Of a stretch of 64,000 nucleotides of DNA, positions 1 through 64,000 are shown in pieces. A model generated the notes under the pieces. It ran no database searches. It was not told where the DNA came from and saw only the letters and a program-made list of their open reading frames with translations. This stretch comes from Leptolyngbya sp. NIES-3755. GTDB lineage: Bacteria; Cyanobacteriota; Cyanobacteriia; Leptolyngbyales; Leptolyngbyaceae. Made by a program: the position numbers and the translations under genes. The DNA is taken from the NCBI GenBank assembly GCA_001548435.1, contig AP017308.1:3543030-3607029 (forward strand), given 5' to 3'. The number at the start of each line of letters is the position of its first letter. Within the stretch, counting starts at the first letter, position 1.

Positions 1-116
1 TTCAGGTTGTGACATAATTTTCATTTCGATATTCATCTAATTAGAATTCTATCAAAATAGTTTTGAAGATGCCACTCGTTGCGCCTTATAATTTTTGAAA
101 AGGTCTATCCGGTGTC

Positions 117-434
117 ATGTCAGAAGAACCCCAAGAAAGTTGGCGCGATCGCGTCGAACGATTAGAATCAAACCTCGCTCAATTCATTGATTTTGTTGCT
201 CAGAATCAACGAACTCAGGCTGTACAACTTCAAACTCATCAAGAGCAGATCACCGAAATTAGACAGATCTCGCAGCAACTTGCTCAAGCTCAAATCGAAA
301 CGTTTACTCGTATCGATCGAATGCAAGCTGAAATTCAAGAGATGCAGAATGAAATTCGTGGACTTCGGATCGAAACTCAGCGAATGCTAGATGCTTATCT
401 GAATCCCGACTCTGATGAAGACAATCAAAATTAG
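117..434 (+). CDS. Hypothetical coiled-coil protein
   Basis: 105-residue soluble protein of unknown function. Almost the whole chain after residue 15 is rich in Glu, Gln, Arg, Ile and Leu with heptad-like spacing, predicting one long alpha-helical coiled coil. The tail is short and acidic (about residues 96-105). There is no signal peptide or membrane segment. It ends 21 bases before the ycf51-like gene on the same strand, so the two may be co-transcribed. Similar small coiled-coil ORFs are common in filamentous cyanobacteria; no specific family is recognised. Confidence 0.75.
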   Translation: MSEEPQESWRDRVERLESNLAQFIDFVAQNQRTQAVQLQTHQEQITEIRQISQQLAQAQIETFTRIDRMQAEIQEMQNEIRGLRIETQRMLDAYLNPDSDEDNQN

Positions 435-455
435 ATTTATCCTGACTCATTTTTT

Positions 456-974
456 ATGTTTGAAACTGCACAGTTAATCGAAAAAGCTCAATGGTTGGGC
501 ATTGCCACGATCGCATTTGCCGTTCTCACGATCGTGGGTTTTATCTTCAAATGGGGGATTCGTTTTCGACTCGTTGGAGTCACTGGATTTACTGCCGTTC
601 TCACGGGAGGCGTTTTTGCTCTGAGTCTAGGACTCTACAATCGCCCACAAATTACTGGAGCCGTTCATTATTCGCGGGTATTTGATGCGGGTGCGGCTCA
701 AGTGGTGATTACTGTGCCACCGAGCATTACTGAATCTCAACTCGAAGCCACCTTGAAACAAGCGGCGATCGATATTTTTTCTCCAGGTCGCTTAGGACAA
801 GGATCAGATCAAATGACGATTCGAGCGCGAACGATCGTGCATCCTCAAGCGGGGATATCCCAACCGTTATACTTAGGTGAAGTTCAGCGATCGCTCTCGA
901 TTCGGGAAGATGAAAACGCTACGATCAAGGTGTATCGGGAAAACTTGACACAGTTACCTAAGCCGACCGCGTAA
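456..974 (+). CDS. ycf51: Ycf51 family membrane protein (DUF2518)
   Basis: 172-residue protein matching the Ycf51/DUF2518 family, found in cyanobacteria and some red-algal plastid genomes; its molecular role is unknown. Two hydrophobic segments (about residues 13-31 and 38-60) anchor it in a membrane. The C-terminal 110 residues form a soluble domain containing the stretch NRPQITGAVHYSR, characteristic of the family. The length fits. It lies between a coiled-coil gene and an alcohol dehydrogenase gene on the same strand (23-base gap to the next gene). The family call comes from recognising the sequence. Confidence 0.85.
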   Translation: MFETAQLIEKAQWLGIATIAFAVLTIVGFIFKWGIRFRLVGVTGFTAVLTGGVFALSLGLYNRPQITGAVHYSRVFDAGAAQVVITVPPSITESQLEATLKQAAIDIFSPGRLGQGSDQMTIRARTIVHPQAGISQPLYLGEVQRSLSIREDENATIKVYRENLTQLPKPTA

Positions 975-997
975 AGTTTGTTTTTCACCTCTGCAAA

Positions 998-2161
998 ATG
1001 TCTACTCAATCGAATTCCGTCGTTTCGTTGATGATCGCACCTGCTCAAGTCGTCCGTGGATTTGGTGCGATCGAACAAGTTGGAGATCAAATCGCCCGTC
1101 TGGGATTGCGTCCGCTGATGGTTGGCGGAGATCGATCGCTGGATGTGGTCAAATCTCGCCTCAAATCTGTGTTCAAATCTCACTCGCTTCAGTCTGCAAA
1201 AGCAACTTACGGTAAGGATTGTAGCGAGACGACTTTAGAGAATTTACGAAAAGCAGTTGCCGACCATCAAGCTGATTTCATTATTGGAGTCGGAGGCGGT
1301 AAAGCGCTCGATACTGCGAAACTATTGGCGCATCAATGTAAATTGCCGATCGTCACAGTTCCAACTTCTGCTGCAACTTGTGCGGCTTGGACAGCATTAT
1401 CGAACATTTACTCTGAGCAACATGCCTTTTTGTATGATGTCGGACTCGCTCGTTGCCCGGATCTGCTGGTATTGGACTATGATTTGGTCGCAACTGCACC
1501 GCAGAGAACATTAATTGCGGGAATTGGAGATGCGATCGCGAAATGGTACGAAGCTTCAGTCAGTAGCGGACACTCGGATAAAACCCTTCTGATTGCAGCC
1601 GTCCAACAGGCGCGAGTGTTGCGCGATATCTTATTCCAAAAATCTGAAGCTGCCTTAAAGAATCCTTTGGGATCAGAGTGGCAAGAGGTTGTGGATGCTT
1701 CGGTATTAATGGCAGGCGTGATCGGTGGAATTGGGGGCGCACAATGTCGAACGGTTGCGGCTCATGCAGTTCACAATGGATTGACGCATCTCTTAGAAAG
1801 TCATCATGCACTGCATGGGGAAAAAGTTGCATTTGGAATTTTGGTACAGCTTCGACTTGAGGAAATGGTGCAAGGAAATCAGCTTGCCGCCACGTCTCGT
1901 CAGCAGTTATTGAAGTTTTATGAGCAGATTGGATTGCCGAAGACCTTGGGCGATTTGGGATTGGGCGAGGTGTCGATCGTACAACTTCAACATGCCGCAG
2001 AAGTCGCTTGTAACGAAGCTTCTGACATTCACCGCTTGCCGTTCCCGGTGGTTCCGAGTCAATTGATGGCAGCGATGGTTTCGACTACGGCTCCAAGTTC
2101 AACGCTCCGACCTGAGATTGGCGATTATCAAGCATCGCACAACATTGGAGAGATTGTTTAG
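998..2161 (+). CDS. Iron-containing alcohol dehydrogenase family protein (GldA-like)
   Basis: 387-residue member of the metal-dependent (type III) alcohol/glycerol dehydrogenase family. An N-terminal dinucleotide-binding half carries GVGGGKALDTAK (about residues 97-108), the NAD(P) pyrophosphate loop. The C-terminal helical half carries the likely metal ligands: Asp178 in GIGD, His256/His259 and His273 in the HALHGEK segment. This matches the Asp-His-His arrangement of glycerol dehydrogenases. The physiological substrate cannot be read from sequence; many cyanobacterial homologues are annotated simply as Fe-ADH family oxidoreductases. A strong terminator hairpin follows the stop codon. Confidence 0.85.
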   Translation: MSTQSNSVVSLMIAPAQVVRGFGAIEQVGDQIARLGLRPLMVGGDRSLDVVKSRLKSVFKSHSLQSAKATYGKDCSETTLENLRKAVADHQADFIIGVGGGKALDTAKLLAHQCKLPIVTVPTSAATCAAWTALSNIYSEQHAFLYDVGLARCPDLLVLDYDLVATAPQRTLIAGIGDAIAKWYEASVSSGHSDKTLLIAAVQQARVLRDILFQKSEAALKNPLGSEWQEVVDASVLMAGVIGGIGGAQCRTVAAHAVHNGLTHLLESHHALHGEKVAFGILVQLRLEEMVQGNQLAATSRQQLLKFYEQIGLPKTLGDLGLGEVSIVQLQHAAEVACNEASDIHRLPFPVVPSQLMAAMVSTTAPSSTLRPEIGDYQASHNIGEIV

Positions 2162-2169
2162 TTTGAAGC

Positions 2170-2216
2170 GAGGTTGATTGAGCTGTGGTAAATTCCAGTC
2201 AAATCAACCTCTTTTC
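2170..2216 (+). terminator. Rho-independent terminator after the Fe-ADH gene
   Basis: Perfect 10-bp inverted repeat GAGGTTGATT (2170-2179) / AATCAACCTC (2202-2211), loop of 22 bases, followed by TTTTC. It lies just after the stop at 2161 and before the convergent efflux gene. Confidence 0.75.
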
Positions 2217-2259
2217 GATCTACTGACACACTAATTCTGTCTTATCACCTGATCAAGCA

Positions 2260-3846
2260 CTAATGTCCCATTGGAGCCTTTGCGCCTGCTCCACCTTTAC
2301 CCAAGAACAACAATAACGGCAACGAACACAGAAAAATCACACCCACAAAGCGGAAAATGTCTGCATACGATAGAACAGCCGCTTGCAGATTGATCAATTG
2401 ATTTAGCGAGGTCAAAGCTTGCTGAGAAGCAGTTGCACTATCTGAACCACTATTTTGAAATGCACCTTGGAGCGCATTGAGCCGCTCTACTGTTTGTGGA
2501 TTGTAGACGGAAAGATCGGCGGCGAGTTGGGCACGATGAAAGGCTTCCCGCTGAGCGAGTAGCGTCGTTAGAATGGCAATCCCGATACTGCCTCCCAATT
2601 GGCGTGTGAGATTATAGAATCCTGATCCAGCGGAGATATCCTGCTTGGGCAATGATCCTAATGTAGCTAAACTCAACGGCAAGAACATTAAAACGGTCAC
2701 TCCACCACGCCAAAGCAACGGGTAAAACAAATCATCTGTTCCGGTTTGCGGCGTAATACTGGCGAGTTGGAACATGACTAAAGCACTACCAACAGCGCCG
2801 ATCGCAATTAGAATCCGTGCATCGACTTTCGTTGAAATCTTACCGAGTAGCACCATGACGATCGCAGAGATCAATGCGCCCGGAGCTAATAACCATCCCG
2901 TCTGAGTTGCGGTAAATCTGAGAATCCCTTGAGCAAACAATGGAACCGCAAACAGAGCGCCATACAAGCCCAATCCTAAGATGCCTGAATAAATGCTCCC
3001 GGCTGCTAACGATCGATGTCGCAAAACTCGTAAATCAACGGCTGGATTTCGAGTCGATAGTTCTCGCCAGATAAATAAAATGAGTCCAACCACAGACATG
3101 AGCGAGAGTGTCACAATAAACTGCGACTCAAACCAATCATCTTGCTGTCCTTCTTCTAAGACTGTTTGCAAACTTCCAACTGCGATTACTAATAAAGCAA
3201 TTCCTAGCCAATCGACGGATTGATGCCGTTTATGCTGAATACGATCGGGTGGCAGAAAGACAAGTGCCATAACGACCGCGAGAATTCCGATCGGTAAGTT
3301 AATGAAAAAGATCCAACGCCAACCCAAACTATCTGTGAGATAACCGCCTAAAGTTGGACCGATCGCAGGACCCGCAATCACACCCACGCCAAAGACTGCC
3401 TGTGCTAATCCTTGTTCTGCGGGTGGAAACGTTTCAAATAAAATCGCTTGAGCTTTCGCTAGTAATCCACCGCCGAACAATCCTTGCAAAATTCGAGCCA
3501 CAATCAACATGGGTAAATTAGATGCAAATCCACACAGCACCGAAGCTAGCGTGAATCCTGCCATCGAAAATGTGAAATAAGCTTTTTTGCCAAAGACATC
3601 TCCTAACCAAGCAGACAGTGGAATCAATACTACGTTTGCGATCGCATATCCAGTCACGATCCAGCCCACTTCACTCACGGTTGCACCCAGAGTGGCTTGA
3701 ATATCGGTTAAAGCAACATTCACAATGCTGGTATCAATCACTTCTAGAATTGCACCTAATGAGGCGGTAAAAGCGATCGCCCACTTTAATGATCCCTGTA
3801 CATACCCCGCACGATCGCGTGTCATAGCCATGCCAAATCTATCCAA
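2260..3846 (-). CDS. DHA2 family MFS efflux permease (EmrB/QacA type)
   Basis: 528-residue drug:proton antiporter of the 14-helix DHA2 subfamily, located in the plasma membrane. Visible signatures are the loop GDVFGKK after the second helix (motif A) and the antiporter motif C region GVIAGPAIGPTLGGYL around residues 150-165, with hydrophobic segments along the whole chain. The C-terminal soluble insert before the last helix is typical of EmrB-like proteins. The gene is transcribed divergently from a histidine kinase/response regulator pair whose start is 285 bases away, so that pair may control it; this is inference. The drug substrate is unknown and no EmrA-like adaptor gene is adjacent. Confidence 0.9.
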   Translation of the reverse strand: MDRFGMAMTRDRAGYVQGSLKWAIAFTASLGAILEVIDTSIVNVALTDIQATLGATVSEVGWIVTGYAIANVVLIPLSAWLGDVFGKKAYFTFSMAGFTLASVLCGFASNLPMLIVARILQGLFGGGLLAKAQAILFETFPPAEQGLAQAVFGVGVIAGPAIGPTLGGYLTDSLGWRWIFFINLPIGILAVVMALVFLPPDRIQHKRHQSVDWLGIALLVIAVGSLQTVLEEGQQDDWFESQFIVTLSLMSVVGLILFIWRELSTRNPAVDLRVLRHRSLAAGSIYSGILGLGLYGALFAVPLFAQGILRFTATQTGWLLAPGALISAIVMVLLGKISTKVDARILIAIGAVGSALVMFQLASITPQTGTDDLFYPLLWRGGVTVLMFLPLSLATLGSLPKQDISAGSGFYNLTRQLGGSIGIAILTTLLAQREAFHRAQLAADLSVYNPQTVERLNALQGAFQNSGSDSATASQQALTSLNQLINLQAAVLSYADIFRFVGVIFLCSLPLLLFLGKGGAGAKAPMGH

Positions 3847-4131
3847 ATCCCGACTATTTCAATCCTAAAGAATGAGTCAAAGTCTACACATTGCAAAAGA
3901 GACTGTTCTGACTCGTCAAAAAGTACTGCGATCGAGGTGACTTTTTTCCTAGTTGAAACGAGCAAATCAGGCAGAACGGCTCTACAACGATCCGGGGATC
4001 GCCTGTTATACCAAAAGAAAGGTCGAAACTTATGGAACGGGCGTATGTTGTTGGAAAGCTTGATCCCACATAGAATCAGGAAGACGCAGCGATCGATTTC
4101 GTCGTTTCAATTGTCCGCGTGGAAGAGTTCT

Positions 4132-5313
4132 ATGGCGCGTTTGACTTATCAATCGTTTCAGCTATTGCTTAATTTGGAGTGGCTACTCCTAGCGACTGCG
4201 ATTTTTATGGAGGTGCTATTACCTTTTCAGGCTTCTTGGACACTGCTGTTTCGGGTTTTGACGATCGCATTGTTCGGACTGCTCGGATTACGATTGCCGA
4301 CTGGAGCGCTCTTTTCTAAAGTTCTCTACACTGCTTTGGAATTTGGATTAATTGCGATCGCAGCGTTTCAAGAAGGACTATCCAATCGCTCTGTGTTTTT
4401 GCTTTGTCTTGTGTTGGTGATGCGGAGTTGTTTGCTCTTTAATCGGTTTGGGCAAGTGGTTGTTCTGAGCTTGTCTTTGCTAACCTATACAAGCTTATTG
4501 TTCATCAAACCTGTTTTACCTGCAAAAGTTGCCGCAGTTGCTTACGATTGGCGAATTAGTAATGTTTTATTGTTTAGTTTGACGTTAGTGTTTGCTCTAC
4601 TGCTGATTAATGCACTGCTCGCAGAACGTCAAAGTCGTGAACAATTAGAGACCGCACATCAACAGTTACGTCACTATGCGCTAAGGATTGAAGATCAAGC
4701 CACTCTACAAGAACGCAACCGGATTGCACGTGAGATTCATGATGGACTTGGACATACCCTCGCAGCACAGACCATTCAAATCAACAATAGTATTCTGTTC
4801 TGGCAATCGAATCCCGATCAAGCTTTGACGGCTGTAAAACAAGCTAAAAAATTAGGGGCTGAGGCTTTATTGGAAGTGCGGAAATCGGTATCTGTTTTAC
4901 GATCGAATCCCCTTCAAGGTTTACCTCTCGAAAAAGCGCTTCAAAAACTTCTGAACGATTTCCAGCAAACTACTGGACTCGAAGTGATTGATCAGCTTCA
5001 TCTCTCAGCCCCGTTACCCAGCGAGATGAGTACAACTCTTTATCGCATTGTGCAAGAATCACTTACGAACATTGCAAAACACGCTCAGGCTCATTGTGTT
5101 AGGGTTGAACTTCAAGCGCGATCGAACTTGATTATTTTGTCGATCGACGATGATGGCATTGGGTTCAATCCAACTCAAAACACGACCGGATTTGGACTTC
5201 AAGGAATGCGAGAACGCGCTCTAGCACTCGGCGGACAGTTCACACTCCAGAGCCAAACTGAAAATGGTTGTCATATTTCCGTCTCTCTTCCCCTCACTCC
5301 GCAAATCCTATGA
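4132..5313 (+). CDS. NarL/DesK-type sensor histidine kinase
   Basis: 393-residue membrane sensor kinase. Residues 1-160 form about six hydrophobic helices with no large extracellular domain. After a short coiled coil comes the HisKA_3 dimerisation motif ERNRIAREIHDGLGH with the phosphoacceptor His203, then a HATPase domain (N box ESLTNIAKHA, G box DDDGIGF, second G box GFGLQGM). I chose the ATG at 4132, preceded by GGAAGAG, over an in-frame ATG at 3937 because the longer N-terminus is charged and unlike the family. The stop overlaps the start of the response regulator by four bases, indicating translational coupling. The signal is unknown; DesK/LiaS-like kinases often sense membrane state. 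Confidence 0.88.
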   Translation: MARLTYQSFQLLLNLEWLLLATAIFMEVLLPFQASWTLLFRVLTIALFGLLGLRLPTGALFSKVLYTALEFGLIAIAAFQEGLSNRSVFLLCLVLVMRSCLLFNRFGQVVVLSLSLLTYTSLLFIKPVLPAKVAAVAYDWRISNVLLFSLTLVFALLLINALLAERQSREQLETAHQQLRHYALRIEDQATLQERNRIAREIHDGLGHTLAAQTIQINNSILFWQSNPDQALTAVKQAKKLGAEALLEVRKSVSVLRSNPLQGLPLEKALQKLLNDFQQTTGLEVIDQLHLSAPLPSEMSTTLYRIVQESLTNIAKHAQAHCVRVELQARSNLIILSIDDDGIGFNPTQNTTGFGLQGMRERALALGGQFTLQSQTENGCHISVSLPLTPQIL

Positions 5314-5945
5314 TTCGGATTCTACTGGTCGATGATCAACATATTATTCGGCAAGGACTCAAAAGTATGTTGGAGTCGAATTCTGATATGCAGGTCATCG
5401 GAGAAGCCGAAAATGGACAACGTGCGATCGAACAAATCGCTCATCTCCAACCGGATCTCGTGCTGATGGACATTCGGATGCCGATTATGGATGGAGTCGC
5501 AGCAACGGGCGCGATCGCTCAACAGTTTCCGACCGTTAAAGTGCTGGTTCTAACGACTTTTGATGATGATGACTATGTTTCTCAGGCGATGCGTTTGGGT
5601 GCAAAAGGCTATTTGCTCAAAGACACAGAACCGGATGAACTGGCTTTAGCGATTCGCTCTGTTCACAAGGGACATACACATCTAGGACCCGGATTGTTTG
5701 AAAAAGCACTAACCTCGATCGCGCCTCCACCCTCGGTTGAAGCTCCACCAGAATTAGCGCAATTGACTCCGAGAGAATTAGAAGTTTTGCGATTGATTGC
5801 GTCTGGTGCAAATAATCGGGAAATCGCTGAAGCGCTCTTTTTGTCAGAGAATACTGTGAAAAACTATGTGACGAACATCTTGAGTCGATTACAATTGCGC
5901 GATCGAACTCAGGCAGCATTATTCGCTCATTCGTTGTTTCATTGA
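5310..5945 (+). CDS. NarL/LuxR-family response regulator
   Basis: 211-residue partner of the upstream kinase. The receiver domain (residues 1-120) has the acidic pair DD at 8-9, phosphoacceptor Asp54 in LMDIRMP and the conserved Lys in LLKDTEPDE. A LuxR-type helix-turn-helix follows (about 145-205), starting LTPRELEVLRL and containing NREIAEALFLSENTVKNY. The ATG at 5310 overlaps the kinase TGA (ATGA) and gives the normal family N-terminus MIRILLVDDQ. Its targets are unknown; the divergent efflux gene is the obvious candidate. The tRNA-Leu gene lies just downstream on the opposite strand. Confidence 0.92.
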   Translation: MIRILLVDDQHIIRQGLKSMLESNSDMQVIGEAENGQRAIEQIAHLQPDLVLMDIRMPIMDGVAATGAIAQQFPTVKVLVLTTFDDDDYVSQAMRLGAKGYLLKDTEPDELALAIRSVHKGHTHLGPGLFEKALTSIAPPPSVEAPPELAQLTPRELEVLRLIASGANNREIAEALFLSENTVKNYVTNILSRLQLRDRTQAALFAHSLFH

Positions 5946-5951
5946 TTGAAA

Positions 5952-6033
5952 TGCGGATGAAAGGACTTGAACCTTCACTTCTTGCGAAACCAGAACCTAA
6001 ATCTGGCGCGTCTACCAATTCCGCCACATCCGC
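5952..6033 (-). tRNA. tRNA-Leu (UAG anticodon)
   Basis: On the minus strand the gene begins GCGGATG and ends CATCCGC plus discriminator A, a perfect 7-bp acceptor stem. The D region GGCGGAATTGGTAGACGC is typical of leucine tRNAs. The anticodon stem CCAGA/TCTGG encloses the loop TTTAGGT, anticodon TAG, reading CUA. A long variable arm (class II tRNA) precedes the T-arm containing GGTTCAAGTCC. No CCA is encoded. The length of 82 bases is normal. Confidence 0.95.
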
Positions 6034-6097
6034 GCATCGTTATTCATCATAGCAGGAGAAAGGGGAAATGAATCGTCCTTTCTCCTACAAAATCGAG

Positions 6098-6433
6098 TTA
6101 TGGCAGACTGCCAAGACTGAGGGGGATAAGATTGCCTTCTGTTGTAAATCCGAGCAGCATCGGTTCGCCGGAGTGAATCGGTTTGCCAGTAAGCGCACAG
6201 CGATCGTCGGTTTGGGCAGTGGCGGACATCGTGGCTCGAACATCTGACGGAGTGAGTTCGGGAGCATAACTGCCCGATCGCTGTTGTACATAGTTCCACA
6301 AAATATCGCGAATGAGCGCTTGATAGCCTTGGTTGCCGGACAGTGCTTTAAGCTGCTCCTTCAACTCACGTTCTAAACGGATGCTCGTGACTTCCATTTC
6401 CGTTGTGCTGGTGCGAGTTAAGGTGTGCATCAT
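6098..6433 (-). CDS. Ribbon-helix-helix domain protein with C-terminal CxLTGKPI-type domain
   Basis: 111-residue putative DNA-binding protein. Residues 12-55 fit a ribbon-helix-helix/MetJ-Arc fold: the short strand EVTSIRLE is followed by two helices (RELKEQLKALSG and YQALIRDILWNYV). The C-terminal part has the segment CALTGKPIHSGEPMLLGF, reminiscent of a small structural domain but with only one Cys, so not a complete zinc ribbon. The start is supported by AAGGAG seven bases upstream. The promoter region carries a TACA-TGTA palindromic stretch (about 6463-6475) that could be an autoregulatory operator; this is inference. Confidence 0.7.
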   Translation of the reverse strand: MMHTLTRTSTTEMEVTSIRLERELKEQLKALSGNQGYQALIRDILWNYVQQRSGSYAPELTPSDVRATMSATAQTDDRCALTGKPIHSGEPMLLGFTTEGNLIPLSLGSLP

Positions 6434-6496
6434 GAGGTCTCCTTAATTGAGTGGACAGGTTTATAATACAAGTGTAGTACGTGTCCCGGTCAACTG

Positions 6497-7927
6497 TCAC
6501 AGATGTTGGAATAATTTGATGATTTCTTGGATGCGATCGAGCTGGATCTTTCCCTGAGCCGTTCGCGGAATCTGCTCGACTTTGATCCAGTGCTTGGGAT
6601 GCTTGAATGCGGCGAGACGCGATCGCAGTTCGATTTTAATTTCGTCGATCATGATTTCCTGACAAGGCACAAAGATTGCCGTCACAGCTTGTCCCCAAAT
6701 CGGATCAGGAATTCCTAAAACGTGGACATCTTGAATGAGATTTGTCGATCGCAAAGCCGCTTCGACTTCAGACGGGAAAATATTTTCGCCACCGCTAATG
6801 ATTTTATTGCTGTCTCGTCCGATGAGATGGAGAAATTGTCGATCGTCAAAATATCCCAAATCATCAGGATCAAATTTCGGCTCAGTTAACAAATTCGGAT
6901 AGTAACCGAGCATTAGAGATTTGGCTTGAATGCTCAGTTTTTGATCAATGATTTTGATTTCTGCATGTGGTAAAACTCGCCCACAGCCTTGAATTCCATT
7001 GAGAAAATCCGCAGGTTTGAGGGTCGCAATCTGAGAAGCAGTTTCGGTCATGCCGTAAGTGGGTGCGATCGGTAAATTTCTCGATCGAGCTTCTTCGAGC
7101 AAATCTGACCACGCGGGTGCACCTCCAAGGAGAATCGTTTTGAATTTCGCCAACCAATCTGCATGATTCATGAGTTGTTGCAGTTGGGTTGGAACGAGGG
7201 AGATGAAAAAGTTTTGGGGATTGAATTCGGTATCTAGGGTTTTCCAGGATTGAGTGACGAATTTGCCGTTTGTGAGGAACGATCGCATAAATTGCATCAA
7301 TCCGCTGACGTGATAGAGCGGAAGAACGCAGAAGGAATTAATTTGATCAAGTTCAAAGTACTGGCGGAATCCTTGCACCGATGCGCTCAGCGTTTCCCAA
7401 GTGTGCATTGCAAATCGGACTTTTCCTGAAGTGCCGCCCGTTGGAATCATGATTAGACGATGAGGAATTTGTTCGCTTCGTTGCGAATCCGCCCCGGAAT
7501 AGAATTCGGGGCTAACGGTGCGAAGTCTGTTAGAAACAGACTGAAGAGTTTGTTTTGTTCGGTTTTCAGTCCCCTTCAGTGGACTTTGTTCTGTTAGCCC
7601 AGAATTCCATTCCAGGGCGGGTGAGCGCAATGAACAAGACGCTTTCAACAACTTCTCAGATAATCCCCAAACTAAATCGGGTTCTACTAATTCAAAAACC
7701 TGTTGCCACTCAGATTCACCCCAATCGGGATTACACAGAAATACATGACATGGAACAGAACAAGCCGCAACAAATCCAGCTAGAAACTGAACCGGATCGC
7801 GATCGCACAAAATCACATTCGGCTTTTCAAACTCCAATAACTCCCGATACCGCAGTTCAGCCAATTCCGCTAACTTCTTGCTATCTGCAAAACCGAATTC
7901 TGCTAATCGACTTAAAGGCTGTTCCAT
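6497..7927 (-). CDS. menE: 2-succinylbenzoate-CoA ligase MenE, with in-frame insertion
   Basis: 476-residue acyl-CoA synthetase of the ANL superfamily, activating o-succinylbenzoate in phylloquinone (vitamin K1) synthesis for photosystem I. The AMP-binding P-loop reads MIPTGGTSGK (about residues 160-169); later motifs are PTYGMTETAS and the C-terminal IPRTAQGKIQLDR with the catalytic Lys. It overlaps menC by 16 bases and lies in the order menA-menC-menE. Residues of about 98-151 have unusual, low-complexity composition and are encoded exactly by a palindromic repeated element (7477-7634), so this segment is a probable insertion between a surface loop and the P-loop. The rest of the enzyme looks intact. 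Confidence 0.9.
   Translation of the reverse strand: MEQPLSRLAEFGFADSKKLAELAELRYRELLEFEKPNVILCDRDPVQFLAGFVAACSVPCHVFLCNPDWGESEWQQVFELVEPDLVWGLSEKLLKASCSLRSPALEWNSGLTEQSPLKGTENRTKQTLQSVSNRLRTVSPEFYSGADSQRSEQIPHRLIMIPTGGTSGKVRFAMHTWETLSASVQGFRQYFELDQINSFCVLPLYHVSGLMQFMRSFLTNGKFVTQSWKTLDTEFNPQNFFISLVPTQLQQLMNHADWLAKFKTILLGGAPAWSDLLEEARSRNLPIAPTYGMTETASQIATLKPADFLNGIQGCGRVLPHAEIKIIDQKLSIQAKSLMLGYYPNLLTEPKFDPDDLGYFDDRQFLHLIGRDSNKIISGGENIFPSEVEAALRSTNLIQDVHVLGIPDPIWGQAVTAIFVPCQEIMIDEIKIELRSRLAAFKHPKHWIKVEQIPRTAQGKIQLDRIQEIIKLFQHL
7477..7634. repeat. MITE-like palindromic element inserted in frame within menE
   Basis: The core spans 132 bases (7489-7620 = 44 codons). It is bounded by 28-base inverted repeats, 7489-7516 and 7593-7620, identical at 25 of 28 positions when one is reverse complemented. 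Less perfect pairing extends outward to about 7477 and 7634 (TTCGTTGCG versus TTCATTGCG). Inside are two small hairpins, AGTCTGTT/AACAGACT (7524-7542) and AGTCC/GGACT (about 7569-7585), giving a cruciform. The style (TTAGCCC, GAATTC core, AAGTCC hairpins) resembles dispersed elements I associate with filamentous cyanobacteria. It encodes no transposase and keeps the menE frame open. Confidence 0.85.
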
Positions 7928-8829
7928 AATTCCTCAAAGTCTTCGCTGTTCAAGTCTTCAAACCAATGTGTAGTGCCATATCCAACGGCTCTCTGGCTCA
8001 ATTCCGCTGCAAGTTGCAATCCCATTCGTCGCCCGATCGCAGTTTCAAAAACAGTCGAGAACACTGTATCGATCGAGTGCTGCTGGCAAAATTCACGCAA
8101 TCTAGAAGGAGATCCAGCGATCGCAGGTTTAATCACAAAAATGCCGCGCCAACCTCGATCGTAACAATCCCGAAGTTGATTCAGATTCGCAACCGATTCG
8201 TCTAATGCGATCGAGGTTCGATACTGCTGGCTCAATCTCAGCATTGCTTCAAACTGATCGATTCCCATTGGCTGTTCTATAAATTCAATGTTGTAAGAAT
8301 CACAAAACTCTAACCATTGATGCGTTTCAGTCTCGCTCAATCCCATATTGGCATCTAGTCTCACAGTTGCATCTTCCGGTAATTGATCCAGCAATACTTC
8401 TAGTGTTGCAATTTCGATTTCAATTGGTGCTACTGCAATTTTTACTTTAAGGGTCCGATACCCTTGATTCCAAAGTAATTTCCAATCTTCGATTTTTGCC
8501 AACAATCCACTGAAACTCCAAGTTTCAAAGAGAGGATTTAGGGGGCTTTCCAGAGCAGTCTCAAATCCGAATTGACAAGCAGGCAAAGAAACGTTCTGAA
8601 TCCAATCCAGATCGATCGTATTCGGAGCCGATTCGCAAAGCTCGATCGCAGCTTCAATCGACTCCGATCCAAACCATTCCAACGGCGCAATTTCTCCAAA
8701 TCCAACGCGCCCCACTTCATCTTCCAATCGAATCAGAATCCCTTCCCGTATCGCCCAGATGCCATGATGCGTTTTGAGCGGTTGCCGAAATTTCCGTTTA
8801 TAAACGCGATACTCAAATCGAAACGTCAC
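7912..8829 (-). CDS. menC: o-Succinylbenzoate synthase MenC
   Basis: 305-residue enolase-superfamily enzyme that dehydrates SHCHC to o-succinylbenzoate. It has the barrel signatures TLKVKIAV (Lys base), RLDANMG (metal Asp), EQP (metal Glu), ALDES (metal Asp) and a C-terminal VFSTVFETAIG. I chose the GTG at 8829: it overlaps the menA stop as GTGA and gives the N-terminus VTFRFEYRVYKRKF, whereas the longer reading frame to 8898 lies inside menA. The 3' end overlaps menE by 16 bases. Product feeds MenE directly. Confidence 0.92.
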   Translation of the reverse strand: MTFRFEYRVYKRKFRQPLKTHHGIWAIREGILIRLEDEVGRVGFGEIAPLEWFGSESIEAAIELCESAPNTIDLDWIQNVSLPACQFGFETALESPLNPLFETWSFSGLLAKIEDWKLLWNQGYRTLKVKIAVAPIEIEIATLEVLLDQLPEDATVRLDANMGLSETETHQWLEFCDSYNIEFIEQPMGIDQFEAMLRLSQQYRTSIALDESVANLNQLRDCYDRGWRGIFVIKPAIAGSPSRLREFCQQHSIDTVFSTVFETAIGRRMGLQLAAELSQRAVGYGTTHWFEDLNSEDFEELWNSL

Positions 8830-9725
8830 GGTAAGAGAAATCCTAATCCAAATAGCAACCCGTACCAGAAATGCAACTTCACCGCAATCAATCGACAACG
8901 TAAAAGTTTATGCGGCTGATCATACTGTGATCCAATTGTTTGACAGAGTTGTTTTGCCACTGGAAGACTCAGAAGTGATAACAGTGTCCAGAACGGAAAT
9001 ACTTTCAGAATCACAAATAGAATCGTCAACGCATAAAAGCTGCCACAGATCCAAGGAAGCAATTCAGCCGATCGCTTTGCTCCAAGTCGTACAACCGGGG
9101 ATTTTTTCCCAATCGCTGCATCATCTTTGACTTGATTAAAATGTGAACAAAACAGCACTAAACTCGTTGCAACTCCAACTCCGATCGATGCCAGAAAATT
9201 CGTATTCGACCAAGCCTGAGTTTGACTGTAGTAAGCCGCTCCAAATGCCAAAGGTCCAAATGCTACAAAACAGAGCGGTTCCCCTAATCCTTGGTAGCTC
9301 AATCGGAACGGCGGACCTTGATAAACATAGCCGATCGCACAACACGCCAAAATCAATCCGATCACGGTGAAATCTTTTTGCCAAAGCGCGATCGACAAAA
9401 TTCCCGCCAGTCCAGACAGCAAAAAGAAATTCGCAATCCAAAACACCAGCGACTTATTCCCGGTAATATTCACCACCGAATTCGCCTTATTCACATCGAC
9501 TCCAGTTTCCGAGTCGAACACATCATTGCTCAGATTTTCCCAAGCCAAAATCAAGATCGCAGACACCAGGAACGTGAAAAAAATTACTGGATTTAGCGAT
9601 CGAGTTTCAAAAAATGCCACCGCAGACCCGACCCAAATTGGCATGATCGCCACGCTATACATGGGAGGTTTGATTGCGGCGTACCACAATTTTTTCTTGG
9701 AAAGCTCAATCGATCGCGGGGTCAT
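8826..9725 (-). CDS. menA: 1,4-Dihydroxy-2-naphthoate prenyl/phytyltransferase MenA
   Basis: 299-residue UbiA-family integral membrane prenyltransferase with about eight hydrophobic helices. The first aspartate-rich motif is NDVFDSETGVDVNKA (about residues 95-109, numbered from the chosen start) and the second is VKDDAAIGKKS, the two Mg-diphosphate binding sites. In cyanobacteria it attaches the phytyl chain to dihydroxynaphthoate. An in-frame ATG at 9743 would add six residues; I prefer 9725 because MTPRSIELSKKKLWYAAIKP is the usual N-terminal context. It is the first gene of the menA-menC-menE overlap cluster, so probably carries the promoter. Confidence 0.9.
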   Translation of the reverse strand: MTPRSIELSKKKLWYAAIKPPMYSVAIMPIWVGSAVAFFETRSLNPVIFFTFLVSAILILAWENLSNDVFDSETGVDVNKANSVVNITGNKSLVFWIANFFLLSGLAGILSIALWQKDFTVIGLILACCAIGYVYQGPPFRLSYQGLGEPLCFVAFGPLAFGAAYYSQTQAWSNTNFLASIGVGVATSLVLFCSHFNQVKDDAAIGKKSPVVRLGAKRSAELLPWICGSFYALTILFVILKVFPFWTLLSLLSLPVAKQLCQTIGSQYDQPHKLLRCRLIAVKLHFWYGLLFGLGFLLP

Positions 9726-9832
9726 CCAACTCGCTCCTAACAACTGAAACGCTTACAATTGCTCAGATTTCAGTGTCTCATTCGAGTTTGAGAAACATGG
9801 CGATCGGTTATAGAAACGTTACAGATTCTGAA

Positions 9833-10558
9833 CTACTGATAATTCACAATCCGCGCAAACCCTTTCGGATCAAGACTTGCACCACCGACGAGCGCCCCAT
9901 CAATTTCCGGTTGCGCCATAATTTCGTCCACATTCTCAGGCTTCACCGAACCGCCGTATTGAATCGTGACACTCGGATTCGTTAACTTACTGCGAATCAA
10001 ACCGATCACACGATTTGCCTCGATCGATTCACAAGTATCGCCCGTCCCGATCGCCCAAATCGGCTCATAAGCAATCACCAAATTGTCCTGGTCAATGCCC
10101 GCCAATCCTTTCTCTAATTGTTCAAAAATAACCGCTTCTGTTTCTCCAGCATCCCGCTGTTGCTTACTTTCACCCACACAGAGAATCGGCTTCAATCCTG
10201 CTTTCTGAGCCGCTTTCAGTCGTAGATTGACGGTTTCATTTGTCTCACCAAAAAACTGGCGACGTTCACTATGACCGATCACCACATAGCGCACACTCAA
10301 CTCCGTCAGCATCGGTGCAGAAATTTCGCCAGTAAATGCCCCTGACTCTGCCCAATGAACATTCTGCGCCCCGACCTGAATCCGGCTTCCGTGCAAATTC
10401 TTCGACAACACTGCCAAATCAGTAAACGGCACACACAAAAGAATTTCCCGATCGTCTGGTGTGTCCTCTAACAAAGGCTTAAATCTCTGCAAAAACTCTA
10501 AGGTTTCTGACTGAGTTTTAAACATTTTCCAATTGCCAGCAATGATAATTTTTCGCAC
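9833..10558 (-). CDS. tpiA: Triosephosphate isomerase
   Basis: 241-residue TIM-barrel enzyme interconverting dihydroxyacetone phosphate and glyceraldehyde-3-phosphate in glycolysis and the Calvin cycle. Catalytic motifs are all present: Lys in GNWKMF, His in VIGHSERR, Glu in [11 protein letters not shown], and the phosphate-binding [10 protein letters not shown] and GALVGGASL. The GTG at 10558 gives the normal N-terminus [12 protein letters not shown] and the usual family length. The open frame continues upstream to 10696, but that extension is translated heptamer repeat and is not homologous. Confidence 0.96.
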
Positions 10559-10641
10559 GATCGCTTCAAACGGATAAATTGCATTCTCCAGTCTACGGCT
10601 TTGCGGGGACAGTTTTGCGGAAGGTGAAGGGTTTTCGGTTA

Positions 10642-10721
10642 GGTGCGGGGTGCGGGGTGTGGGGTGCGGGGCAATAATACACACCTCACACCTCACACCT
10701 CACACCTCATACCTCACACCT
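10642..10721. repeat. Oppositely oriented heptanucleotide tandem arrays (STRR-like)
   Basis: Left array: four copies of GGTGCGG (third copy GGTGTGG) at 10642-10669. Right array: six copies of CACACCT (fifth copy CATACCT) at 10680-10721, which read AGGTGTG on the other strand. The unit family is therefore GGTGYGR in inverted orientation. Plus-strand RNA could fold the two arrays together using G-U pairs. The last right-hand repeat contains the stop codon of the lectin/VCBS gene. Short tandem heptamers of this kind are known from filamentous cyanobacteria. Confidence 0.9.
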
Positions 10722-12993
10722 ACAACGCCAACGCCTTCGGACGAATCCGAATTTGCCAACCCGAATCTACGTTTGGAGTCGCTGCACCAGTCGTCACCTC
10801 GGTTCCATCGACTAACCAGATCGCATTGCCACCTCCTGCCTGATTGCGCCAAATCAAGTCGGCTTTGTCATCAAAGTTCGTGTCTCGTGCAGCAACAATT
10901 TGCCAGTTGAGATCCGCAACTGTGGGAATTAATGCTCCCGTTGTGACCGTGGCTCCATCCAGCAACCAAATTGCGTTCTGACCAGAGACAGTGTTCCGCC
11001 AGACAAGATCCGCTTTGCCATCCGCATTAAAATCGCAGACATCGGCAATCTGCCAACTGAGATCGGGCGAAGACGAGAGCAATCCACCGCCCACAACAGC
11101 AGCACCATCCATCAGCCAGACAACATTCTGCCCGGAGTTGCGGTTGCGCCAAATCATGTCCGCTTTACCGTCTCCGCTAGTATCCCGTGCAGCGATAAAT
11201 TCCCAGGTTGGATCGGCGAGTGGAGCAAGTACCCGTCCTTCACTCACGGTTGATCCATTCATCAACCAGACGACTGATCCACCAGAGTTAGAATTGCGCC
11301 AAGCTACGTCCGCTTTACCGTCATTATTAAAGTCGGCAAAATCAGACACTTGCCAATCGATTGGTACTACACCCAACGATCGACCATCGATCACGCTGAA
11401 ACTGTTCATCAACCAAACGACGTTATCACCAGATACACGATGCCGCCAGAAAATATCCGCAGTTCCGTCATTGTTAAAATCGCGGGAGCCAATCACTTGC
11501 CAATTCGTATCTGCGACTCCTGCGATCGTTTGGGCGTTCAGCACGTTCTTACCGTCCATCAGCCAGAGCGAGTTGTCTCCGGTCACGGAATTGCGCCAGA
11601 GCAGATCGGTTTTGCCATCCGCATTAAAGTCGCGGGTTGAAACGATTTCCCAGTTCGGTCCAGTCGCTCCAGGAGCCGCCCCATCGACCGCGCTCGTGCC
11701 ATTGATCAACCAGATTGCAGTCTCGGTCGAGTTCACATTGCGCCAGGGAATATCTACTCGTCGATCGCCATTAAAGTCAGGCGTGAAACAATCGTTGTCG
11801 CTCATTCGGGTGAGCAAGACTGTTTTGGTGGAATCTTGAGGACTACGATCGGCATTCGTGGGGGTGCCGATTCGCAGTTCGATCGTTTTATCGCCTACGG
11901 TTGGGGAAGTGTTCAATCCGGTGAGGGTCACGCTGCCTGTCGTTTGTCCGGGTGCGATCGTGATGAAGGCTGGAATGGTATAGTCCGTTCCGCGTACAGC
12001 CGTCCCCCCAAATTCCAGCGGAACTCTCACTTCTTGAGTGGTGGGAGCATCAATACTCGCAGTGACATCAAACGTTCCGGTGGGCTTGATCACGCGAGAA
12101 GTGGTAGGAAATTCCACCAGCGGTCGGTATGCACCATCGAAGGTATTGATTTGTAGATTATTGACTTCGTGGACGTTGGTAAAGTCTCCCGTCGATGCCG
12201 CAAACCCGAATTTGAACGTGCTGGGCAGGGGTCCATTCTCAGTCGCGATATTTAACGCTGGAATGACGCGCTCATCTGCGGTGAGAGTTCCATCCCCGTT
12301 CAGGTCGAAGGACACTGAGAGGATGCCTGCGTTTGAGAGGTCAACTCCAACCCGCCGACCGGAACCTGTCCGGGTTGTGTTGTCGGAGTCGATTCTCGCA
12401 CCGCTGGGAAGTACAGTTGTGCCGAGCAAACGATAGTCTAATCCTTCACGACCCCGAACCGAGATCGATTGGGGGGTGCGAGTGGTCGTCCCGTTCGCGC
12501 CATATCGATTGACTTTGAAATTACCGAATTCGTCAAATCCGATCCCCAGGTAGCCTCCGACAATTCCGGGTCCTGCTTCTCCAGCGGTGGTATTGGAGGA
12601 GTATCCCAAACTGCCTCCAACGGCTCCAGCCCTGGTCGGGTTCGCACTTCCGTCAATCAGAAAGAAGCTAATGCCATCGGCTCCTTCTGTCGTGTTAGGG
12701 CGGCGATTATAGGCGTAGAGGTCAAACTGGATAGAGAGTCCAGATGCAGAGTTAAGCGGTTTGTCGTAGATGACAAATGAACCTTGATCTTCGCTGTTGT
12801 TGGTAAGACGAAGTGCACCATTACCAGGGGTGTCTGTGCCGCCTCCAGGAAGTCCTCGGAAAGAAGCAGCACTGCTGCCACGAGCGGTCAAAATGGGAGG
12901 AAGTGCACCGGTTCGACTGGTGCCAAAAATCCAATTGAATTGCTCGACTTCTGCATTTCTAAAAGATTCAGTTAATATCCGATCCTGTACCAT
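10720..12993 (-). CDS. L-type lectin / Calx-beta / VCBS (FG-GAP-like) repeat protein
   Basis: 757-residue modular protein, probably extracellular or surface-associated. Residues 15-285 resemble a bacterial legume-lectin domain (GADGISFFLIDG and GGYLGIGFDEFGNF are typical). A Calx-beta domain follows (about 293-402: GTDYTIPAFITIAPGQ). The C-terminal 405-755 holds seven repeats of about 49 residues, each with a calcium-type loop such as DFNADGKTDLLWRN and a NxxWLMDG strand, as in VCBS/FG-GAP propellers. No signal peptide is visible, so export, if any, would use a non-Sec route such as type I secretion. The stop codon lies in a heptamer repeat array. A carbohydrate-binding adhesion role is inference. 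Confidence 0.8.
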   Translation of the reverse strand: MVQDRILTESFRNAEVEQFNWIFGTSRTGALPPILTARGSSAASFRGLPGGGTDTPGNGALRLTNNSEDQGSFVIYDKPLNSASGLSIQFDLYAYNRRPNTTEGADGISFFLIDGSANPTRAGAVGGSLGYSSNTTAGEAGPGIVGGYLGIGFDEFGNFKVNRYGANGTTTRTPQSISVRGREGLDYRLLGTTVLPSGARIDSDNTTRTGSGRRVGVDLSNAGILSVSFDLNGDGTLTADERVIPALNIATENGPLPSTFKFGFAASTGDFTNVHEVNNLQINTFDGAYRPLVEFPTTSRVIKPTGTFDVTASIDAPTTQEVRVPLEFGGTAVRGTDYTIPAFITIAPGQTTGSVTLTGLNTSPTVGDKTIELRIGTPTNADRSPQDSTKTVLLTRMSDNDCFTPDFNGDRRVDIPWRNVNSTETAIWLINGTSAVDGAAPGATGPNWEIVSTRDFNADGKTDLLWRNSVTGDNSLWLMDGKNVLNAQTIAGVADTNWQVIGSRDFNNDGTADIFWRHRVSGDNVVWLMNSFSVIDGRSLGVVPIDWQVSDFADFNNDGKADVAWRNSNSGGSVVWLMNGSTVSEGRVLAPLADPTWEFIAARDTSGDGKADMIWRNRNSGQNVVWLMDGAAVVGGGLLSSSPDLSWQIADVCDFNADGKADLVWRNTVSGQNAIWLLDGATVTTGALIPTVADLNWQIVAARDTNFDDKADLIWRNQAGGGNAIWLVDGTEVTTGAATPNVDSGWQIRIRPKALAL

Positions 12994-13406
12994 GATTTAC
13001 CCAGAGCAAAAAGTTTCGTGTCCTTTCTAATTACCATTCTTGAAGTTTTTTCTCTACCGCATTCCGTGAAATCCGCGTTGAATTTTCAAACAAACTGTGC
13101 GGATACCTGTAGCGCTTCATACCTGCTTCACATACTGGAAAAAATTCTGAAATTACTACAATATCTAGAGCAGATCTGCGTTTGAGGCGACGGTTTTTAG
13201 GCGAATAAAGCTTTAAACTCAGAGGAATCGCGGTACGTAAGTATAAACCGCATCTACTCTTAAAGCTGCTAGGTTAAAATCAGTACGATCGAGCAAAGAT
13301 GAATAGACTTTTATTTATTCTTACTTCTTTGATTTCCCAAGAATTTGGCGATTTACTAATTCGTAAAGCCCGAAAGAAAGTGGGTTTTTAACACGATAAA
13401 AATTCC
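12994..13406. other. Intergenic region, no gene supported
   Basis: 413 bases upstream of the lectin/VCBS gene and downstream of the SWIM gene. It is AT-rich and presumably holds the lectin-gene promoter. The plus strand has a 30-codon frame (13299-13391, MNRLLFILTSL...) with no good ribosome site, and a small inverted repeat GCGGT/ACCGC near 13230-13250. I would not call either as functional. Confidence 0.5.
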
Positions 13407-14210
13407 TTATCCACTGATCGCCATTGCCATTTTGACGGCTTCCATACTGACCGTTTGATAAATCAATTTCAGCGTTTCCATTGCAGCTTGATTTGCGGGC
13501 GGTTCGACTTTGATCGGAATGGCTCCTAGTACATCCAGAACGGTTTCGCTACTGGGCGGCGGTGTAATCACGATCAGTGTGGATTCAAGTTGATCCGTAT
13601 AATTCCAGAACTGATCCGGATTGAGCGGTGTCGAGGGACGAGCGATCGCGGAATTCACAACCGTTGACTCTTCTCCCGAACTCCGAATCTGTCTCAGTGC
13701 ATTGATAATTTCGTCTTTCGTCCGTCCACGCAGTTGAAAGAGCACAAACGGGTCTTCTCCAAATCGATCGCCCAACAGATAGTAAACGGCTCCAATATGC
13801 TTACAGGGATTTGCTGGATCGGGACAAGAGCAGCGACTATGAATCGCAGATTTATCGTAGGGAAACAAAGACAGTCCATTGGCGATAAAGACCTCTTGAA
13901 TGTTCTGCGGCATTTCTCCTGATAGAAGCTTGGCAGAAAAAATGGCGCGTTCTGCCATCGTTTCAATCACGTATCCCCATTCTTCATCGGTAAAGCGATC
14001 GAGCGAAAATGTGACCTCATACGGTTCAGGTGCAGTCCCTTGCACTTTTGCCAGTACTTTCGCGCCTTCAAAATCCAGACTCAGCACATTTCCCTGACGT
14101 GCATAATTTCTCGCTCGTGCTAACCTTTGCGTGAATCCAATTCTTTCAAGCAAATCAATCCATTGTTGTACCCACCATTCGCGGTTTGGTTGAGAATAAG
14201 AATCACTCAT
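13407..14210 (-). CDS. SWIM zinc finger protein
   Basis: 267-residue protein with a SWIM-type zinc finger: Cys127-x-Cys129, then Cys136-x-His138 in CSCPDPANPCKHIGAVYYLLG. The N-terminal part (WWVQQWIDLLERIGF) and a downstream helical region complete the usual bacterial SWIM family layout. The gene begins four bases after the stop of the SNF2 helicase. SNF2-SWIM gene pairs are recurrent in bacteria, so the protein probably works with that helicase in nucleic acid binding. The precise role is not established. Confidence 0.88.
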   Translation of the reverse strand: MSDSYSQPNREWWVQQWIDLLERIGFTQRLARARNYARQGNVLSLDFEGAKVLAKVQGTAPEPYEVTFSLDRFTDEEWGYVIETMAERAIFSAKLLSGEMPQNIQEVFIANGLSLFPYDKSAIHSRCSCPDPANPCKHIGAVYYLLGDRFGEDPFVLFQLRGRTKDEIINALRQIRSSGEESTVVNSAIARPSTPLNPDQFWNYTDQLESTLIVITPPPSSETVLDVLGAIPIKVEPPANQAAMETLKLIYQTVSMEAVKMAMAISG

Positions 14211-14214
14211 CGGT

Positions 14215-17200
14215 TTAATCCTCGATTACTGCACTACGATCGAGCAAGAGTAAATCTCTCAATTGATCGGTATTCAATTCAGTTAGCCAGTTTTCACCTG
14301 TTCCCACGACTTGTTCTGCTAAAGCTTTTTTACTTTCGATCATGTCGTGGATGCGTTCTTCCAATGTTCCGGTACAGACAAATTTATGCACTTGAACATT
14401 GCGCTGCTGACCGATTCGGAAGACACGATCGGTCGCTTGATTTTCGACGGCTGGATTCCACCAGCGATCGTAGTGAAACACATGATTTGCACGAGTCAGA
14501 TTGAGTCCAACTCCACCCGCTTTGAGCGACAGGATAAAGATTCTCGGAGCTTGCGGATCGTTTTGGAATCGATCGATCATTTCTTCGCGCTGTTTCTTCG
14601 GAGTACTGCCATAAAGGAAAAGCGTTTCTCGTCCCAATTGCTGCTCTAGATGCGGTTTGAGCAATTTACCCCATTCTGCAAACTGTGTGAAAATTAAAGC
14701 TCGATCGCCTTCTGAAACCGCTTCCTCTAGCATTTCTTCGAGTCGTTGCAGTTTTACCGATCGAGGGGATGCAAGGCTTTCCTCTTTGTTGAACAATGCG
14801 GGATGATTGCAAATCTGCTTCAGTTTCGTGAGCAATGCCAGAATGATTCCTTTCCGCTGGATTCCGTCTGCGGCTTCAATTTCAGCGAGTGATCGATCGA
14901 CAGTGGCTTGGTACAATGCGGCTTGTTCTGCGGAGAGTCCACAGTAAACGGGCATTTCTTGTTTTTCGGGTAGGTCTTGAATGATAGAGCGATCGGTTTT
15001 TAGACGACGCAGAATGAACGGTTGAGTCAGCGATCGTAAGGTTTGCAGAGAAGTCGTATCGCCGTAACGCTCGATCGGAATTGCAAATCGACGTTGAAAA
15101 AAGTTCTTCTGTCCTAAGTAGCCAGGATTGAGAAAATCGAGAATTGACCACAGTTCAGTTAAGCGATTTTCAACTGGTGTTCCAGTCAGTGCAATTCGGA
15201 ATTCAGCTTCAAGTTCTCGAACCGCTTGAGATTGTTTTGCTTCAGCGTTTTTAATGTTCTGAGCTTCATCTAGAACAATCCCTTGCCACGGAACAAGCTT
15301 GAGAGTCCTTAGATCGCGTTGAACTAAGGTATAGCTTGTAATGATTAGATTTGCAGATTGGGCAGCTTTGACGAAAGCTTGATTCTGCGATCGCTTATCT
15401 CCGTGATGTACGATCGCTTTCAACGTTGGCGCGAACTTCTTAACTTCCCGCTCCCAGTTTCCTAAAACTGAAGTTGGACAAACTAATAAAACAGGACTTT
15501 CTAGCTCTTTTCGCTGCTTCAGATCGAGAAGAAATGCAATAAATTGGACTGTGTTATGACAAAGAATATGATTTGCAACAAAGTTATGATGCTCCTCAAC
15601 TTCAAAGTCATAAACCCAACCCTCATAGTTAATGTCTTCAACTTTCTCGATTCTGCAATAGAAGACTTCTTGATCTAGAAGCTGTTGTAAGTCTGTTTTT
15701 GCGGTCAGTACTTTGGTGGTATCTAACTCTGAGTAAGCTTCTAGGGTTTGAGTAGTCCATTTAGAAGGCTTGAGAAGCTGATAGTTTTGCAAGCTAACGC
15801 CGCTCACAATGTCATCCATGTTCTGAACGACACGCTCAAGGCTCTGTCGTGAGAACTGCTGTGAGCCATTGATATAAACAGTATTGTGCATTCCAAAATG
15901 TCGAATCGGAAGCTTTGTATCTTGAACGATTTGCGAAACAATTCGAGAAGCAGGAATGCCTTCAACATTGGTATTGCAAATAGTTGCACAGATCGCTTGA
16001 AGTTTGATTTGTTTTTCTATGACACCAAATCCGATTTCTTCAAGGAAACGACGAGCGCTATTTCCACCGATCGTACCAATGTAGTAAGTCCGTTTGATCC
16101 GAGTTCCATTCGTTGCACACTTCCGTCTCTCTGAGATGCGTAGCCAAATGCCAAATCGTCTGAGTAACGTTGAGAGTTGATTAATGATCGTCGGTGAAGC
16201 ACTGCTAATCTCAATGCTTCTCATGCTTCCAATCACAGAAGCTTCTGCATCAAAATAGTTTCTTAGAAAGATCTGAATACTATCGAGATCAGCGGTCATG
16301 ATAAAAGGTGGAATTGCTTTTTCTGCCGATCGCTTACCCCAGACGTAGCCACGTGATTCTAAAAAGGCTCGATACTGAACGCTCGTTACTCGTAGATCTG
16401 CCGCTTGCCCTCGATTCAGTTCGATACTAGGCTGATTGATTTTGATACCGTAGCGATCGCGTAATCGCTCCAGAATGATTCGCAAATTCTCAAGTACAGT
16501 GACATCTTTCTGAGTAATTCTCACAGAGGATTCACCAGTCGGCTCGTATCCTTCCGAAATTTGCCATGCAAGAAGTTTCACCAAATCTGGATCTTCTTTG
16601 TGTCCCTGCCAAACTAGACGCGATGGAACACAAACATAATCTCCTGGTACAAATTGATTTTTCCAGCCTTCGCTAGTCAATAGATGATGGCGACGAGTGA
16701 TCGTGACAGTACTTCCATCTTCAAGCGTGATACGGCGCAAAGATTCCTGAACTTGTTGGCGATAAAGTCGTTTGATCGGAGCCGTTACAATTTTGTGAGT
16801 TGTTTCATCGATCGAGTTAACCAGCAAACGTTTTTGAGGTTCTGACCAGAATCCCTCACCGTCAAAAGCCAATTTGCCTGCATTCTGATTCCAAATCTCC
16901 TCGGCGGTTTGAAGTTCGCCATCTACGTACAGCTTTGTATCATTGGACAAGCACTTACCCAATCCCATATCGTCGGCTAGACAAGCTCCCAAGCCCCATT
17001 TTTCGAGAAATTTGAGCCATGAAACTCCCCGTAATTGATACGGTCGCAATGTGCCTTTGAATTCTTTTGGCGTTTCGATTTCTTCTGGTGTTCCAGTTCC
17101 GGTTAGCGTTGTGACTAACTCTTGCAGTGCGCCTGATGCTTCAAAACTGACGACGGGAAGTTTCTCGATCGTTTGTGTATCGCCCGTACTAATTCGCAGC

Positions 17201-18672
17201 GCATCTTCGAGTGATAACGTCGTTTGATCTTTTCTGGCAGCAAAAAACGATTGAGCCGATCGAATATCCGATTGCCGCAATTCCACCCATTCGCCGTTGA
17301 TTTCAACTAAAGGTGAATTCTTCGCGACTAATCGATCGAACTCTTTTTTACTCAAGCTCTGACCGCCGATCGACAGTTCCCATTCAAAGTTCAATAAACT
17401 CTGTAATCCAAGCTTGCCTTTCTTCTGTTTAGTAGGCGTTGATGCTTTGATTCGCAGTCCCAATCGATTTGCTAATCCACCTCGATTTGCCAAACTTGGC
17501 GGCAGAACGACCCCAATTCCGCTATCTTGCAATCGCCAGACCACATTCATCAAAAAGTCGTAAGCCTGAGATGGATCGAGTAAACAGGCTTGCGGTCGGG
17601 CTTCTTGCAAACTTGGTTCAATCAGCGGATACAAGCGAGAAGCAAGTCCCAATCCCATCAGTAATGTTTCTTGAGGTCGATCGATCACTCGTCCTTCATG
17701 GTTCAGTTGCTCGACCGGATTTCGCCAGATTGTTGGAGCATCTACGGTGAAATCAGAATCATCGATCGCTTGCAGCAAATATTCAATTTTCCAACTCTGA
17801 TAACTCTCAGCAGGCGGAATGAGTTTCAAACAAGCCCGGAACTGTGCCTGACTTTTTTGCAGCGGTGCTTTCCAATTCATTAACGCCGTTGATAGCGTTT
17901 TCGATTCGGTTTCATTTAACGTTGTCGCTTTTGTACCCAGTCCTTGTATCCAAGATTGTAAAAGTGATGTTGCTCTTTGTATCGTGACTGATTTGCGAAC
18001 TTGAGAATCGATGAACTGATTGAGAAAATCACGGAGCAGATCTTCAGGTTCAATTGGAAGATCAAGCGCTAAATCTTCTCCATTCTGATACAACCGACAA
18101 ACCGAAGGCATTTGACGCACGAAATGACGCAATCGAGTTTGATCCGTTGAACTATCTAGCAGAACTTCCCAATTGTTTAAATTCGGAAGAAACTTCGATC
18201 GAGCTAACAAATCCAATGCCCACCGCGCTCCATGCGACCAAAATCGCAAATCACCGCCCATAAACGAATCATCACCCAAAACACCCAGCGGCAACGAATT
18301 GAGAAATTCAAACGCCTGAGACGGATTCAGCCAAAGTCCTTCGACTTTCCACGGATGTAACACCCATTCGGAAATTGGAGCAGCAGATAATTGTGGTGCT
18401 TCACCGTTGATCGGTAACGCTAAAACTCGCGTCGTCCAATTCTCCAGAGCAGTCTTTCGTGCCCGTTTCGGCGCTTCCAACTCTGGCAACTTCAAACCCA
18501 ACGGTTCGAGAAACGCCAAGAGTTCCGATTGAGACATTGCATAGGGATGAATGGGAACGCCTGGAGTGACGGGCAGCGATTCCAATCTGCGCCACATTTC
18601 GCCCCACAAAAACAAGCCGCCCGACTGCGACTCAGACGTTTGAGCAAACCACCCACCATGTAAAACTGCCAT
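14215..18672 (-). CDS. SNF2-family helicase with an intein in the Walker A motif
   Basis: 1485-codon precursor. The spliced extein would be 1018 residues. The N-terminal half (to about residue 535) is the bacterial SNF2-associated domain (MAVLHGGW, FLWGE). The ATPase core starts LRPYQLRGVSWL; Walker A reads GLGK then is interrupted after Lys573, resuming with Thr1041 (VQFIAFLLDL). Motif II DEAQ (about 1135-1138), GTPVENRLTELW, and motif VI RIGQQRNVQVHKF follow. It translocates on double-stranded DNA by ATP hydrolysis; the cellular role is unknown. Until the intein is removed the P-loop is broken, so activity depends on splicing. A SWIM protein gene follows four bases downstream. Confidence 0.93.
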   Translation of the reverse strand: MAVLHGGWFAQTSESQSGGLFLWGEMWRRLESLPVTPGVPIHPYAMSQSELLAFLEPLGLKLPELEAPKRARKTALENWTTRVLALPINGEAPQLSAAPISEWVLHPWKVEGLWLNPSQAFEFLNSLPLGVLGDDSFMGGDLRFWSHGARWALDLLARSKFLPNLNNWEVLLDSSTDQTRLRHFVRQMPSVCRLYQNGEDLALDLPIEPEDLLRDFLNQFIDSQVRKSVTIQRATSLLQSWIQGLGTKATTLNETESKTLSTALMNWKAPLQKSQAQFRACLKLIPPAESYQSWKIEYLLQAIDDSDFTVDAPTIWRNPVEQLNHEGRVIDRPQETLLMGLGLASRLYPLIEPSLQEARPQACLLDPSQAYDFLMNVVWRLQDSGIGVVLPPSLANRGGLANRLGLRIKASTPTKQKKGKLGLQSLLNFEWELSIGGQSLSKKEFDRLVAKNSPLVEINGEWVELRQSDIRSAQSFFAARKDQTTLSLEDALRISTGDTQTIEKLPVVSFEASGALQELVTTLTGTGTPEEIETPKEFKGTLRPYQLRGVSWLKFLEKWGLGACLADDMGLGKCLSNDTKLYVDGELQTAEEIWNQNAGKLAFDGEGFWSEPQKRLLVNSIDETTHKIVTAPIKRLYRQQVQESLRRITLEDGSTVTITRRHHLLTSEGWKNQFVPGDYVCVPSRLVWQGHKEDPDLVKLLAWQISEGYEPTGESSVRITQKDVTVLENLRIILERLRDRYGIKINQPSIELNRGQAADLRVTSVQYRAFLESRGYVWGKRSAEKAIPPFIMTADLDSIQIFLRNYFDAEASVIGSMRSIEISSASPTIINQLSTLLRRFGIWLRISERRKCATNGTRIKRTYYIGTIGGNSARRFLEEIGFGVIEKQIKLQAICATICNTNVEGIPASRIVSQIVQDTKLPIRHFGMHNTVYINGSQQFSRQSLERVVQNMDDIVSGVSLQNYQLLKPSKWTTQTLEAYSELDTTKVLTAKTDLQQLLDQEVFYCRIEKVEDINYEGWVYDFEVEEHHNFVANHILCHNTVQFIAFLLDLKQRKELESPVLLVCPTSVLGNWEREVKKFAPTLKAIVHHGDKRSQNQAFVKAAQSANLIITSYTLVQRDLRTLKLVPWQGIVLDEAQNIKNAEAKQSQAVRELEAEFRIALTGTPVENRLTELWSILDFLNPGYLGQKNFFQRRFAIPIERYGDTTSLQTLRSLTQPFILRRLKTDRSIIQDLPEKQEMPVYCGLSAEQAALYQATVDRSLAEIEAADGIQRKGIILALLTKLKQICNHPALFNKEESLASPRSVKLQRLEEMLEEAVSEGDRALIFTQFAEWGKLLKPHLEQQLGRETLFLYGSTPKKQREEMIDRFQNDPQAPRIFILSLKAGGVGLNLTRANHVFHYDRWWNPAVENQATDRVFRIGQQRNVQVHKFVCTGTLEERIHDMIESKKALAEQVVGTGENWLTELNTDQLRDLLLLDRSAVIED
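15553..16953 (-). mobile_element. Intein with LAGLIDADG homing endonuclease motifs (467 residues)
   Basis: Codons 574-1040 of the SNF2 gene. Splice junctions: Cys574 (TGC at 16953-16951) right after GLGK, and terminal His-Asn (N1040, AAC at 15555-15553) followed by +1 Thr. Block A is CLSNDTKLYVDGE; block B is VTITRRHHLLTSEGW with the catalytic His pair at about 662-663; block F is YDFEVEEHHNFVANHILCHN. Two LAGLIDADG-like helices are visible, LLAWQISEGYE (about 700-710) and IFLRNYFDAEAS (about 801-812), each with an acidic residue near its end. All splicing residues are present. Homing activity is unproven. Confidence 0.93.
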
Positions 18673-19027
18673 GCCACTCTACTCGAATAAAAGCGAATCT
18701 ATCTACCTTTGAGCAAGTCCTTTTTTGATCTTCTGAGAAATCACATTGCTGCCGCAAAACTTTCTGTAAAACTTAATCTCATCGATCGCATTTTCTGATG
18801 TCACAAATTGAAGAATCTTTCTAATTTCTTAAGCAATTTAACAACCTGTACCAATCCGCTCAACCCGTTTCATTGTATCGCGATCGCTCAAAGGATGATT
18901 TTTCTAAGTCGTGCCGATTTCGCAAGTTCAATTCAGACCGGACTTGTAAATAAAAAAGCAGCAAAAAGTATATCAGTGCTACGATTGCAATTACACGAAA
19001 CAAAAAGAAGAAAGGAAAAGATACTTC
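18673..19027 (+). promoter_or_regulatory. pnp upstream region / 5' leader
   Basis: 355 bases between the divergent SNF2 and pnp genes, holding both promoters. The pnp end is purine-rich with AAAGGAAAAG about eight bases before the ATG at 19028, a usable ribosome binding site. pnp leaders are autoregulated in enterobacteria, but I see no long RNase III-type stem here. No further gene is supported. Confidence 0.5.
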
Positions 19028-21175
19028 ATGCAAGAGTTCGAGAAGTCAATATCCTTTGATGGTAGGGATATTCGACTCAAAGTAGGCTTGTTAGCACCCC
19101 AAGCTGGAGGTTCAGTTTTAATCGAGTCGGGAGATACGGCAGTTCTAGTAACTGCGACTCGTGCAAAAGCGAGAGAAGGCATCGATTTTCTCCCCTTGCT
19201 GGTGGATTATGAGGAGCGCTTATACGCAGCCGGACGCATCCCAGGCGGATTCCTCAAACGCGAAGGTCGCCCTCCCGAAAAAGCAATCCTGACCAGCCGT
19301 TTGATTGACCGTCCTTTGCGCCCCTTGTTCCCGTCCTGGTTGCGTGACGATATCCAAGTCGTGGCAACCACTATGTCAATGGATGAGCGTGTTCCACCGG
19401 ATGTCTTAGCGGTGACTGGAGCTTCGATCGCGGTTCTACTCGCAAAGATTCCATTCAATGGTCCGATGGCAGCCGTTCGAGTGGGTTTAGTCGGTGATGA
19501 TTTTGTCATTAACCCTACTTATAAAGAGATCGAATCCGGTGATTTGGATCTCGTGGTTGCGGGATCTCCCAATGGCGTGATCATGGTCGAAGCGGGCGCA
19601 AATCAGCTTCCCGAAGCCGACATGATCGAAGCGATCGATTTCGGGTACGAAGCGGTACGCGATTTGATTCAAGCTCAGCGCGAATTCATCGAAGCACTCG
19701 GAATCGAACTGGTTCAGGAAGCAGCACCAGAAATCGATCAAACGCTAGAGAACTTTATTCGCGATCGCGTGACGACTCCGGTTAAAGAAATTTTGGCGCG
19801 ACTTGAAAAAGACAGAACTGTTCGCGATGCCGCACTTGATGAAGTGAAAGCTTCACTGGTTGCCGCGATCGAGGAATTGCCTGAAGACGATCCGGTAAAA
19901 GTGGCTGCGGCTGCCGATGCAAAAGCGATCAGTAACACCTTCAAAGATGTGAACAAAACGCTGATGCGTCGTCAAGTCGTCGAGGATAATGTCCGCGTCG
20001 ATGGTCGGCAACTCGATGAAATTCGTCCGATTTCCTGTCGGGTCGGTGTTTTACCGCAGCGAGTTCACGGAAGTGGAGTCTTTAATCGGGGACTCACTCA
20101 AGTCTTGTCGATCGCAACGCTTGGCAGTCCGGGTGACGAACAAGAAATGGATGATTTGCATCCCGACACCGAAAAACGCTACTTGCACCACTATAATTTC
20201 CCGCCCTTCTCGGTGGGTGAAACTCGCCCAATGCGATCGCCCGGTCGTCGGGAAATTGGTCACGGTGCATTGGCAGAACGCGCTCTGGTTCCGGTGCTTC
20301 CACCCAAGGAGCAATTCCCGTATGTGATCCGGGTCGTTTCAGAAGTTCTCTCTTCTAACGGTTCGACCTCGATGGGTTCGGTTTCGGGTTCGACACTGGC
20401 ACTGATGCACGCAGGGGTTCCAATTATCAAACCTGTGAGCGGTGCAGCAATGGGCTTGATCAAAGAAGGCGAAGAAATTCGTATCCTCACCGATATTCAA
20501 GGGATCGAGGACTTCTTGGGCGATATGGATTTCAAAGTCGCAGGAACCGATACTGGAATCACAGCATTGCAACTCGATATGAAAATTACTGGGCTGCCGA
20601 TGAATGTGATCGCGGACGCGATTCACCGGGCGAAACCTGCTCGATTGCATATTCTGGGCAAGATGCTCGAAGCGATCGACCAACCGCGCTCAGAACTGTC
20701 TCCGTTTGCTCCTCGCTTGCTGACCATCAAGATCGATCAAGACCAAATCGGGATGATCATTGGTCCGGGTGGTAAAACGATTAAAGGCATTACCGAGGAA
20801 ACTGGAGCCAAGATCGATATCGCTGAAGATGGAACTGTGACGATTTCTGCGATCGAAGGTGAGAAAGCGAAACGTGCGAAAGCGATTATCCAGGGGATGA
20901 CCCGTAAATTGAATGCGGGTGACATCTATGCGGGTAAAGTGACGCGAATTATCCCGATCGGTGCATTTGTGGAATTCTTGCCGGGTAAAGAAGGCATGAT
21001 TCACATTTCGCAGTTAGCGGATCATCGAGTGGGTAAAGTCGAGGATGAAGTTACGATTGGCGATGAAGTGGTCGTGAAAGTCCGCGAAATCGATAACCGA
21101 GGTCGGGTGAATTTGACTCGATTGGGGATTCATCCTGATGAAGCCACCGCAGCACGAGAAGCGGCAGCAAAATAG
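19028..21175 (+). CDS. pnp: Polyribonucleotide nucleotidyltransferase (PNPase)
   Basis: 715-residue phosphorolytic 3'-5' exoribonuclease; in cyanobacteria it also makes heteropolymeric RNA tails. Two RNase PH domains are separated by a helical linker. The second begins near [14 protein letters not shown] and contains [15 protein letters not shown] and [18 protein letters not shown] domain with [11 protein letters not shown] (about residues 577-588) and a C-terminal S1 domain ([20 protein letters not shown]) follow. The length is normal. A strong hairpin follows the stop. Confidence 0.97.
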
Positions 21176-21176
21176 T

Positions 21177-21213
21177 AGAGAGGCGATCGTATGATTTAGC
21201 GATCGTCTTTCAC
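21177..21213 (+). terminator. Possible terminator hairpin after pnp
   Basis: A GAGAGGCGATCG / CGATCGTCTTTC stem (21178-21189 and 21200-21211, with two G-U pairs) and a 10-base loop begins two bases after the stop. The T-rich part lies in the stem and no separate T tract follows, so termination efficiency is uncertain. The CGATCG core is also a common HIP1-type sequence. Confidence 0.4.
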
Positions 21214-21300
21214 AAGATGTAAATAGAGACGCGATTAGGGAAATTTGTTTCATGGTCGCGTCTTGTTTGTATGGCTGCGACTTCTAACTGCCGAGCATCT

Positions 21301-22119
21301 TCAACCAAGATTATCCCGAAATAATCGATCGTGGTTCGGATCATAAAGCTGCGATCGCTTCCCAGTCACTTGATCAATTCCTTCAAACGGGTACGGCACA
21401 GTTGCCGCACTTAACGCAGGACTCACTACATACAGTGTTGTCCGAACTAAGTTCTCTTGCTGAGTCACTTCTGCCATTTGACTTAATGGAACGAGTCGAA
21501 TTTTTTCATCTAACCAACCAAGCCGAAAGCAGATTGCAACCGGAGTTTCAGCCGGATAGTGCTGGAGTAATTTTTGCTGAGCAGATTCGATATGTTTGGC
21601 ACTCAAGTACAGGCAAAGGGTCGATCGATGTGCTGCTAAAGAAGAAAGTTCTTCAGATTCAGGCACTTTAGTCCGTCCACTGATTCGAGTCAGAATCATC
21701 GACTGCACCAATCCGGGAATCGTGAATTCAACTCGCAATCGAGCAGAAGCTAATTGAAACGCGCTAATTCCAGGAATGATCTCAAACGGAATATCGGCTT
21801 CTAACAATGCCTGCATTTGTTCTTGGATCGCACTGTAGAGGCAAGGATCACCAGAATGGAGACGGACGACGGATTTCTGCGATCGGACTCGCTCAATTAA
21901 AATCGGCAGAATTTCCTCCAGCGTCTTATCTGCGGTCGGAATCACTTCAGCATCCGGACGAATGCCTTCTAGAATTTCGAGCGGAACCAGAGAATCAGCA
22001 AATACGATCGTGTCTGCTTGTGCCAAAAGTTTCTGAGCTTTAACGGTAAGCAAATCTGGATCGCCAGGACCCGCTCCCACGATATAAACTGCTGGCGATA
22101 GCGAGGAAAGAACAGTCAT
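21301..22119 (-). CDS. cobM: Precorrin-4 C11-methyltransferase
   Basis: 272-residue SAM-dependent tetrapyrrole methylase of the cobalamin pathway (CobM/CbiF), methylating C-11 of the corrin precursor. Family signatures are VYIVGAGPGDPDLLTVKAQ at residues 11-29 (SAM and substrate loop), VVRLHSGDPCLYSAIQEQM, and a central IPGISAFQLASARL. It stands apart from other cobalamin genes here. The upstream intergenic space holds a hairpin pair on the opposite strand, not a recognisable cobalamin riboswitch. Confidence 0.93.
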   Translation of the reverse strand: MTVLSSLSPAVYIVGAGPGDPDLLTVKAQKLLAQADTIVFADSLVPLEILEGIRPDAEVIPTADKTLEEILPILIERVRSQKSVVRLHSGDPCLYSAIQEQMQALLEADIPFEIIPGISAFQLASARLRVEFTIPGLVQSMILTRISGRTKVPESEELSSLAAHRSTLCLYLSAKHIESAQQKLLQHYPAETPVAICFRLGWLDEKIRLVPLSQMAEVTQQENLVRTTLYVVSPALSAATVPYPFEGIDQVTGKRSQLYDPNHDRLFRDNLG

Positions 22120-22139
22120 ATTGCTTACAACGATCGCTA

Positions 22140-22234
22140 AAATTTCCCGGATCTGCTTCTACCTTCAGCGGAAAATGAATTGGTAGATGCACCCTGACTA
22201 ATTCCCTGGAGGACTTCCTCTGGGGGTTTTCTTT
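22140..22234 (+). ncRNA. Candidate small RNA ending in a plus-strand terminator
   Basis: Between two minus-strand genes the plus strand contains a hairpin TCTACC/GGTAGA (22158-22187). A terminator follows: CCCTGGAGG (22204-22212), loop ACTT, CCTCTGGGG (22217-22225), then GTTTTCTTT. The stem is continuous on the plus-strand RNA using G-U pairs. On the minus strand two A-C mismatches appear and there is no T tract. The terminator therefore serves plus-strand transcription where no protein gene exists. A promoter is not obvious. Existence of the RNA is inference. Confidence 0.4.
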
Positions 22235-23084
22235 ATCGAGAAGGCTGCGAATCTGGATTTGGATCAGGCACAACATCGGGAAGCGATCGACGAACAACAT
22301 ACAGCCAAATTAACCCGATCGCGCCCAGTAAAATTCCGACTAAACTCACCACCTGAGCCATTCTCAAAAAGCCCAGCATCAAGCTATCGGTTCGCAATCC
22401 CTCAATCCAAAACCGTCCTGCACTATACGCCACCATGTAAGTTAAAAACAGCGTTCCAACTTTTAAGCGAGGACGTTTGAAAAATAGAAACATCAACAAT
22501 GCAAACACACCCAAATTCCAAAGCGATTCATACAGAAAGGTTGGGTGATAGTAAGCCACATTTTCTAAACCGACCGGACGGATATTCGGTGGAATAAACA
22601 GTTTCCACGGTAAATCAGTCGGACTACCGAACGCTTCGGAATTGAAGAAATTTCCCCAACGCCCGATCGCTTGTCCCAAAATCAGCGACGGTGCAACCAG
22701 ATCGGCTAACTGCCAGAACGAGATTCGTTTTAATCGGGCGAAAATTAGAGCCGCGATCGCACCTCCAAGAATCGCGCCGTGAATTGCAATTCCTCCCTGC
22801 CAGATTGCAATAATCGAGCCAGGATTTGCAGCATAATCGCGCCACTGAAAAAGGACGTAATACAATCGTGCACTCGGAATCGCTGCAAGAACGAGCCAAA
22901 TCGCCAAATCGCTAATCAACTCTGGATTCACTTGCCGTCGGGATGCCAAATATTGAGACAAATTCACCCCAATTAGAACTGCCGAAGCAATCAGAACACC
23001 GTACCATCGAATCGACAACGGACCGAGTTCAATTCCACGTCCGGGAGAGGTAAATTGGAACGCCAATACAGCATCAGCCAGCAT
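22233..23084 (-). CDS. lgt: Prolipoprotein diacylglyceryl transferase
   Basis: 283-residue polytopic membrane enzyme transferring diacylglycerol from phosphatidylglycerol to the lipobox Cys of prolipoproteins. It has about seven hydrophobic helices and the family signature [13 protein letters not shown] (around residue 140-152), plus HGAILGG and the C-terminal [14 protein letters not shown] chose the ATG at 23084 ([15 protein letters not shown]); a GTG at 23105 in the same frame would add seven residues and cannot be excluded. Its stop codon overlaps the T tract of an opposite-strand terminator. Confidence 0.94.
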
Positions 23085-23130
23085 AAGACCAGAGAGATAG
23101 GGCACTGATCAAGATAGCATTTCTGGCGAA

Positions 23131-24693
23131 TCATCTTCGATTTGGCTCGATCGCGATCGTTCCGACAGTCGCAGGATGTTGCAAATTAATCGGCAAGCAA
23201 ATCGTAAATTGACTGCCTTCTCCTTCCTTCGAGGACATGAAAACCGTTCCGCCGTGAAGTTCAGCGAGTTTTTTCGTCAGTGCAAGTCCGAGTCCTGTGC
23301 CTTCATGCTTGCGGGAGAGCGATCCATCCACCTGCTGGAACGGACGGAATAAAAGATGTTGCTTGTCTTCGGCAATCCCAATTCCTTGATCCCAAACGGT
23401 CATGTGCAACATGTCTTCGCAACGTTGTACGGATAGTCCAATTTCGCTGCCTTCGTTCGAGAATTTAATTGCATTCGAGAGCAAATTCAGTAACATTTGA
23501 CGAACTCGCAACTCGTCCGCCATCAAAGGTTCTAAACCAGGCTCGATCGAAGAATGGATCGTCAATTCCCGCATCCGCGCCTGTTCGGTCACAAAGGAAA
23601 GCGTTTTTTCGCAAATTTCATCAACCACGATCGGGGCAAGTTCCAATCGCAACTGTCCCGCCTCTACCTTTGATAAGTCAAGGACATCATTAATCAAACC
23701 CAACAAGTGCTGCCCACTTTGATAAATCTGATGAACATAAATTTGCTGCTTTGAGTTGAGAACACCGAAAATCTGTTTTTGCAAGATCGATGAGAAGCCC
23801 AAGATCGAAGTCAGTGGAGTTCGCAACTCGTGAGACATATTTGCTAAGAAGTCTGACTTCATCTGCGATGCTCTTTCAAGTTCGTCATTCTTCGCAGCCA
23901 GTTCCGCTTCAGTTTGCTTTTGTTGCGTAATATCACGGGTAATCATCGAAACTGCGGTTGGCTGTCCCTGTTCATCCAAGATCGGACTGACTGAAACTAA
24001 GGCAGGGAAAGAATCACCATTGCGACGATGACAGGTCACTTCTCCACTCCAACCCCCGGCGATCGCTTGGTCAATCAATAATTCAGTTTGCTTCCGTTCT
24101 GGATACAAAACAGCCGCATGAGTTCCGATCAGCATCTCCACTTGCCAATTGAAAATCCGGATTGCTGCGGAATTTGCATACGTAATTTTGCCGTCTAGAT
24201 CGGTAATTACGGTACTGTCATAAGCCGATTCAACCGCACGAGAAAAAATCTGAAGTTGTTTCTCAATTCGCTTTCGTTCAGTGACATCGCGACCGATTCC
24301 CATTCCCCCAATTAGCTCATCATCGCGGAATAAAAGCTTCCCGTTCACTTCTAGATAAATCTCAGAGCCGCTCGAAGTCATGAGAACAAATTCAAAGTCT
24401 CTCAGTTCTCCGGTTCGCATCAAATTCTCGAACGCTTGCATCGTTTTTTCGCGATGAGCAGGCGAGACAAATTCTAAATACGATCGACCGATCACTTCAT
24501 CCCTGTTGCATTCCAACAGTCTTTGACCATAGGAATTCATGTAGGTTAGAGTGCCATCCAAATCAACGGTGTATACCATATCATTGGCGGTTTCAACGTA
24601 GGCTCGGAACAGCTCTTCCGATTGACTTAAACTAATTTCCACGGAGCCAATACGGACGAGTTTATCAGGAAGTGTATGATTCGACATTTCCAC
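23131..24693 (-). CDS. PAS-PAS sensor histidine kinase (soluble)
   Basis: 520-residue hybrid-free sensor kinase without membrane segments. Two PAS domains (about 26-145 and 152-270) each have the NSYGQRLL- or NSAAIRIF-type core and end in DVTERKR or DITQQKQ. A short coiled coil leads to the HisKA domain with SDFLANMSHELRTPLTSILG (His near 292) and a HATPase with N box NLLSNAIKFS, G1 WDQGIGIAED and G2 GTGLGLALTKKL. The signal is unknown; PAS domains may bind a cofactor or small ligand. No adjacent response regulator is present, so it is an orphan. An alternative start lies two codons in. Confidence 0.9.
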   Translation of the reverse strand: MEMSNHTLPDKLVRIGSVEISLSQSEELFRAYVETANDMVYTVDLDGTLTYMNSYGQRLLECNRDEVIGRSYLEFVSPAHREKTMQAFENLMRTGELRDFEFVLMTSSGSEIYLEVNGKLLFRDDELIGGMGIGRDVTERKRIEKQLQIFSRAVESAYDSTVITDLDGKITYANSAAIRIFNWQVEMLIGTHAAVLYPERKQTELLIDQAIAGGWSGEVTCHRRNGDSFPALVSVSPILDEQGQPTAVSMITRDITQQKQTEAELAAKNDELERASQMKSDFLANMSHELRTPLTSILGFSSILQKQIFGVLNSKQQIYVHQIYQSGQHLLGLINDVLDLSKVEAGQLRLELAPIVVDEICEKTLSFVTEQARMRELTIHSSIEPGLEPLMADELRVRQMLLNLLSNAIKFSNEGSEIGLSVQRCEDMLHMTVWDQGIGIAEDKQHLLFRPFQQVDGSLSRKHEGTGLGLALTKKLAELHGGTVFMSSKEGEGSQFTICLPINLQHPATVGTIAIEPNRR

Positions 24694-25285
24694 AAAGTTA
24701 CTAGGCAGAAGGGCAAAGCAAAGGGGGCAGATAATGAATAGAAAAAACTGATCCCCGATAATTTAAACGGTGGCTTAAGTTGCTGAGGGAAAACGTCAGA
24801 CCGACAACGCATAAGACGAGAAAAAGGAGCTTTAGAAGGAAACCATTTACGGATCAGTTCGCAATTGCAACTTACCCATAAAGTCTTCGTCGTATAGGAC
24901 TCGACTTGGTGCTTTAGATTACATATTTTATAAGGATTAGGATGACAGATCAATTTCTGAAATCCTCATAGAAGTTTGTATCATGAGCGCAAAACATAAA
25001 GCGGGATTTATACGGATTATTCCAAGCGCGAATCTTGAGTTTCATTAAAAACAAGTAAGTATTTTTACAAGGAATCAATAAAGGTACGTAAATTAGCTCG
25101 GTCAACCCAGAATGTCGATCGCACCGTCTAAGATAGAACTCTGTCTGAACTGAATACGAGGGCGTTACTCTATCGATTCGGACTAATATTTCTCTATTCA
25201 CGCAATTCTTCCGGTTTCCGTAAAGTTTTGGTGAAGTCTCCGCCAAGTCTCCTGATCTTCTTTTTCTAGCCGTTTCGAGTCTTTT
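24694..25285. other. Intergenic region with a 114-base inverted-repeat-bounded segment
   Basis: 592 bases between the divergent PAS kinase and rlmN. The main structure is the 9-bp inverted pair AACTGATCC (24746-24754) / GGATCAGTT (24851-24859). Read on the minus strand, the second arm runs into a T6 tract (24742-24747). It could be a structured kinase leader with an attenuator, or the ends of a small mobile element remnant. No reading frame here looks protein-coding. The remainder is AT-rich, with the rlmN promoter expected near 25150-25280. Confidence 0.45.
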
Positions 25286-26311
25286 ATGAAAGCCTTAGTT
25301 GGGGCATCCCTTCCAGAATTAACCGAGTGGGTCAAAGAGCAGCAACAGCCTGCTTATCGTGGACAACAGTTACACCAGTGGATTTACCAGCGGGGTGCTC
25401 GATCGCTCTCCGAGATTTCGGTCTTTCCGAAACAATGGCGCTCTGAGATGTCGGATTGTGCGATCGGTCGATCGGAAATCCATCATGAGGCGAAATCGAT
25501 CGATGGAACGGTCAAGTTTCTTCTGCGTCTGAATGACGGTCAAATTGTTGAAACGGTTGGAATTCCGACTGATAAGCGCCTCACCGTTTGTGTTTCCTCC
25601 CAAGTCGGTTGTCCAATGGCGTGTGACTTTTGCGCGACTGGAAAAGGGGGCTTCAAGCGCAATCTCGAACGGCATGAAATCGTGGATCAGGTTCTAACCG
25701 TTCAGGAAGTCTTTCAACAGCGCGTCAGTAATATTGTCTTCATGGGCATGGGTGAGCCGCTTCTAAATGTAGACAATGTTTTAGAAGCCGTTCGATCGAT
25801 GAATGAAGATATCGGAATTGGTCGCCGCTACATCACGATTTCTACGGTGGGAATTCCCGGTAGAATTCGTAAGCTTGCGGAGCATCATCTACAGGCAACT
25901 CTCGCGGTAAGTTTACATGCCTCGAATCAAGACGTGAGAGAGCGGTTAATTCCAAGTGCACGACAGTATCCGTTAGAAGCGCTTTTAGATGAATGTCGCG
26001 AGTATGTGAAGCTGACTGGGCGACGAGTGACCTTTGAATATATTTTGCTGGCGGGTGTGAATGATTGCCCGGAACACGCGATCGAGCTTGCGGATCATCT
26101 GCGTGGATTTCAGAGCCATGTAAATCTAATTCCGTACAATCCGATCAGCGAAGTGGATTATCAGCGACCGGACCAGCGGCGGATTAATCAATTTGTCAAG
26201 GCATTGAGCGATCGTAATATTGCGGTGAGTGTCCGAAGAACTCGCGGATTAGAAGCGGATGCGGCTTGTGGACAGTTGAGAGCTTCATTTGCAAACGGTT
26301 CAAAAAATTAG
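25286..26311 (+). CDS. rlmN: 23S rRNA (adenine-2503)-C2 methyltransferase RlmN
   Basis: 341-residue radical SAM enzyme methylating A2503 of 23S rRNA (and A37 of some tRNAs). The [4Fe-4S] motif Cys109-x3-Cys113-x2-Cys116 lies in [23 protein letters not shown] binds SAM, and the catalytic C-terminal Cys is in [10 protein letters not shown]. An N-terminal helical RNA-binding domain ([14 protein letters not shown]) is present. The length is normal. It converges with a small zinc-ribbon gene 31 bases downstream. Confidence 0.97.
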
Positions 26312-26342
26312 AAGCCCCCAACTTGGAGACTTCTGAAGGAGT

Positions 26343-26522
26343 TTATCGACGGGCGTAAATTCCGGGGGCATAAGCCTCGATCACTTTGCCTGTTTTCGAG
26401 CAGGTGATCATGAGATAGTCACACTCTCCGCATTGCGTCCGGGTTAATTGATCCGGTTGGAGATGAAATCGTTCGGCAGGACTGCCACAGTTTGGACAGC
26501 GAACGGCTTGAATCACTTGCAT
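26343..26522 (-). CDS. Small zinc-ribbon protein
   Basis: 59-residue protein with two Cys pairs: CPNC at residues 9-12 and CGEC at about 31-34, spaced as in a rubredoxin-like zinc ribbon. A third Cys (ITCSK) follows. The tail AYAPGIYARR is conserved-looking. I start at the ATG at 26522 because the open frame further upstream (to 26690) has no zinc-ribbon features and reads like intergenic DNA. Replacement-type tiny zinc ribbons are frequent in cyanobacteria; the function is unknown. Confidence 0.75.
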   Translation of the reverse strand: MQVIQAVRCPNCGSPAERFHLQPDQLTRTQCGECDYLMITCSKTGKVIEAYAPGIYARR

Positions 26523-26716
26523 TTTAAATTCCCTCAATACGGATCGCAAAATTAATAAAAATTCGAGCTTTGAACGAATAGGATTCAATTTGCAATTTGT
26601 ATTTTTCGCTACTAAATTAGCGATATATTTACGAATTGCTGCACCGAACCGATCTCCATTATGAACAGCAAAAATGCTTACTATCGTCAAAGTTCATCTT
26701 TATTTTAAAGTTCACA

Positions 26717-26755
26717 AAACTGGGGATCACCTATCTACAGTGTGATCCCCAGTTT
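26717..26755. terminator. Bidirectional Rho-independent terminator
   Basis: Perfect 14-bp inverted repeat AAACTGGGGATCAC (26717-26730) / GTGATCCCCAGTTT (26742-26755) with an 11-base loop. The A-run at one end and T-run at the other allow termination in both directions. It most likely ends the minus-strand DUF4230 transcript (stop at 26833). Confidence 0.85.
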
Positions 26756-26832
26756 AATCAGTGCTGCAAGGATGACAATTCTTAGCGATTATTGTGTTAG
26801 AAAAAGTTAAGACTTTTGCCTTTCAATTTATC

Positions 26833-27549
26833 CTAAGAAGCGGCGCATTGTTGAGCGGTCGCGGGTTGAGGTTCCACAATCACTTCTTGAACCCCTGAAA
26901 TGCGAATTAAAGAAGATACCGCTAATTTTGCTCGATCGTTGGCTTTCTCTAAAATTCCATCTGAACACGCTGCAAGCTGAATTTTTCTCAGTGCTTCTTC
27001 TTGAGCCAATTTTTGCAAGTTTGGAGCAACATCAGGACCTAATCCGAGTGGACCACGATTGTAGTCATACACACTCGATCGAGCAACATCGATTTTTTTA
27101 TCCAAAATCTTCGGAGCAGGTAAGCGCAATCGAACCGTTCCATCTGTCACCTGTACATTTTCTGGAGTCAGAGCGCTCAAATCCACGCCTGCACGAACTT
27201 CTCCACGGGCAATGTATAAGAGCTTCGTTGTCCCGATTACCACACCTGCGATCGCGGAATCCTGTTGAGTCGGAACCACCGCTTCCATCGTAAATACAGC
27301 GGTTGTGAGTTCACTCGCTTGACGAATTTGCTGAATCACAACCGATCGCGTTTCAACTTTGGGTTCTGGCGGTTTGGAATCAATTAAACCGCGTAGCTGA
27401 TCAAAGAATCGATCGCCCGATCGTAGAAATCCAACGACTAAAACTGCTCCCAAAAGCAGTCCACTTCCAGTCAACATCAAACTAATATTCTTAAACACGC
27501 GACCGACTCCCGGTTTCTGGCGGTTTTTTCTTCGCATCGTCTGACTCAA
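26833..27549 (-). CDS. DUF4230 domain protein, membrane-anchored
   Basis: 238-residue protein with a positively charged N-terminus (MRRKNRQKPG), one hydrophobic segment (about residues 27-47) and a C-terminal domain of the DUF4230 family (AGVDLSALTPENVQV, VRLRLPAPKILDKKIDVARSS). The topology suggests a single-pass protein with the domain in the periplasm. The family has no established function. The gene is divergent from clpS. Confidence 0.82.
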   Translation of the reverse strand: MSQTMRRKNRQKPGVGRVFKNISLMLTGSGLLLGAVLVVGFLRSGDRFFDQLRGLIDSKPPEPKVETRSVVIQQIRQASELTTAVFTMEAVVPTQQDSAIAGVVIGTTKLLYIARGEVRAGVDLSALTPENVQVTDGTVRLRLPAPKILDKKIDVARSSVYDYNRGPLGLGPDVAPNLQKLAQEEALRKIQLAACSDGILEKANDRAKLAVSSLIRISGVQEVIVEPQPATAQQCAAS

Positions 27550-27690
27550 TGCCGCAACAGCCTTTTATTTAAGCAGAAAATCCAATGTTTCAAGTGTAGT
27601 ACACGATTACGATTTGAAAGTCGGGCGACTTGGTGAAGACTGATTTAGAATTTGATAGGAAATTTTGTGAATTCCAGCCTCTGGTGCGTT

Positions 27691-28014
27691 ATGACTAGCG
27701 TTTTTGTTAATTCCACTTCGATGATGGCGGGGAGCGTAACGACTCCTGAAAAAACCAGTCAAACGACTCGCCAAACGTATCCAAACTATAAAGTGATCGT
27801 GCTCGATGACGATTTCAACACATTCGAGCACGTTGCCAAGTGCTTGATGAAGTACATCCCCCAAATGACCAGCGATCGCGCTTGGAAGCTGACGAATCAA
27901 GTGCATTTTGAAGGGCAAGCGATCGTCTGGACAGGTCCGCTCGAACAGGCAGAACTCTACCATCAACAATTGAGTATCGAGGGCTTAACGATGGCTCCCT
28001 TGGAGAAGTCATGA
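27691..28014 (+). CDS. clpS: ATP-dependent Clp protease adaptor ClpS
   Basis: 107-residue ClpS-family adaptor, delivering N-degron substrates to ClpC/ClpP in cyanobacteria. The core is intact: YKVIVLDDDFNTFEHVAKCL (Asp-Asp-Asp and Asn-Thr-Phe form the N-degron pocket), then AWKLTNQVHFEGQAIVWTG. The N-terminal 28 residues are variable and low-complexity. I chose the ATG at 27691; a frame upstream to 27652 is possible but atypical. Its stop overlaps the DUF2103 start (ATGA), indicating coupling. Cyanobacteria often have two ClpS proteins; which one this is was not determined. Confidence 0.9.
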   Translation: MTSVFVNSTSMMAGSVTTPEKTSQTTRQTYPNYKVIVLDDDFNTFEHVAKCLMKYIPQMTSDRAWKLTNQVHFEGQAIVWTGPLEQAELYHQQLSIEGLTMAPLEKS

Positions 28015-28298
28015 AAAACGAACAAGGGCGGCTCGTGATCACGCACTCAACGTACATTCCGGGGTTGATTCCAATTCTTGAGAAGCTCGTTCAAATCGAG
28101 GGAATTCAGACTGTGACTCCGGCAGTAATCGGATCAGTCCGCTCTCATTCGCCTCAATTCAAATTGAAAATTTCTGTGCCGATTCGGGGCGGGTTTAAAG
28201 CGATCGCACGTCAAGGTAAATCGGTTCAAGAGGTCTTCATTCTCACGACGCTTGAACAAGATCAGCTTGAATCTGCGATCGCTCAATGTCTGAAGTAA
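28011..28298 (+). CDS. DUF2103 family metal-binding-like protein
   Basis: 95-residue protein of the DUF2103 family, frequently seen next to clpS in cyanobacteria. It begins NEQGRLVITHSTYIPGLIPIL and has a basic central segment (FKLKISVPIRGGFKAIARQG). There is no membrane segment. The four-base overlap with clpS suggests co-translation and perhaps a role in proteolysis or translation quality control; this is inference from context. Confidence 0.8.
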   Translation: MKNEQGRLVITHSTYIPGLIPILEKLVQIEGIQTVTPAVIGSVRSHSPQFKLKISVPIRGGFKAIARQGKSVQEVFILTTLEQDQLESAIAQCLK

Positions 28299-28619
28299 CT
28301 ATTCTGCTTGCTGTTGAGCGGAAGCAATTCTGTGGAGCGGAAGACTCAACGCACAGGAGAAGGTCAAGAGATACGAAATTACTGCCGTCCATTTGAGGCT
28401 CAGCATAAAAGTAGTCCAGTCAGGCGAAATCCACTTCTGTGCACCGATCGCGAGGCAATGTACAATCCAGTAGGCAAACGCCATCGAAAACAAAACTTCA
28501 TCAGCAATCTCAGAATCTTCAGTTTCTGCTTGTTTCTTATTGATCAGAAGGTAGAGTCCGAAGACGCTGGCAAAAAACGAAGCAAGGTTCAGATAATCGT
28601 GCCAAATAGGATGAGCCAT
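28299..28619 (-). CDS. Small cyanobacterial membrane protein, four predicted helices
   Basis: 106 residues starting MAHPIWHDYLNLASFFASVFG. Hydrophobic segments lie at about 12-28, 43-60, 66-83 and 85-102, so it is a small polytopic membrane protein. No family function is known to me. The start is the ATG at 28619; longer in-frame upstream sequence lacks support. Its 3' end abuts the convergent DUF2103 stop with no gap. Confidence 0.65.
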   Translation of the reverse strand: MAHPIWHDYLNLASFFASVFGLYLLINKKQAETEDSEIADEVLFSMAFAYWIVHCLAIGAQKWISPDWTTFMLSLKWTAVISYLLTFSCALSLPLHRIASAQQQAE

Positions 28620-28757
28620 GATGCGGGTATAAGACAGCTTTAAGTCAGGAATCAGTCTAAAGGATGAAACGTGGAAAGCTCCAGAAAGTCTTACAAACAG
28701 CAATATTCGAGCGAATTTTTTAACAAAACTACAGACAGAAATCAGCTTGTTTTTTGA

Positions 28758-29675
28758 ATGAATTTGCCCCTAATTTACCACCCTAACTACGTTGTACCGA
28801 TGCCACCGGATCATCGCTTTCCGATGGAGAAATTTAAGAAACTTTACGAGCTATTGTTGAACGATCGCATCGCGGATTTGTCTCACTTTCATATTCCCGA
28901 TCGACCTCCCCAAGATTGGGTCGAACTCGTTCACACATCCGATTATGTCAATGCGTATTGTTCTGGAAAGCTCGATCCAAAAGCCCAACGCCGCATCGGT
29001 TTACCTTGGAGTCCTGAGCTTGTGAATCGAACTTGTACTGCTGTTGGAGGCACGATTTTAACTGCTCAGCTTGCTTTGAAATCCGGTTTAGCTTGTAACA
29101 CCGCTGGTGGAACTCATCATGCGTTTCCGAGTTACGGATCGGGGTTTTGCATCTTTAACGATTTAGCGATCGCATCTCGCGTTCTTCAAAAATTAGGATT
29201 AGTCAAAAAAATTCTGATTGTCGATCTCGATGTTCATCAAGGTGACGGTACTGCACTCATTTTCCAATCTGATCCAAGTGTGTTCACATTCTCAATGCAC
29301 TGTGAAATTAATTTTCCTGGAACGAAACAAGAAAGCGATTTAGATGTGCCATTACATGAAGGCATGGAAGACGACGAATACTTGCAAACTTTGGCTCAAT
29401 ACCTTCCCGATTTATTGACTGAAGTAAAGCCAGATTTAGTTCTATATGATGCGGGAGTTGATCCGCATTTAGGCGATCGATTAGGCAAACTCGCGCTCAC
29501 TGATTCAGGACTATATCGACGGGAAATGCAAGTATTAACAACCTGTGTTTCTCAAGGGTATCCGGTTGCCTGTGTGATTGGTGGCGGATATGCAGAGGAT
29601 ATGAAAGCGCTCGTCTATCGACATTCGATCGTACATCGGGCGGCTACTGAAGTCTTTCAACATTACAGACTCTAG
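28758..29675 (+). CDS. Histone deacetylase family protein (class II/acetoin-utilisation type)
   Basis: 305-residue arginase/deacetylase-fold enzyme. Zinc and catalytic residues are visible: the His-His pair in GGTHHAFPS, Asp-x-His in VDLDVHQGDGTA, and the later Asp in LYDAGVDPHLGD. Tail GGGYAEDM is typical of the family. Bacterial members deacetylate polyamines, acetyl-lysine or other small amides; the substrate here is unknown. Cyanobacteria have no histones. It is convergent with a PIN-toxin gene one base away. Confidence 0.92.
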   Translation: MNLPLIYHPNYVVPMPPDHRFPMEKFKKLYELLLNDRIADLSHFHIPDRPPQDWVELVHTSDYVNAYCSGKLDPKAQRRIGLPWSPELVNRTCTAVGGTILTAQLALKSGLACNTAGGTHHAFPSYGSGFCIFNDLAIASRVLQKLGLVKKILIVDLDVHQGDGTALIFQSDPSVFTFSMHCEINFPGTKQESDLDVPLHEGMEDDEYLQTLAQYLPDLLTEVKPDLVLYDAGVDPHLGDRLGKLALTDSGLYRREMQVLTTCVSQGYPVACVIGGGYAEDMKALVYRHSIVHRAATEVFQHYRL

Positions 29676-29676
29676 A

Positions 29677-30117
29677 CTAGAAACCGCGTGAGTCAATCAC
29701 TCGAATCTCTGAATAGCGCTGAAAATCTGCTGGATTCAGTGTAAGTAAATCAGTGATTTGGTGAACGACCATGCTTGCGACTAAATGAGCATCATGAGCG
29801 GTTTTGCCGAGAACTTGATATCGATCGACGAGTTCTTCCCATCGCACAAAACACTCAGACGTATTTTCGTAAAAAGTAGCCAGTCTCTTAATTTTCCTAG
29901 TCTCTATTACCGCCTCAGAAGCCGTTAAACCCAATCCATTGACTTGAAGCGGACGAGTTGCAACAACCCAAAACTCAATCAGAATTTGCGGCACAACACA
30001 AAGCGTTGAATTAGGTTGTCGGTGAAGTGTGTTGATGGCTCGAAGTGCATTTGGGTGAAGTGGGGAAGTAGGCTGAGCAAGACGTAACCAAACATTTGTG
30101 TCTACCAGAACATTCAT
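29677..30117 (-). CDS. PIN-domain ribonuclease, VapC-like toxin
   Basis: 146-residue PIN domain. Acidic metal-binding residues: Asp6 in VDTNVWL, Glu in LIEFWVVATR, Asp in TAHDAHLVAS, and a final Asp in LNPADF. It would cleave RNA (VapC toxins often target tRNA or 23S rRNA). It is encoded one base overlapping an upstream antitoxin-like gene, the standard vapBC order. Confidence 0.85.
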   Translation of the reverse strand: MNVLVDTNVWLRLAQPTSPLHPNALRAINTLHRQPNSTLCVVPQILIEFWVVATRPLQVNGLGLTASEAVIETRKIKRLATFYENTSECFVRWEELVDRYQVLGKTAHDAHLVASMVVHQITDLLTLNPADFQRYSEIRVIDSRGF

Positions 30118-30392
30118 TAGATTTCGTCTTCTCTGGTATAAATCGACTCTCGACTGATTGCTTGATCCAAGAGTGGTGGCGAATTCTGAAAAGACGGACT
30201 ATTGACAAACTCTAATAAAGTCGCTTCCCAGTCAGCATCAGAAAGATTGTCGTTTTCAGGATCTAGTGTTTGTGTTGAAAACTGTTTCTCAATCCAAGAC
30301 GCAAGATAAATCTCTGGTGATACTCCTTGCTGTGCCGCCTCGGAGATTAAACGTGCCTCAATTTCTGGCTTGAGTTGTAGCGTGATAGCCAT
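30117..30392 (-). CDS. Antitoxin of the VapBC-type pair
   Basis: 91-residue protein starting MAITLQLKPEIEARLISEAA, with an N-terminal segment resembling ribbon-helix-helix proteins and an acidic C-terminus that could wrap the toxin. It overlaps the PIN gene by one base. The ATG at 30392 is preferred over one two codons upstream. The partner is inferred from gene order, since the sequence is only weakly family-specific. Confidence 0.7.
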   Translation of the reverse strand: MAITLQLKPEIEARLISEAAQQGVSPEIYLASWIEKQFSTQTLDPENDNLSDADWEATLLEFVNSPSFQNSPPLLDQAISRESIYTREDEI

Positions 30393-30469
30393 GTGCAAAG
30401 TTCTTAACGCAATGATTTCAATTTAACTAAAAAGCTGTCAAATCAAATAAAACTTTCATCGCTAAAATG

Positions 30470-30498
30470 AAACCGGGGTCAGTTACCAACCCCGGTTT
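30470..30498 (-). terminator. Terminator after the OmpR-type regulator
   Basis: Perfect 10-bp stem AAACCGGGGT (30470-30479) / ACCCCGGTTT (30489-30498) with a 9-base loop, immediately after the regulator's stop on the minus strand; the stem's terminal A/T triplets allow function in either direction. Confidence 0.8.
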
Positions 30499-30500
30499 AT

Positions 30501-31202
30501 TCAACTTACTACGGCAGGAGATTCAAACTTGTAGCCTACCCCTCGAACCGTTTGAATCAACGCAGGCTGACTGGTATCAATCTCGATCTTCTTGCGAATC
30601 TGCCCGATGTGAACATCCACAACTCGCTGATCACCTACGTATTCGTAATCCCAAACTTCCTGAATCAGTTCAGCCCGCCGCCAAACTCGACCCGGATGCG
30701 CCGCTAAAAAGTGCAGTAAATCGAACTCCAGTGCTGTCAATGGCACAATTTCGTCATTCAGCTTGACTTCGCGTCGAACTGGATCAATCATCAATCCACC
30801 AAACGCGAGACATTGCTGCTCTGCCGTTGTCACAATTCGTTGACGTTTCAAAATCGCGCCCACTCGTCCGCCCAGTTCCACCAAGCTAAACGGCTTCGTA
30901 ATATAGTCATCCGCACCTTGAGCGAATCCGCGAACCTTGTCCGCCTCATCAGTGCGACTCGTCAACATCAAAACAAACACATTTGTGCGGCTCTGCATCT
31001 CTTGACACAGAGAATAGCCATTCGCATCCGGCAAGTTCACATCTAAAATCACCAGATCCGGATTGAACTGTTCAAACACCTGCATCGCGGATTTGCCATC
31101 TTCCGCCGATTCCATCTGATAACTTTGCTTGGTAAGGAAGCGATGAACGAGATTCCGAATTGCTGGATCATCATCCACGACGAGTATCTTGGCTGGAGCC
31201 AT
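30501..31202 (-). CDS. OmpR/PhoB-family response regulator
   Basis: 233-residue regulator. The receiver domain has the acidic pair DDD at about 10-12, phosphoacceptor Asp54 (VILDVNLP) and KPFSL. A winged-helix DNA-binding domain follows, with LTALEFDLLHFLAAHPGRVWRRAEL and the typical ending QTVRGVGYKFE. I chose the ATG at 31202 (MAPAKILVVDDD) because AAGG lies eight bases upstream; a nearby ATG at 31208 adds two residues. The sequence does not match RpaA, RpaB or ManR well enough for a name. No kinase gene is adjacent. Confidence 0.9.
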   Translation of the reverse strand: MAPAKILVVDDDPAIRNLVHRFLTKQSYQMESAEDGKSAMQVFEQFNPDLVILDVNLPDANGYSLCQEMQSRTNVFVLMLTSRTDEADKVRGFAQGADDYITKPFSLVELGGRVGAILKRQRIVTTAEQQCLAFGGLMIDPVRREVKLNDEIVPLTALEFDLLHFLAAHPGRVWRRAELIQEVWDYEYVGDQRVVDVHIGQIRKKIEIDTSQPALIQTVRGVGYKFESPAVVS

Positions 31203-31524
31203 GACCATAACCTTGCGCTTAGAGTAAATTGAGAAGACGTGCCAACGGGACAAACCCTTATTTCTGTCTTACACAGCAGAAACTTGTCATCAGCATTAGT
31301 ATGCCTCACGTTTTGAATAGAATATCCTAGTTTGATAAAGTTTCCGCGAATTTACGGTCGAATCTGAAATCGAAGTGGGATTTGAGATCAGCCGCTACGG
31401 AGACGGGATGGAGAAAGTTCGATCGACAGAACGATCTCAAGTCGGGGTCACATCGTCTACACTCTAGTTGTAATCCCCCCCGCAGCTAGGTTACTGTTGG
31501 TAGAGAAGGTGGAGTCACAAGCCC
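31203..31524. promoter_or_regulatory. Divergent promoter region, OmpR-type regulator / CPP1-like gene
   Basis: 322 bases between two divergently transcribed genes, presumably holding both promoters. No palindromic repeat matching an OmpR-type direct-repeat operator was identified by eye. A C-rich stretch (31477-31484, CCCCCCCC-like) and a short TACACT element near 31460 are visible. No small gene is supported. Confidence 0.45.
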
Positions 31525-32142
31525 ATGAGCGCACAAAGCCCGTATGAAAAGTTAGGCGTTTCCGAAGGTGCAACGTTTGAAGAGATTCAGACGGCGCGAA
31601 CTCGGTTAATCGAAGAATTGGCAGGCGACCAGCGAAAAATCTCGGAAGTCGAGGCAGCGTATGATTCTGTCTTGATGGAGCGGTTGCGCTTACGGCAGGA
31701 AGGCAAAATTAAAGTGCCCGATCGTATTCGGTTCCCAGAGAAGTTGGTGCAAGCCACTCCAGCGGAAACTCCCGCCCCCGCAGCGAAATCAAATCAATGG
31801 CTGAAGAATTTGATCGATCAGCCGAGCGGTCAAGATATCGCCTATCCAGCGGTCGGACTGGCAGGACTGGGGGCATTAGTGTATTTCTCCCCGACTGATC
31901 AAGTGCTGCAAATTGGAATGGCGCTTGCAGTCGGAACAACGCTGTATTTTCTCTACCGTAAAGAACGGAAACTTGGGCGATCGATCCTACTCAGTGTGGC
32001 GGGCTTACTTTTGGGATTTGCGATCGGGGGTGCGCTCTATACTTTCTTGTTGCCTTCTTTCCCGATGCTGCCCTCGAATGAAGTTTTGATCAGTTTGGTG
32101 ACTTTTCTGGTTTTATGGTTGGTCAGTAGCTTTACTAAATAA
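31525..32142 (+). CDS. CPP1-like / DUF3353 membrane protein with J-like domain
   Basis: 205-residue protein. The N-terminal part (SPYEKLGVSEGATFEEIQTAR) looks like a degenerate J domain, without a clear HPD motif. Residues 110-205 hold three hydrophobic segments. The family includes plant CPP1, which stabilises protochlorophyllide oxidoreductase, and cyanobacterial homologues. The role in this organism is inferred from family membership. A DUF4129 gene begins seven bases downstream. Confidence 0.82.
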   Translation: MSAQSPYEKLGVSEGATFEEIQTARTRLIEELAGDQRKISEVEAAYDSVLMERLRLRQEGKIKVPDRIRFPEKLVQATPAETPAPAAKSNQWLKNLIDQPSGQDIAYPAVGLAGLGALVYFSPTDQVLQIGMALAVGTTLYFLYRKERKLGRSILLSVAGLLLGFAIGGALYTFLLPSFPMLPSNEVLISLVTFLVLWLVSSFTK

Positions 32143-32148
32143 TTCCTG

Positions 32149-32766
32149 ATGGCGGCTGAGCAATTTCAGAAGAGCGATTTTAACTGGCAACTCCAACAAT
32201 TTTTCCGGCAGGTGGGCGAGTGGATTGAGTTGAACTTTCCACAGGTTCAGCCGCCGAATGCTCCTGATGTCCCGAATTGGTGGTTTCCGTCTTGGTGGCT
32301 GGAAGCAGGCTTTTGGACAGTCATCGGGCTATTTGTGCTGTGGTTAGGATTTCAAATTTATCTGGCGGTACGCTCGTATCTGACGCGAAATCAGGCGCAG
32401 ATGGCGAAATTTCTCGATCGACGTTCCAATGCCGAAAAAGAACTGTCGATCGCACAGTGGGTCAGATCCGCTCAGGAATTTCAACAGCAGGGAAATTACC
32501 GAGAAGCCTCCAGAGCGCTCTACATGGCGATGCTGCAACGGTTAAATGAAACGAAATTGATTCCGGGCGATCAAAGCCGTACCGATCGAGAATATTCGCG
32601 ACTCGTTCAATTGCTACCCCAATCCGATTCGTATCAAATGTTACTTGAAACTCACGAACTGCTTTATTTCAGCAATGCACCGATTTCGGCTGAAATGTTC
32701 GATCGAGTTCAGAAAGCGTATGGCAACATTGAACGATCGACTCTCGATATGGCGAAAATGGCGTGA
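32149..32766 (+). CDS. DUF4129 domain membrane protein
   Basis: 205-residue protein with a single membrane segment (about residues 48-70, ending LFVLWLGFQIYLAV) and a C-terminal helical domain of the DUF4129 family: RSAQEFQQQGNYREASRALYMAMLQRLNE. Such domains occur beside transglutaminase-like and MoxR/DUF58 genes. Its stop overlaps the DUF4350 gene start by four bases (ATGA), so the pair is translationally coupled. Function unknown. Confidence 0.82.
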   Translation: MAAEQFQKSDFNWQLQQFFRQVGEWIELNFPQVQPPNAPDVPNWWFPSWWLEAGFWTVIGLFVLWLGFQIYLAVRSYLTRNQAQMAKFLDRRSNAEKELSIAQWVRSAQEFQQQGNYREASRALYMAMLQRLNETKLIPGDQSRTDREYSRLVQLLPQSDSYQMLLETHELLYFSNAPISAEMFDRVQKAYGNIERSTLDMAKMA

Positions 32767-33836
32767 TGAAGAAACTCGATCGACGTTTGGTATTCGGACT
32801 GATTGCACTCGCTGTGATCATCGCCTTAACGCTATTTATCGCGCCCAGAAGCAATCGAATTACCAGCGGCTCTACGTTCAGTCGTTCTCCAGATGGTTAT
32901 GGAGCTTGGTATGCCTATATGCAGCGACAAGGAACTCCGGTTGAACGTTGGCGCAAACCAATCACCGACGAAATTCCTGGCACGGGTAATACCATGATTC
33001 AGGTTGATCCATCTGGTACTGGAACGGGATACGTCGAACTCGCATGGATCGAGCGCGGCAATACCTGGATTATTTTGGGCAAACCCTATCTACCTGCAAC
33101 TGAAGCCGGATTTTCTACACAGCATAAGAGCGATCGAGGTTTAGTCAAAATCGAAACTTCCAGACGGCTCAAAAGTGACAAGGGACTTAAACGATTATTA
33201 GGCGATCGCTTTGGGTCGATCGTGTGGGAAGAGCGCAAAGGTAAAGGTCGAATCATTTACGCCGCGACACCCTTTCTCGCTGCCAATGCCTACCAAGATG
33301 AACCTGGAAACTTTCCATTTTTGGCACAGCTAGCCACTGGGAAAAAAATTTGGATCGATGAATACTTGCATGGCTATCGAGATGAAACGGTCAAAGAAGA
33401 AAGCACACAAACTTGGGCAGATTACTTGATCCGAACCCCGTTAGCTGTTGTGTTGCTGCAATCGATCGTACTTTTAATCATTCTCATCTGGGCAAAGAAT
33501 CGGCGATTTGGACAACCAAAACCGCTCCTGACTCCGAAGGTGAATGATAGTGAAGCGTATACGCAAGCCTTGGCGGGAGTGTTGTACAAAGCGGGGCGGA
33601 GTGAATTTGTCGTGGATGCGATCGGGCGGGAGGAACAATTGCAGATTCAGCGATCGTTAGGAATTGGGGGAGCGTTGCTCGATCGAGAATCGTTAATCAA
33701 TGCATGGGTGCAACAAACCGGAAGACCTGCCGCAGAACTGGCGCAACTTTTCCCAGAGAAACAGCGATTAAGTGAGCAGGAATTAATTAAATGGCTGGCT
33801 CAAGTGAGAGAGATTAAGCAACATCTTCCGACTTGA
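32763..33836 (+). CDS. DUF4350 domain protein
   Basis: 357-residue membrane protein with hydrophobic segments at about 9-27 and 222-243. The domain between contains SPDGYGAWYAYMQRQGTPVERW, the hallmark of DUF4350, a Rossmann/GATase-like fold. The C-terminal cytoplasmic part is helical. In many bacteria DUF4350 and DUF4129 genes lie with MoxR ATPase and DUF58 genes, but neither partner is next to this pair. Function unknown; perhaps a cell-envelope complex. Confidence 0.82.
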   Translation: MMKKLDRRLVFGLIALAVIIALTLFIAPRSNRITSGSTFSRSPDGYGAWYAYMQRQGTPVERWRKPITDEIPGTGNTMIQVDPSGTGTGYVELAWIERGNTWIILGKPYLPATEAGFSTQHKSDRGLVKIETSRRLKSDKGLKRLLGDRFGSIVWEERKGKGRIIYAATPFLAANAYQDEPGNFPFLAQLATGKKIWIDEYLHGYRDETVKEESTQTWADYLIRTPLAVVLLQSIVLLIILIWAKNRRFGQPKPLLTPKVNDSEAYTQALAGVLYKAGRSEFVVDAIGREEQLQIQRSLGIGGALLDRESLINAWVQQTGRPAAELAQLFPEKQRLSEQELIKWLAQVREIKQHLPT

Positions 33837-33884
33837 GCGCTCATCCTGGTTAATCAGCTATTTAAGGTATCAGAGGTATGTAAC

Positions 33885-34295
33885 ATGGTTGAAGAAAAGT
33901 TTTGCTTTAATGCAAAAGGGATAGAGGTAGAGTGCGTGGTCTACCGCAACTCAGCATCCGATCTTGTTTGCCGTTTCTCGACAAATTCTTTTAGAGATAT
34001 TGGTCCGTCGGGAGACGGCTACTATCCACCTCCAGATTTTGGGATGCTTTGGTGTCGCATCTACAATCAACGGTGGGTTGTCTCAGGGATGCTTGCGGAA
34101 ACGATTGTAGACAATGAGGATGAAATTGATACGTTAATTGACCTCATAGATACTCGTATCGTTAAGGATGGTTGTTTATATCAGCATCACCTTATTGAAA
34201 TAGTACGTACCCAAGCAAGTAATTTCAGTAGCGGTGAGGAAGGAGGCTTTATACCTGAGGCGGGTATGAGCTTGATGTATAAAGCCATAGATTAA
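33885..34295 (+). CDS. Hypothetical protein, acidic
   Basis: 136-residue soluble protein of unknown family with acidic composition (segment DNEDEIDTLIDLIDTRI). An AGAGG stretch about nine bases before the ATG at 33885 supports the start. There is no signal peptide or membrane helix. It sits alone between the DUF4350 gene and an accessory block, with AT-leaning codon use compared with its neighbours, which could indicate later acquisition. Confidence 0.55.
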   Translation: MVEEKFCFNAKGIEVECVVYRNSASDLVCRFSTNSFRDIGPSGDGYYPPPDFGMLWCRIYNQRWVVSGMLAETIVDNEDEIDTLIDLIDTRIVKDGCLYQHHLIEIVRTQASNFSSGEEGGFIPEAGMSLMYKAID

Positions 34296-34467
34296 CTGCG
34301 TTTGTAATGACTTGTAATCTTTAATCGTACTCTCAGCCATCATCGTGTAGTTGGTTTGCCTCTAACAGCGGCGATCGATGAAGCCCTGAAACACACTTTG
34401 GGATTGTAGCGATCGCAGTATTCCATAATCTCGATAGAATGAAAATTGGTCATTAAAACAAGAGCTT

Positions 34468-34743
34468 ATGGCAGCGCGGCAACTTCGATACGACAAAGAG
34501 GAAATTGCGCGGCGGGGACGTGATCTCTACGAGATGCAAGTGCGATCGCAGGTCGAGGAAGGCAATCACGGGAAAATTGTCGCGATCGACATTGAAACTG
34601 GAGCCTATGAAGTTGCTAAAGATAGCTTAACGGCTTCTGATCAACTCCTTGCTCACCATCCTGATGCTCAGATCTGGTTTGTGCGAATTGGACATCGTGC
34701 AGTTCATCGAATTGGATACTCTGGAGCAGCCGAACTGCAATGA
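34468..34743 (+). CDS. Small protein coupled to the aspartic protease gene
   Basis: 91-residue protein with an N-terminal amphipathic helix (REEIARRGRDLYEMQVRSQV-like, about 10-32) and a compact C-terminal part (KIVAIDIETGAYEVAKDSL; IWFVRIGHRAVHRIG). It overlaps the downstream retropepsin-like gene by four bases (ATGA). This two-gene arrangement occurs repeatedly in filamentous cyanobacteria and resembles a toxin-antitoxin layout, but no toxin activity is known. AAGAG precedes the ATG. Confidence 0.65.
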   Translation: MAARQLRYDKEEIARRGRDLYEMQVRSQVEEGNHGKIVAIDIETGAYEVAKDSLTASDQLLAHHPDAQIWFVRIGHRAVHRIGYSGAAELQ

Positions 34744-35111
34744 TGATCGGAAGGGTAAATTCAAATCGTGAGGCGATCATTCAAATTGCGATCGTCGGCA
34801 ACAACAAGCAGCTAAGAAGTGTCAGAGCAGTGATTGATACAGGATTCACGGGAGATCTAACTTTGCCCAAAGCGATCGTTGATGAATTAGAGTTCCCGAT
34901 TCGAGGAATTCAGGAGGTTATTCTGGGCGATGGAAGCATTCAAGACTTTGAAATGTATGCCGGATCTGTCATCTGGGATGGACAAATGAGGCGAGTTGAA
35001 ATAAATGCCGCAGAAACAGATTCATTGGTCGGTATGGGACTCCTGGAGAACTACAAACTGGAGGTTGAAGGAAGACCGGGTGGCGAAGTTAGAGTCACTG
35101 TTCTGACCTGA
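34740..35111 (+). CDS. Clan AA aspartic protease (retropepsin-like)
   Basis: 123-residue single-domain protein with the active-site motif AVIDTGFTGDLTLP (Asp-Thr-Gly at about residues 34-36) and the companion hydrophobic-GMGLL motif, as in retropepsin-like aspartic proteases, which act as dimers. It is coupled to the small gene upstream. The physiological substrate is unknown. Confidence 0.85.
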   Translation: MMIGRVNSNREAIIQIAIVGNNKQLRSVRAVIDTGFTGDLTLPKAIVDELEFPIRGIQEVILGDGSIQDFEMYAGSVIWDGQMRRVEINAAETDSLVGMGLLENYKLEVEGRPGGEVRVTVLT

Positions 35112-35150
35112 GCGGATATCGTCTAATACAGCGACCACACAAACAAAACA

Positions 35151-35609
35151 ATGAGCGAAACAATCAACTTCTATAACCTCGATAAGCCCTACGGTTATTT
35201 CTCAAACTTTGCCCGTTACCCGATCGACATCAACGGCAAAACCTGGGCAACTTCAGAACATTACTTTCAAGCTCAGAAATTTCCAGAAACACCGCACGAA
35301 GAAGAAATTCGGCAAGCCAAGAGTCCACGCCAAGCAGCAGACATGGGACGCGATCGCTCTAGACCCTTACGCCCAGATTGGGAAGCCGTAAAAGATGATG
35401 TCATGCGCGAGGCATTGTACGCGAAATTCACCCAACACCCGGATTTGAAAGAGAAGCTACTCGCGACAGATGATGCTGTGTTAGTGGAACATACGCGAAA
35501 TGACTCGTATTGGGGAGATGGTGGCGATGGCAGTGGGCGGAATATGTTAGGGAAACTGTTGATGGAACTTCGCGATCGAATCCGAAATGAGGTCGCAGGA
35601 ACCGAATGA
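35151..35609 (+). CDS. NADAR domain protein (YbiA-like N-glycosidase)
   Basis: 152-residue protein almost entirely made of a NADAR domain: YFSNFARYPI, WATSEHYFQAQKF (catalytic-type Glu and aromatic residues), PRQAADMGRD and SYWGDGGDGSGRNMLGK. E. coli YbiA hydrolyses riboflavin-pathway intermediates; other NADAR proteins remove ADP-ribose from guanosine in DNA. The substrate here is not predictable. Its stop overlaps the downstream P-loop kinase start by four bases, and adenosine deaminase follows, suggesting nucleotide or ADP-ribose processing. Confidence 0.9.
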   Translation: MSETINFYNLDKPYGYFSNFARYPIDINGKTWATSEHYFQAQKFPETPHEEEIRQAKSPRQAADMGRDRSRPLRPDWEAVKDDVMREALYAKFTQHPDLKEKLLATDDAVLVEHTRNDSYWGDGGDGSGRNMLGKLLMELRDRIRNEVAGTE

Positions 35610-36109
35610 AAACACTTTACCTGATGTGCGGAATGCCTTTCTCTGGCAAAACGACCTTAGCAAAATCGATTTGTCAGGCGTTGCAGTGTTCGTACATCAG
35701 CTTAGACGAAATTAATGAAGCTCGATCGCTGTTTGGCGGCGAGGGGATTCCCATTGAAGAGTGGGAAAAAACACACGCGATCGCAAACGAACAGTTGCGA
35801 CAGTGGATGCCGTCTGGAGCAGATATTGTTTTGGATGATACCAGTTGTTTTCGTTGGTTACGCGATCGCTATCGAAACTTAGCCGAGCAGTATCACTATC
35901 GAATGATTGTGATTTATTTGGATTTGTCGATCGATGAAATTCGCAGCAGGCTTCAGCAGAACGAAATGATTCAAACTAGATTGGGAGTGAAAGCAGAAAT
36001 CATCAATGAGATGTGGAATACGTTTGAGCCGCCTCGATCGGATGAAGTTACTATCCTGTACACACCTGACCAGAACATTGATCAATGGATAACCAAGCAC
36101 TTCCAGTAG
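35606..36109 (+). CDS. P-loop kinase-like ATPase (AAA_33 type)
   Basis: 167-residue protein with Walker A GMPFSGKTT (residues 9-17), a SLDEINEAR segment and the lid-type region typical of small P-loop kinases (AAA_33, related to zeta toxin and nucleoside/RNA 5'-kinases). No catalytic domain beyond the kinase is present. It overlaps NADAR at its start and the deaminase at its 3' end. It probably phosphorylates a small molecule or nucleic acid end; the substrate is unknown. Confidence 0.82.
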   Translation: MKTLYLMCGMPFSGKTTLAKSICQALQCSYISLDEINEARSLFGGEGIPIEEWEKTHAIANEQLRQWMPSGADIVLDDTSCFRWLRDRYRNLAEQYHYRMIVIYLDLSIDEIRSRLQQNEMIQTRLGVKAEIINEMWNTFEPPRSDEVTILYTPDQNIDQWITKHFQ

Positions 36110-37116
36110 AGCTTACGAGTCGGCTCCACAGAATGCCGAAAGCGGAAATTCATGTTCACGTAGAAGGCGCGATCGATGCCGAAACTTACTATCAGATGGC
36201 ACAGCGAAATCGAGTTGAGCTACCTGTGAAATCCTTGGAAGAATGGAAGACTTTCTTTGAATTTCGGGATTTTCCGCATTTCATCCAAGTTTATACAGCA
36301 GCCGTCAATTGCATTCAAACGCCCGAAGATTATGCACTGATGATTGAGCGGTTGTATCAGCGGCAATCCCAAGAGAATATTCGATATACAGAAGCGTTTT
36401 TGAGTGCATCGTTTCTGACTCAGAAGTTTGAAGATGACGAGATTTTAGATGTGATCGCTCAAGGTTGTGCCACTGGAGAAGCTAAATATCCCTGCCAAAT
36501 TCGGTTCATTCCTGATATTGCGCGTGAAATTCCAAACTCTCAAGAGCGCGTTTTAGAGTTCATTCTCAAAGGCAAAGAACGAGGGTTATTTATTGGCTTG
36601 GGGGTCGGAGGATTAGAAGTCGGATATCCTCCAGAATTGTTTACTCAAACCTATTTAGAAGCACAGCGGCAAGGACTCCGATTAGTGGCTCATGCAGGAG
36701 AAGCTGTGGGAGCAGAAAGTATTTGGGGCGCGATCGATGCACTCCAAGCAGAACGGATTGGACACGGCATTCGATGTTTAGAAGATCCGAAGTTAGTCAA
36801 AGTTCTGCAACAGCGAAAAATCCCGCTAGAAGTCTCACCTCAGAGCAATTATTGTTTAGGTGTTGTTAAACAGGGAAAACCGCACCCAATTCGCCAAATG
36901 GTTGATGCTGAACTTTTCTGCACAGTGAATTCTGATGATCCAGCAATGTTTTCAACCAGCCTAACAAATGAATATGTGATGTTAGCAAATCAAGGATTTA
37001 GCTGGGAAGAACTTTGGCAACTCAATCTCAATACTTTGGAAGCAACGTTTTTGGATGAAGCTGAGAAAAGTAACTATCGGACGGAATGGCAAAACTTTGC
37101 TCAATCTACAATGTAA
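36085..37116 (+). CDS. add: Adenosine deaminase
   Basis: 343-residue amidohydrolase. Zinc ligands: His23 and His25 in EIHVHVEG, a His in LVAHAGEAVG, and Asp in VNSDDPAMF. Catalytic His and Glu of the HAGE motif and the SPQSNYCLG segment are present. Deaminates adenosine or a related nucleoside. The start at 36085 overlaps the upstream kinase by 25 bases; an internal ATG at 36133 gives a more compact N-terminus and cannot be excluded. The gene is convergent with the BrxD-like gene, overlapping 11 bases. Confidence 0.9.
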   Translation: MDNQALPVELTSRLHRMPKAEIHVHVEGAIDAETYYQMAQRNRVELPVKSLEEWKTFFEFRDFPHFIQVYTAAVNCIQTPEDYALMIERLYQRQSQENIRYTEAFLSASFLTQKFEDDEILDVIAQGCATGEAKYPCQIRFIPDIAREIPNSQERVLEFILKGKERGLFIGLGVGGLEVGYPPELFTQTYLEAQRQGLRLVAHAGEAVGAESIWGAIDALQAERIGHGIRCLEDPKLVKVLQQRKIPLEVSPQSNYCLGVVKQGKPHPIRQMVDAELFCTVNSDDPAMFSTSLTNEYVMLANQGFSWEELWQLNLNTLEATFLDEAEKSNYRTEWQNFAQSTM

Positions 37117-38434
37117 ACTCAGCGAATTCGTCATCGGTTGTAGATTGTGTTTCATTTACGGTTGCAGATTGATATTGCTGAGTGTTGATTAATTCATTGA
37201 ACTTAAGCTGCGGATTCTGTTGCAGTAGATTCAGTGCCGTCATAAAGTCGCGAATAATTTCACCGGGTGTTAAACGGGTTTCAGTTCCAATTTTTCCGCC
37301 TCGTACCGCAGTGATAAAGTTAGAAATTTCGCTTGAACTAATCTGTTTCTTCAATTCATAGTGAGTGCAAAAGACATTTGAGATTCTTTGTAGCAAAATC
37401 TGTAGTTCACTATCATTCAGTGGTTCAAGATAGATCACAGGAGAACTGGTATCGATCGCATCACTTTGGACGATTCGACTCTGAGCGGTTCGACGCTGCC
37501 ACGCTGGATCACTATACAATCCACGTCTCGGATCTTCGAGAAATTGAGGAGTTCCACCGATCAAGGTTCCAAGATGACTGACTTTCCCTTGCATCGCATC
37601 ATTGAACATTGCTAGAAGCTTGTCATAGTTATTTTGACGTGCGATCGCAGTTGGAATCTTTGACAAATGCACCACTTCATCAAGAATCACAATCAAGCCT
37701 TTATAGTCAATATCCGCTGCAAATCGAGCAATCAATTTGATGTAGTCATACCAAGAATCGTCATCAATAATCACTCGCACCCCTAACGCCGCTTTCGCTT
37801 CGGTTTTGGTCGAGAATTCTCCTCGCAACCAGCGCATTGCCGATTCTTTTTTAGTTTCATCATTCGATCGATATCCCGTCCAATACGCAATAATGACGGT
37901 GGCGAAATCGAATCCATTCACCAAATCCGCAACATCCTGAGTGACTAATCGAATTTGCGCTTCGACCTGTTGATCAAAACCTTCTTCATTCGGCTTCATT
38001 CCCGTTTCTTGTGCCACTTGCGCTTGAATGGCTGCAATCCAACGCTCCAGAATGATTGTTAAAGCTCCACCCTCCGGACGGCTCTTGGTCGCTAGATTTC
38101 GCATCAGTTCGCGGTAAGTGGCGACTCCTGCCCCTTGACTGCCCACTAAACGTCGATCGGGCGTAATATCCGCATCCGCCACGACGAAACCGCTTTCCAT
38201 CGCCAAATTACGAATGAGTTGCAGCGTAAAGCTTTTGCCTGCTCCATATCGCCCGATGACAAAGCGAAATGCTGCCCCACCGTTCGCAATATGCTCAAAA
38301 TCTTGCTGGATTGCGGCAATTTCCTTTTCACGTCCGACCGCAATATGATCTAAGCCTACTCGTGGCACAACACCAGCACTAAGTGCATTCACGAGGGCAG
38401 TTGAGACACGTTTTGTGAGTTTAGGCTGAGACAT
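37106..38434 (-). CDS. BREX-type ATP-binding protein (BrxD-like, DUF2791)
   Basis: 442-residue P-loop ATPase. Walker A GRYGAGKS at 61-68 is preceded by the conserved segment GLDHIAVGREKEI; Walker B GLIVILDEVVHLSK lies near residue 250. This pattern matches the DUF2791 family that includes BrxD of BREX phage defence. No BrxB, BrxC, PglX, PglZ or helicase gene is nearby, so this is not a complete BREX locus; DUF2791 proteins also occur in other gene contexts. Function in this context unknown. Confidence 0.75.
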   Translation of the reverse strand: MSQPKLTKRVSTALVNALSAGVVPRVGLDHIAVGREKEIAAIQQDFEHIANGGAAFRFVIGRYGAGKSFTLQLIRNLAMESGFVVADADITPDRRLVGSQGAGVATYRELMRNLATKSRPEGGALTIILERWIAAIQAQVAQETGMKPNEEGFDQQVEAQIRLVTQDVADLVNGFDFATVIIAYWTGYRSNDETKKESAMRWLRGEFSTKTEAKAALGVRVIIDDDSWYDYIKLIARFAADIDYKGLIVILDEVVHLSKIPTAIARQNNYDKLLAMFNDAMQGKVSHLGTLIGGTPQFLEDPRRGLYSDPAWQRRTAQSRIVQSDAIDTSSPVIYLEPLNDSELQILLQRISNVFCTHYELKKQISSSEISNFITAVRGGKIGTETRLTPGEIIRDFMTALNLLQQNPQLKFNELINTQQYQSATVNETQSTTDDEFAEFTL

Positions 38435-38492
38435 ACGATCGCTGTGAATTTCAGAGTTTTAGAGTAACACTAAAGAACGCGATCGATGAATC

Positions 38493-40184
38493 TTACCGTG
38501 TCAGAACCCAGATTAGAAGTGCGATCGCGATTCCTGATACGAAGAGAAGGAATAGGATTTTTTGTCGATTGGGGCGACGTGGTTTGGGTTGAACATCGTC
38601 AAACTTTGGAGCGGTAAGAATCCGCTGTGATGGAATAACTTGATTGAGGTAATAAATCTCGGTGTCGCATTCTTCAACTCTGAAATCAAGTCCAAGTTCT
38701 TGATAAATTTGCTTTGCTTGCTGGTAGTGCTGAATGGCTTCCCACGGTCGATCGAGTTTCGCAAGTGGAAACGCCATATCGTATAGAGAATTGGCTTCTC
38801 CGATGCGATCTCCAATCTTGCGTTTGATGCTGAGACATTGATCATACGAATCAATTGCCCTTTGATATTGTCCTAGTGCTTTGTAAACAGAACCTAAGCC
38901 ACCCAGAGAATTAGACTCAAACTCTTGATTTCCAACCTCGCGCTGCACCTCTAGCGCTTCTTGGTAAAACTCGATCGCTGGCTGGTGATGCCCCATTAAT
39001 CTGTAAATGTGAGCAATATTACAAAGACTGCCGCCTTCACCATCACGATCGCCTATTTCACGCCTAAGATTCAAAGACTGCTGATAAAAGTTGAGCGCTT
39101 GTGGATACTGCTTCAGCGAACTATGCACACCACCGAAGTTATTGAGAGCATTAGATTCTTCACGGGCATCACCTACTTCACGAGCAAGATCTAAAAATTG
39201 CTGATTAAAGCTAATTGCTTGTGAGGGCTGTTCTAATTGCTCATACACCCATCCCAGTCCATGCAGGGAGGAAAGCTCACCCTCATGATATTTAATCTTT
39301 TGAGCAAGCTCTAGGGACTGTTGAAAAGTCCGAAGAGCATTAGTCAATTCTGATTGAGCTTTTAGAAAGCGACCCAGACTTATTAAAGCATCAATTAAAG
39401 CTCTATTATCTGCAAGCGATTTGAATTCAATAATCGCTTTCCCGAAAGCCTTGATCGCCCTTTCACGTTCCTGCTCTAAGTTTTGCGCCTCGCCCTGCTC
39501 TATTTGCCGCGCATAAACTCGTCCAAGCTTGTCATATAGTGTTGCCACCCCTGCTGATTTGGGCGATCGCTCTTCCAATTCCCGAATCTCTGCCAATAGT
39601 TCATCTAGTGGCGGCAAAGTCTCATCACTAGAACTATCCAGCTTTGAAAAGGACAGGTGATCATTAACAAGCGGAATCTGCTCGATCGATTCATCCAAAA
39701 ATCGCAATTCCGCCTTTCTCCAACTCCAGAAATCCGCTGCTCTTAGCTTCATTTCGCGCAGAATCGAGGTCGTCACCCAAAGCACGATCGGATATCGAAA
39801 TTCTCTCAGTCCCTCTCTCGTCCACTGCAAATACCCGAAAAACTTTTCAATCTCGCTTTGTTCCTCTTGCGGATTCAGCTTCACACGCAACAATAGTTCT
39901 GCACCCGTGACAGTAAATACAGCTTCACCATTGTTCTGTAAGTATTCGTCTTGCTCTTTCAGTTTGGCTAAGTTCGATCGTAAACTTGGTTCTTTTCCCA
40001 ACACAATCCGATAAGGTCGAATCTTTGCCTGTCGCGCTTCGTTTTCGTACCGCACAATCATTCGATCGCGCAATCGCAAATCATCACAAGCAACCACGAT
40101 CGGAGCCAATCGCCCCTGAGAGTTTTCAATCAGCGAAATTAAGCGATCGTATATCTCTTCGTTGTGGTGCTTCGCATCATCCAT
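38493..40184 (-). CDS. TPR protein with C-terminal membrane anchor
   Basis: 563 residues. The N-terminal domain (1-170) is of unknown family (starts KHHNEEIYDRLISLI). About seven TPR units follow from about 200 to 510, period near 40 residues (e.g. LHGLGWVYEQLEQPSQAISF; LGGLGSVYKALGQYQRAID). The final segment (about 541-562) is a transmembrane helix, so the protein is tail-anchored. Its start overlaps the stop of the P-loop ATPase gene by eight bases, suggesting a functional ATPase-TPR pair. TPR pairs of this kind are frequent in cyanobacteria and often of unknown role. Confidence 0.8.
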   Translation of the reverse strand: MDDAKHHNEEIYDRLISLIENSQGRLAPIVVACDDLRLRDRMIVRYENEARQAKIRPYRIVLGKEPSLRSNLAKLKEQDEYLQNNGEAVFTVTGAELLLRVKLNPQEEQSEIEKFFGYLQWTREGLREFRYPIVLWVTTSILREMKLRAADFWSWRKAELRFLDESIEQIPLVNDHLSFSKLDSSSDETLPPLDELLAEIRELEERSPKSAGVATLYDKLGRVYARQIEQGEAQNLEQERERAIKAFGKAIIEFKSLADNRALIDALISLGRFLKAQSELTNALRTFQQSLELAQKIKYHEGELSSLHGLGWVYEQLEQPSQAISFNQQFLDLAREVGDAREESNALNNFGGVHSSLKQYPQALNFYQQSLNLRREIGDRDGEGGSLCNIAHIYRLMGHHQPAIEFYQEALEVQREVGNQEFESNSLGGLGSVYKALGQYQRAIDSYDQCLSIKRKIGDRIGEANSLYDMAFPLAKLDRPWEAIQHYQQAKQIYQELGLDFRVEECDTEIYYLNQVIPSQRILTAPKFDDVQPKPRRPNRQKILFLLFVSGIAIALLIWVLTR

Positions 40185-41541
40185 CGTCGAGCGCTCCTTC
40201 TTGAACCAGCAAATCTTTCACGATCGGATTGAGGTCATACCATTGCACCCCATTCCGATACTCCAGCACGTACAAGCCATGTAGCAAATCTAGAAATCTC
40301 TGATTCTCAGTATCTTTCGGCTTAAAGTCGTGATAGATCCCGACTAACGTTTCAAAATCCAATTGTCCTAATGGTCCCGCATAGCTAATCTGTAAATCGG
40401 TTAACACAGATTCCAAAATCGCCTGATCAATTACGATCGCAGGCTGATCAAATTGCTCTAATCGTATTTGTTTCCGAAGTTGCTGCATACAGCGATCGCA
40501 ACAACTATCCGCAATCCGAATCAATTCTCGCAGCACTCCACCACTTTTCAGAATCATTTGCGCTTGAATTGCTGGATCAACGAACTGTGCTGGAAGTCGC
40601 CGCTGTAACACTTGAGCAAAAATCGACATCATTTCAGCATCAGGAATACGATCGGGCTTTCTAACGGTTGTTTTGCTAAAAAACTTTCCAACTCGCATCG
40701 TATGAATCTTTTTTACAGACCCTTCAAGACCGCGTTTTAGCGATACTTCTCGTAGCGTTGCAACTGGAATCGTGTAGAGAATCCGAAAGGTTGGATCAAG
40801 CAAAGGCTGGATGTTCTTCGCAAAAATCGTCTCTGTCACACTCAAATCGAGCTTATCTAAGTCATCGATAATGATCAGAACAGTCTGTCGAGTTGCATTT
40901 TCGATATAAGTCTGAATCGAATTAATCTGAGCAATCAAATCAGAAATCTTCCGGGCGAACTCAGTGGTAATTTCATTCCGAATCACCGAATTCACTTTCA
41001 AAATCGATTTGATCTTCGCTAAAAACTCCAGAATTCCAGGAATGCCACCTTTCGCACCCGCCTCCGCGTTGATCTCGATCGCTGCTTCTGCCGTTTCCGA
41101 TTCTGTTTTCGTATGCTTTCCTAACCAGCGATACAGTTCTTTTTTAATCCCTGGTTTCAGCTTGACATCCCGTCGCTCTGCCGCTTCCAACAGTTGAACC
41201 GCCATCGAAAACAGAATATTCACATGATCAACCGCCGAGCGCTCGATCGTATCCGCGATCGAGAACATCACCACAAAATACCGCCCCGTCCCCAACAATC
41301 GAAAACTCAATTCTGCTAACAAAGTTGATTTTCCACAGCCTCGATGCCCGGTGAAAATCAGCTTATTATCTTGATAAGTACAATCCTCGATCGCTTGCTC
41401 CAATTCATCCACTAGATCAGTCTGATACTCGACTCCAAACTTAGAGAGCGCTTTTTGTGTCACCAAAGGTTCAAGTTGCAGATTTTGTCCGGCTGCACGA
41501 AAGGCTAAAAGTCGCTCTTGGAGTTCGGCTAAAGTGGGCAT
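40177..41541 (-). CDS. P-loop ATPase (AAA/STAND-like) paired with the TPR protein
   Basis: 454-residue ATPase with Walker A GHRGCGKS (65-72) and a Walker B-like LIIIDDLDK (near 223-231). The centre and C-terminus are helical with no obvious effector or DNA-binding domain. It shares a stop/start overlap with the TPR gene. The architecture recalls signalling ATPases used in defence and stress systems, but no effector is visible, so this is only a suggestion. Confidence 0.75.
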   Translation of the reverse strand: MPTLAELQERLLAFRAAGQNLQLEPLVTQKALSKFGVEYQTDLVDELEQAIEDCTYQDNKLIFTGHRGCGKSTLLAELSFRLLGTGRYFVVMFSIADTIERSAVDHVNILFSMAVQLLEAAERRDVKLKPGIKKELYRWLGKHTKTESETAEAAIEINAEAGAKGGIPGILEFLAKIKSILKVNSVIRNEITTEFARKISDLIAQINSIQTYIENATRQTVLIIIDDLDKLDLSVTETIFAKNIQPLLDPTFRILYTIPVATLREVSLKRGLEGSVKKIHTMRVGKFFSKTTVRKPDRIPDAEMMSIFAQVLQRRLPAQFVDPAIQAQMILKSGGVLRELIRIADSCCDRCMQQLRKQIRLEQFDQPAIVIDQAILESVLTDLQISYAGPLGQLDFETLVGIYHDFKPKDTENQRFLDLLHGLYVLEYRNGVQWYDLNPIVKDLLVQEGALDDG

Positions 41542-41599
41542 GAGGCAAGCTCGATAACGTCGATCGCCTTCATTTTAATAGAGTTTCCCTCAGCCAAAT

Positions 41600-42046
41600 T
41601 CAATCTGGTAAAAAGTCATCATCCAGAATCGAAGCCGCGTCATAAGGAAATTCAGCGGGAAACGTCTCTAATGACAATCCTGTCTCAGCTTTTGCCTGCT
41701 TTCTTGCTGAGATGTGTGATTCAGCCAGAATGGTTTCGAGATACGGTTTGAGACTAGGAGAGTCTCTGATTGCATCCCGAATTCGCCGTCGATGCTCTAG
41801 TAAACTTGCTTCCCAGCTACCTGTGCGCTTTTCAGGCTGATATTGCCATTTGAGAAGATGCAGCAACACAACTACTAAGTTGCTTTTCAGTTTATGTCGC
41901 TGACTTCGTGCCATATCTTCGATCTCATCAATTAGGTTGTCCCAGTCAATATCGTCATAGTCACCGTTCCGAAGATGTTCAATCGTCGTTTCGATCCATT
42001 GAAGATAGTCTGTCTCATAAAGTAGTCGTTGTTTTGCCTGAGTCAT
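41600..42046 (-). CDS. DUF29 family protein
   Basis: 148-residue DUF29 protein, a very common cyanobacterial family of unknown function. Characteristic segments: YETDYLQWIETTIEHLRNGDYDDIDWDNLIDEIEDM, too long to be quoted whole (residues 10-45), and SNLVVVLLHLLKWQYQPEKRTGSWEASL region (about 58-85). The protein is acidic and helical. It begins four bases after the AAA protein's stop, implying a shared transcript. Confidence 0.88.
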   Translation of the reverse strand: MTQAKQRLLYETDYLQWIETTIEHLRNGDYDDIDWDNLIDEIEDMARSQRHKLKSNLVVVLLHLLKWQYQPEKRTGSWEASLLEHRRRIRDAIRDSPSLKPYLETILAESHISARKQAKAETGLSLETFPAEFPYDAASILDDDFLPD

Positions 42047-42049
42047 AGT

Positions 42050-43573
42050 TTACTCCGGTTGCTGAAGTTGACGCTGAATACGATCGCTTAATTGACTATG
42101 TTTCGATGCCAGTCGTGCTTTTCCCGCTGCCGCCCAATCTTGCAGAAAATCAATCTGTTCTTTGGCAGTTCGAGCGAGGGGAACAATCTGACTCGCAGCT
42201 TCGAGAATGTCATCGGTGGTAAAGTCGCGATTTTGACTGAAACCGATGTGCATCGCTTCGATCAAGGTTTGCTCGATTTCGGCTCCTGAAAAGTCTGGAG
42301 TTTCATAGGCGAGTCGATCGAGATCATATTGCTTCAAATTGTGCGGACGCAGGCGAGAAAGATGGACAGAATAAATCGATCGACGTTCTTCCTGTGTGGG
42401 CAATCCCACAAAGAAGATTTCATCGAATCGTCCCTTTCTCAACATTTCCGGGGGCAGCGCTTGAATATTGTTCGCAGTGGCAACTACAAATACAGGTGAT
42501 TTTTTCTCAGCCATCCAAGTAATGAAGGTTCCAAATACGCGGCTGGTTGTTCCCGCATCACTGCGACCGTCTACACCTGAAAAGGCTTTATCAATTTCAT
42601 CAATCCACAACACACAAGGGGCAAGCGCTTCGGCAAGTTGGATCATTTGACGAGTTCGCGATTCGGATTCTCCGACTAAGCCACCGAACAATCGACCGAC
42701 ATCTAATCGAAGTAACGGTAAATGCCAATGATGCGCGATCGCTTTTGCGGTCAGTGATTTTCCCGTTCCCTGAATTCCCACCAGCATCAAACCTTTAGGA
42801 TGGGGTAATCCATATTGTCTAGCTCGATCGCTAAATGATCCGCCCCGTCGAATCAGCCAATCTTTCAAGTTATCTAATCCGCCAATGTCAGAAATATCTT
42901 CTTTAGCTGGATAAAAATCTAAAATCTGCGTCTGTCGAATCGTTTGGCGCTTTTCTTCGAGAATGAGTTCAACATCTTCCGGGCGAAGCTCACCATGAAG
43001 CGCGAAAGCTCTGGCAAGAACGCGACGAATTCGCTCGATCGACAATCCTTGGCACGATCGCACTAATTCATCTAAGGTCTTCGGTTCTAATCGATGTCCA
43101 GTCGCACTGACTAATCGTTCAATTTCACCTTTAATCTCTGCTGCGCCCGGAAGCGGAAACTCAAGCACCGTTAGCACTTCGCTCAGATCATCCGGGATCG
43201 AAAGCTGAGACGACAACAGCACAATATTTTTAGGCTGGGATTTGAGCAGTCGAACTAGATTTCTCAGCTTTCGAGAGATCGAAATATCTTCTAAAAATCG
43301 ATGAAAGTCTCGCAGAATGAAGATCGCTGGGGCACTCATTGGTAGTTTTTCAACGAATTCAAGCGCCTGTAAAGGGTTGCGTTTACCAAATCCGACATCG
43401 TTGGGATTGCCCTGATAGCCATCGACAAAATCCCAGGTACAGACGGCACGATCGCCTTGGGCTTTCGCGGATTGTGCGATCGCAGCTTCAACTCGTTCTT
43501 CTTCGCGAGTCGGAATGTAGATGATCGGATAACGCGCCCGGACTAGCAGATTGAATTCGTCGCTAAAACTCAT
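42050..43573 (-). CDS. AAA ATPase, Ycf46-like
   Basis: 507-residue AAA+ protein. The N-terminal part (about 1-200) holds a degenerate ATPase-like domain with [10 protein letters not shown]. The C-terminal AAA domain has Walker A GIQGTGKS (266-273), Walker [10 protein letters not shown] (321-329), the second region of homology with sensor 1 ATANN and the Arg finger region [10 protein letters not shown]. This two-part layout matches Ycf46/slr0374-type proteins, implicated in photosynthetic regulation and CO2 uptake in one cyanobacterium. The DUF29 gene follows closely. Confidence 0.88.
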
Positions 43574-43624
43574 AAATAGCTTTTCTTAAGGTACGGTCTT
43601 TCTACTACCGTACAACTAATCCAG

Positions 43625-44125
43625 CTAATTGAGATGCCCTTTGAAAGCTTGCAACGCTGCCCAGCGGCTATCGATCCCTGGATTTTTAATCTCGTCCGCG
43701 ACTTCAATTCCTGGACAGTCTTGTTCACAGAGTTGGCGTTGAGGAATTTCAAGCGAAAGTTGTTCGTAGAGCCAAGTTTCGGGAGCAAAGTAACCGTTCG
43801 GCGATAAGGTTTCAACCAGATCATCCATCGAAAGTTCTTTGTCAAGCGGCAATTCGTCAAGCTGATCCGCATTCTCATCGAGCCAGATCATTTCGCTTGG
43901 CTCGATCGCGAGTCGATGATTAAACTGCTGTAAACATCGATGACAGGTGAGCGTTACGATCGCTTCTGCCTTGGCTGAGATTTCGAGAAAATTGCCTTGA
44001 TGCGTGATTTTGATCCAGCCTTGAACCGGAGTGAGCGTTTTGAGATCTTTGAGGAGCGTCTTGAACTCGATCGTCTTCGTATGCTCCGGATACTGAATCA
44101 GGCGAGGAATGTGAATAGCTTCCAT
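43625..44125 (-). CDS. DUF177 (YceD-family) protein
   Basis: 166-residue YceD/DUF177 protein with the family segment VTLTCHRCLQQFNHRL (CxxC) and the C-terminal CEQDCPGIEV (CxxxC), likely a metal-binding site. YceD-family proteins are linked to rRNA or 23S maturation in plants and bacteria. The position downstream of the yidC-jag locus is common in cyanobacteria. The annotation rests on the Cys pattern and length. Confidence 0.85.
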   Translation of the reverse strand: MEAIHIPRLIQYPEHTKTIEFKTLLKDLKTLTPVQGWIKITHQGNFLEISAKAEAIVTLTCHRCLQQFNHRLAIEPSEMIWLDENADQLDELPLDKELSMDDLVETLSPNGYFAPETWLYEQLSLEIPQRQLCEQDCPGIEVADEIKNPGIDSRWAALQAFKGHLN

Positions 44126-44245
44126 AGGATTTAATACTTGAAGAGAGCGATCGTGATTTCAGCCACGATACACACTGAACAAACTTGTAGCGGAAAACTG
44201 ATGATACTAAATATAGAATCCCGCGCTTTCCTGAGTTTAGCGAAA

Positions 44246-44470
44246 TTAGGCAAAATTCTGCATTGCATCTGATTGTACGGTTTGCCCCTTGGCAGCTTCA
44301 ACCTCTAATCTTGCCAGCGTTGCGGTGTATTCTGCTAATGAAAGTGCTAGGTTTGCCCGTCGCTGCGGATCGGTTTCTTTCCAAAGTGCCTCAGATTCTA
44401 GCCAAACTAGATAACGATAGCCTTCAAGCGATTCAGCGTCTGAAACGTGTGGCTCTAAAGAATTATTCAT
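44246..44470 (-). CDS. Small hypothetical protein, possibly coupled to the ORF upstream
   Basis: 74-residue protein of unknown family, acidic and helical (YRYLVWLESEALWKETDPQRRANLALS). GAGG precedes the ATG at 44470. The start codon overlaps the end of a candidate 48-codon frame upstream (AATGAATAA), which would couple their translation. It lies between jag and DUF177 genes on the same strand. Confidence 0.6.
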   Translation of the reverse strand: MNNSLEPHVSDAESLEGYRYLVWLESEALWKETDPQRRANLALSLAEYTATLARLEVEAAKGQTVQSDAMQNFA

Positions 44471-44609
44471 TGAGGAACCTCAACTCAGTTTCAACTCTAA
44501 GGAACTGACGGTTAGGCTCACCCGTCAACATCACAACGAGAACTTCTCCTGCGATTGAGGACATTGCAACATTATCCTGATTCCGAACGACTACGTAGAT
44601 GTCTGACAC
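44463..44609 (-). CDS. Candidate 48-residue protein with GTG start, downstream of jag
   Basis: A GTG at 44609, five bases after the jag stop, opens a 48-codon frame ending at 44463 and overlapping the next gene's ATG. The product (begins SDIYVVVRNQDNVAMSSIAG after the start) has a protein-like alternation of hydrophobic and polar residues. No Shine-Dalgarno sequence is obvious. I do not recognise a family. The overlap geometry and spacing are the best evidence; conservation would decide. Confidence 0.45.
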   Translation of the reverse strand: MSDIYVVVRNQDNVAMSSIAGEVLVVMLTGEPNRQFLRVETELRFLNE

Positions 44610-44614
44610 AACAG

Positions 44615-45118
44615 CTAAACAGGTTCAGAATCGGGTTGTGCAAGACGCACCACTAAACGTCGATCGGGTTCTTGACCCCGACTAAACGTTTCAATGTCTC
44701 CACTGTCTTGAAGCATTGAATGCACTTGACGGCGTTCAGCAGAAGAGAGCGATTTGATTTCGTACTCCTCTCCGGTCTCGCGCACTCTAGTGGCAGCATC
44801 CTCCGCAATATCAGTCAGTTCCTTCAATCGGCGGGCGCGATAGCCATCAATCTCGATCGTATAAGCAATCTGTTCTTCCTGTCCGATATTCAGAACAGAA
44901 CTTGCCAAATACTGAATCGAATCGAGAACCGCACCTTTATTGCTGAGTAAGGCTTCGATTTGAGCAGGCTGAAGGGAAGTATGGTCGATCGTCAACCAGC
45001 AGCTTTTTTCAGCGGAGGTATTTCGGATTTCAGCGCTTACGGTTGCCGGAAATGCAGCTAACTTCAGAAAAGTTTCGAGCCACTCCTGACCCCGCTGCTG
45101 TAATTGAGTTTCAGCCAT
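44615..45118 (-). CDS. jag: Jag/KhpB-type RNA-binding protein (KH-R3H)
   Basis: 167-residue RNA-binding protein. A KH-like region in the N-terminal half (ALLSNKGAVLDSIQYLASSVLN) precedes an R3H domain with SSAERRQVHSMLQDSG. It binds RNA and in other bacteria affects cell division or envelope synthesis with KhpA. It lies 11 bases after the yidC stop, the usual yidC-jag order. An ATG four codons upstream (45130) falls within yidC's last codons; I prefer 45118 (MAETQLQQRG). Confidence 0.88.
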   Translation of the reverse strand: MAETQLQQRGQEWLETFLKLAAFPATVSAEIRNTSAEKSCWLTIDHTSLQPAQIEALLSNKGAVLDSIQYLASSVLNIGQEEQIAYTIEIDGYRARRLKELTDIAEDAATRVRETGEEYEIKSLSSAERRQVHSMLQDSGDIETFSRGQEPDRRLVVRLAQPDSEPV

Positions 45119-45129
45119 ACATCCCAACA

Positions 45130-46290
45130 CTATGCTTTTTTCTTACGACCGGGTTCAAAGGGGAGCGTATCATCTCCACCGTCAGATTTGGCGCTTCCGC
45201 CACTGGTTTTCGCTGTTGCCGCAGCTTCCGCATCTACCAATTTTTGCAGATTTTCAGGCAGTGGCTCACGAGACAGAATGAAGGTCTGAGCCGTTTGGAA
45301 AATGTTCGCCAGCACCATGTACATCAAGACACCCGCGGGCAACGGGAAGAACAAGAACATCCCAGAGAAAATCACGGGCGTAATCTTGTTCACGGTGTCT
45401 TGCTGAGGATTGCCTGTCGAACCTTGTCCTGAAATCAGTTGGCTAATGTACAAGCTCAATCCAAAGAAGACGATCATGCCAATGATGTCCCAGTGGAACG
45501 TTCCATCTGGATCAACGGCTCCGACTCTTCCAAGCTGATCGATGAACAAGAAGCCTTTATCAGCGGCAAGACCCGGAATGAAGGCTTGAATTGTGGCATC
45601 TCCAGGTTGGAGCGCTTCGATCGTGCCGTCATCGTTAATCTTGATGCGTTCCGCTCCAGTCGTTGCCTTGAACTTCGGAGTGAGGTTGCTGTCAGGATGT
45701 TCAGCTTGAAGCTCTGAGAAGGACTTGCCGTCTACGGTTTGAAACTCAATTTTGGTTTTTTCACCGACTGCGAGCTTTGTTCCAGAAGGCGCGATCGCGC
45801 TAATTTTCGCGTGAACGCCATCTTCGACATAAATATTCTGAGGCGGCGTGGTAAATGCCTGGGGTGCAACTTGTTCCACTTGGGCTTGAGGCGCAATCTG
45901 GAAGTTCACCGTGTAGGGGACATCCGAGAAAGGTGATCCTCTCAAAGTTGCAAACAGCGCAAACAGAATTGGCATCTGTAACACGACAGGCAAACATCCT
46001 GCCAGCGGATTACCAAATTCTTTATAAATCCCGCTCATTTCTTCCTGCTGTTTTGCAGGATCGTTCTTGTACCGTTCTTGTACTTCTTTGACGCGCTTTT
46101 GCATGACCGGTTGCGTGACCTTCATGCGGCGCATACTGCGGATTGAACCTGCACTAAGCGGGAAGAGGGCAAAGCGAATGACTAGAGTCAACGCTACGAT
46201 CGCCAACCCATAGCTCGGCACGATCCCGTAGAAGAAATCCAGGATCGGCAGCATCACGTTATTGGATAAGAAGCTTACACCAAAGTCCAT
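45130..46290 (-). CDS. yidC: Membrane protein insertase YidC/Oxa1
   Basis: 386-residue Oxa1/YidC insertase placing proteins into the plasma and thylakoid membranes. Five membrane helices flank a periplasmic/lumenal region (about 110-240) longer than in many Gram-positive YidC proteins. The family motif includes [19 protein letters not shown] (around 95-113) and the final segment [11 protein letters not shown] and the [22 protein letters not shown] motif near 310-330. It is followed by jag. Confidence 0.94.
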
Positions 46291-46374
46291 TCGCTTTCCG
46301 TCTACCTACTAGGGTCTAAAGGGTTTGAGGCATTACAAAAATGCCAAATCCAGTGTAACGCTCAAGGCGCAAAT

Positions 46375-46773
46375 TTACGGTTGACTTCCGAGACTCCCGC
46401 TGGCTTTTTTCGCCTTTTCGGACAGTCGATCGTTGATAAAGTCGTATACTTCCCGAAACTTCGGAATTGCCCGAAGCTCAAGTCGGCTGCCGTCTCTGAG
46501 CGTTAACACCATGTCGCCATACGTGCCAATTCCACGCGGAACCGTCACGACTTTCGTAATTTCCGAATAGATCACGTCAGAGCGATCGCGCCCTTGCCAA
46601 CCGCCGACGACACTAATTCGACGGTTTGTGATGCGATAGCGTAACCAGAGTGCTCTGACGATCGCGCCCACGGTCAGCGGCAAGCAAATCACCGTGAATC
46701 CTAAGAGGACGTTAATAATCAAATCCCCGATATGAGGTCCACCTTCGTAGAAGACTTCTTCTTTAACTGCCAT
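46375..46773 (-). CDS. PH-domain (bPH) membrane protein
   Basis: 132-residue protein with hydrophobic segments (about 17-39 and 41-48) and a bacterial pleckstrin-homology-like domain in the C-terminal part (YRITNRRISVVGGW, MVLTLRDGSRLELRAIP). It is the usual gene between rnpA and yidC in cyanobacteria. Its start overlaps the rnpA end by 11 bases. Function unknown. Confidence 0.85.
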   Translation of the reverse strand: MAVKEEVFYEGGPHIGDLIINVLLGFTVICLPLTVGAIVRALWLRYRITNRRISVVGGWQGRDRSDVIYSEITKVVTVPRGIGTYGDMVLTLRDGSRLELRAIPKFREVYDFINDRLSEKAKKASGSLGSQP

Positions 46774-47110
46774 TCAGCACCTCAGCTTTGACCAATAACT
46801 GCTCTAATTCTTGCAGATATTGAGGATATTCACACTCTGTTGCTTCGATTCGCACACCGATGACGATCGAGAACCCCGATTTTGTTCTCGGTAAGAAACT
46901 TCTAAGAATCGATCGAACCTGTCGTTTAATCCGATTCCGAACGACTGCGCGTTTGCTGACCTTTTTACTAATTGAAATGCCAATTCGTGTCGGTTGATCC
47001 AGACATTTCAGCACTCTTAGGGTAAAACAATGAGAATCTCGACGAAATCCTCGCTGATAGACAGCATCAAAATCTCGCCGATGTTTCAATCGATTCTCTT
47101 GTGGCAGCAA
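46763..47110 (-). CDS. rnpA: Ribonuclease P protein component
   Basis: 115-residue RnpA, the protein subunit of RNase P that trims the 5' leader of tRNAs. Motif SKKVSKRAVVRNRIKRQVRS carries the RNR signature. There is no good ATG: the only candidate with the expected N-terminus is TTG at 47110 (or CTG at 47107), nine bases after the rpmH stop, giving LPQENRLKHRRDF. A longer frame to 47332 would run through rpmH in another reading frame and is not real. Confidence 0.9.
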   Translation of the reverse strand: MLPQENRLKHRRDFDAVYQRGFRRDSHCFTLRVLKCLDQPTRIGISISKKVSKRAVVRNRIKRQVRSILRSFLPRTKSGFSIVIGVRIEATECEYPQYLQELEQLLVKAEVLNGS

Positions 47111-47118
47111 AACAGCGA

Positions 47119-47265
47119 TCAGGAAGACGAAACCGACAAGCGCAACCGTCCTTTCCGGCGGCGTGCTTGAATGACCTTTTGTCCATTTTTGGTCCGCATC
47201 CGAGCGCGGAATCCTGATACCCGTCTGCGTTTGCGGCTTGTTCCGCCTAAAGTGCGCTTCGTCAT
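47119..47265 (-). CDS. rpmH: 50S ribosomal protein L34
   Basis: 48-residue L34, below the usual ORF length cut-off. It starts [20 protein letters not shown] and continues with the typical basic [17 protein letters not shown]; the stop is TGA at 47121-47119. It precedes rnpA by nine bases. Its promoter presumably lies within 47266-47310. The bases between it and the upstream gene include a terminator for that gene. Confidence 0.98.
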
Positions 47266-47301
47266 GTCCGTGGCTCCAGTGAGTCGATATTAATTCCCAA
47301 G

Positions 47302-47340
47302 CAAAAAAGAAGTAGACTGCGGGAAAAGTCACAGTCTACT
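47302..47340 (-). terminator. Terminator after the DUF2808 gene
   Basis: On the minus strand, perfect 9-bp stem (47311-47319 AGTAGACTG / 47332-47340 CAGTCTACT), loop of 12 bases, then a TTTTTT tract (47303-47308 region). It lies 20 bases after the DUF2808 stop and separates that gene from rpmH. Confidence 0.8.
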
Positions 47341-47359
47341 AGCGTATCATGATTTTCAA

Positions 47360-47872
47360 TTACTGAATCGTAATGATCCAGGTTCCCAAATCTCGCAGAA
47401 GAGGGACATCTCCCGGTGAGAGAATGCGAGCGTTGAAGTAGTACATTCCACCGTTGTTGGGGTTTTTCACGTTCGAGAAAATCAGTTCGACGTTCGAGCC
47501 TGCGGGAATGGGTTCTTGAGGAAAAACTTGAATCACGTAATTATCTTTTTCCCACTTCACTTCCTGAATTGGAACTTTTTTGTCGTTTACCATCAGTTCG
47601 ACCGCTTTCGGATCGAATGTGCCTCGGAAGTAGTTTGGGTAATCGATCGAGAATTGAGCGATCGCGACTTTCACTTTGTCACGTCCGACCCGCAGCCGAT
47701 AGCGATCCCAAGATCCGCTATTTCCACCAAAATCAAGGCGGTAACTCAGTTGTCTTCCCGGTTGTACACCGCTGAAGATGGTCAATCCAGGCAGACCTTG
47801 AGCGAACGCAACCAGGGGCACGGCGGTGACTAAACTTCCTGCGATCGCAAGAGTAGAGACGATCCGACGCAT
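47360..47872 (-). CDS. DUF2808 secreted protein
   Basis: 170-residue protein with a signal peptide (residues 1-25: MRRIVSTLAIAGSLVTAVPL then a VAFAQG cleavage region). The mature part matches DUF2808, a cyanobacteria-specific family (GLPGLTIFSGVQ, LSYRLDFGGNSGSWDRYRL). It is probably periplasmic or outer-membrane associated. The function is unknown. I start at the ATG at 47872; the upstream frame lacks the signal peptide features. Confidence 0.85.
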   Translation of the reverse strand: MRRIVSTLAIAGSLVTAVPLVAFAQGLPGLTIFSGVQPGRQLSYRLDFGGNSGSWDRYRLRVGRDKVKVAIAQFSIDYPNYFRGTFDPKAVELMVNDKKVPIQEVKWEKDNYVIQVFPQEPIPAGSNVELIFSNVKNPNNGGMYYFNARILSPGDVPLLRDLGTWIITIQ

Positions 47873-47991
47873 TGAACATTCTTTCAGCAGCATAAAAATA
47901 AGCTAGGGGTTAAGTTCATTCAACATTGAGATTAGCAGGAATGCGCGTGAGGGGCTACGGAATGGGGACACGATCGAGGTTGATTTTGTTC

Positions 47992-48696
47992 CTACGAAAG
48001 TTGATCGGGATCGATTCCTAATTCCCGAAGTTTTGCGGCTAGGATTTCTGCCCGTTGTTCGGCTTGTTCGGCTCGTTCTTCTGCGGCTTCTTCGGGGAGG
48101 GGAACGAGAGAGCCGTTTTCGGTAAAGAGGCGGAGTTGTCGATCGTGAATTCCCAAATAAAAGCCAAGTTCCTGGCTCCACAGATGACCTTGTGAATTTG
48201 GCGTTAGAGATTCGTATTGTCCGTGAATCAGTTGAAAACCTTGAAATTCGAGGGTCACAGGATCGAACCAGAAATATTCTGGGACGCGCCAGATCGACTG
48301 ATAGATTTGTTTTTTCTCACCTCGATCGACTTCCGCAGTCGAATCTGATAGTAATTCAATAATGAGATTCGGGTACTGTCCATTCTCGTGCCAAACTGTC
48401 CAACTCCGACGACGACGCGGATCAGTTCCCATCACGACGAAGACATCAGGACCTCGAAAGAATTCTGATTTCTTCTGATTTGGGCTGTAGTAAACCGTTA
48501 AGTTTCCAGCGACATAAACATCGCTACGGCTTCCAACCCCGTCTGGGCGAAACATCCAGCGAATTAGGCGAACGAGTAGATCGATTTGATCACGATGTAA
48601 ATCACTTTCCAAGGGAGGTTCGGCGCTCCATAAACCGGGAGGGGGGAAGGGGGCATCGTGAGCCAGCAACGTATCTTTCGGAATTGCTTGTGTCAT
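47992..48696 (-). CDS. Uma2-family putative nuclease
   Basis: 234-residue Uma2 (DUF820, PD-(D/E)xK nuclease-like) protein, a heavily expanded family in cyanobacteria. The core has GPDVFVVMGTDPRRRR and PNLIIELLSDSTAEVDRGEK. A coiled-coil-rich C-terminus (EERAEQAEQRAEIL) and the ending IDPDQL are typical of the family. A true nuclease activity is unproven. I chose the ATG at 48696 (MTQAIPKD) over one four codons upstream. Confidence 0.88.
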   Translation of the reverse strand: MTQAIPKDTLLAHDAPFPPPGLWSAEPPLESDLHRDQIDLLVRLIRWMFRPDGVGSRSDVYVAGNLTVYYSPNQKKSEFFRGPDVFVVMGTDPRRRRSWTVWHENGQYPNLIIELLSDSTAEVDRGEKKQIYQSIWRVPEYFWFDPVTLEFQGFQLIHGQYESLTPNSQGHLWSQELGFYLGIHDRQLRLFTENGSLVPLPEEAAEERAEQAEQRAEILAAKLRELGIDPDQLS

Positions 48697-48802
48697 GGCT
48701 TCGTCCAAACGCCAGCAATTAGATTCTAACAGAGCATTTGTTCTGATGATTTATTAAACAAATTAACTTTAGATTTCGAGTTGTAAAATAGTCAGTCTGT
48801 TT

Positions 48803-48831
48803 TTGACATTTATTGATGAAGCGTTTAAGAA
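48803..48831 (+). promoter_or_regulatory. Possible pntA promoter
   Basis: TTGACA (48803-48808), a 17-base spacer and TAAGAA (48826-48831) form a sigma70-like promoter. It would give a 5' leader of about 155 bases before the pntA ATG at 48995. The -10 match is imperfect. Confidence 0.35.
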
Positions 48832-48994
48832 GCGAAGCTCATAAAAGTTTTCATCTGATTGCCCATATCTTGAACTTATAATTTCTGAAAGTTTGTTTGA
48901 TTAATTACTTTTTGAAACGCAAGGGATTGAATTTCTTGTGTTTTCGAGTATGACTGAGAAAAGCTGTTATACACGCATCAACTGAGGAGACAGC

Positions 48995-50626
48995 ATGACG
49001 ATCGCGATCGATAAAGAGTCAGGGGCGGAGCGTTCACCGAATCAGCATCCCGCTACCTACCGAAAAATTGGAATTCCAAAAGAAATTTACACGGGAGAAT
49101 GTCGAGTTGCTGCAACTCCAGATACGGTAAAGATTTTGCAGAAATACGGTTTTGAAGTTTTAATTGAATCTGGTGCGGGAGAAGCCGCAAATTTTTCAGA
49201 TCAAGCCTATTTAGATGCAGGTTGTCGAATCATTGTTGATACAGAAACGCTTTGGTCTTATTCAGATTTGATTCTGAAAGTTCGACCCCCAATTTGGAAT
49301 TCAAATTTAAACAAACATGAAGCAGATTTGTTGCATGAAGGTGCGACATTAATTAGTTTCATTTGGGCGAATCAGAATCCGGAGTTGGTTGAACATTTGG
49401 CAAATCGGAAGGCGACCGTATTGGCGATGGATGCCGTCCCTCGAATTAGTCGCGCTCAAAAATTGGACGCATTGAGTTCGATGGCGAATATTGCTGGATA
49501 TCGGGCTGTAATTGAGGCAGCACAACAGTTTGGACGATTTTTTACCGGACAGATTACCGCAGCGGGGAAAGTTCCACCTGCAAAAGTGTTGGTGATCGGG
49601 GCAGGAGTCGCAGGATTGGCAGCCGTGGGAACGGCTCGATCGTTAGGTGCGATCGTCAGAGCATTTGATACTCGCCCAGTCGTGAAAGAACAAGTTCAAA
49701 GCTTGGGGGCAGAATTCCTAGAGTTGGAATTTGAAGAGGATGGAACCGGACAAGGTGGCTATGCAAAAACGATGAGTCCTGAGTTCATCAAAGCTGAGAT
49801 GGAACTCTTTGCGGCTCAAGCGAAAGACGTGGATATCATCATCACGACCGCATTGATTCCAGGCAAGAAAGCTCCCACATTGATCACTAGAGAAATGGTT
49901 GAGAGCATGAGAGAAGGTTCTGTTGTGGTTGACCTAGCAGCAGAGCAAGGTGGAAACTGTGAAGTGACAACACCAGGTGAAATCTCTCGATATCAGGGTG
50001 TCACGATCATTGGACTAACCGATTTACCGAGTCGGATGGCAGCACAGGCAAGTCAGCTTTACGGTAAAAATCTGTGTCATTTGCTCGATGATATGGGACG
50101 GAATGACAACTACCGCGTTGATTTAGATGATGAAGTGATTCGAGGCGCATTAGTTCTACATCAAGGTGAAACGGTTGCGCCTCTACCCAAAGTTGCACCA
50201 CCACCGCAGAAGGTTGAAACGCCCGTTGCTGAAGTTCCGACTGTTAAAGCTCGTGCAGCGAAGCTGATCCGTACCGGATCGACAACCCCAACTTGGATTT
50301 GGACAGTGCTTCTGGGTGTCGCATTGCTCGGAATTGGCACGATCGCACCTCCATCGTTCCTGAGTCATTTCACGGTATTCGTTCTCGCTTGCTTTGTGGG
50401 TTGGCAAGTGATTTGGAATGTAAAACCCGCGCTACACACGCCTTTGATGAGTGTGACGAATGCGATTAGCGGCATCATTATCTTGGGTGGAATGCTTCAG
50501 ATTTCGGGCACTCCAACTTCTGCCACCACAATTTTAGGCGCGATCGCAATTCTGATCGGCACGATTAACATCGCAGGTGGCTTTCTCGTCACTCAGCGAA
50601 TGCTCAAGATGTTCCAAAAACAATAG
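48995..50626 (+). CDS. pntA: NAD(P) transhydrogenase alpha subunit (PntA)
   Basis: 543-residue alpha subunit of the proton-translocating Re/Si-specific transhydrogenase, moving hydride from NADH to NADP+. The N-terminal NAD-binding domain I has [20 protein letters not shown] and the dinucleotide loop [11 protein letters not shown]; then [15 protein letters not shown]. The C-terminal 110 residues contain four hydrophobic helices (domain II), so the PntAA and PntAB parts are fused in one polypeptide. AGGAG precedes the ATG. It forms an operon with pntB, ten bases downstream. Confidence 0.95.
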
Positions 50627-50635
50627 AGGTGTGCA

Positions 50636-52024
50636 ATGTTTGACAGTCTTTCTAATGTGGCTTACATTGCCGCGAGTGCATTGTTTATTTTGAGTTTGAG
50701 CGGGTTATCGAATCAGGAAACCGCGCAGAAAGGGAACTGGTATGGAATTGCAGGAATGTCGATCGCGTTTCTCGCGACTGTTCTTCGCAGTGATGTTACT
50801 GGCTACGGAGTGTTAGCTGCTGTAATTTTGCCTGGAGCAATTATTGGTGCAATTTTGGCAGGTCGGGTTGCAATGACTGAAATGCCTGAATTGGTCGCAA
50901 TGTTGCATAGTTTTGTGGGAATGGCAGCGGTGTTAGTGGGAATTGCAAACCATCTACAACCGCAAACATTGACGGGAGCAGAAGCGACCATTCACCAAGT
51001 CGAAATTTTCATTGGTGTGTTTATTGGTGCAGTCACGTTTACAGGCTCGATCGTCGCTTTCGGTAAGCTGAGAGGTTTAGTTAGCAGTAAGCCTTTAATG
51101 ATTCCAGGACGGCACATTCTAAACATTGGATTGTTAGTCGCTTGTGTGGCATTGGGAGCACAGTTTTTGAACACTGAATCCACGACAGCATTGTTGATTA
51201 TGAGTGGGTTGGCTGGCGTTTTGGGTGTGCATCTTGTCATGGCGATCGGCGGCGCAGACATGCCTGTTGTGATCTCTATGTTGAATAGCTATTCAGGATG
51301 GGCAGCAGCAGCAGCAGGATTTATGCTGTCGAATGATCTGTTAATTATCACAGGTGCATTAGTTGGTAGTAGTGGCGCGATTCTGAGCTACATCATGTGT
51401 AAAGCAATGAATCGATCGTTTATTAGTGTGATTCTGGGCGGCTTTGGAACCGGGAATAGTTCTAAGAGCAAAGCAATCACGGGTGAAGCGAAGTCGATTT
51501 CTGTTGAAGAAACGATCGAGCAATTAGAGAACGCAAACAGTGTGATCATTGTTCCAGGGTATGGAATGGCGGTTGCACAAGCACAACATCCGATTTCTGA
51601 AATTACTAAGGTATTGAGAAGTCGCGGAGTGAATGTTCGATTTGGAATTCATCCAGTCGCGGGAAGGCTTCCAGGGCACATGAATGTCTTGTTAGCTGAG
51701 GCGAAAGTGCCATATGACATTGTTCTCGAAATGGATGAGATCAATGATGACTTTCCTGAAACGGATGTGGTGTTAGTGATTGGTGCGAATGATACGGTGA
51801 ATCCGAGTGCGATCGAAGATCCAGAATGCTCGATCGCAGGAATGCCAGTATTAGAAGTTTGGAAAGCGAAAAGCGCGATCGTGCTTAAACGAAGTCTTGG
51901 CAGCGGATATGCTGGAGTCGAAAATCCATTGTTCTATAAGGACAACACCTATATGCTTTTTGGCGATGCGAAGAAGAATACCGATGCAATTTTGAACAAA
52001 CTCGCTGCATTAGTCGCCGCCTAA
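50636..52024 (+). CDS. pntB: NAD(P) transhydrogenase beta subunit (PntB)
   Basis: 462-residue beta subunit with eight or nine membrane helices in the N-terminal half (domain II) and a C-terminal NADP-binding domain [45 protein letters not shown], then [12 protein letters not shown] and [11 protein letters not shown]. All conserved motifs are present. A strong terminator follows. Confidence 0.96.
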
Positions 52025-52091
52025 CCCCGTTGCATTTCGCAACCGCAGAAGTTTCTATGCTTTTGCGTCTTTCAAGGTCAAACGTCATGGT

Positions 52092-52128
52092 AATCGCCTG
52101 ATTGAAGCAATTCGACAGGCGATTTTTT
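52092..52128 (+). terminator. Terminator of the pntA-pntB operon
   Basis: Perfect 9-bp stem AATCGCCTG (52092-52100) / CAGGCGATT (52116-52124) with a 15-base loop, followed by T6 (52123-52128). It lies about 70 bases after the pntB stop. Confidence 0.85.
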
Positions 52129-52130
52129 AA

Positions 52131-52345
52131 GGAGAAAGCAACTGTAAATTGGGAATTGCTCGAAAGTCTCTCAAATTGTGAGTCACAAGGGGTAGTTTGA
52201 TAGGTATTGCTCTAGCTGAGTAATTCGACGATTGCCCCACTGACGCAGAATTGCCTGCGATTTCTAGTTGCGGTGCGTCCGGGATTAGTTTCTCCTGGGG
52301 TAGCAGCGCGAATGGCTGCAAGCTTCGATCGATTTTCTAATGAGC
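52131..52345 (-). pseudogene. Remnant of a PIN-domain (VapC-like) gene
   Basis: The end of this minus-strand stretch translates to IPIKLPLVTHNLRDFRAIPNLQLLSP-like sequence, best seen as residues around LPLVTHNLRDF. That matches the C-terminal part of PIN toxins, where the final Asp lies in such a motif. No start codon, N-terminal Asp or full length exists, and the preceding DNA is in a different frame, so this is a frameshifted remnant. Other reading is possible. Confidence 0.4.
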
Positions 52346-52350
52346 GACTG

Positions 52351-52635
52351 TTAATCAACCTCTGGTAAAACTTGCCGCCATTCTCGAATGGTGACTTGCC
52401 GAAACACTCCCGACTGGTTGTAGGGTTCTGCCCGCATAAATGCTTCGACCGATGCTTGATCCGACGCATCAAACAGAATCAACATCATTTCCGGTTGACC
52501 GTTTTCATCTACTGTTGGACCACCACAGTAGATGTGTTCTTTGTTTGCTTCTAAGTATTTGAGATGATTCAGTCTTAGGGCTAATCGCTTTTCGTTGACG
52601 TTTTCTGCTAAAACACATTGAATTGCAAATCTCAT
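52351..52635 (-). CDS. YciI-like protein
   Basis: 94-residue YciI-superfamily protein ([21 protein letters not shown]; then [19 protein letters not shown]). YciI proteins are small dimeric alpha-beta barrel proteins with a conserved His-Asp pair, some acting as dehydrochlorinases or thiol-related enzymes. This one lacks an obvious catalytic His in the standard place. Its start overlaps the stop of the PfpI-propeller gene by four bases. Confidence 0.8.
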
Positions 52636-54200
52636 CTTGATTCTCCTGATTGAATTCCGACTTCTAAGCAAATCACTCTGCCCGACTGTACTTGGGTCGG
52701 TGGCAGAAACGACATTCCACCATTGGTCGTGATATAGAGCTTTGTAAGATCTGATTCTGTTCGCCCGAATGCTGCGGCAGTACTGCCTGCCATTCCTTGA
52801 TCAGCGGTTGCGATCGTCGTGATTTGCTTGTTAGGCGAGATCTGAATCACACTCTGATAAACGTGAGTTGTGCCATACAAATTGCCTTGAGCATCGAACA
52901 CAAAATCATCCAGATTGACATTCGTTAAAAACACTTCTGGCAGTCCAGGTTCAAAGCTTTCTGTCAATGGAATCCGCAGCAACAATTGACGTTGAGTATT
53001 GGAGGCAAACAAAGCGCGATCGTAGAGTTTAATGCCATTGATAGCAGGAAAAGGATTGCTTACATCTGAACGAGCAAGAAGCTGATCTTGTAACCAGATC
53101 GATGCTGTTTTCGTCGTTGCATTAATCGCCCAAATTGCTCCTTTGTAGGAATCAGCAACCAGGTAGAGATCATCTTTTAGGTGAGTCATGCCGTTGAGAA
53201 AAATGGCATCGGGCAGTGTAACCAGTATCTCTACAGTTCCAGTTGCATCAATGCGAACGATCGCTGACCCCTGATCATCGAGAACACCTGTAACTAGGAG
53301 ATTGCCAGTGCGATCAATGACAATTCCTGCAACTTTACCGTCAATATGAGCGAACTTACGAGAGTGACCATCGGGTGTGACTTGATAAATGTTGCCTTCC
53401 TCGTAGCTGGTGATAAAGAGTGTTCCTTGACTGTTGATTGCAATGTTCTCCAGAAAGGTATTGACTGGAAATTCAGCGATCGTTTCAGCAGGTACGATCG
53501 CGGTTGGTGTGTGATCAAAAATCGCAGGAAGTTGATGATTGAGAGCAGTCACGATCGCACGAGCAATACTCGCACTAGAGTTGGGATTTTGTCCGGTGAT
53601 CAGATTGCCATCTCGTTCAACGTGATCGGCTTTGTTCGGATGAGCAATAAAGATTGCACCCAAATCGCGTAATCGTTGCTCCAAGACGAAGGGCACTTCT
53701 TTGTCTAGCTTGGCAGCAATTTCTTCTGAACTGGTGTAAGAAGTTAGAACTTTGTTTTTGATTAACGGAGTGCCATCGGAGAGCGTTGCACCCACGAGTC
53801 CAGCCGGACCATGACACACGGCTGCGATCGTTTTTCCAGACTCATGAAATTCCCTCAGCAATCGTTGTAAATCTGCATTGTCTGGAAGGTCAAACATCGG
53901 ACCGTGACCACCTGGGAGAAAGAGCGCATCAAAGTTCGTAGATTGTACTTCGGAGAGCTTGACGGTTTGTTTGGATGCCTTGATCGCACTTTGCCAAGCT
54001 TTTTCTTGTTCAGGTGTCGGTAAACTGCGCGGATCAATGGGCATTTCGCCGCCTTTGGGAGATGCGATCGTCATCTCAATTCCGTTGTTCAGCAGTTCCA
54101 AATAAGGCAGCGCAAATTCTTCCAGCCAAACTCCGGTTGGATGAGGATCAGCACCCTCAAAGCGATCGTGGCTTGTTGTAACAATTAGAATTTTGGTCAT
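52632..54200 (-). CDS. DJ-1/PfpI-beta-propeller fusion protein
   Basis: 522 residues. Residues 1-230 are a DJ-1/PfpI (type 1 glutamine amidotransferase-like) domain with nucleophile elbow AVCHGP (Cys129). Residues 235-520 form an NHL/SMP-30-like beta-propeller: SYEEGNIYQVTPDGH, VAGIVIDRTGNLLVTG, VNLDDFVFDAQGNLYGTT. DJ-1 proteins handle glyoxals or act as chaperones; a lactonase-type propeller may bind a metal and a sugar-acid or lactone. I chose the ATG at 54200. Fusion of the two is unusual, and I know of no characterised example. Confidence 0.85.
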   Translation of the reverse strand: MTKILIVTTSHDRFEGADPHPTGVWLEEFALPYLELLNNGIEMTIASPKGGEMPIDPRSLPTPEQEKAWQSAIKASKQTVKLSEVQSTNFDALFLPGGHGPMFDLPDNADLQRLLREFHESGKTIAAVCHGPAGLVGATLSDGTPLIKNKVLTSYTSSEEIAAKLDKEVPFVLEQRLRDLGAIFIAHPNKADHVERDGNLITGQNPNSSASIARAIVTALNHQLPAIFDHTPTAIVPAETIAEFPVNTFLENIAINSQGTLFITSYEEGNIYQVTPDGHSRKFAHIDGKVAGIVIDRTGNLLVTGVLDDQGSAIVRIDATGTVEILVTLPDAIFLNGMTHLKDDLYLVADSYKGAIWAINATTKTASIWLQDQLLARSDVSNPFPAINGIKLYDRALFASNTQRQLLLRIPLTESFEPGLPEVFLTNVNLDDFVFDAQGNLYGTTHVYQSVIQISPNKQITTIATADQGMAGSTAAAFGRTESDLTKLYITTNGGMSFLPPTQVQSGRVICLEVGIQSGESR

Positions 54201-54293
54201 ATCATCTCTCCTAGTTTCAATGGGCTTTAGCTTGAGATAGCAGCACATAGCAGACAGCAATGTGAATTACTTCTTGCTTGCGAACACCTTCAG

Positions 54294-54923
54294 TTAACGA
54301 CGCAATAACTTAAAAGCAACTTGTCCTTGCTGTTGTACATAAGCCAGTTGAATCAGCACCATCATCGCAGGTTCAATGAAGCGAGCAGTGCTGAGGGAGC
54401 CTACATCGGTCGCTTCTACAGCCGTTTCTCTAAGCAAGCCTGCAACGATCGCTTTAGCTTCCGCATCATCGCCACAGTAAAACACCGTTGCTTCTTGCCC
54501 ATTGAAGTGAGTACTGCCTGATTGCAACACTTCTGCGAACAACGGTAAGCCCTCGACCACTCGTGCATCAGGTGCTAATTTTGCGATTTCCTCGGCAGCG
54601 GAAGTTGTGGTTCCGATCGCCATTCCGCTCATGTCAGGTTTGAGCGCATTGACACAGCTAAAGAGAATCTTGCCAGAAAGTGATCCGGCGGCTTGCAGCG
54701 CTTCGGGTACGGCTGTCCAAGGCACAGCGAGGAGAACAACATCCGCGAATTCTACTGCTTCCGCAGGCGTTCCAATCTGAGCCGTATCGCTCACCGATGC
54801 TGCTAAGTCTTTTAGCTTCTGTTCGCTGCGAGAAAAGCTGAACATCAATTCATGTCCGTTCTTTGCCCAGAACTTACCTAAGCCACTCGCCATATTACCG
54901 CCGCCAATGATACCAATTTTCAT
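54294..54923 (-). CDS. F420-dependent NADP reductase-like protein 1
   Basis: 209-residue Rossmann protein. MKIGIIGGGNMASGLGK is the NADP-binding GxGxxA/G loop, and DVVLLAVPWTAVPEAL is the second conserved stretch. The family includes archaeal F420:NADP oxidoreductases, but most bacterial members probably do not use F420, and no F420 genes are visible here. The ATG at 54923 gives the standard N-terminus. A paralogue lies at 58431-59075. Confidence 0.85.
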   Translation of the reverse strand: MKIGIIGGGNMASGLGKFWAKNGHELMFSFSRSEQKLKDLAASVSDTAQIGTPAEAVEFADVVLLAVPWTAVPEALQAAGSLSGKILFSCVNALKPDMSGMAIGTTTSAAEEIAKLAPDARVVEGLPLFAEVLQSGSTHFNGQEATVFYCGDDAEAKAIVAGLLRETAVEATDVGSLSTARFIEPAMMVLIQLAYVQQQGQVAFKLLRR

Positions 54924-54931
54924 AGGTTCCT

Positions 54932-55591
54932 CTACTTGTAAATGATTTCTGTTTGCCAAGCTTCTGGAGCTTGTTGGTGAAGGGTGAGGTAGGATTGTGC
55001 GATCGCATCCGGATCAAAGTGTGTTCCCGGTTCAACAATGCCGCAAATCGTCACTGTTCCAACATGGATTCCGCCACTTCCTAGCTCTTGCGCCAAACTA
55101 AATGCCAAACTGCGGATACCTGCTTTACCGATCGCTAAAGACGCAACATCCGCAAACGGATTCAAGGCTAATCCGCCTCCGGTGAAGAGAATTGTTCCTT
55201 TCCGGTTAGCTTGCATGGCTGGTAGAACTTGCTGAACTGCGATCAGTGCACCTGCGACATTCACACTAAAGTCCGAAATCAGAGTTTTCGCATCGATCGA
55301 ACTCGGTTTTCCGGGTGTCGCTGCAAAGGCGTTATAGATGAGAACCTCTGGATCTCCCAGTTCAGCCCGAATTTGCTTAAATGCTCCCACCAGAGATGCT
55401 TCATCGCTTGCATCTGCCGCAAAGGATTGAACCGTGTAGCCCATCGTTTTTAATGCTTGAGCATTATCTTCTAACTTGGTGGGATTTCGAGCGATGAGAG
55501 CCAGCGTATAGCCTTCTTTACCAAAGGCTTTGGCAACGCCTGTACTGACTCCGGTTCCAAATCCAACGATCGCACAAACTTTCTGGCTCAT
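54932..55591 (-). CDS. SDR-fold protein lacking the catalytic Tyr
   Basis: 219 residues with an SDR-like Rossmann fold: the cofactor loop is GFGTGVSTGVAKAFG, followed by AADASDEASLVGAF and VLIYNAF. The usual YxxxK is present only as Leu152-x3-Lys156 (ASLAIGKAG), so the catalytic Tyr is replaced by Leu. It may bind NAD(P) without performing the usual dehydrogenation, or use other chemistry. Stop/start overlaps link it to the isochorismatase-fold gene. Confidence 0.85.
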   Translation of the reverse strand: MSQKVCAIVGFGTGVSTGVAKAFGKEGYTLALIARNPTKLEDNAQALKTMGYTVQSFAADASDEASLVGAFKQIRAELGDPEVLIYNAFAATPGKPSSIDAKTLISDFSVNVAGALIAVQQVLPAMQANRKGTILFTGGGLALNPFADVASLAIGKAGIRSLAFSLAQELGSGGIHVGTVTICGIVEPGTHFDPDAIAQSYLTLHQQAPEAWQTEIIYK

Positions 55592-56235
55592 AATTTTTGA
55601 TGGACTCGATCGAGGGTGGTCTTGAAGGTACTACTATCTGTGATCAGACTTGCTGACTGGAGATTAGAAAGCGATCGCGCCCGATTCTGCTCAGAAAACG
55701 AGTAGCAAGCATCGCTAATTAACACTGAGGTATAGCCTAAATCCGCCGCATTCCGAACGGTCGGTTCAATGCCAAATTCGAGAACTGCGCCGACGACTGC
55801 GATCGCTTCAATTCGCGCATCCCTGAGTGCTAAATCCAAATACGACCCGACAAATGCAGACATCGTGAGCTTGTCAAATGCTACTTCAGAAGGCAAGGGG
55901 GCAAGATCGGGCACGATCGCATGAGCCGCAGAATCCGGTAAGAAATTCGGTTGGACATCGGCAACGGTTGTGACTCTTTGCAGTGCCATTGCGCCTTTGA
56001 GTTGGGATACGCCTGCAATCTCTTTGGGTAGGGTAGTGTGACGCGAGTAGAAGATTCTCATTTTGTGCGATCGCGCCGCTTCAATGACCTGTTTCACTTG
56101 CCCAATAAATTCAACGGCTCCCGGTAACTGTTGCGCGACTCCAACTTGCATATCATAGACCAGCAATGCCATTTTTTCGGGATGACAGACATCTTCCAGC
56201 GTCATCGGAAGATTCAATCCAAAAGCAGTTTGCAT
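55588..56235 (-). CDS. Isochorismatase-fold protein lacking the catalytic Cys
   Basis: 215 residues. The Asp of the triad is Asp28 (LLVYDMQ) and the Lys is Lys122 (AFDKLTMS), but the Cys position reads Gly155 in AVLEFGIEPTVRNA where the family has a Cys-Val. Cysteine-hydrolase chemistry is therefore not expected. The rest of the fold is intact, including ISDACYS. The start is the ATG at 56235; more upstream frame lies in the NmrA gene. It overlaps the SDR start by four bases. Confidence 0.85.
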   Translation of the reverse strand: MQTAFGLNLPMTLEDVCHPEKMALLVYDMQVGVAQQLPGAVEFIGQVKQVIEAARSHKMRIFYSRHTTLPKEIAGVSQLKGAMALQRVTTVADVQPNFLPDSAAHAIVPDLAPLPSEVAFDKLTMSAFVGSYLDLALRDARIEAIAVVGAVLEFGIEPTVRNAADLGYTSVLISDACYSFSEQNRARSLSNLQSASLITDSSTFKTTLDRVHQKL

Positions 56236-56237
56236 AA

Positions 56238-57122
56238 TTAAGCTCCTACAGGGGATTTGAAGTCTTGAGCGTGAGTCTGAACGTAGTCTTTCGCGTATGC
56301 CTCGAAGGTGTTCGGCGATCGCTGAACGAGATCCGAAAACGTCGTGGTAATCATTGATCCGGCTCCATTCTGCCAACACTCAAACAACTGCGCTTCTGCA
56401 TCCAAGTACCATTCCGGTTCGCCATTCGCCAGTCGTGCCGCTTTCATATCGGCAGGAGCAACTTGGATGAACTGAAGCGATCGGTTCAATGCACTCCCAA
56501 AGTACTGAGTCACTTGCTCAAAGGACACTGCCTCCGACCCCGTTAAATCGTAGGCTTGGTTCTCGTGTCCGGGTTGACTTAAACACAGAGCCGCAACAGC
56601 AGCGACATCACGAGCATCAATGTGAGAAATTTTGGTATCGCCTGCGATCGAGTGATAGAACGTCCCTTGTTGCGCCATCGTTTGAATGAACCACCGCATA
56701 TTCTGCATCAGCATATTCGGACGCAAATGTGTCCAGGTCATGCCGGATGCTTCAAGGTGTTCTTCGATTTGTCGATGCCATTGTTGGAAAGTACTCGGCA
56801 GTTCTCCAGCTCTCAGCACAGATAGCTTGACTAAATGACGAACACCAGCACGTTTTGCGGCATCAATGAAGTTGCATTCGAGTTGAACTTGATTCGGATC
56901 ACTCGGCATCACGAGAAACGCTGTCTCGATTCCTTGTAGGGCAGCTTCGAGCGTCTCTGGTTGACTGAAATCTCCTGGTGCAAGTTCAACACCTTGAGCT
57001 TTGAGTTTGGCGGCTTTTTGAGGATTCCGAACTAATCCCCGAATTGGAGCTTTTTGTTCCAATAGATGGCGGATCACTTCCCCGCCAATGTTTCCGGTTG
57101 CGCCTGTTACAAGAATGGTCAT
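56238..57122 (-). CDS. NmrA-like SDR (atypical SDR, NAD(P)-binding)
   Basis: 294-residue NmrA-family protein, starting MTILVTGATGNIGGEVIRHL with the typical TGATGNIG loop and continuing VLRAGELPSTFQQWH and LTGSEAVSFEQVTQYF. Such proteins act as NAD(P)H-binding quinone oxidoreductases or redox sensors (e.g. QorB-like, azoreductase-annotated). It lies three bases upstream of the isochorismatase-fold gene. Confidence 0.88.
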   Translation of the reverse strand: MTILVTGATGNIGGEVIRHLLEQKAPIRGLVRNPQKAAKLKAQGVELAPGDFSQPETLEAALQGIETAFLVMPSDPNQVQLECNFIDAAKRAGVRHLVKLSVLRAGELPSTFQQWHRQIEEHLEASGMTWTHLRPNMLMQNMRWFIQTMAQQGTFYHSIAGDTKISHIDARDVAAVAALCLSQPGHENQAYDLTGSEAVSFEQVTQYFGSALNRSLQFIQVAPADMKAARLANGEPEWYLDAEAQLFECWQNGAGSMITTTFSDLVQRSPNTFEAYAKDYVQTHAQDFKSPVGA

Positions 57123-57136
57123 CTTTAAGTCTCCGG

Positions 57137-57817
57137 TTAAACTAAACTAGCAACGGTATTCACAGTTGTTGCAATAATCACACTGTAAAAGAAGAACGAA
57201 ATCATTTCGTGTAGCAACACCAATCGACGTAGCGATCGCGTTGTAATCGAAACATCAGAGGTTTGGGAGGTGAAGCCAATGGTGAATGAAAAATACATAA
57301 AATCAAGATAGTCGGGTGGCTCGTCTGTGGGAAACTCTAAGCCACCCGCGTAAAGCTCTAAACGGGTATCATCGACTTCGTTGTAATAGGTGCGGCAGTA
57401 GTGCAAGGCAAACATCGTGTGCGTCAACAGCCACGAACAAACCACCGCAATCAGAGACAGCCAGATTTGCAGTGTCCGAATCGGCTGGGGTGTCACTTTA
57501 ATGTCTTCCAGCATGAAGCCAATCACAAAGATGCTGAGGCAGGCAATCAACACAACTAGCATCAAAATAGCAAAGGGATTGGGTTCTCGCAGTCGAGAGC
57601 GGCGCATGGTTTGTTCTGGCGTAGTTCCCACCACCACTAACCCAACCAATACTAAAAAGCTAATCACCGCAAAATCCCAACCTGCAAGCCATCTCACTTC
57701 TTGTCCCAGCGCAGCAGGCATCAGCAGAAAGACAACCCCGCCAAGCACTATAGACAGCAATAATCGAACTTCAGGACTTAGTTTTCTGAGTCGATGGGAT
57801 AACGCAACCTGTTTCAT
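57137..57817 (-). CDS. DUF1345 membrane protein
   Basis: 226-residue membrane protein with about five hydrophobic segments and the DUF1345 signature DFMYFSFTIGFTSQTSDV. The segment resembles an ion-channel pore helix (TIGFTSQTSDV). Ion-channel activity is inference. The gene overlaps the preceding TMEM175 gene by four bases (ATGA). The start is the ATG at 57817. Confidence 0.85.
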   Translation of the reverse strand: MKQVALSHRLRKLSPEVRLLLSIVLGGVVFLLMPAALGQEVRWLAGWDFAVISFLVLVGLVVVGTTPEQTMRRSRLREPNPFAILMLVVLIACLSIFVIGFMLEDIKVTPQPIRTLQIWLSLIAVVCSWLLTHTMFALHYCRTYYNEVDDTRLELYAGGLEFPTDEPPDYLDFMYFSFTIGFTSQTSDVSITTRSLRRLVLLHEMISFFFYSVIIATTVNTVASLV

Positions 57818-58410
57818 TTGAACAACTCCTGTTTTTGAGAATTGAACACGCGCTCGATTCGTCGATCGGGAATCAGCCACAAAACTGCAACGAACACATA
57901 AAACAGATATGCTACCCACGAAACAACGAAAGCGAGTAAAATTCCAGCAACATAGAATCCGATGCTGATTTTGCCTTTAAAGTCTGCTCCAACTGCAACG
58001 GCTAACGTAGAATTTCTACCATTATGCGTAATCAAGCTACGACTCAAAATCAAGTAAGCAAGGGCAGCAAACAAAAACACAATGCCGTAGAGAAAGACTG
58101 GAACCGCAGCAAAGTGTGACTGTCCCACCCAACCTGTGACAAAGGGAATAAAAGACAACCAAAATAAGAGATGCAGGTTTGCCCACAGCACTCGACCATT
58201 CACTTGGCGAACAGCTTGAAACAGATGATGGTGATTGTTCCAGTAAATTCCTGTATAAATAAAGCTAAGAATATAGGTTAGAAACACGGGAACGAGCGGA
58301 CGCAGTGCAGCAAAATCAGTACCGTGTGGCACGTTCAGGGTTAACACCATAATGGTGATGATAATGGCAATTACGCCATCACTGAATGCTTCTAACCTAC
58401 TTTTATTCAT
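57814..58410 (-). CDS. TMEM175-family (DUF1211) membrane protein
   Basis: 198-residue six-helix membrane protein. The hallmark RLEAFSDGVIAIIIT (R-x3-FSDG) is at residues 5-19. TMEM175 proteins are potassium channels in lysosomes and in some bacteria, where each subunit provides six helices and the channel is a tetramer. It is coupled to the DUF1345 gene downstream. The start ATG at 58410 is preferred over 58449, which lies in the upstream gene. Confidence 0.88.
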   Translation of the reverse strand: MNKSRLEAFSDGVIAIIITIMVLTLNVPHGTDFAALRPLVPVFLTYILSFIYTGIYWNNHHHLFQAVRQVNGRVLWANLHLLFWLSFIPFVTGWVGQSHFAAVPVFLYGIVFLFAALAYLILSRSLITHNGRNSTLAVAVGADFKGKISIGFYVAGILLAFVVSWVAYLFYVFVAVLWLIPDRRIERVFNSQKQELFK

Positions 58411-58430
58411 AGTGGATTGCTCCTGTTCTG

Positions 58431-59075
58431 CTATTTCAATAAGCGCCATCCGATCGTTCGTCCCATCCCTTGTCCGTAAACGAGTTGCCCCCAGAAACCC
58501 GCCAGATTTTCGAGATAGCCAGCAGCAGAGATTCCACCCGCATCGCGCTGCTCCGCAGATACCGCAAGGGTCGTCTCAAAGCCAATTTCACGGGCAAGTT
58601 GAGCCGCGATCGCTTTTGCTTCAGTATCATCTCCGGCATAGAACATGGTGGCGGCTTCAGTGCCAAACTGCGGTTGTGCCATAATCTCCCATCCCACTGT
58701 GTTGAAGATTTTCACCACTCGCGCTTTCGGCAACCATGCGACGACTTGCTCCCCGCCAGAAGTGGTTAGACTTGCCATTTCATGCAGCTTATTTGCAACA
58801 AGCGGATTGGTGCAATCGAGGCAGATTTTGTTGTCTAGATCTCCCGCTTGAGCAAGTACCTCTGGAACGGCTTCCCAAGGAACAGTGAGAGCGACGAGAT
58901 CTGACGCGATCGCAGTCTCAGAAATCGTTGCCACTCGTCCTTTACCATCAACCAGTGGTTTGACCTTATCCGAAGTCGGATCGCGGACTCCAAAGATAAC
59001 TTCATGCCCCTGGTTGATCCAAGCTTTGCCCAATGTCAGACCAACGCTACCGCTTCCTAGAATTCCAATGTTCAT
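58431..59075 (-). CDS. F420-dependent NADP reductase-like protein 2
   Basis: 214-residue paralogue of the protein at 54294. The dinucleotide loop is MNIGILGSGSVGLTLG, then DLVALTVPWEAVPEVL, and LDCTNPL near residue 95. A cofactor F420 requirement is doubtful. The gene lies between a DJ-1/PfpI gene and TMEM175. Confidence 0.85.
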   Translation of the reverse strand: MNIGILGSGSVGLTLGKAWINQGHEVIFGVRDPTSDKVKPLVDGKGRVATISETAIASDLVALTVPWEAVPEVLAQAGDLDNKICLDCTNPLVANKLHEMASLTTSGGEQVVAWLPKARVVKIFNTVGWEIMAQPQFGTEAATMFYAGDDTEAKAIAAQLAREIGFETTLAVSAEQRDAGGISAAGYLENLAGFWGQLVYGQGMGRTIGWRLLK

Positions 59076-59078
59076 TGC

Positions 59079-59819
59079 TCATGCTCCCAAAGCTCGAATC
59101 ACCTCTTGTGCGGTCGCTTTGCCTGAAAACTGTTGCTGTCCTGTGATCAATCGTCCATCTCGTGCAGTATAGGCTTTGAACAATCCTCCGGTAATGAAAT
59201 TTGCACCCAGTTTTTTTGCTTCATCTTCAATCCGAAACGGCATCAACTTTTGTCCGACATACTGATCCGCAAAGTCTTCTTCGACGTTGGCAAATCCGGT
59301 CATCGTTTTGCCTTCGATCAACTGCTTACCATCAGATAGTTTGACGAACAATAAAGCACAAGTGCCATGACATAATGCTGCCGTCACCTTCTCAGCTTCA
59401 TAGAACTCGGCTAACAATTGATGTAAGCGAGTTGCCGTTGGGAAGGTAAACATCGGAGATTGACCACCTGCAACGACGATCGCATCATAGTTCTCAACCC
59501 TGACATCGTTCAGATTTTTGGTATTATCCAGCAATGTCATTAGATGCGGCGTATGAATGAAGCCCATACTGAGAATGTCGTGAGCGGAATAGCCACCCGG
59601 ATCACGCGGATCGCTGTCTTTGTCGAACTCGACTTTGCCACCTTGAGGAGAAGCGATCGTCACTTCATAGCCGACTTCGGTAAACTCATGCCAAGCGTGA
59701 ATCAGTTCCGATGCCCAGAAGCCAACCGGACCACCCACAGTCGTCGAAGTGCCTGGATTGGCAATCACCATCAAAATTCGCTTGGGCTTAGAACTCAAGA
59801 CATTGATATTCGCGCTCAT
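59079..59819 (-). CDS. DJ-1/PfpI family protein (glyoxalase III/Hsp31-like)
   Basis: 246-residue DJ-1 superfamily protein with nucleophile Cys150 in AALCHGTCALL and the GGQSPMF region. It resembles the Hsp31/glyoxalase III group, which converts methylglyoxal to lactate without cofactor; the precise activity is not proven. It is paired with the F420-reductase-like gene downstream (gap of three bases). Confidence 0.87.
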   Translation of the reverse strand: MSANINVLSSKPKRILMVIANPGTSTTVGGPVGFWASELIHAWHEFTEVGYEVTIASPQGGKVEFDKDSDPRDPGGYSAHDILSMGFIHTPHLMTLLDNTKNLNDVRVENYDAIVVAGGQSPMFTFPTATRLHQLLAEFYEAEKVTAALCHGTCALLFVKLSDGKQLIEGKTMTGFANVEEDFADQYVGQKLMPFRIEDEAKKLGANFITGGLFKAYTARDGRLITGQQQFSGKATAQEVIRALGA

Positions 59820-59828
59820 TCGTTCCTC

Positions 59829-60368
59829 CTAGAGATGTTTGGGATAGAGCCATGCCGCAAACAATTTGGTCATCCGAGGCATGATCACGTAGGTCATGAG
59901 GGTGAGTAGTAGCACCATTGTCAGGAGCGATCGCAATAGTACTGGCACACTCTGAAGCCAAGGTTGCAGCACAATATTGATCACATTCACAGTCGGGAAT
60001 GCTGCGAGACAGGTAACAATTAGCATTTTGTAGCGGGGGGGCGGGATCACGGCTTGCTGAGGCGTGAGGGTGAACCAGGTTTCTAATCCCGTTAGGACTT
60101 GAAACTTCCCTTCCCCAACTGTGAACCGTTCGGCTCGGTCTAACAATTTGCGCCGAATCGCAGACGCTTCCCACTGTTGCAAACTTGTCAAGTGATTGAA
60201 CTTAAAGACAATGCGGTACTCCGAGTCCGTCCGAAACACACTCGCTCCGAGGTGTCCATCAAAGCCCTCAGCGGCAGCAATTAAATCGGTCAACGCTTGC
60301 TCAAACTCAGATTCATAGCCCGGTTTGACTTGCTTAATGATGTCGATCGTGACGGGAGGATCATTCAT
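59829..60368 (-). CDS. ABM-domain membrane protein
   Basis: 179 residues: an N-terminal antibiotic-biosynthesis monooxygenase (ABM) domain (about 5-100; VTIDIIKQVKPGYESEFEQ, GHLGASVFRTDSE, YRIVFKFNHLTSLQQWE) followed by two hydrophobic helices (about 115-135 and 147-165). Membrane-anchored ABM proteins occur in cyanobacteria and other bacteria; the substrate is unknown. The start is the ATG at 60368. It lies between the PfpI gene and a 222-base gap before the ALDH gene. Confidence 0.85.
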   Translation of the reverse strand: MNDPPVTIDIIKQVKPGYESEFEQALTDLIAAAEGFDGHLGASVFRTDSEYRIVFKFNHLTSLQQWEASAIRRKLLDRAERFTVGEGKFQVLTGLETWFTLTPQQAVIPPPRYKMLIVTCLAAFPTVNVINIVLQPWLQSVPVLLRSLLTMVLLLTLMTYVIMPRMTKLFAAWLYPKHL

Positions 60369-60590
60369 GGACACCAGAGAACGCGAAGAGAATCGTTTTG
60401 AATCGGTCAGGTGATGAACTGAAGGGACGCAAGGCATTGCAGAGCGAGTCGTCTCGTTGCCAAGGTGATTGGTATCCGTATTGTCTCACCGTTGCCAAAG
60501 AATGCAGCTAGACAATTGGCTAGGTTTCCTTTACAAATTCTTGCGTCCCTGTTACTAAAGCTTTCAAATTGCAACGATGCTTTATGTTCC

Positions 60591-62108
60591 CTAGCTCAAA
60601 TCAATCCAGATCGATTTGGTGTGTGTATAGTTCTCCATCACCTCTTTACCGCACTCCCGCCCGAAGCCCGAAGCCTTGTAGCCGCCAAAGGGAACCGAAA
60701 CATCATAAACGTTGTAGCAGTTGATCCAGCAGGTTCCCGCTTGCATTGCATTCGCCACTCGCATCGCTTTTTTAATGTCGAGAGTATGCACCGCAGAGGC
60801 TAATCCATAGTTCGTGCCGTTCGCAATCCGGATCGCTTCCTCTTCGGTATCAAATGGAATCACCGTCAGAACCGGACCAAAAATTTCCTCTTGAGCAATC
60901 CGCATCTCATTCGTGGCATTGGTGAAAATCGTCGGCTGGAAGTAGTAGCCTTTTCCATCAGTTCCCTCTGGATAGAATCGCTCTCCACCATATCTTAAGG
61001 TTGCGCCATCGCGAATGCCATACTCAACATACTGCATGACTTTCTTCAGTTGTCCAGCATCCGCAAGTGGACCAAATAGCACCTCTGGATCGAGTGGATT
61101 GCCCATCTTGATTTGGCTGACATAGTTAATCAGTCCATCGATGACTGCATCATGAATCGATCGCTCAATCACTAATCGTGAACCTGCTGTACAGATCTCG
61201 CCTTTGTTGTAGAAGATACCAAAAAAGACATTGGCGATCGCACTTTCCAAATCCGCATCCGCAAACACAATATTGGCAGACTTCCCACCCAGTTCCATCG
61301 TGGTTTTCTTCAAGGTGTCCGCACTATTGCGAATAATGTTAATCCCAACTTCGGTCGAGCCTGTGAAGCTAATCTTGTTGATGGCAGGATGTTTCACCAG
61401 TTGATCGCCCACTCTGCCACCAGGACCTGTGATCATGTTGTAAACTCCGGGCGGCAATCCTGCTTCGTCAAAGATTTCTGCGAGTTTGATTGCAGATAGC
61501 GGTGTTGCACTGGCAGGTTTATGAATCACCGTGTTTCCAGCAGCAAGGGCAGCCGCAATCTTAGTTCCAGCAAGCAGCAATGGAAAGTTAAACGGCGTGA
61601 TTGCTGCTACAACGCCTAACGGTTCTCGAACGATCGTAACGTGCTTCGGCGTGTTTTCTGGCGGTGGAGACACAGGACGAGTTGCACCATCAATTTCGGG
61701 AGCCATGCCCGCATAGTAGCGAAACAGATCAGCAATCAACCGAGCATCGATCGTTTTAGCAAAGTAGATTGCTTTGCCCATGTCGAGTGTTTCGCACAGT
61801 GCTAAATCATCGGCGTACTGCTCCATTAATTCAGAGGCGCGAGTGAGAATTTTCTGGCGCTCGTGTCCAGTCATTTTTGCCCAAGGTCCGTCATCGAAAG
61901 CACGACGAGCAGCTTGAATTGCATCTTCGACATCTTGTTCAGAAGCTTCGGGAATGTCTGCGATCGCGCTTTCTGTAATCGGGCTAATCGTGGGGCGAGT
62001 TTTACCATCGGATGCTAATCTCCACTCGCCATTGATGTACATCTTGGCTTGTTTGATCGGGGGAGCGGGGAGTGCGATCGTGGAAATAGAGGTTGCAGTC
62101 ATAGTCAT
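60591..62108 (-). CDS. Aldehyde dehydrogenase (NAD(P)+-dependent)
   Basis: 505-residue aldehyde dehydrogenase family enzyme. The conserved Glu lies in TMELGGKSANI and the nucleophile Cys in GEICTAGSR; the FTGSTEVG cofactor segment and FGPVLTVIPF are present. Members include betaine-aldehyde and phenylacetaldehyde-type dehydrogenases; the substrate is unclear. The head of the run is separated from the rest by 222 bases, and the AraC gene lies upstream, so it is a likely regulated gene. Confidence 0.93.
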   Translation of the reverse strand: MTMTATSISTIALPAPPIKQAKMYINGEWRLASDGKTRPTISPITESAIADIPEASEQDVEDAIQAARRAFDDGPWAKMTGHERQKILTRASELMEQYADDLALCETLDMGKAIYFAKTIDARLIADLFRYYAGMAPEIDGATRPVSPPPENTPKHVTIVREPLGVVAAITPFNFPLLLAGTKIAAALAAGNTVIHKPASATPLSAIKLAEIFDEAGLPPGVYNMITGPGGRVGDQLVKHPAINKISFTGSTEVGINIIRNSADTLKKTTMELGGKSANIVFADADLESAIANVFFGIFYNKGEICTAGSRLVIERSIHDAVIDGLINYVSQIKMGNPLDPEVLFGPLADAGQLKKVMQYVEYGIRDGATLRYGGERFYPEGTDGKGYYFQPTIFTNATNEMRIAQEEIFGPVLTVIPFDTEEEAIRIANGTNYGLASAVHTLDIKKAMRVANAMQAGTCWINCYNVYDVSVPFGGYKASGFGRECGKEVMENYTHTKSIWIDLS

Positions 62109-62212
62109 GTCTCCAATGAAGTGCTTGAGAGGTTGAACTGCTGAACTTAAGTCGAGCTTATCAGCAAGACTCGCGGTTGTCTTTTCGATTCTTTTGAAAA
62201 TTGTTCGATTCT

Positions 62213-63145
62213 TTAGATCAACTTTCGATAAGCAGTTGGAGTTAGCCCCAATTGCTGACGAAATAGCTTGGTCAAGTGGCTTTGACTCGAAAAACCACAG
62301 TGTAGGGCAATCTCTGCGATCGAGAAGTGAGTCGTTTTGAGCAATTCCTGAGCTTTTTGCAATCGCCGTTGAATCACAAACTGATAGGGCGAAACTCCGG
62401 TAGACTGCTTAAATAAACTGGCAAAGTAGCACGAACTCAAGCCTAAATGTTGAGCTAAATCACTCAGTTGAATCTCCTGATCCAAATGATCCTGAATATA
62501 AGCGATCGCTCGGTTCAGCATTACTTTAGATAAACGTTGAGCAGCAGGAGTTTTAGCAGGTCGAGTGACATAATGCTTCAGCAAGTGAGCCGCGAGTGCA
62601 GTCGTCAGCGATTCAACATAGAAGAGATCGGTTTGGATAACATTACTTTCGTTCGTGGACTGTGAGAGTAGTTCTATTTTCAAAGCCATTCCAATGTGAT
62701 AGATCAAGGGATCAAACGTTGGAAAGCGAGGAATCAGTTCAACTTGATCGGGCACGATCGAGTCGTGTGCCGACTGTGCAAGACGCAGTGGATCTAAGGT
62801 CAATAACATAAACTCTGCGGGCTGATTCCAACAGACTTGATGGGGAGTGTGTGCCGGGACAATGACGATACCTCCCTCGACTAAATGTTCTGAATGAACC
62901 TGATCATCTAACACTCGTTTGATTTTGATCGAATCCTGAGTCTGAGTCTGAAGCGTAATTTTATGTTGGGTAAAGCAGTATTCGGGAATTTCATAAGCGG
63001 AACAAGCATACTGCTCCAGCAGAATACCTTGCCATCCTGTTCCACGGCTGGAAAAGACAGGCGAATTTGGCAGAATCGGCGGTAATCGTTGAGGATGGCT
63101 TACAATCTGGCTCTGTGTGAGTTTTTGAGTTGCTAGATCAGACAT
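62213..63145 (-). CDS. AraC-family transcriptional regulator
   Basis: 310-residue regulator. The N-terminal half is cupin-like (VIVPAHTPHQVCW), likely sensing a small molecule. The C-terminal DNA-binding domain has two helix-turn-helix motifs: LSDLAQHLGLSSCYFASLFKQ and FSIAEIALHCGFSSQSHLTKLF. GGAAGGGAG lies nine bases before the ATG at 63145, supporting that start. It is transcribed in the same direction as the cluster and probably controls it. Confidence 0.92.
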   Translation of the reverse strand: MSDLATQKLTQSQIVSHPQRLPPILPNSPVFSSRGTGWQGILLEQYACSAYEIPEYCFTQHKITLQTQTQDSIKIKRVLDDQVHSEHLVEGGIVIVPAHTPHQVCWNQPAEFMLLTLDPLRLAQSAHDSIVPDQVELIPRFPTFDPLIYHIGMALKIELLSQSTNESNVIQTDLFYVESLTTALAAHLLKHYVTRPAKTPAAQRLSKVMLNRAIAYIQDHLDQEIQLSDLAQHLGLSSCYFASLFKQSTGVSPYQFVIQRRLQKAQELLKTTHFSIAEIALHCGFSSQSHLTKLFRQQLGLTPTAYRKLI

Positions 63146-63376
63146 TATCAAGAACTCCCTTCCGCTTTATCTCTATTCTTTTCGTGGATTGGATCTAATC
63201 TAACCACTACTCGTTCAGCGCAAACAAATGTGAAAAATCAACACTCAATGCAATGAACTGAAACATTGATCAGATCAAATATTTACTCATTCAGTTTTGG
63301 TAGATCGTCGATGACTTAATCGATCGCCCTCTTCAACGCCTCGAACTCCAATGCACATAAATAACGGCGTTCGTTG

Positions 63377-63580
63377 ATGACTGAACTTCTACGAGTCGCC
63401 CAAGAAGTTCGGATTTTTCCGCTGCTTAACCTTGACGAAGAGCCATCTCTGTATACGCAAACAGTCATTGAAACGTTGTCTGATCAGGGTTTTGCTGTAC
63501 AGGTGCAATCTGTTGCCTACGAATTTCAGAAGGGTGGCAATCAGATGTTGAAAGTTAATCGCAAACGGTCAGCCGCATCG
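63377..63580 (+). pseudogene. C-terminal fragment of a SAM-dependent methyltransferase
   Basis: The segment ELLRVAQEVRIFPLLNLDEE to about YEFQKGGNQMLKV matches the C-terminal end of a class I SAM-dependent methyltransferase family I recognise from cyanobacteria. The SAM-binding N-terminal part is absent and no homologous sequence precedes it, so it is a truncated remnant. An open frame continues to 63619 with unrelated residues. Confidence 0.55.
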
Positions 63581-63619
63581 CAATTCCAATGTGTCAGAAC
63601 AATGTCAAGCGATCGATGA

Positions 63620-64000
63620 ATTGCAAAGGGTATCTGTGTCCGGTGATTGGAACCGTTAGTCTGCAATTCCTCTTACATCCTCACGGTAATATGTAAGCGC
63701 TTATTTGATTAAACTCAGCGCTGAAGCGAGATCGCCGGAATTTCTGCCTTCAATGCAACGAGACGCGGCTGATTTTCAGGCGACAAGCGAAACTATCCAA
63801 GATGCAACAACGTTCAGTACCAAATTGTGCGCTAGTTCTGGGCTGGATCATGATTGCTTAGTGGATTGAGAGAGTTAAGGCGAAACAGGCGAAAGCGGTG
63901 GAAAGCTACGCGATTTCGAGTCTCCGACTGCCAAGATTGCGGACATCAAGAATGCCATCTCCTATCTACAAACGGTGGATGCGGTGGATGCGAATCGCAT
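63620..64000 (+). pseudogene. Decaying alpha/beta-hydrolase fragment at the window edge
   Basis: Bases 63879-64000 translate in one frame to GESGGKLRDFESP then KIADIKNAISYLQTV and VDANRI. This resembles the region between the nucleophile-proximal DxRGxGxS strand and the catalytic elbow of dienelactone-type alpha/beta hydrolases. A stop (TAA at 63876) interrupts the frame just upstream, and no start is apparent, so the gene looks broken, though it continues outside the window. The preceding 250 bases hold no other recognisable gene. Confidence 0.45.

Follow-up and report, generated by a model that had tools for sequence, protein, structure and literature searches.

The sll1366-family SNF2 ATPase of Leptolyngbya sp. 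NIES-3755 very probably carries a class 1 bifunctional intein, combining a splicing domain with a LAGLIDADG homing endonuclease, at the Lys/Thr junction of its Walker A motif; splicing, homing and entry from an unsampled donor are all proposed as parts of this reading. The strain is a soil isolate with one chromosome and three plasmids (PMC4796116). Its assembly comprises 6,761,657 bases in 4 contigs, and the window, i.e., the whole stretch of DNA analysed, has a length of 64,000 nucleotides. The features, in window positions and all on the minus strand, are as follows.

14215..18672, minus strand: precursor gene (1485 aa) of an intein-bearing sll1366-family SNF2 ATPase (translation; SNF2-rel_dom, 8.2e-70; NF058636, 3.3e-224)
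16954..18672, minus strand: N-extein, residues 1-573, with the C-terminal end ...ADDMGLGK that closes on the Walker A lysine (translation, NF058636 match)
15553..16953, minus strand: intein, 467 aa, from Cys1 to His466-Asn467, precursor residues 574-1040 (translation, profile matches, predicted fold)
16618..16953, minus strand: N-terminal part of the Hint splicing domain, approximately residues 1-112, including Cys1 and the T86-x-x-H89 motif (predicted fold, alignment)
15994..16602, minus strand: LAGLIDADG endonuclease domain, intein residues 118-320 alignable to I-DmoI (profile and model alignment)
16552..16554, minus strand: first LAGLIDADG acid, Glu134, in LLAWQISEG (48-row alignment)
16243..16245, minus strand: second LAGLIDADG acid, Glu237, in YFDAEASV (48-row alignment)
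15673..15993, minus strand: mostly helical stretch, approximately residues 321-427, between the endonuclease and the C-terminal Hint strands, partly retained in some mini-inteins
15553..15672, minus strand: C-terminal part of the Hint domain, approximately residues 428-467, including D449, H456, C465, H466 and N467
14215..15552, minus strand: C-extein, 445 aa, starting with Thr-Val-Gln, where the Walker A threonine is the +1 residue (translation)
15493..15552, minus strand: the 20 codons 3' of the insertion site, most diverged relative to the seven congeners, a candidate co-conversion tract
13407..14210, minus strand: 267-aa SWIM zinc-finger protein, encoded 4 bases downstream of the helicase gene, a frequent neighbour outside the intein

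The sequence-only reading had described a 467-residue insert that separates the Lys and Thr of GLGKT, starts with Cys, ends with His-Asn and is followed by Thr, and translation places it exactly there, with the junctions GLGK/CLSND...ILCHN/TVQF. The exteins without the intein make up 1018 residues, in agreement with the lengths that had been predicted for the spliced protein and the excised intein (1018 and 467 residues). Its identity as an intein is borne out by profile searches of the precursor, in which the splicing-domain profiles exceed their curated cut-offs at both ends of the insert: Pfam Intein_splicing (PF14890; 5.2e-21, 75.5 bits, cut-off 35.8), and the NCBIfam models TIGR01445 intein_Nterm (30.8 bits against a cut-off of 24.5) and TIGR01443 intein_Cterm (25.4 bits against 15.6). 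The predicted structure of the intein shows the Hint fold. Further Pfam domains matched in the precursor are SNF2-rel_dom, DUF3670 and Helicase_C.

Class 1 inteins are characterized by Cys or Ser at position 1, a T-x-x-H motif in block B, the terminal His-Asn and Cys, Ser or Thr at +1. Judged by its residues, the helicase intein of Leptolyngbya sp. NIES-3755 is a member of this class, and C1, T86, H89, D449, H456, C465, H466 and N467 are invariant in all 48 rows of the intein alignment, with Thr at +1 in the window’s gene and in 70 of 70 complete loci among the best 80 of 88 relatives. Excision would follow the standard route, in which an acyl shift at Cys1 precedes the transfer to Thr+1 and the cyclisation of Asn467, and joining of the exteins would yield an ATPase of 1018 aa in which GLGKT is uninterrupted, the P-loop having been broken beforehand.

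The two LAGLIDADG-like helices noticed in the insert at first sight are indeed there, with one acid each (E134 and E237, which we take to be the acid positions of the motifs), a match to Pfam LAGLIDADG_3 (PF14528; 1.7e-14, 54.2 bits, cut-off 22.5) and the alignment to I-DmoI. Across the 48 rows, these positions are Glu in 39 and 42, gaps in 4 and 5, and other residues in 5 and 1, respectively; L069 and L150 in this alignment are mini-inteins. In the endonuclease part, dN/dS lies between 0.09 and 0.44 in 16 of 16 pairs, which were picked for closeness and do not include the window’s copy, itself devoid of near relatives; therefore, the endonuclease appears to be generally under constraint in this intein family. 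Such an enzyme would cut intein-free alleles at the GK/T codon, and repair would copy the intein in. At least 11 distinct mini-inteins of 181-305 aa occupy the same site (L148-L157, L068, L069; L068 and L151 belong to one genome), their deletion ends differ, and some retain a part of the helical stretch that follows the endonuclease. Thus, empty, full, endonuclease-dead-looking and mini forms are all present in the family.

The assignment of the host to the SNF2 family also holds: in addition to the SNF2-rel_dom domain, the gene matches NF058636, the “sll1366 family intein-prone helicase” model, over residues 1-573 with 745.9 bits against a curated 550. The match stops at residue 573, where the model ends and the intein is inserted; the model corresponds to the N-terminal part of the host but does not describe the intein itself. 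Because of the name of the model and the match reaching up to the insertion site, it can be said that the proneness of this host family to inteins is already familiar to curators. A weaker helicase relative occurs in the same genome on another contig, probably a plasmid (G000:C4:67443-69215, 275.9 bits, frame of 1063 aa). In some Microcoleus-like intein-bearing hosts (L065, L094, L098, L129, L136, L143), the Walker A motif reads MGCGK or MGTGK, not MGLGK.

Since the intein interrupts the P-loop of the precursor, the ATPase should have to wait for splicing, a dependence that follows from the position of the intein. The P-loop intein of Pyrococcus horikoshii RadA is said to disrupt the ATPase by its presence (PMC6195587), and conditional splicing is reported for mycobacterial DnaB. 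For the conditional control of the ATPase that the sequence-only reading had put forward as an inference, the sole hint offered by the Leptolyngbya intein itself is the invariant Cys465 (48 of 48 rows). A joint reading can be built on it, in which the intein family would be a cross-domain single-codon mobile element with redox-gated splicing; Cys465, located two positions ahead of the terminal Asn, would bond reversibly with Cys1 and keep the SNF2 ATPase inactive, its P-loop broken, until the cell is reduced, and selection by the endonuclease would have favoured the flank haplotype GK-S/T-P-Q-F-L of the congeners as an allele resistant to invasion. We regard this combination as quite improbable.

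The pairing of the helicase with a SWIM gene, also pointed out by the sequence-only reading, is real. The SWIM gene lies 7-8 bases downstream (match to match) in all seven congeners, and among the best 80 of 88 relatives, 48 of 69 judgeable loci have it on the strand of the helicase and 21 have none in the available flank, a further 8 of the 77 loci having been left out of the count as not judgeable. As the pair is found both with and without the intein, it is independent of the latter. In L160 (2..4525), the same intein family is found in a single chain that seemingly fuses a SWIM-like Cys/His motif to an SNF2 helicase, so that the host is arranged differently.

Empty sites are abundant, and the P-loop is contiguous in them, as expected if the insert is an intein in a GLGKT motif; the sequence-only reading had named orthologues with an interrupted motif as its refutation, and it withstands this check. 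All seven congeners lack the insert and have GLGK followed directly by T (five) or S (two), which makes the window’s genome the only carrier among the 8 genomes of its genus. More broadly, 54 of 70 extracted helicase genes are without insert, GK being followed by T in 49 and S in 5. The host exceeds the cut-off in 41 of 42 genomes of the window’s family; of these, 30 genes were examined by sequence, and 29 are empty, leaving the window’s genome as the sole carrier, while the remaining 11 were judged from frame length, and some of their frames are partial and could hide an intein. In the phylum sample, the host is over the cut-off in 120 of 386 genomes, and frames of intein size (1333-1601 aa) occur in 16 of these 120, all 16 of which proved on extraction to carry the intein; in most genomes of this sample, its presence was judged from frame length.

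A collection of species genomes was scanned with the intein alignment, and the best 80 of 88 relatives correspond to 77 distinct loci, 70 of which have a complete, open intein at GK/C...HN/T. Among the remaining 7, a frameshift interrupts L132 and probably L143, and 5 loci stop at or near a contig end. L132 (4001..5400), from a MAG named Leptolyngbyaceae, holds its frameshifted intein at the same site and is closer to Argonema than to the window’s copy; the frameshift could be an assembly error, the record title giving low coverage. By their record titles, most of the relatives listed (best 80 of 88) belong to Nostocales and Oscillatoriales. Carriers among the matches listed are also titled as archaea (ANME-2, Methanosarcinales, Methanophagales; L116, L118, L119, L123, L126, L146), Chloroflexi (Oscillochloris and Anaerolineales; L135, L137), Acidobacteria (Chloracidobacterium L110) and actinobacteria (Actinoallomurus L140, L142, L147), with many of the records being metagenome bins whose taxon label may be wrong for a single contig.

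The intein tree was compared with a tree of the host protein that comprises 114 rows and omits codons -25 to +125 relative to the site. On the host tree, the window’s gene falls among its congeners (end branch 0.0054), whereas on the intein tree, the end branch of its intein is 0.40 and close kin are lacking. The four archaeal records placed on the trees cluster together on both. From the window’s copy to them, the intein path measures 0.92-0.94 and the host path 1.82-1.86, and the respective values are 0.97 and 1.76 for Chloracidobacterium L110 and 1.22 and 1.59 for Oscillochloris L135; both trees are quick ones under a simple model with long branches, and omission of the conserved stretch lengthens the host paths. 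The reverse pattern is seen among cyanobacteria, where, in the 12 other rows, the intein path (0.65-1.28) roughly matches or exceeds that of the host (0.51-1.10). Pairwise identities to the window’s copy are 59-60% for the four archaeal inteins, 40-44% for their N-exteins (last 300 residues) and 59-62% for their C-exteins, and relative to other cyanobacteria, they are 0.51-0.65 for the intein and 0.58-0.67 for the exteins of the same genomes. The host tree requires at least 17 changes of intein state, many of its rows having been chosen as intein carriers. Because the archaeal inteins are nearer than their host proteins, we interpret these data as transfer of the intein among distant lineages.

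Traces of arrival were looked for next to the insertion site by comparing 626 sliding windows of 20 codons with the best of the seven congeners. The lowest window lies at +1..+21 after the site, with an identity of 0.63 (median 0.90; minimum 0.75 beyond 60 codons), and at third positions, the lowest value is 0.40 (median 0.75; 0.60 elsewhere). Over codons 0..20, the congeners are 0.75-0.90 identical among themselves. However, the intein-free congener G407 dips even lower at third positions, its minimum of 0.35 at +7..+27 being below that of the carrier, and the minima of G408 and G402 lie 20-80 codons downstream; thus, this stretch seems prone to divergence or exchange genus-wide, and the diverged flank was dropped as proof of homing. 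In short-window trees, the end branch of the window’s gene is 0.67 (codons 0..30) and 0.29 (-20..+40), compared with 0.03-0.08 in three control windows, and that of G407 is 0.86 in the 0..30 tree. Grouping with the congeners is not rejected for codons 0..30 (p-AU 0.378), and the best tree for -20..+40 retains the congener group with a support of 74. The nearest sequences over -20..+40, in a comparison of 131 rows, 77 of them intein carriers by choice, are mostly from intein-bearing Nostocales, with intein-free genomes and congeners ranking close; over -20..0, G408 and G407 reach 0.83 against a best of 0.87. Co-conversion of a flanking residue upon intein invasion and invasion-resistant alleles are described in PMC10643990, and the flank may be a co-conversion scar from an unsampled donor, short of proof. 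The intein-free congeners themselves show two post-site haplotypes, S/TPQFLAFLMYLK-like and TIQLIAFILLLK-like (L042, L049, L051 versus L043-L046), which differ across approximately 100-120 codons; the split could be due to gene conversion or to an intein-resistant allele.

Several other approaches to the origin of the intein were set aside. Its composition (GC 0.430, GC3 0.381) differs too little from that of the C- and N-exteins (GC 0.451 and 0.468, GC3 0.395 and 0.421) to be used as a sign of recent transfer. As for a donor, Calothrix is nearest by tree path (0.65) and Brasilonema has the best identity (66%), neither is close, and the flank trees do not decide. Neither a phage nor a plasmid vehicle emerged: 5 records of the phage collection match, none over more than 80% of the query (best identity 29.5%), and 130 plasmid records match, none over more than 80% of the query and all below 60% identity. 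Of 3 loci from IMG/VR, the 2 inspected by eye (L158 and L160) are SNF2 helicase genes filling short contigs, on which no viral genes were seen among the frames inspected by eye, without family search; they are accordingly not regarded as a viral carrier.

How the intein came to be in this strain may be explained differently, by old vertical inheritance in Leptolyngbyaceae followed by many clean losses, the only survivor among the sampled family genomes being here. This is a possible explanation on the unlikely side. The divergence of the intein from other cyanobacterial inteins has the size expected from the exteins, with parallel path lengths, its own branch is long (0.40), and a diverged flank is seen in the intein-free G407 as well; but 29 of 29 other family genes examined are empty, those of the 7 congeners included, which would demand many precise losses, and the lowest window of the carrier over all codon positions abuts the insertion site. 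The MAG named Leptolyngbyaceae cuts both ways, for L132 has an intein as well, frameshifted, yet it is closer to Argonema (67%) than to the window’s copy (59%). Entry into Leptolyngbya sp. NIES-3755 was most likely by homing from an unsampled donor, a direction of gain that we infer.

Doubt may also be cast on the activity of the present copy. The textbook LAGLIDADG motif has Gly where DAEA stands in the second motif of the window’s intein, the first acid is lost in three other full-length copies (L076, L126, L137), and mini-inteins exist, all of which would suit an intein that still splices with an endonuclease dead or dying and mobility lost; we consider this unlikely for the window’s copy, whose two acids are present, whose frame is open and whose domain aligns to I-DmoI in the model. 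An insert incapable of splicing, in an inactive helicase pseudogene, is hardly conceivable, given that no splice residue has been lost and that both exteins are open and closely resemble their congener counterparts.

The seven empty sister genomes, in which the two genes are likewise paired, and the one carrier, with its endonuclease acids intact, constitute a natural experiment, and relatives are at hand at every stage: empty, full, with an acid lost and reduced to a mini-intein. Cyanobacteria thereby lend themselves to tests of homing, of co-conversion and of what a P-loop intein costs its host, beginning with a carrier strain that a culture collection maintains. Records labelled as methane-cycling archaea, Chloroflexi and actinobacteria share both the intein and its codon, which bears on intein transfer across domains. 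No account of the spread of this intein family was found in the open-licence literature, which is a weak negative.

Within the same genome, DnaB (L002 1000..3867; G000:C1, approximately 396-399 kb) has two inteins by our reading of the sequence, the first also at the Walker A GK/T and the second at a later site; the sole match found between them and the window’s intein is to the second one, 23% over residues 47-334. The endonuclease-associated inteins TliVMA and PhoVMA (7qss, 7qst), whose host is a V-ATPase, are 20-22% identical to it. The Snf2 intein of Deinococcus radiodurans likewise resides in an SNF2 helicase, with splicing reported in PMC3196547 and PMC11219805; it is described there as class 3, whereas the Leptolyngbya intein has Cys1 and the class 1 set. 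Rad54/SWI-SNF2 is listed among intein-bearing proteins in a table of PMC5874633. The mycobacteriophage TerL1-a intein occupies the same position, between the invariant Lys and Thr of Walker A, which PMC5050341 names the “classic” P-loop insertion, but its host protein is different. Since SNF2 inteins and “classic” P-loop insertions have already been described, the Leptolyngbya intein is to be classed with a known kind: inteins in SNF2 proteins and at the P-loop Lys/Thr are already known, and the Leptolyngbya copy adds to them.
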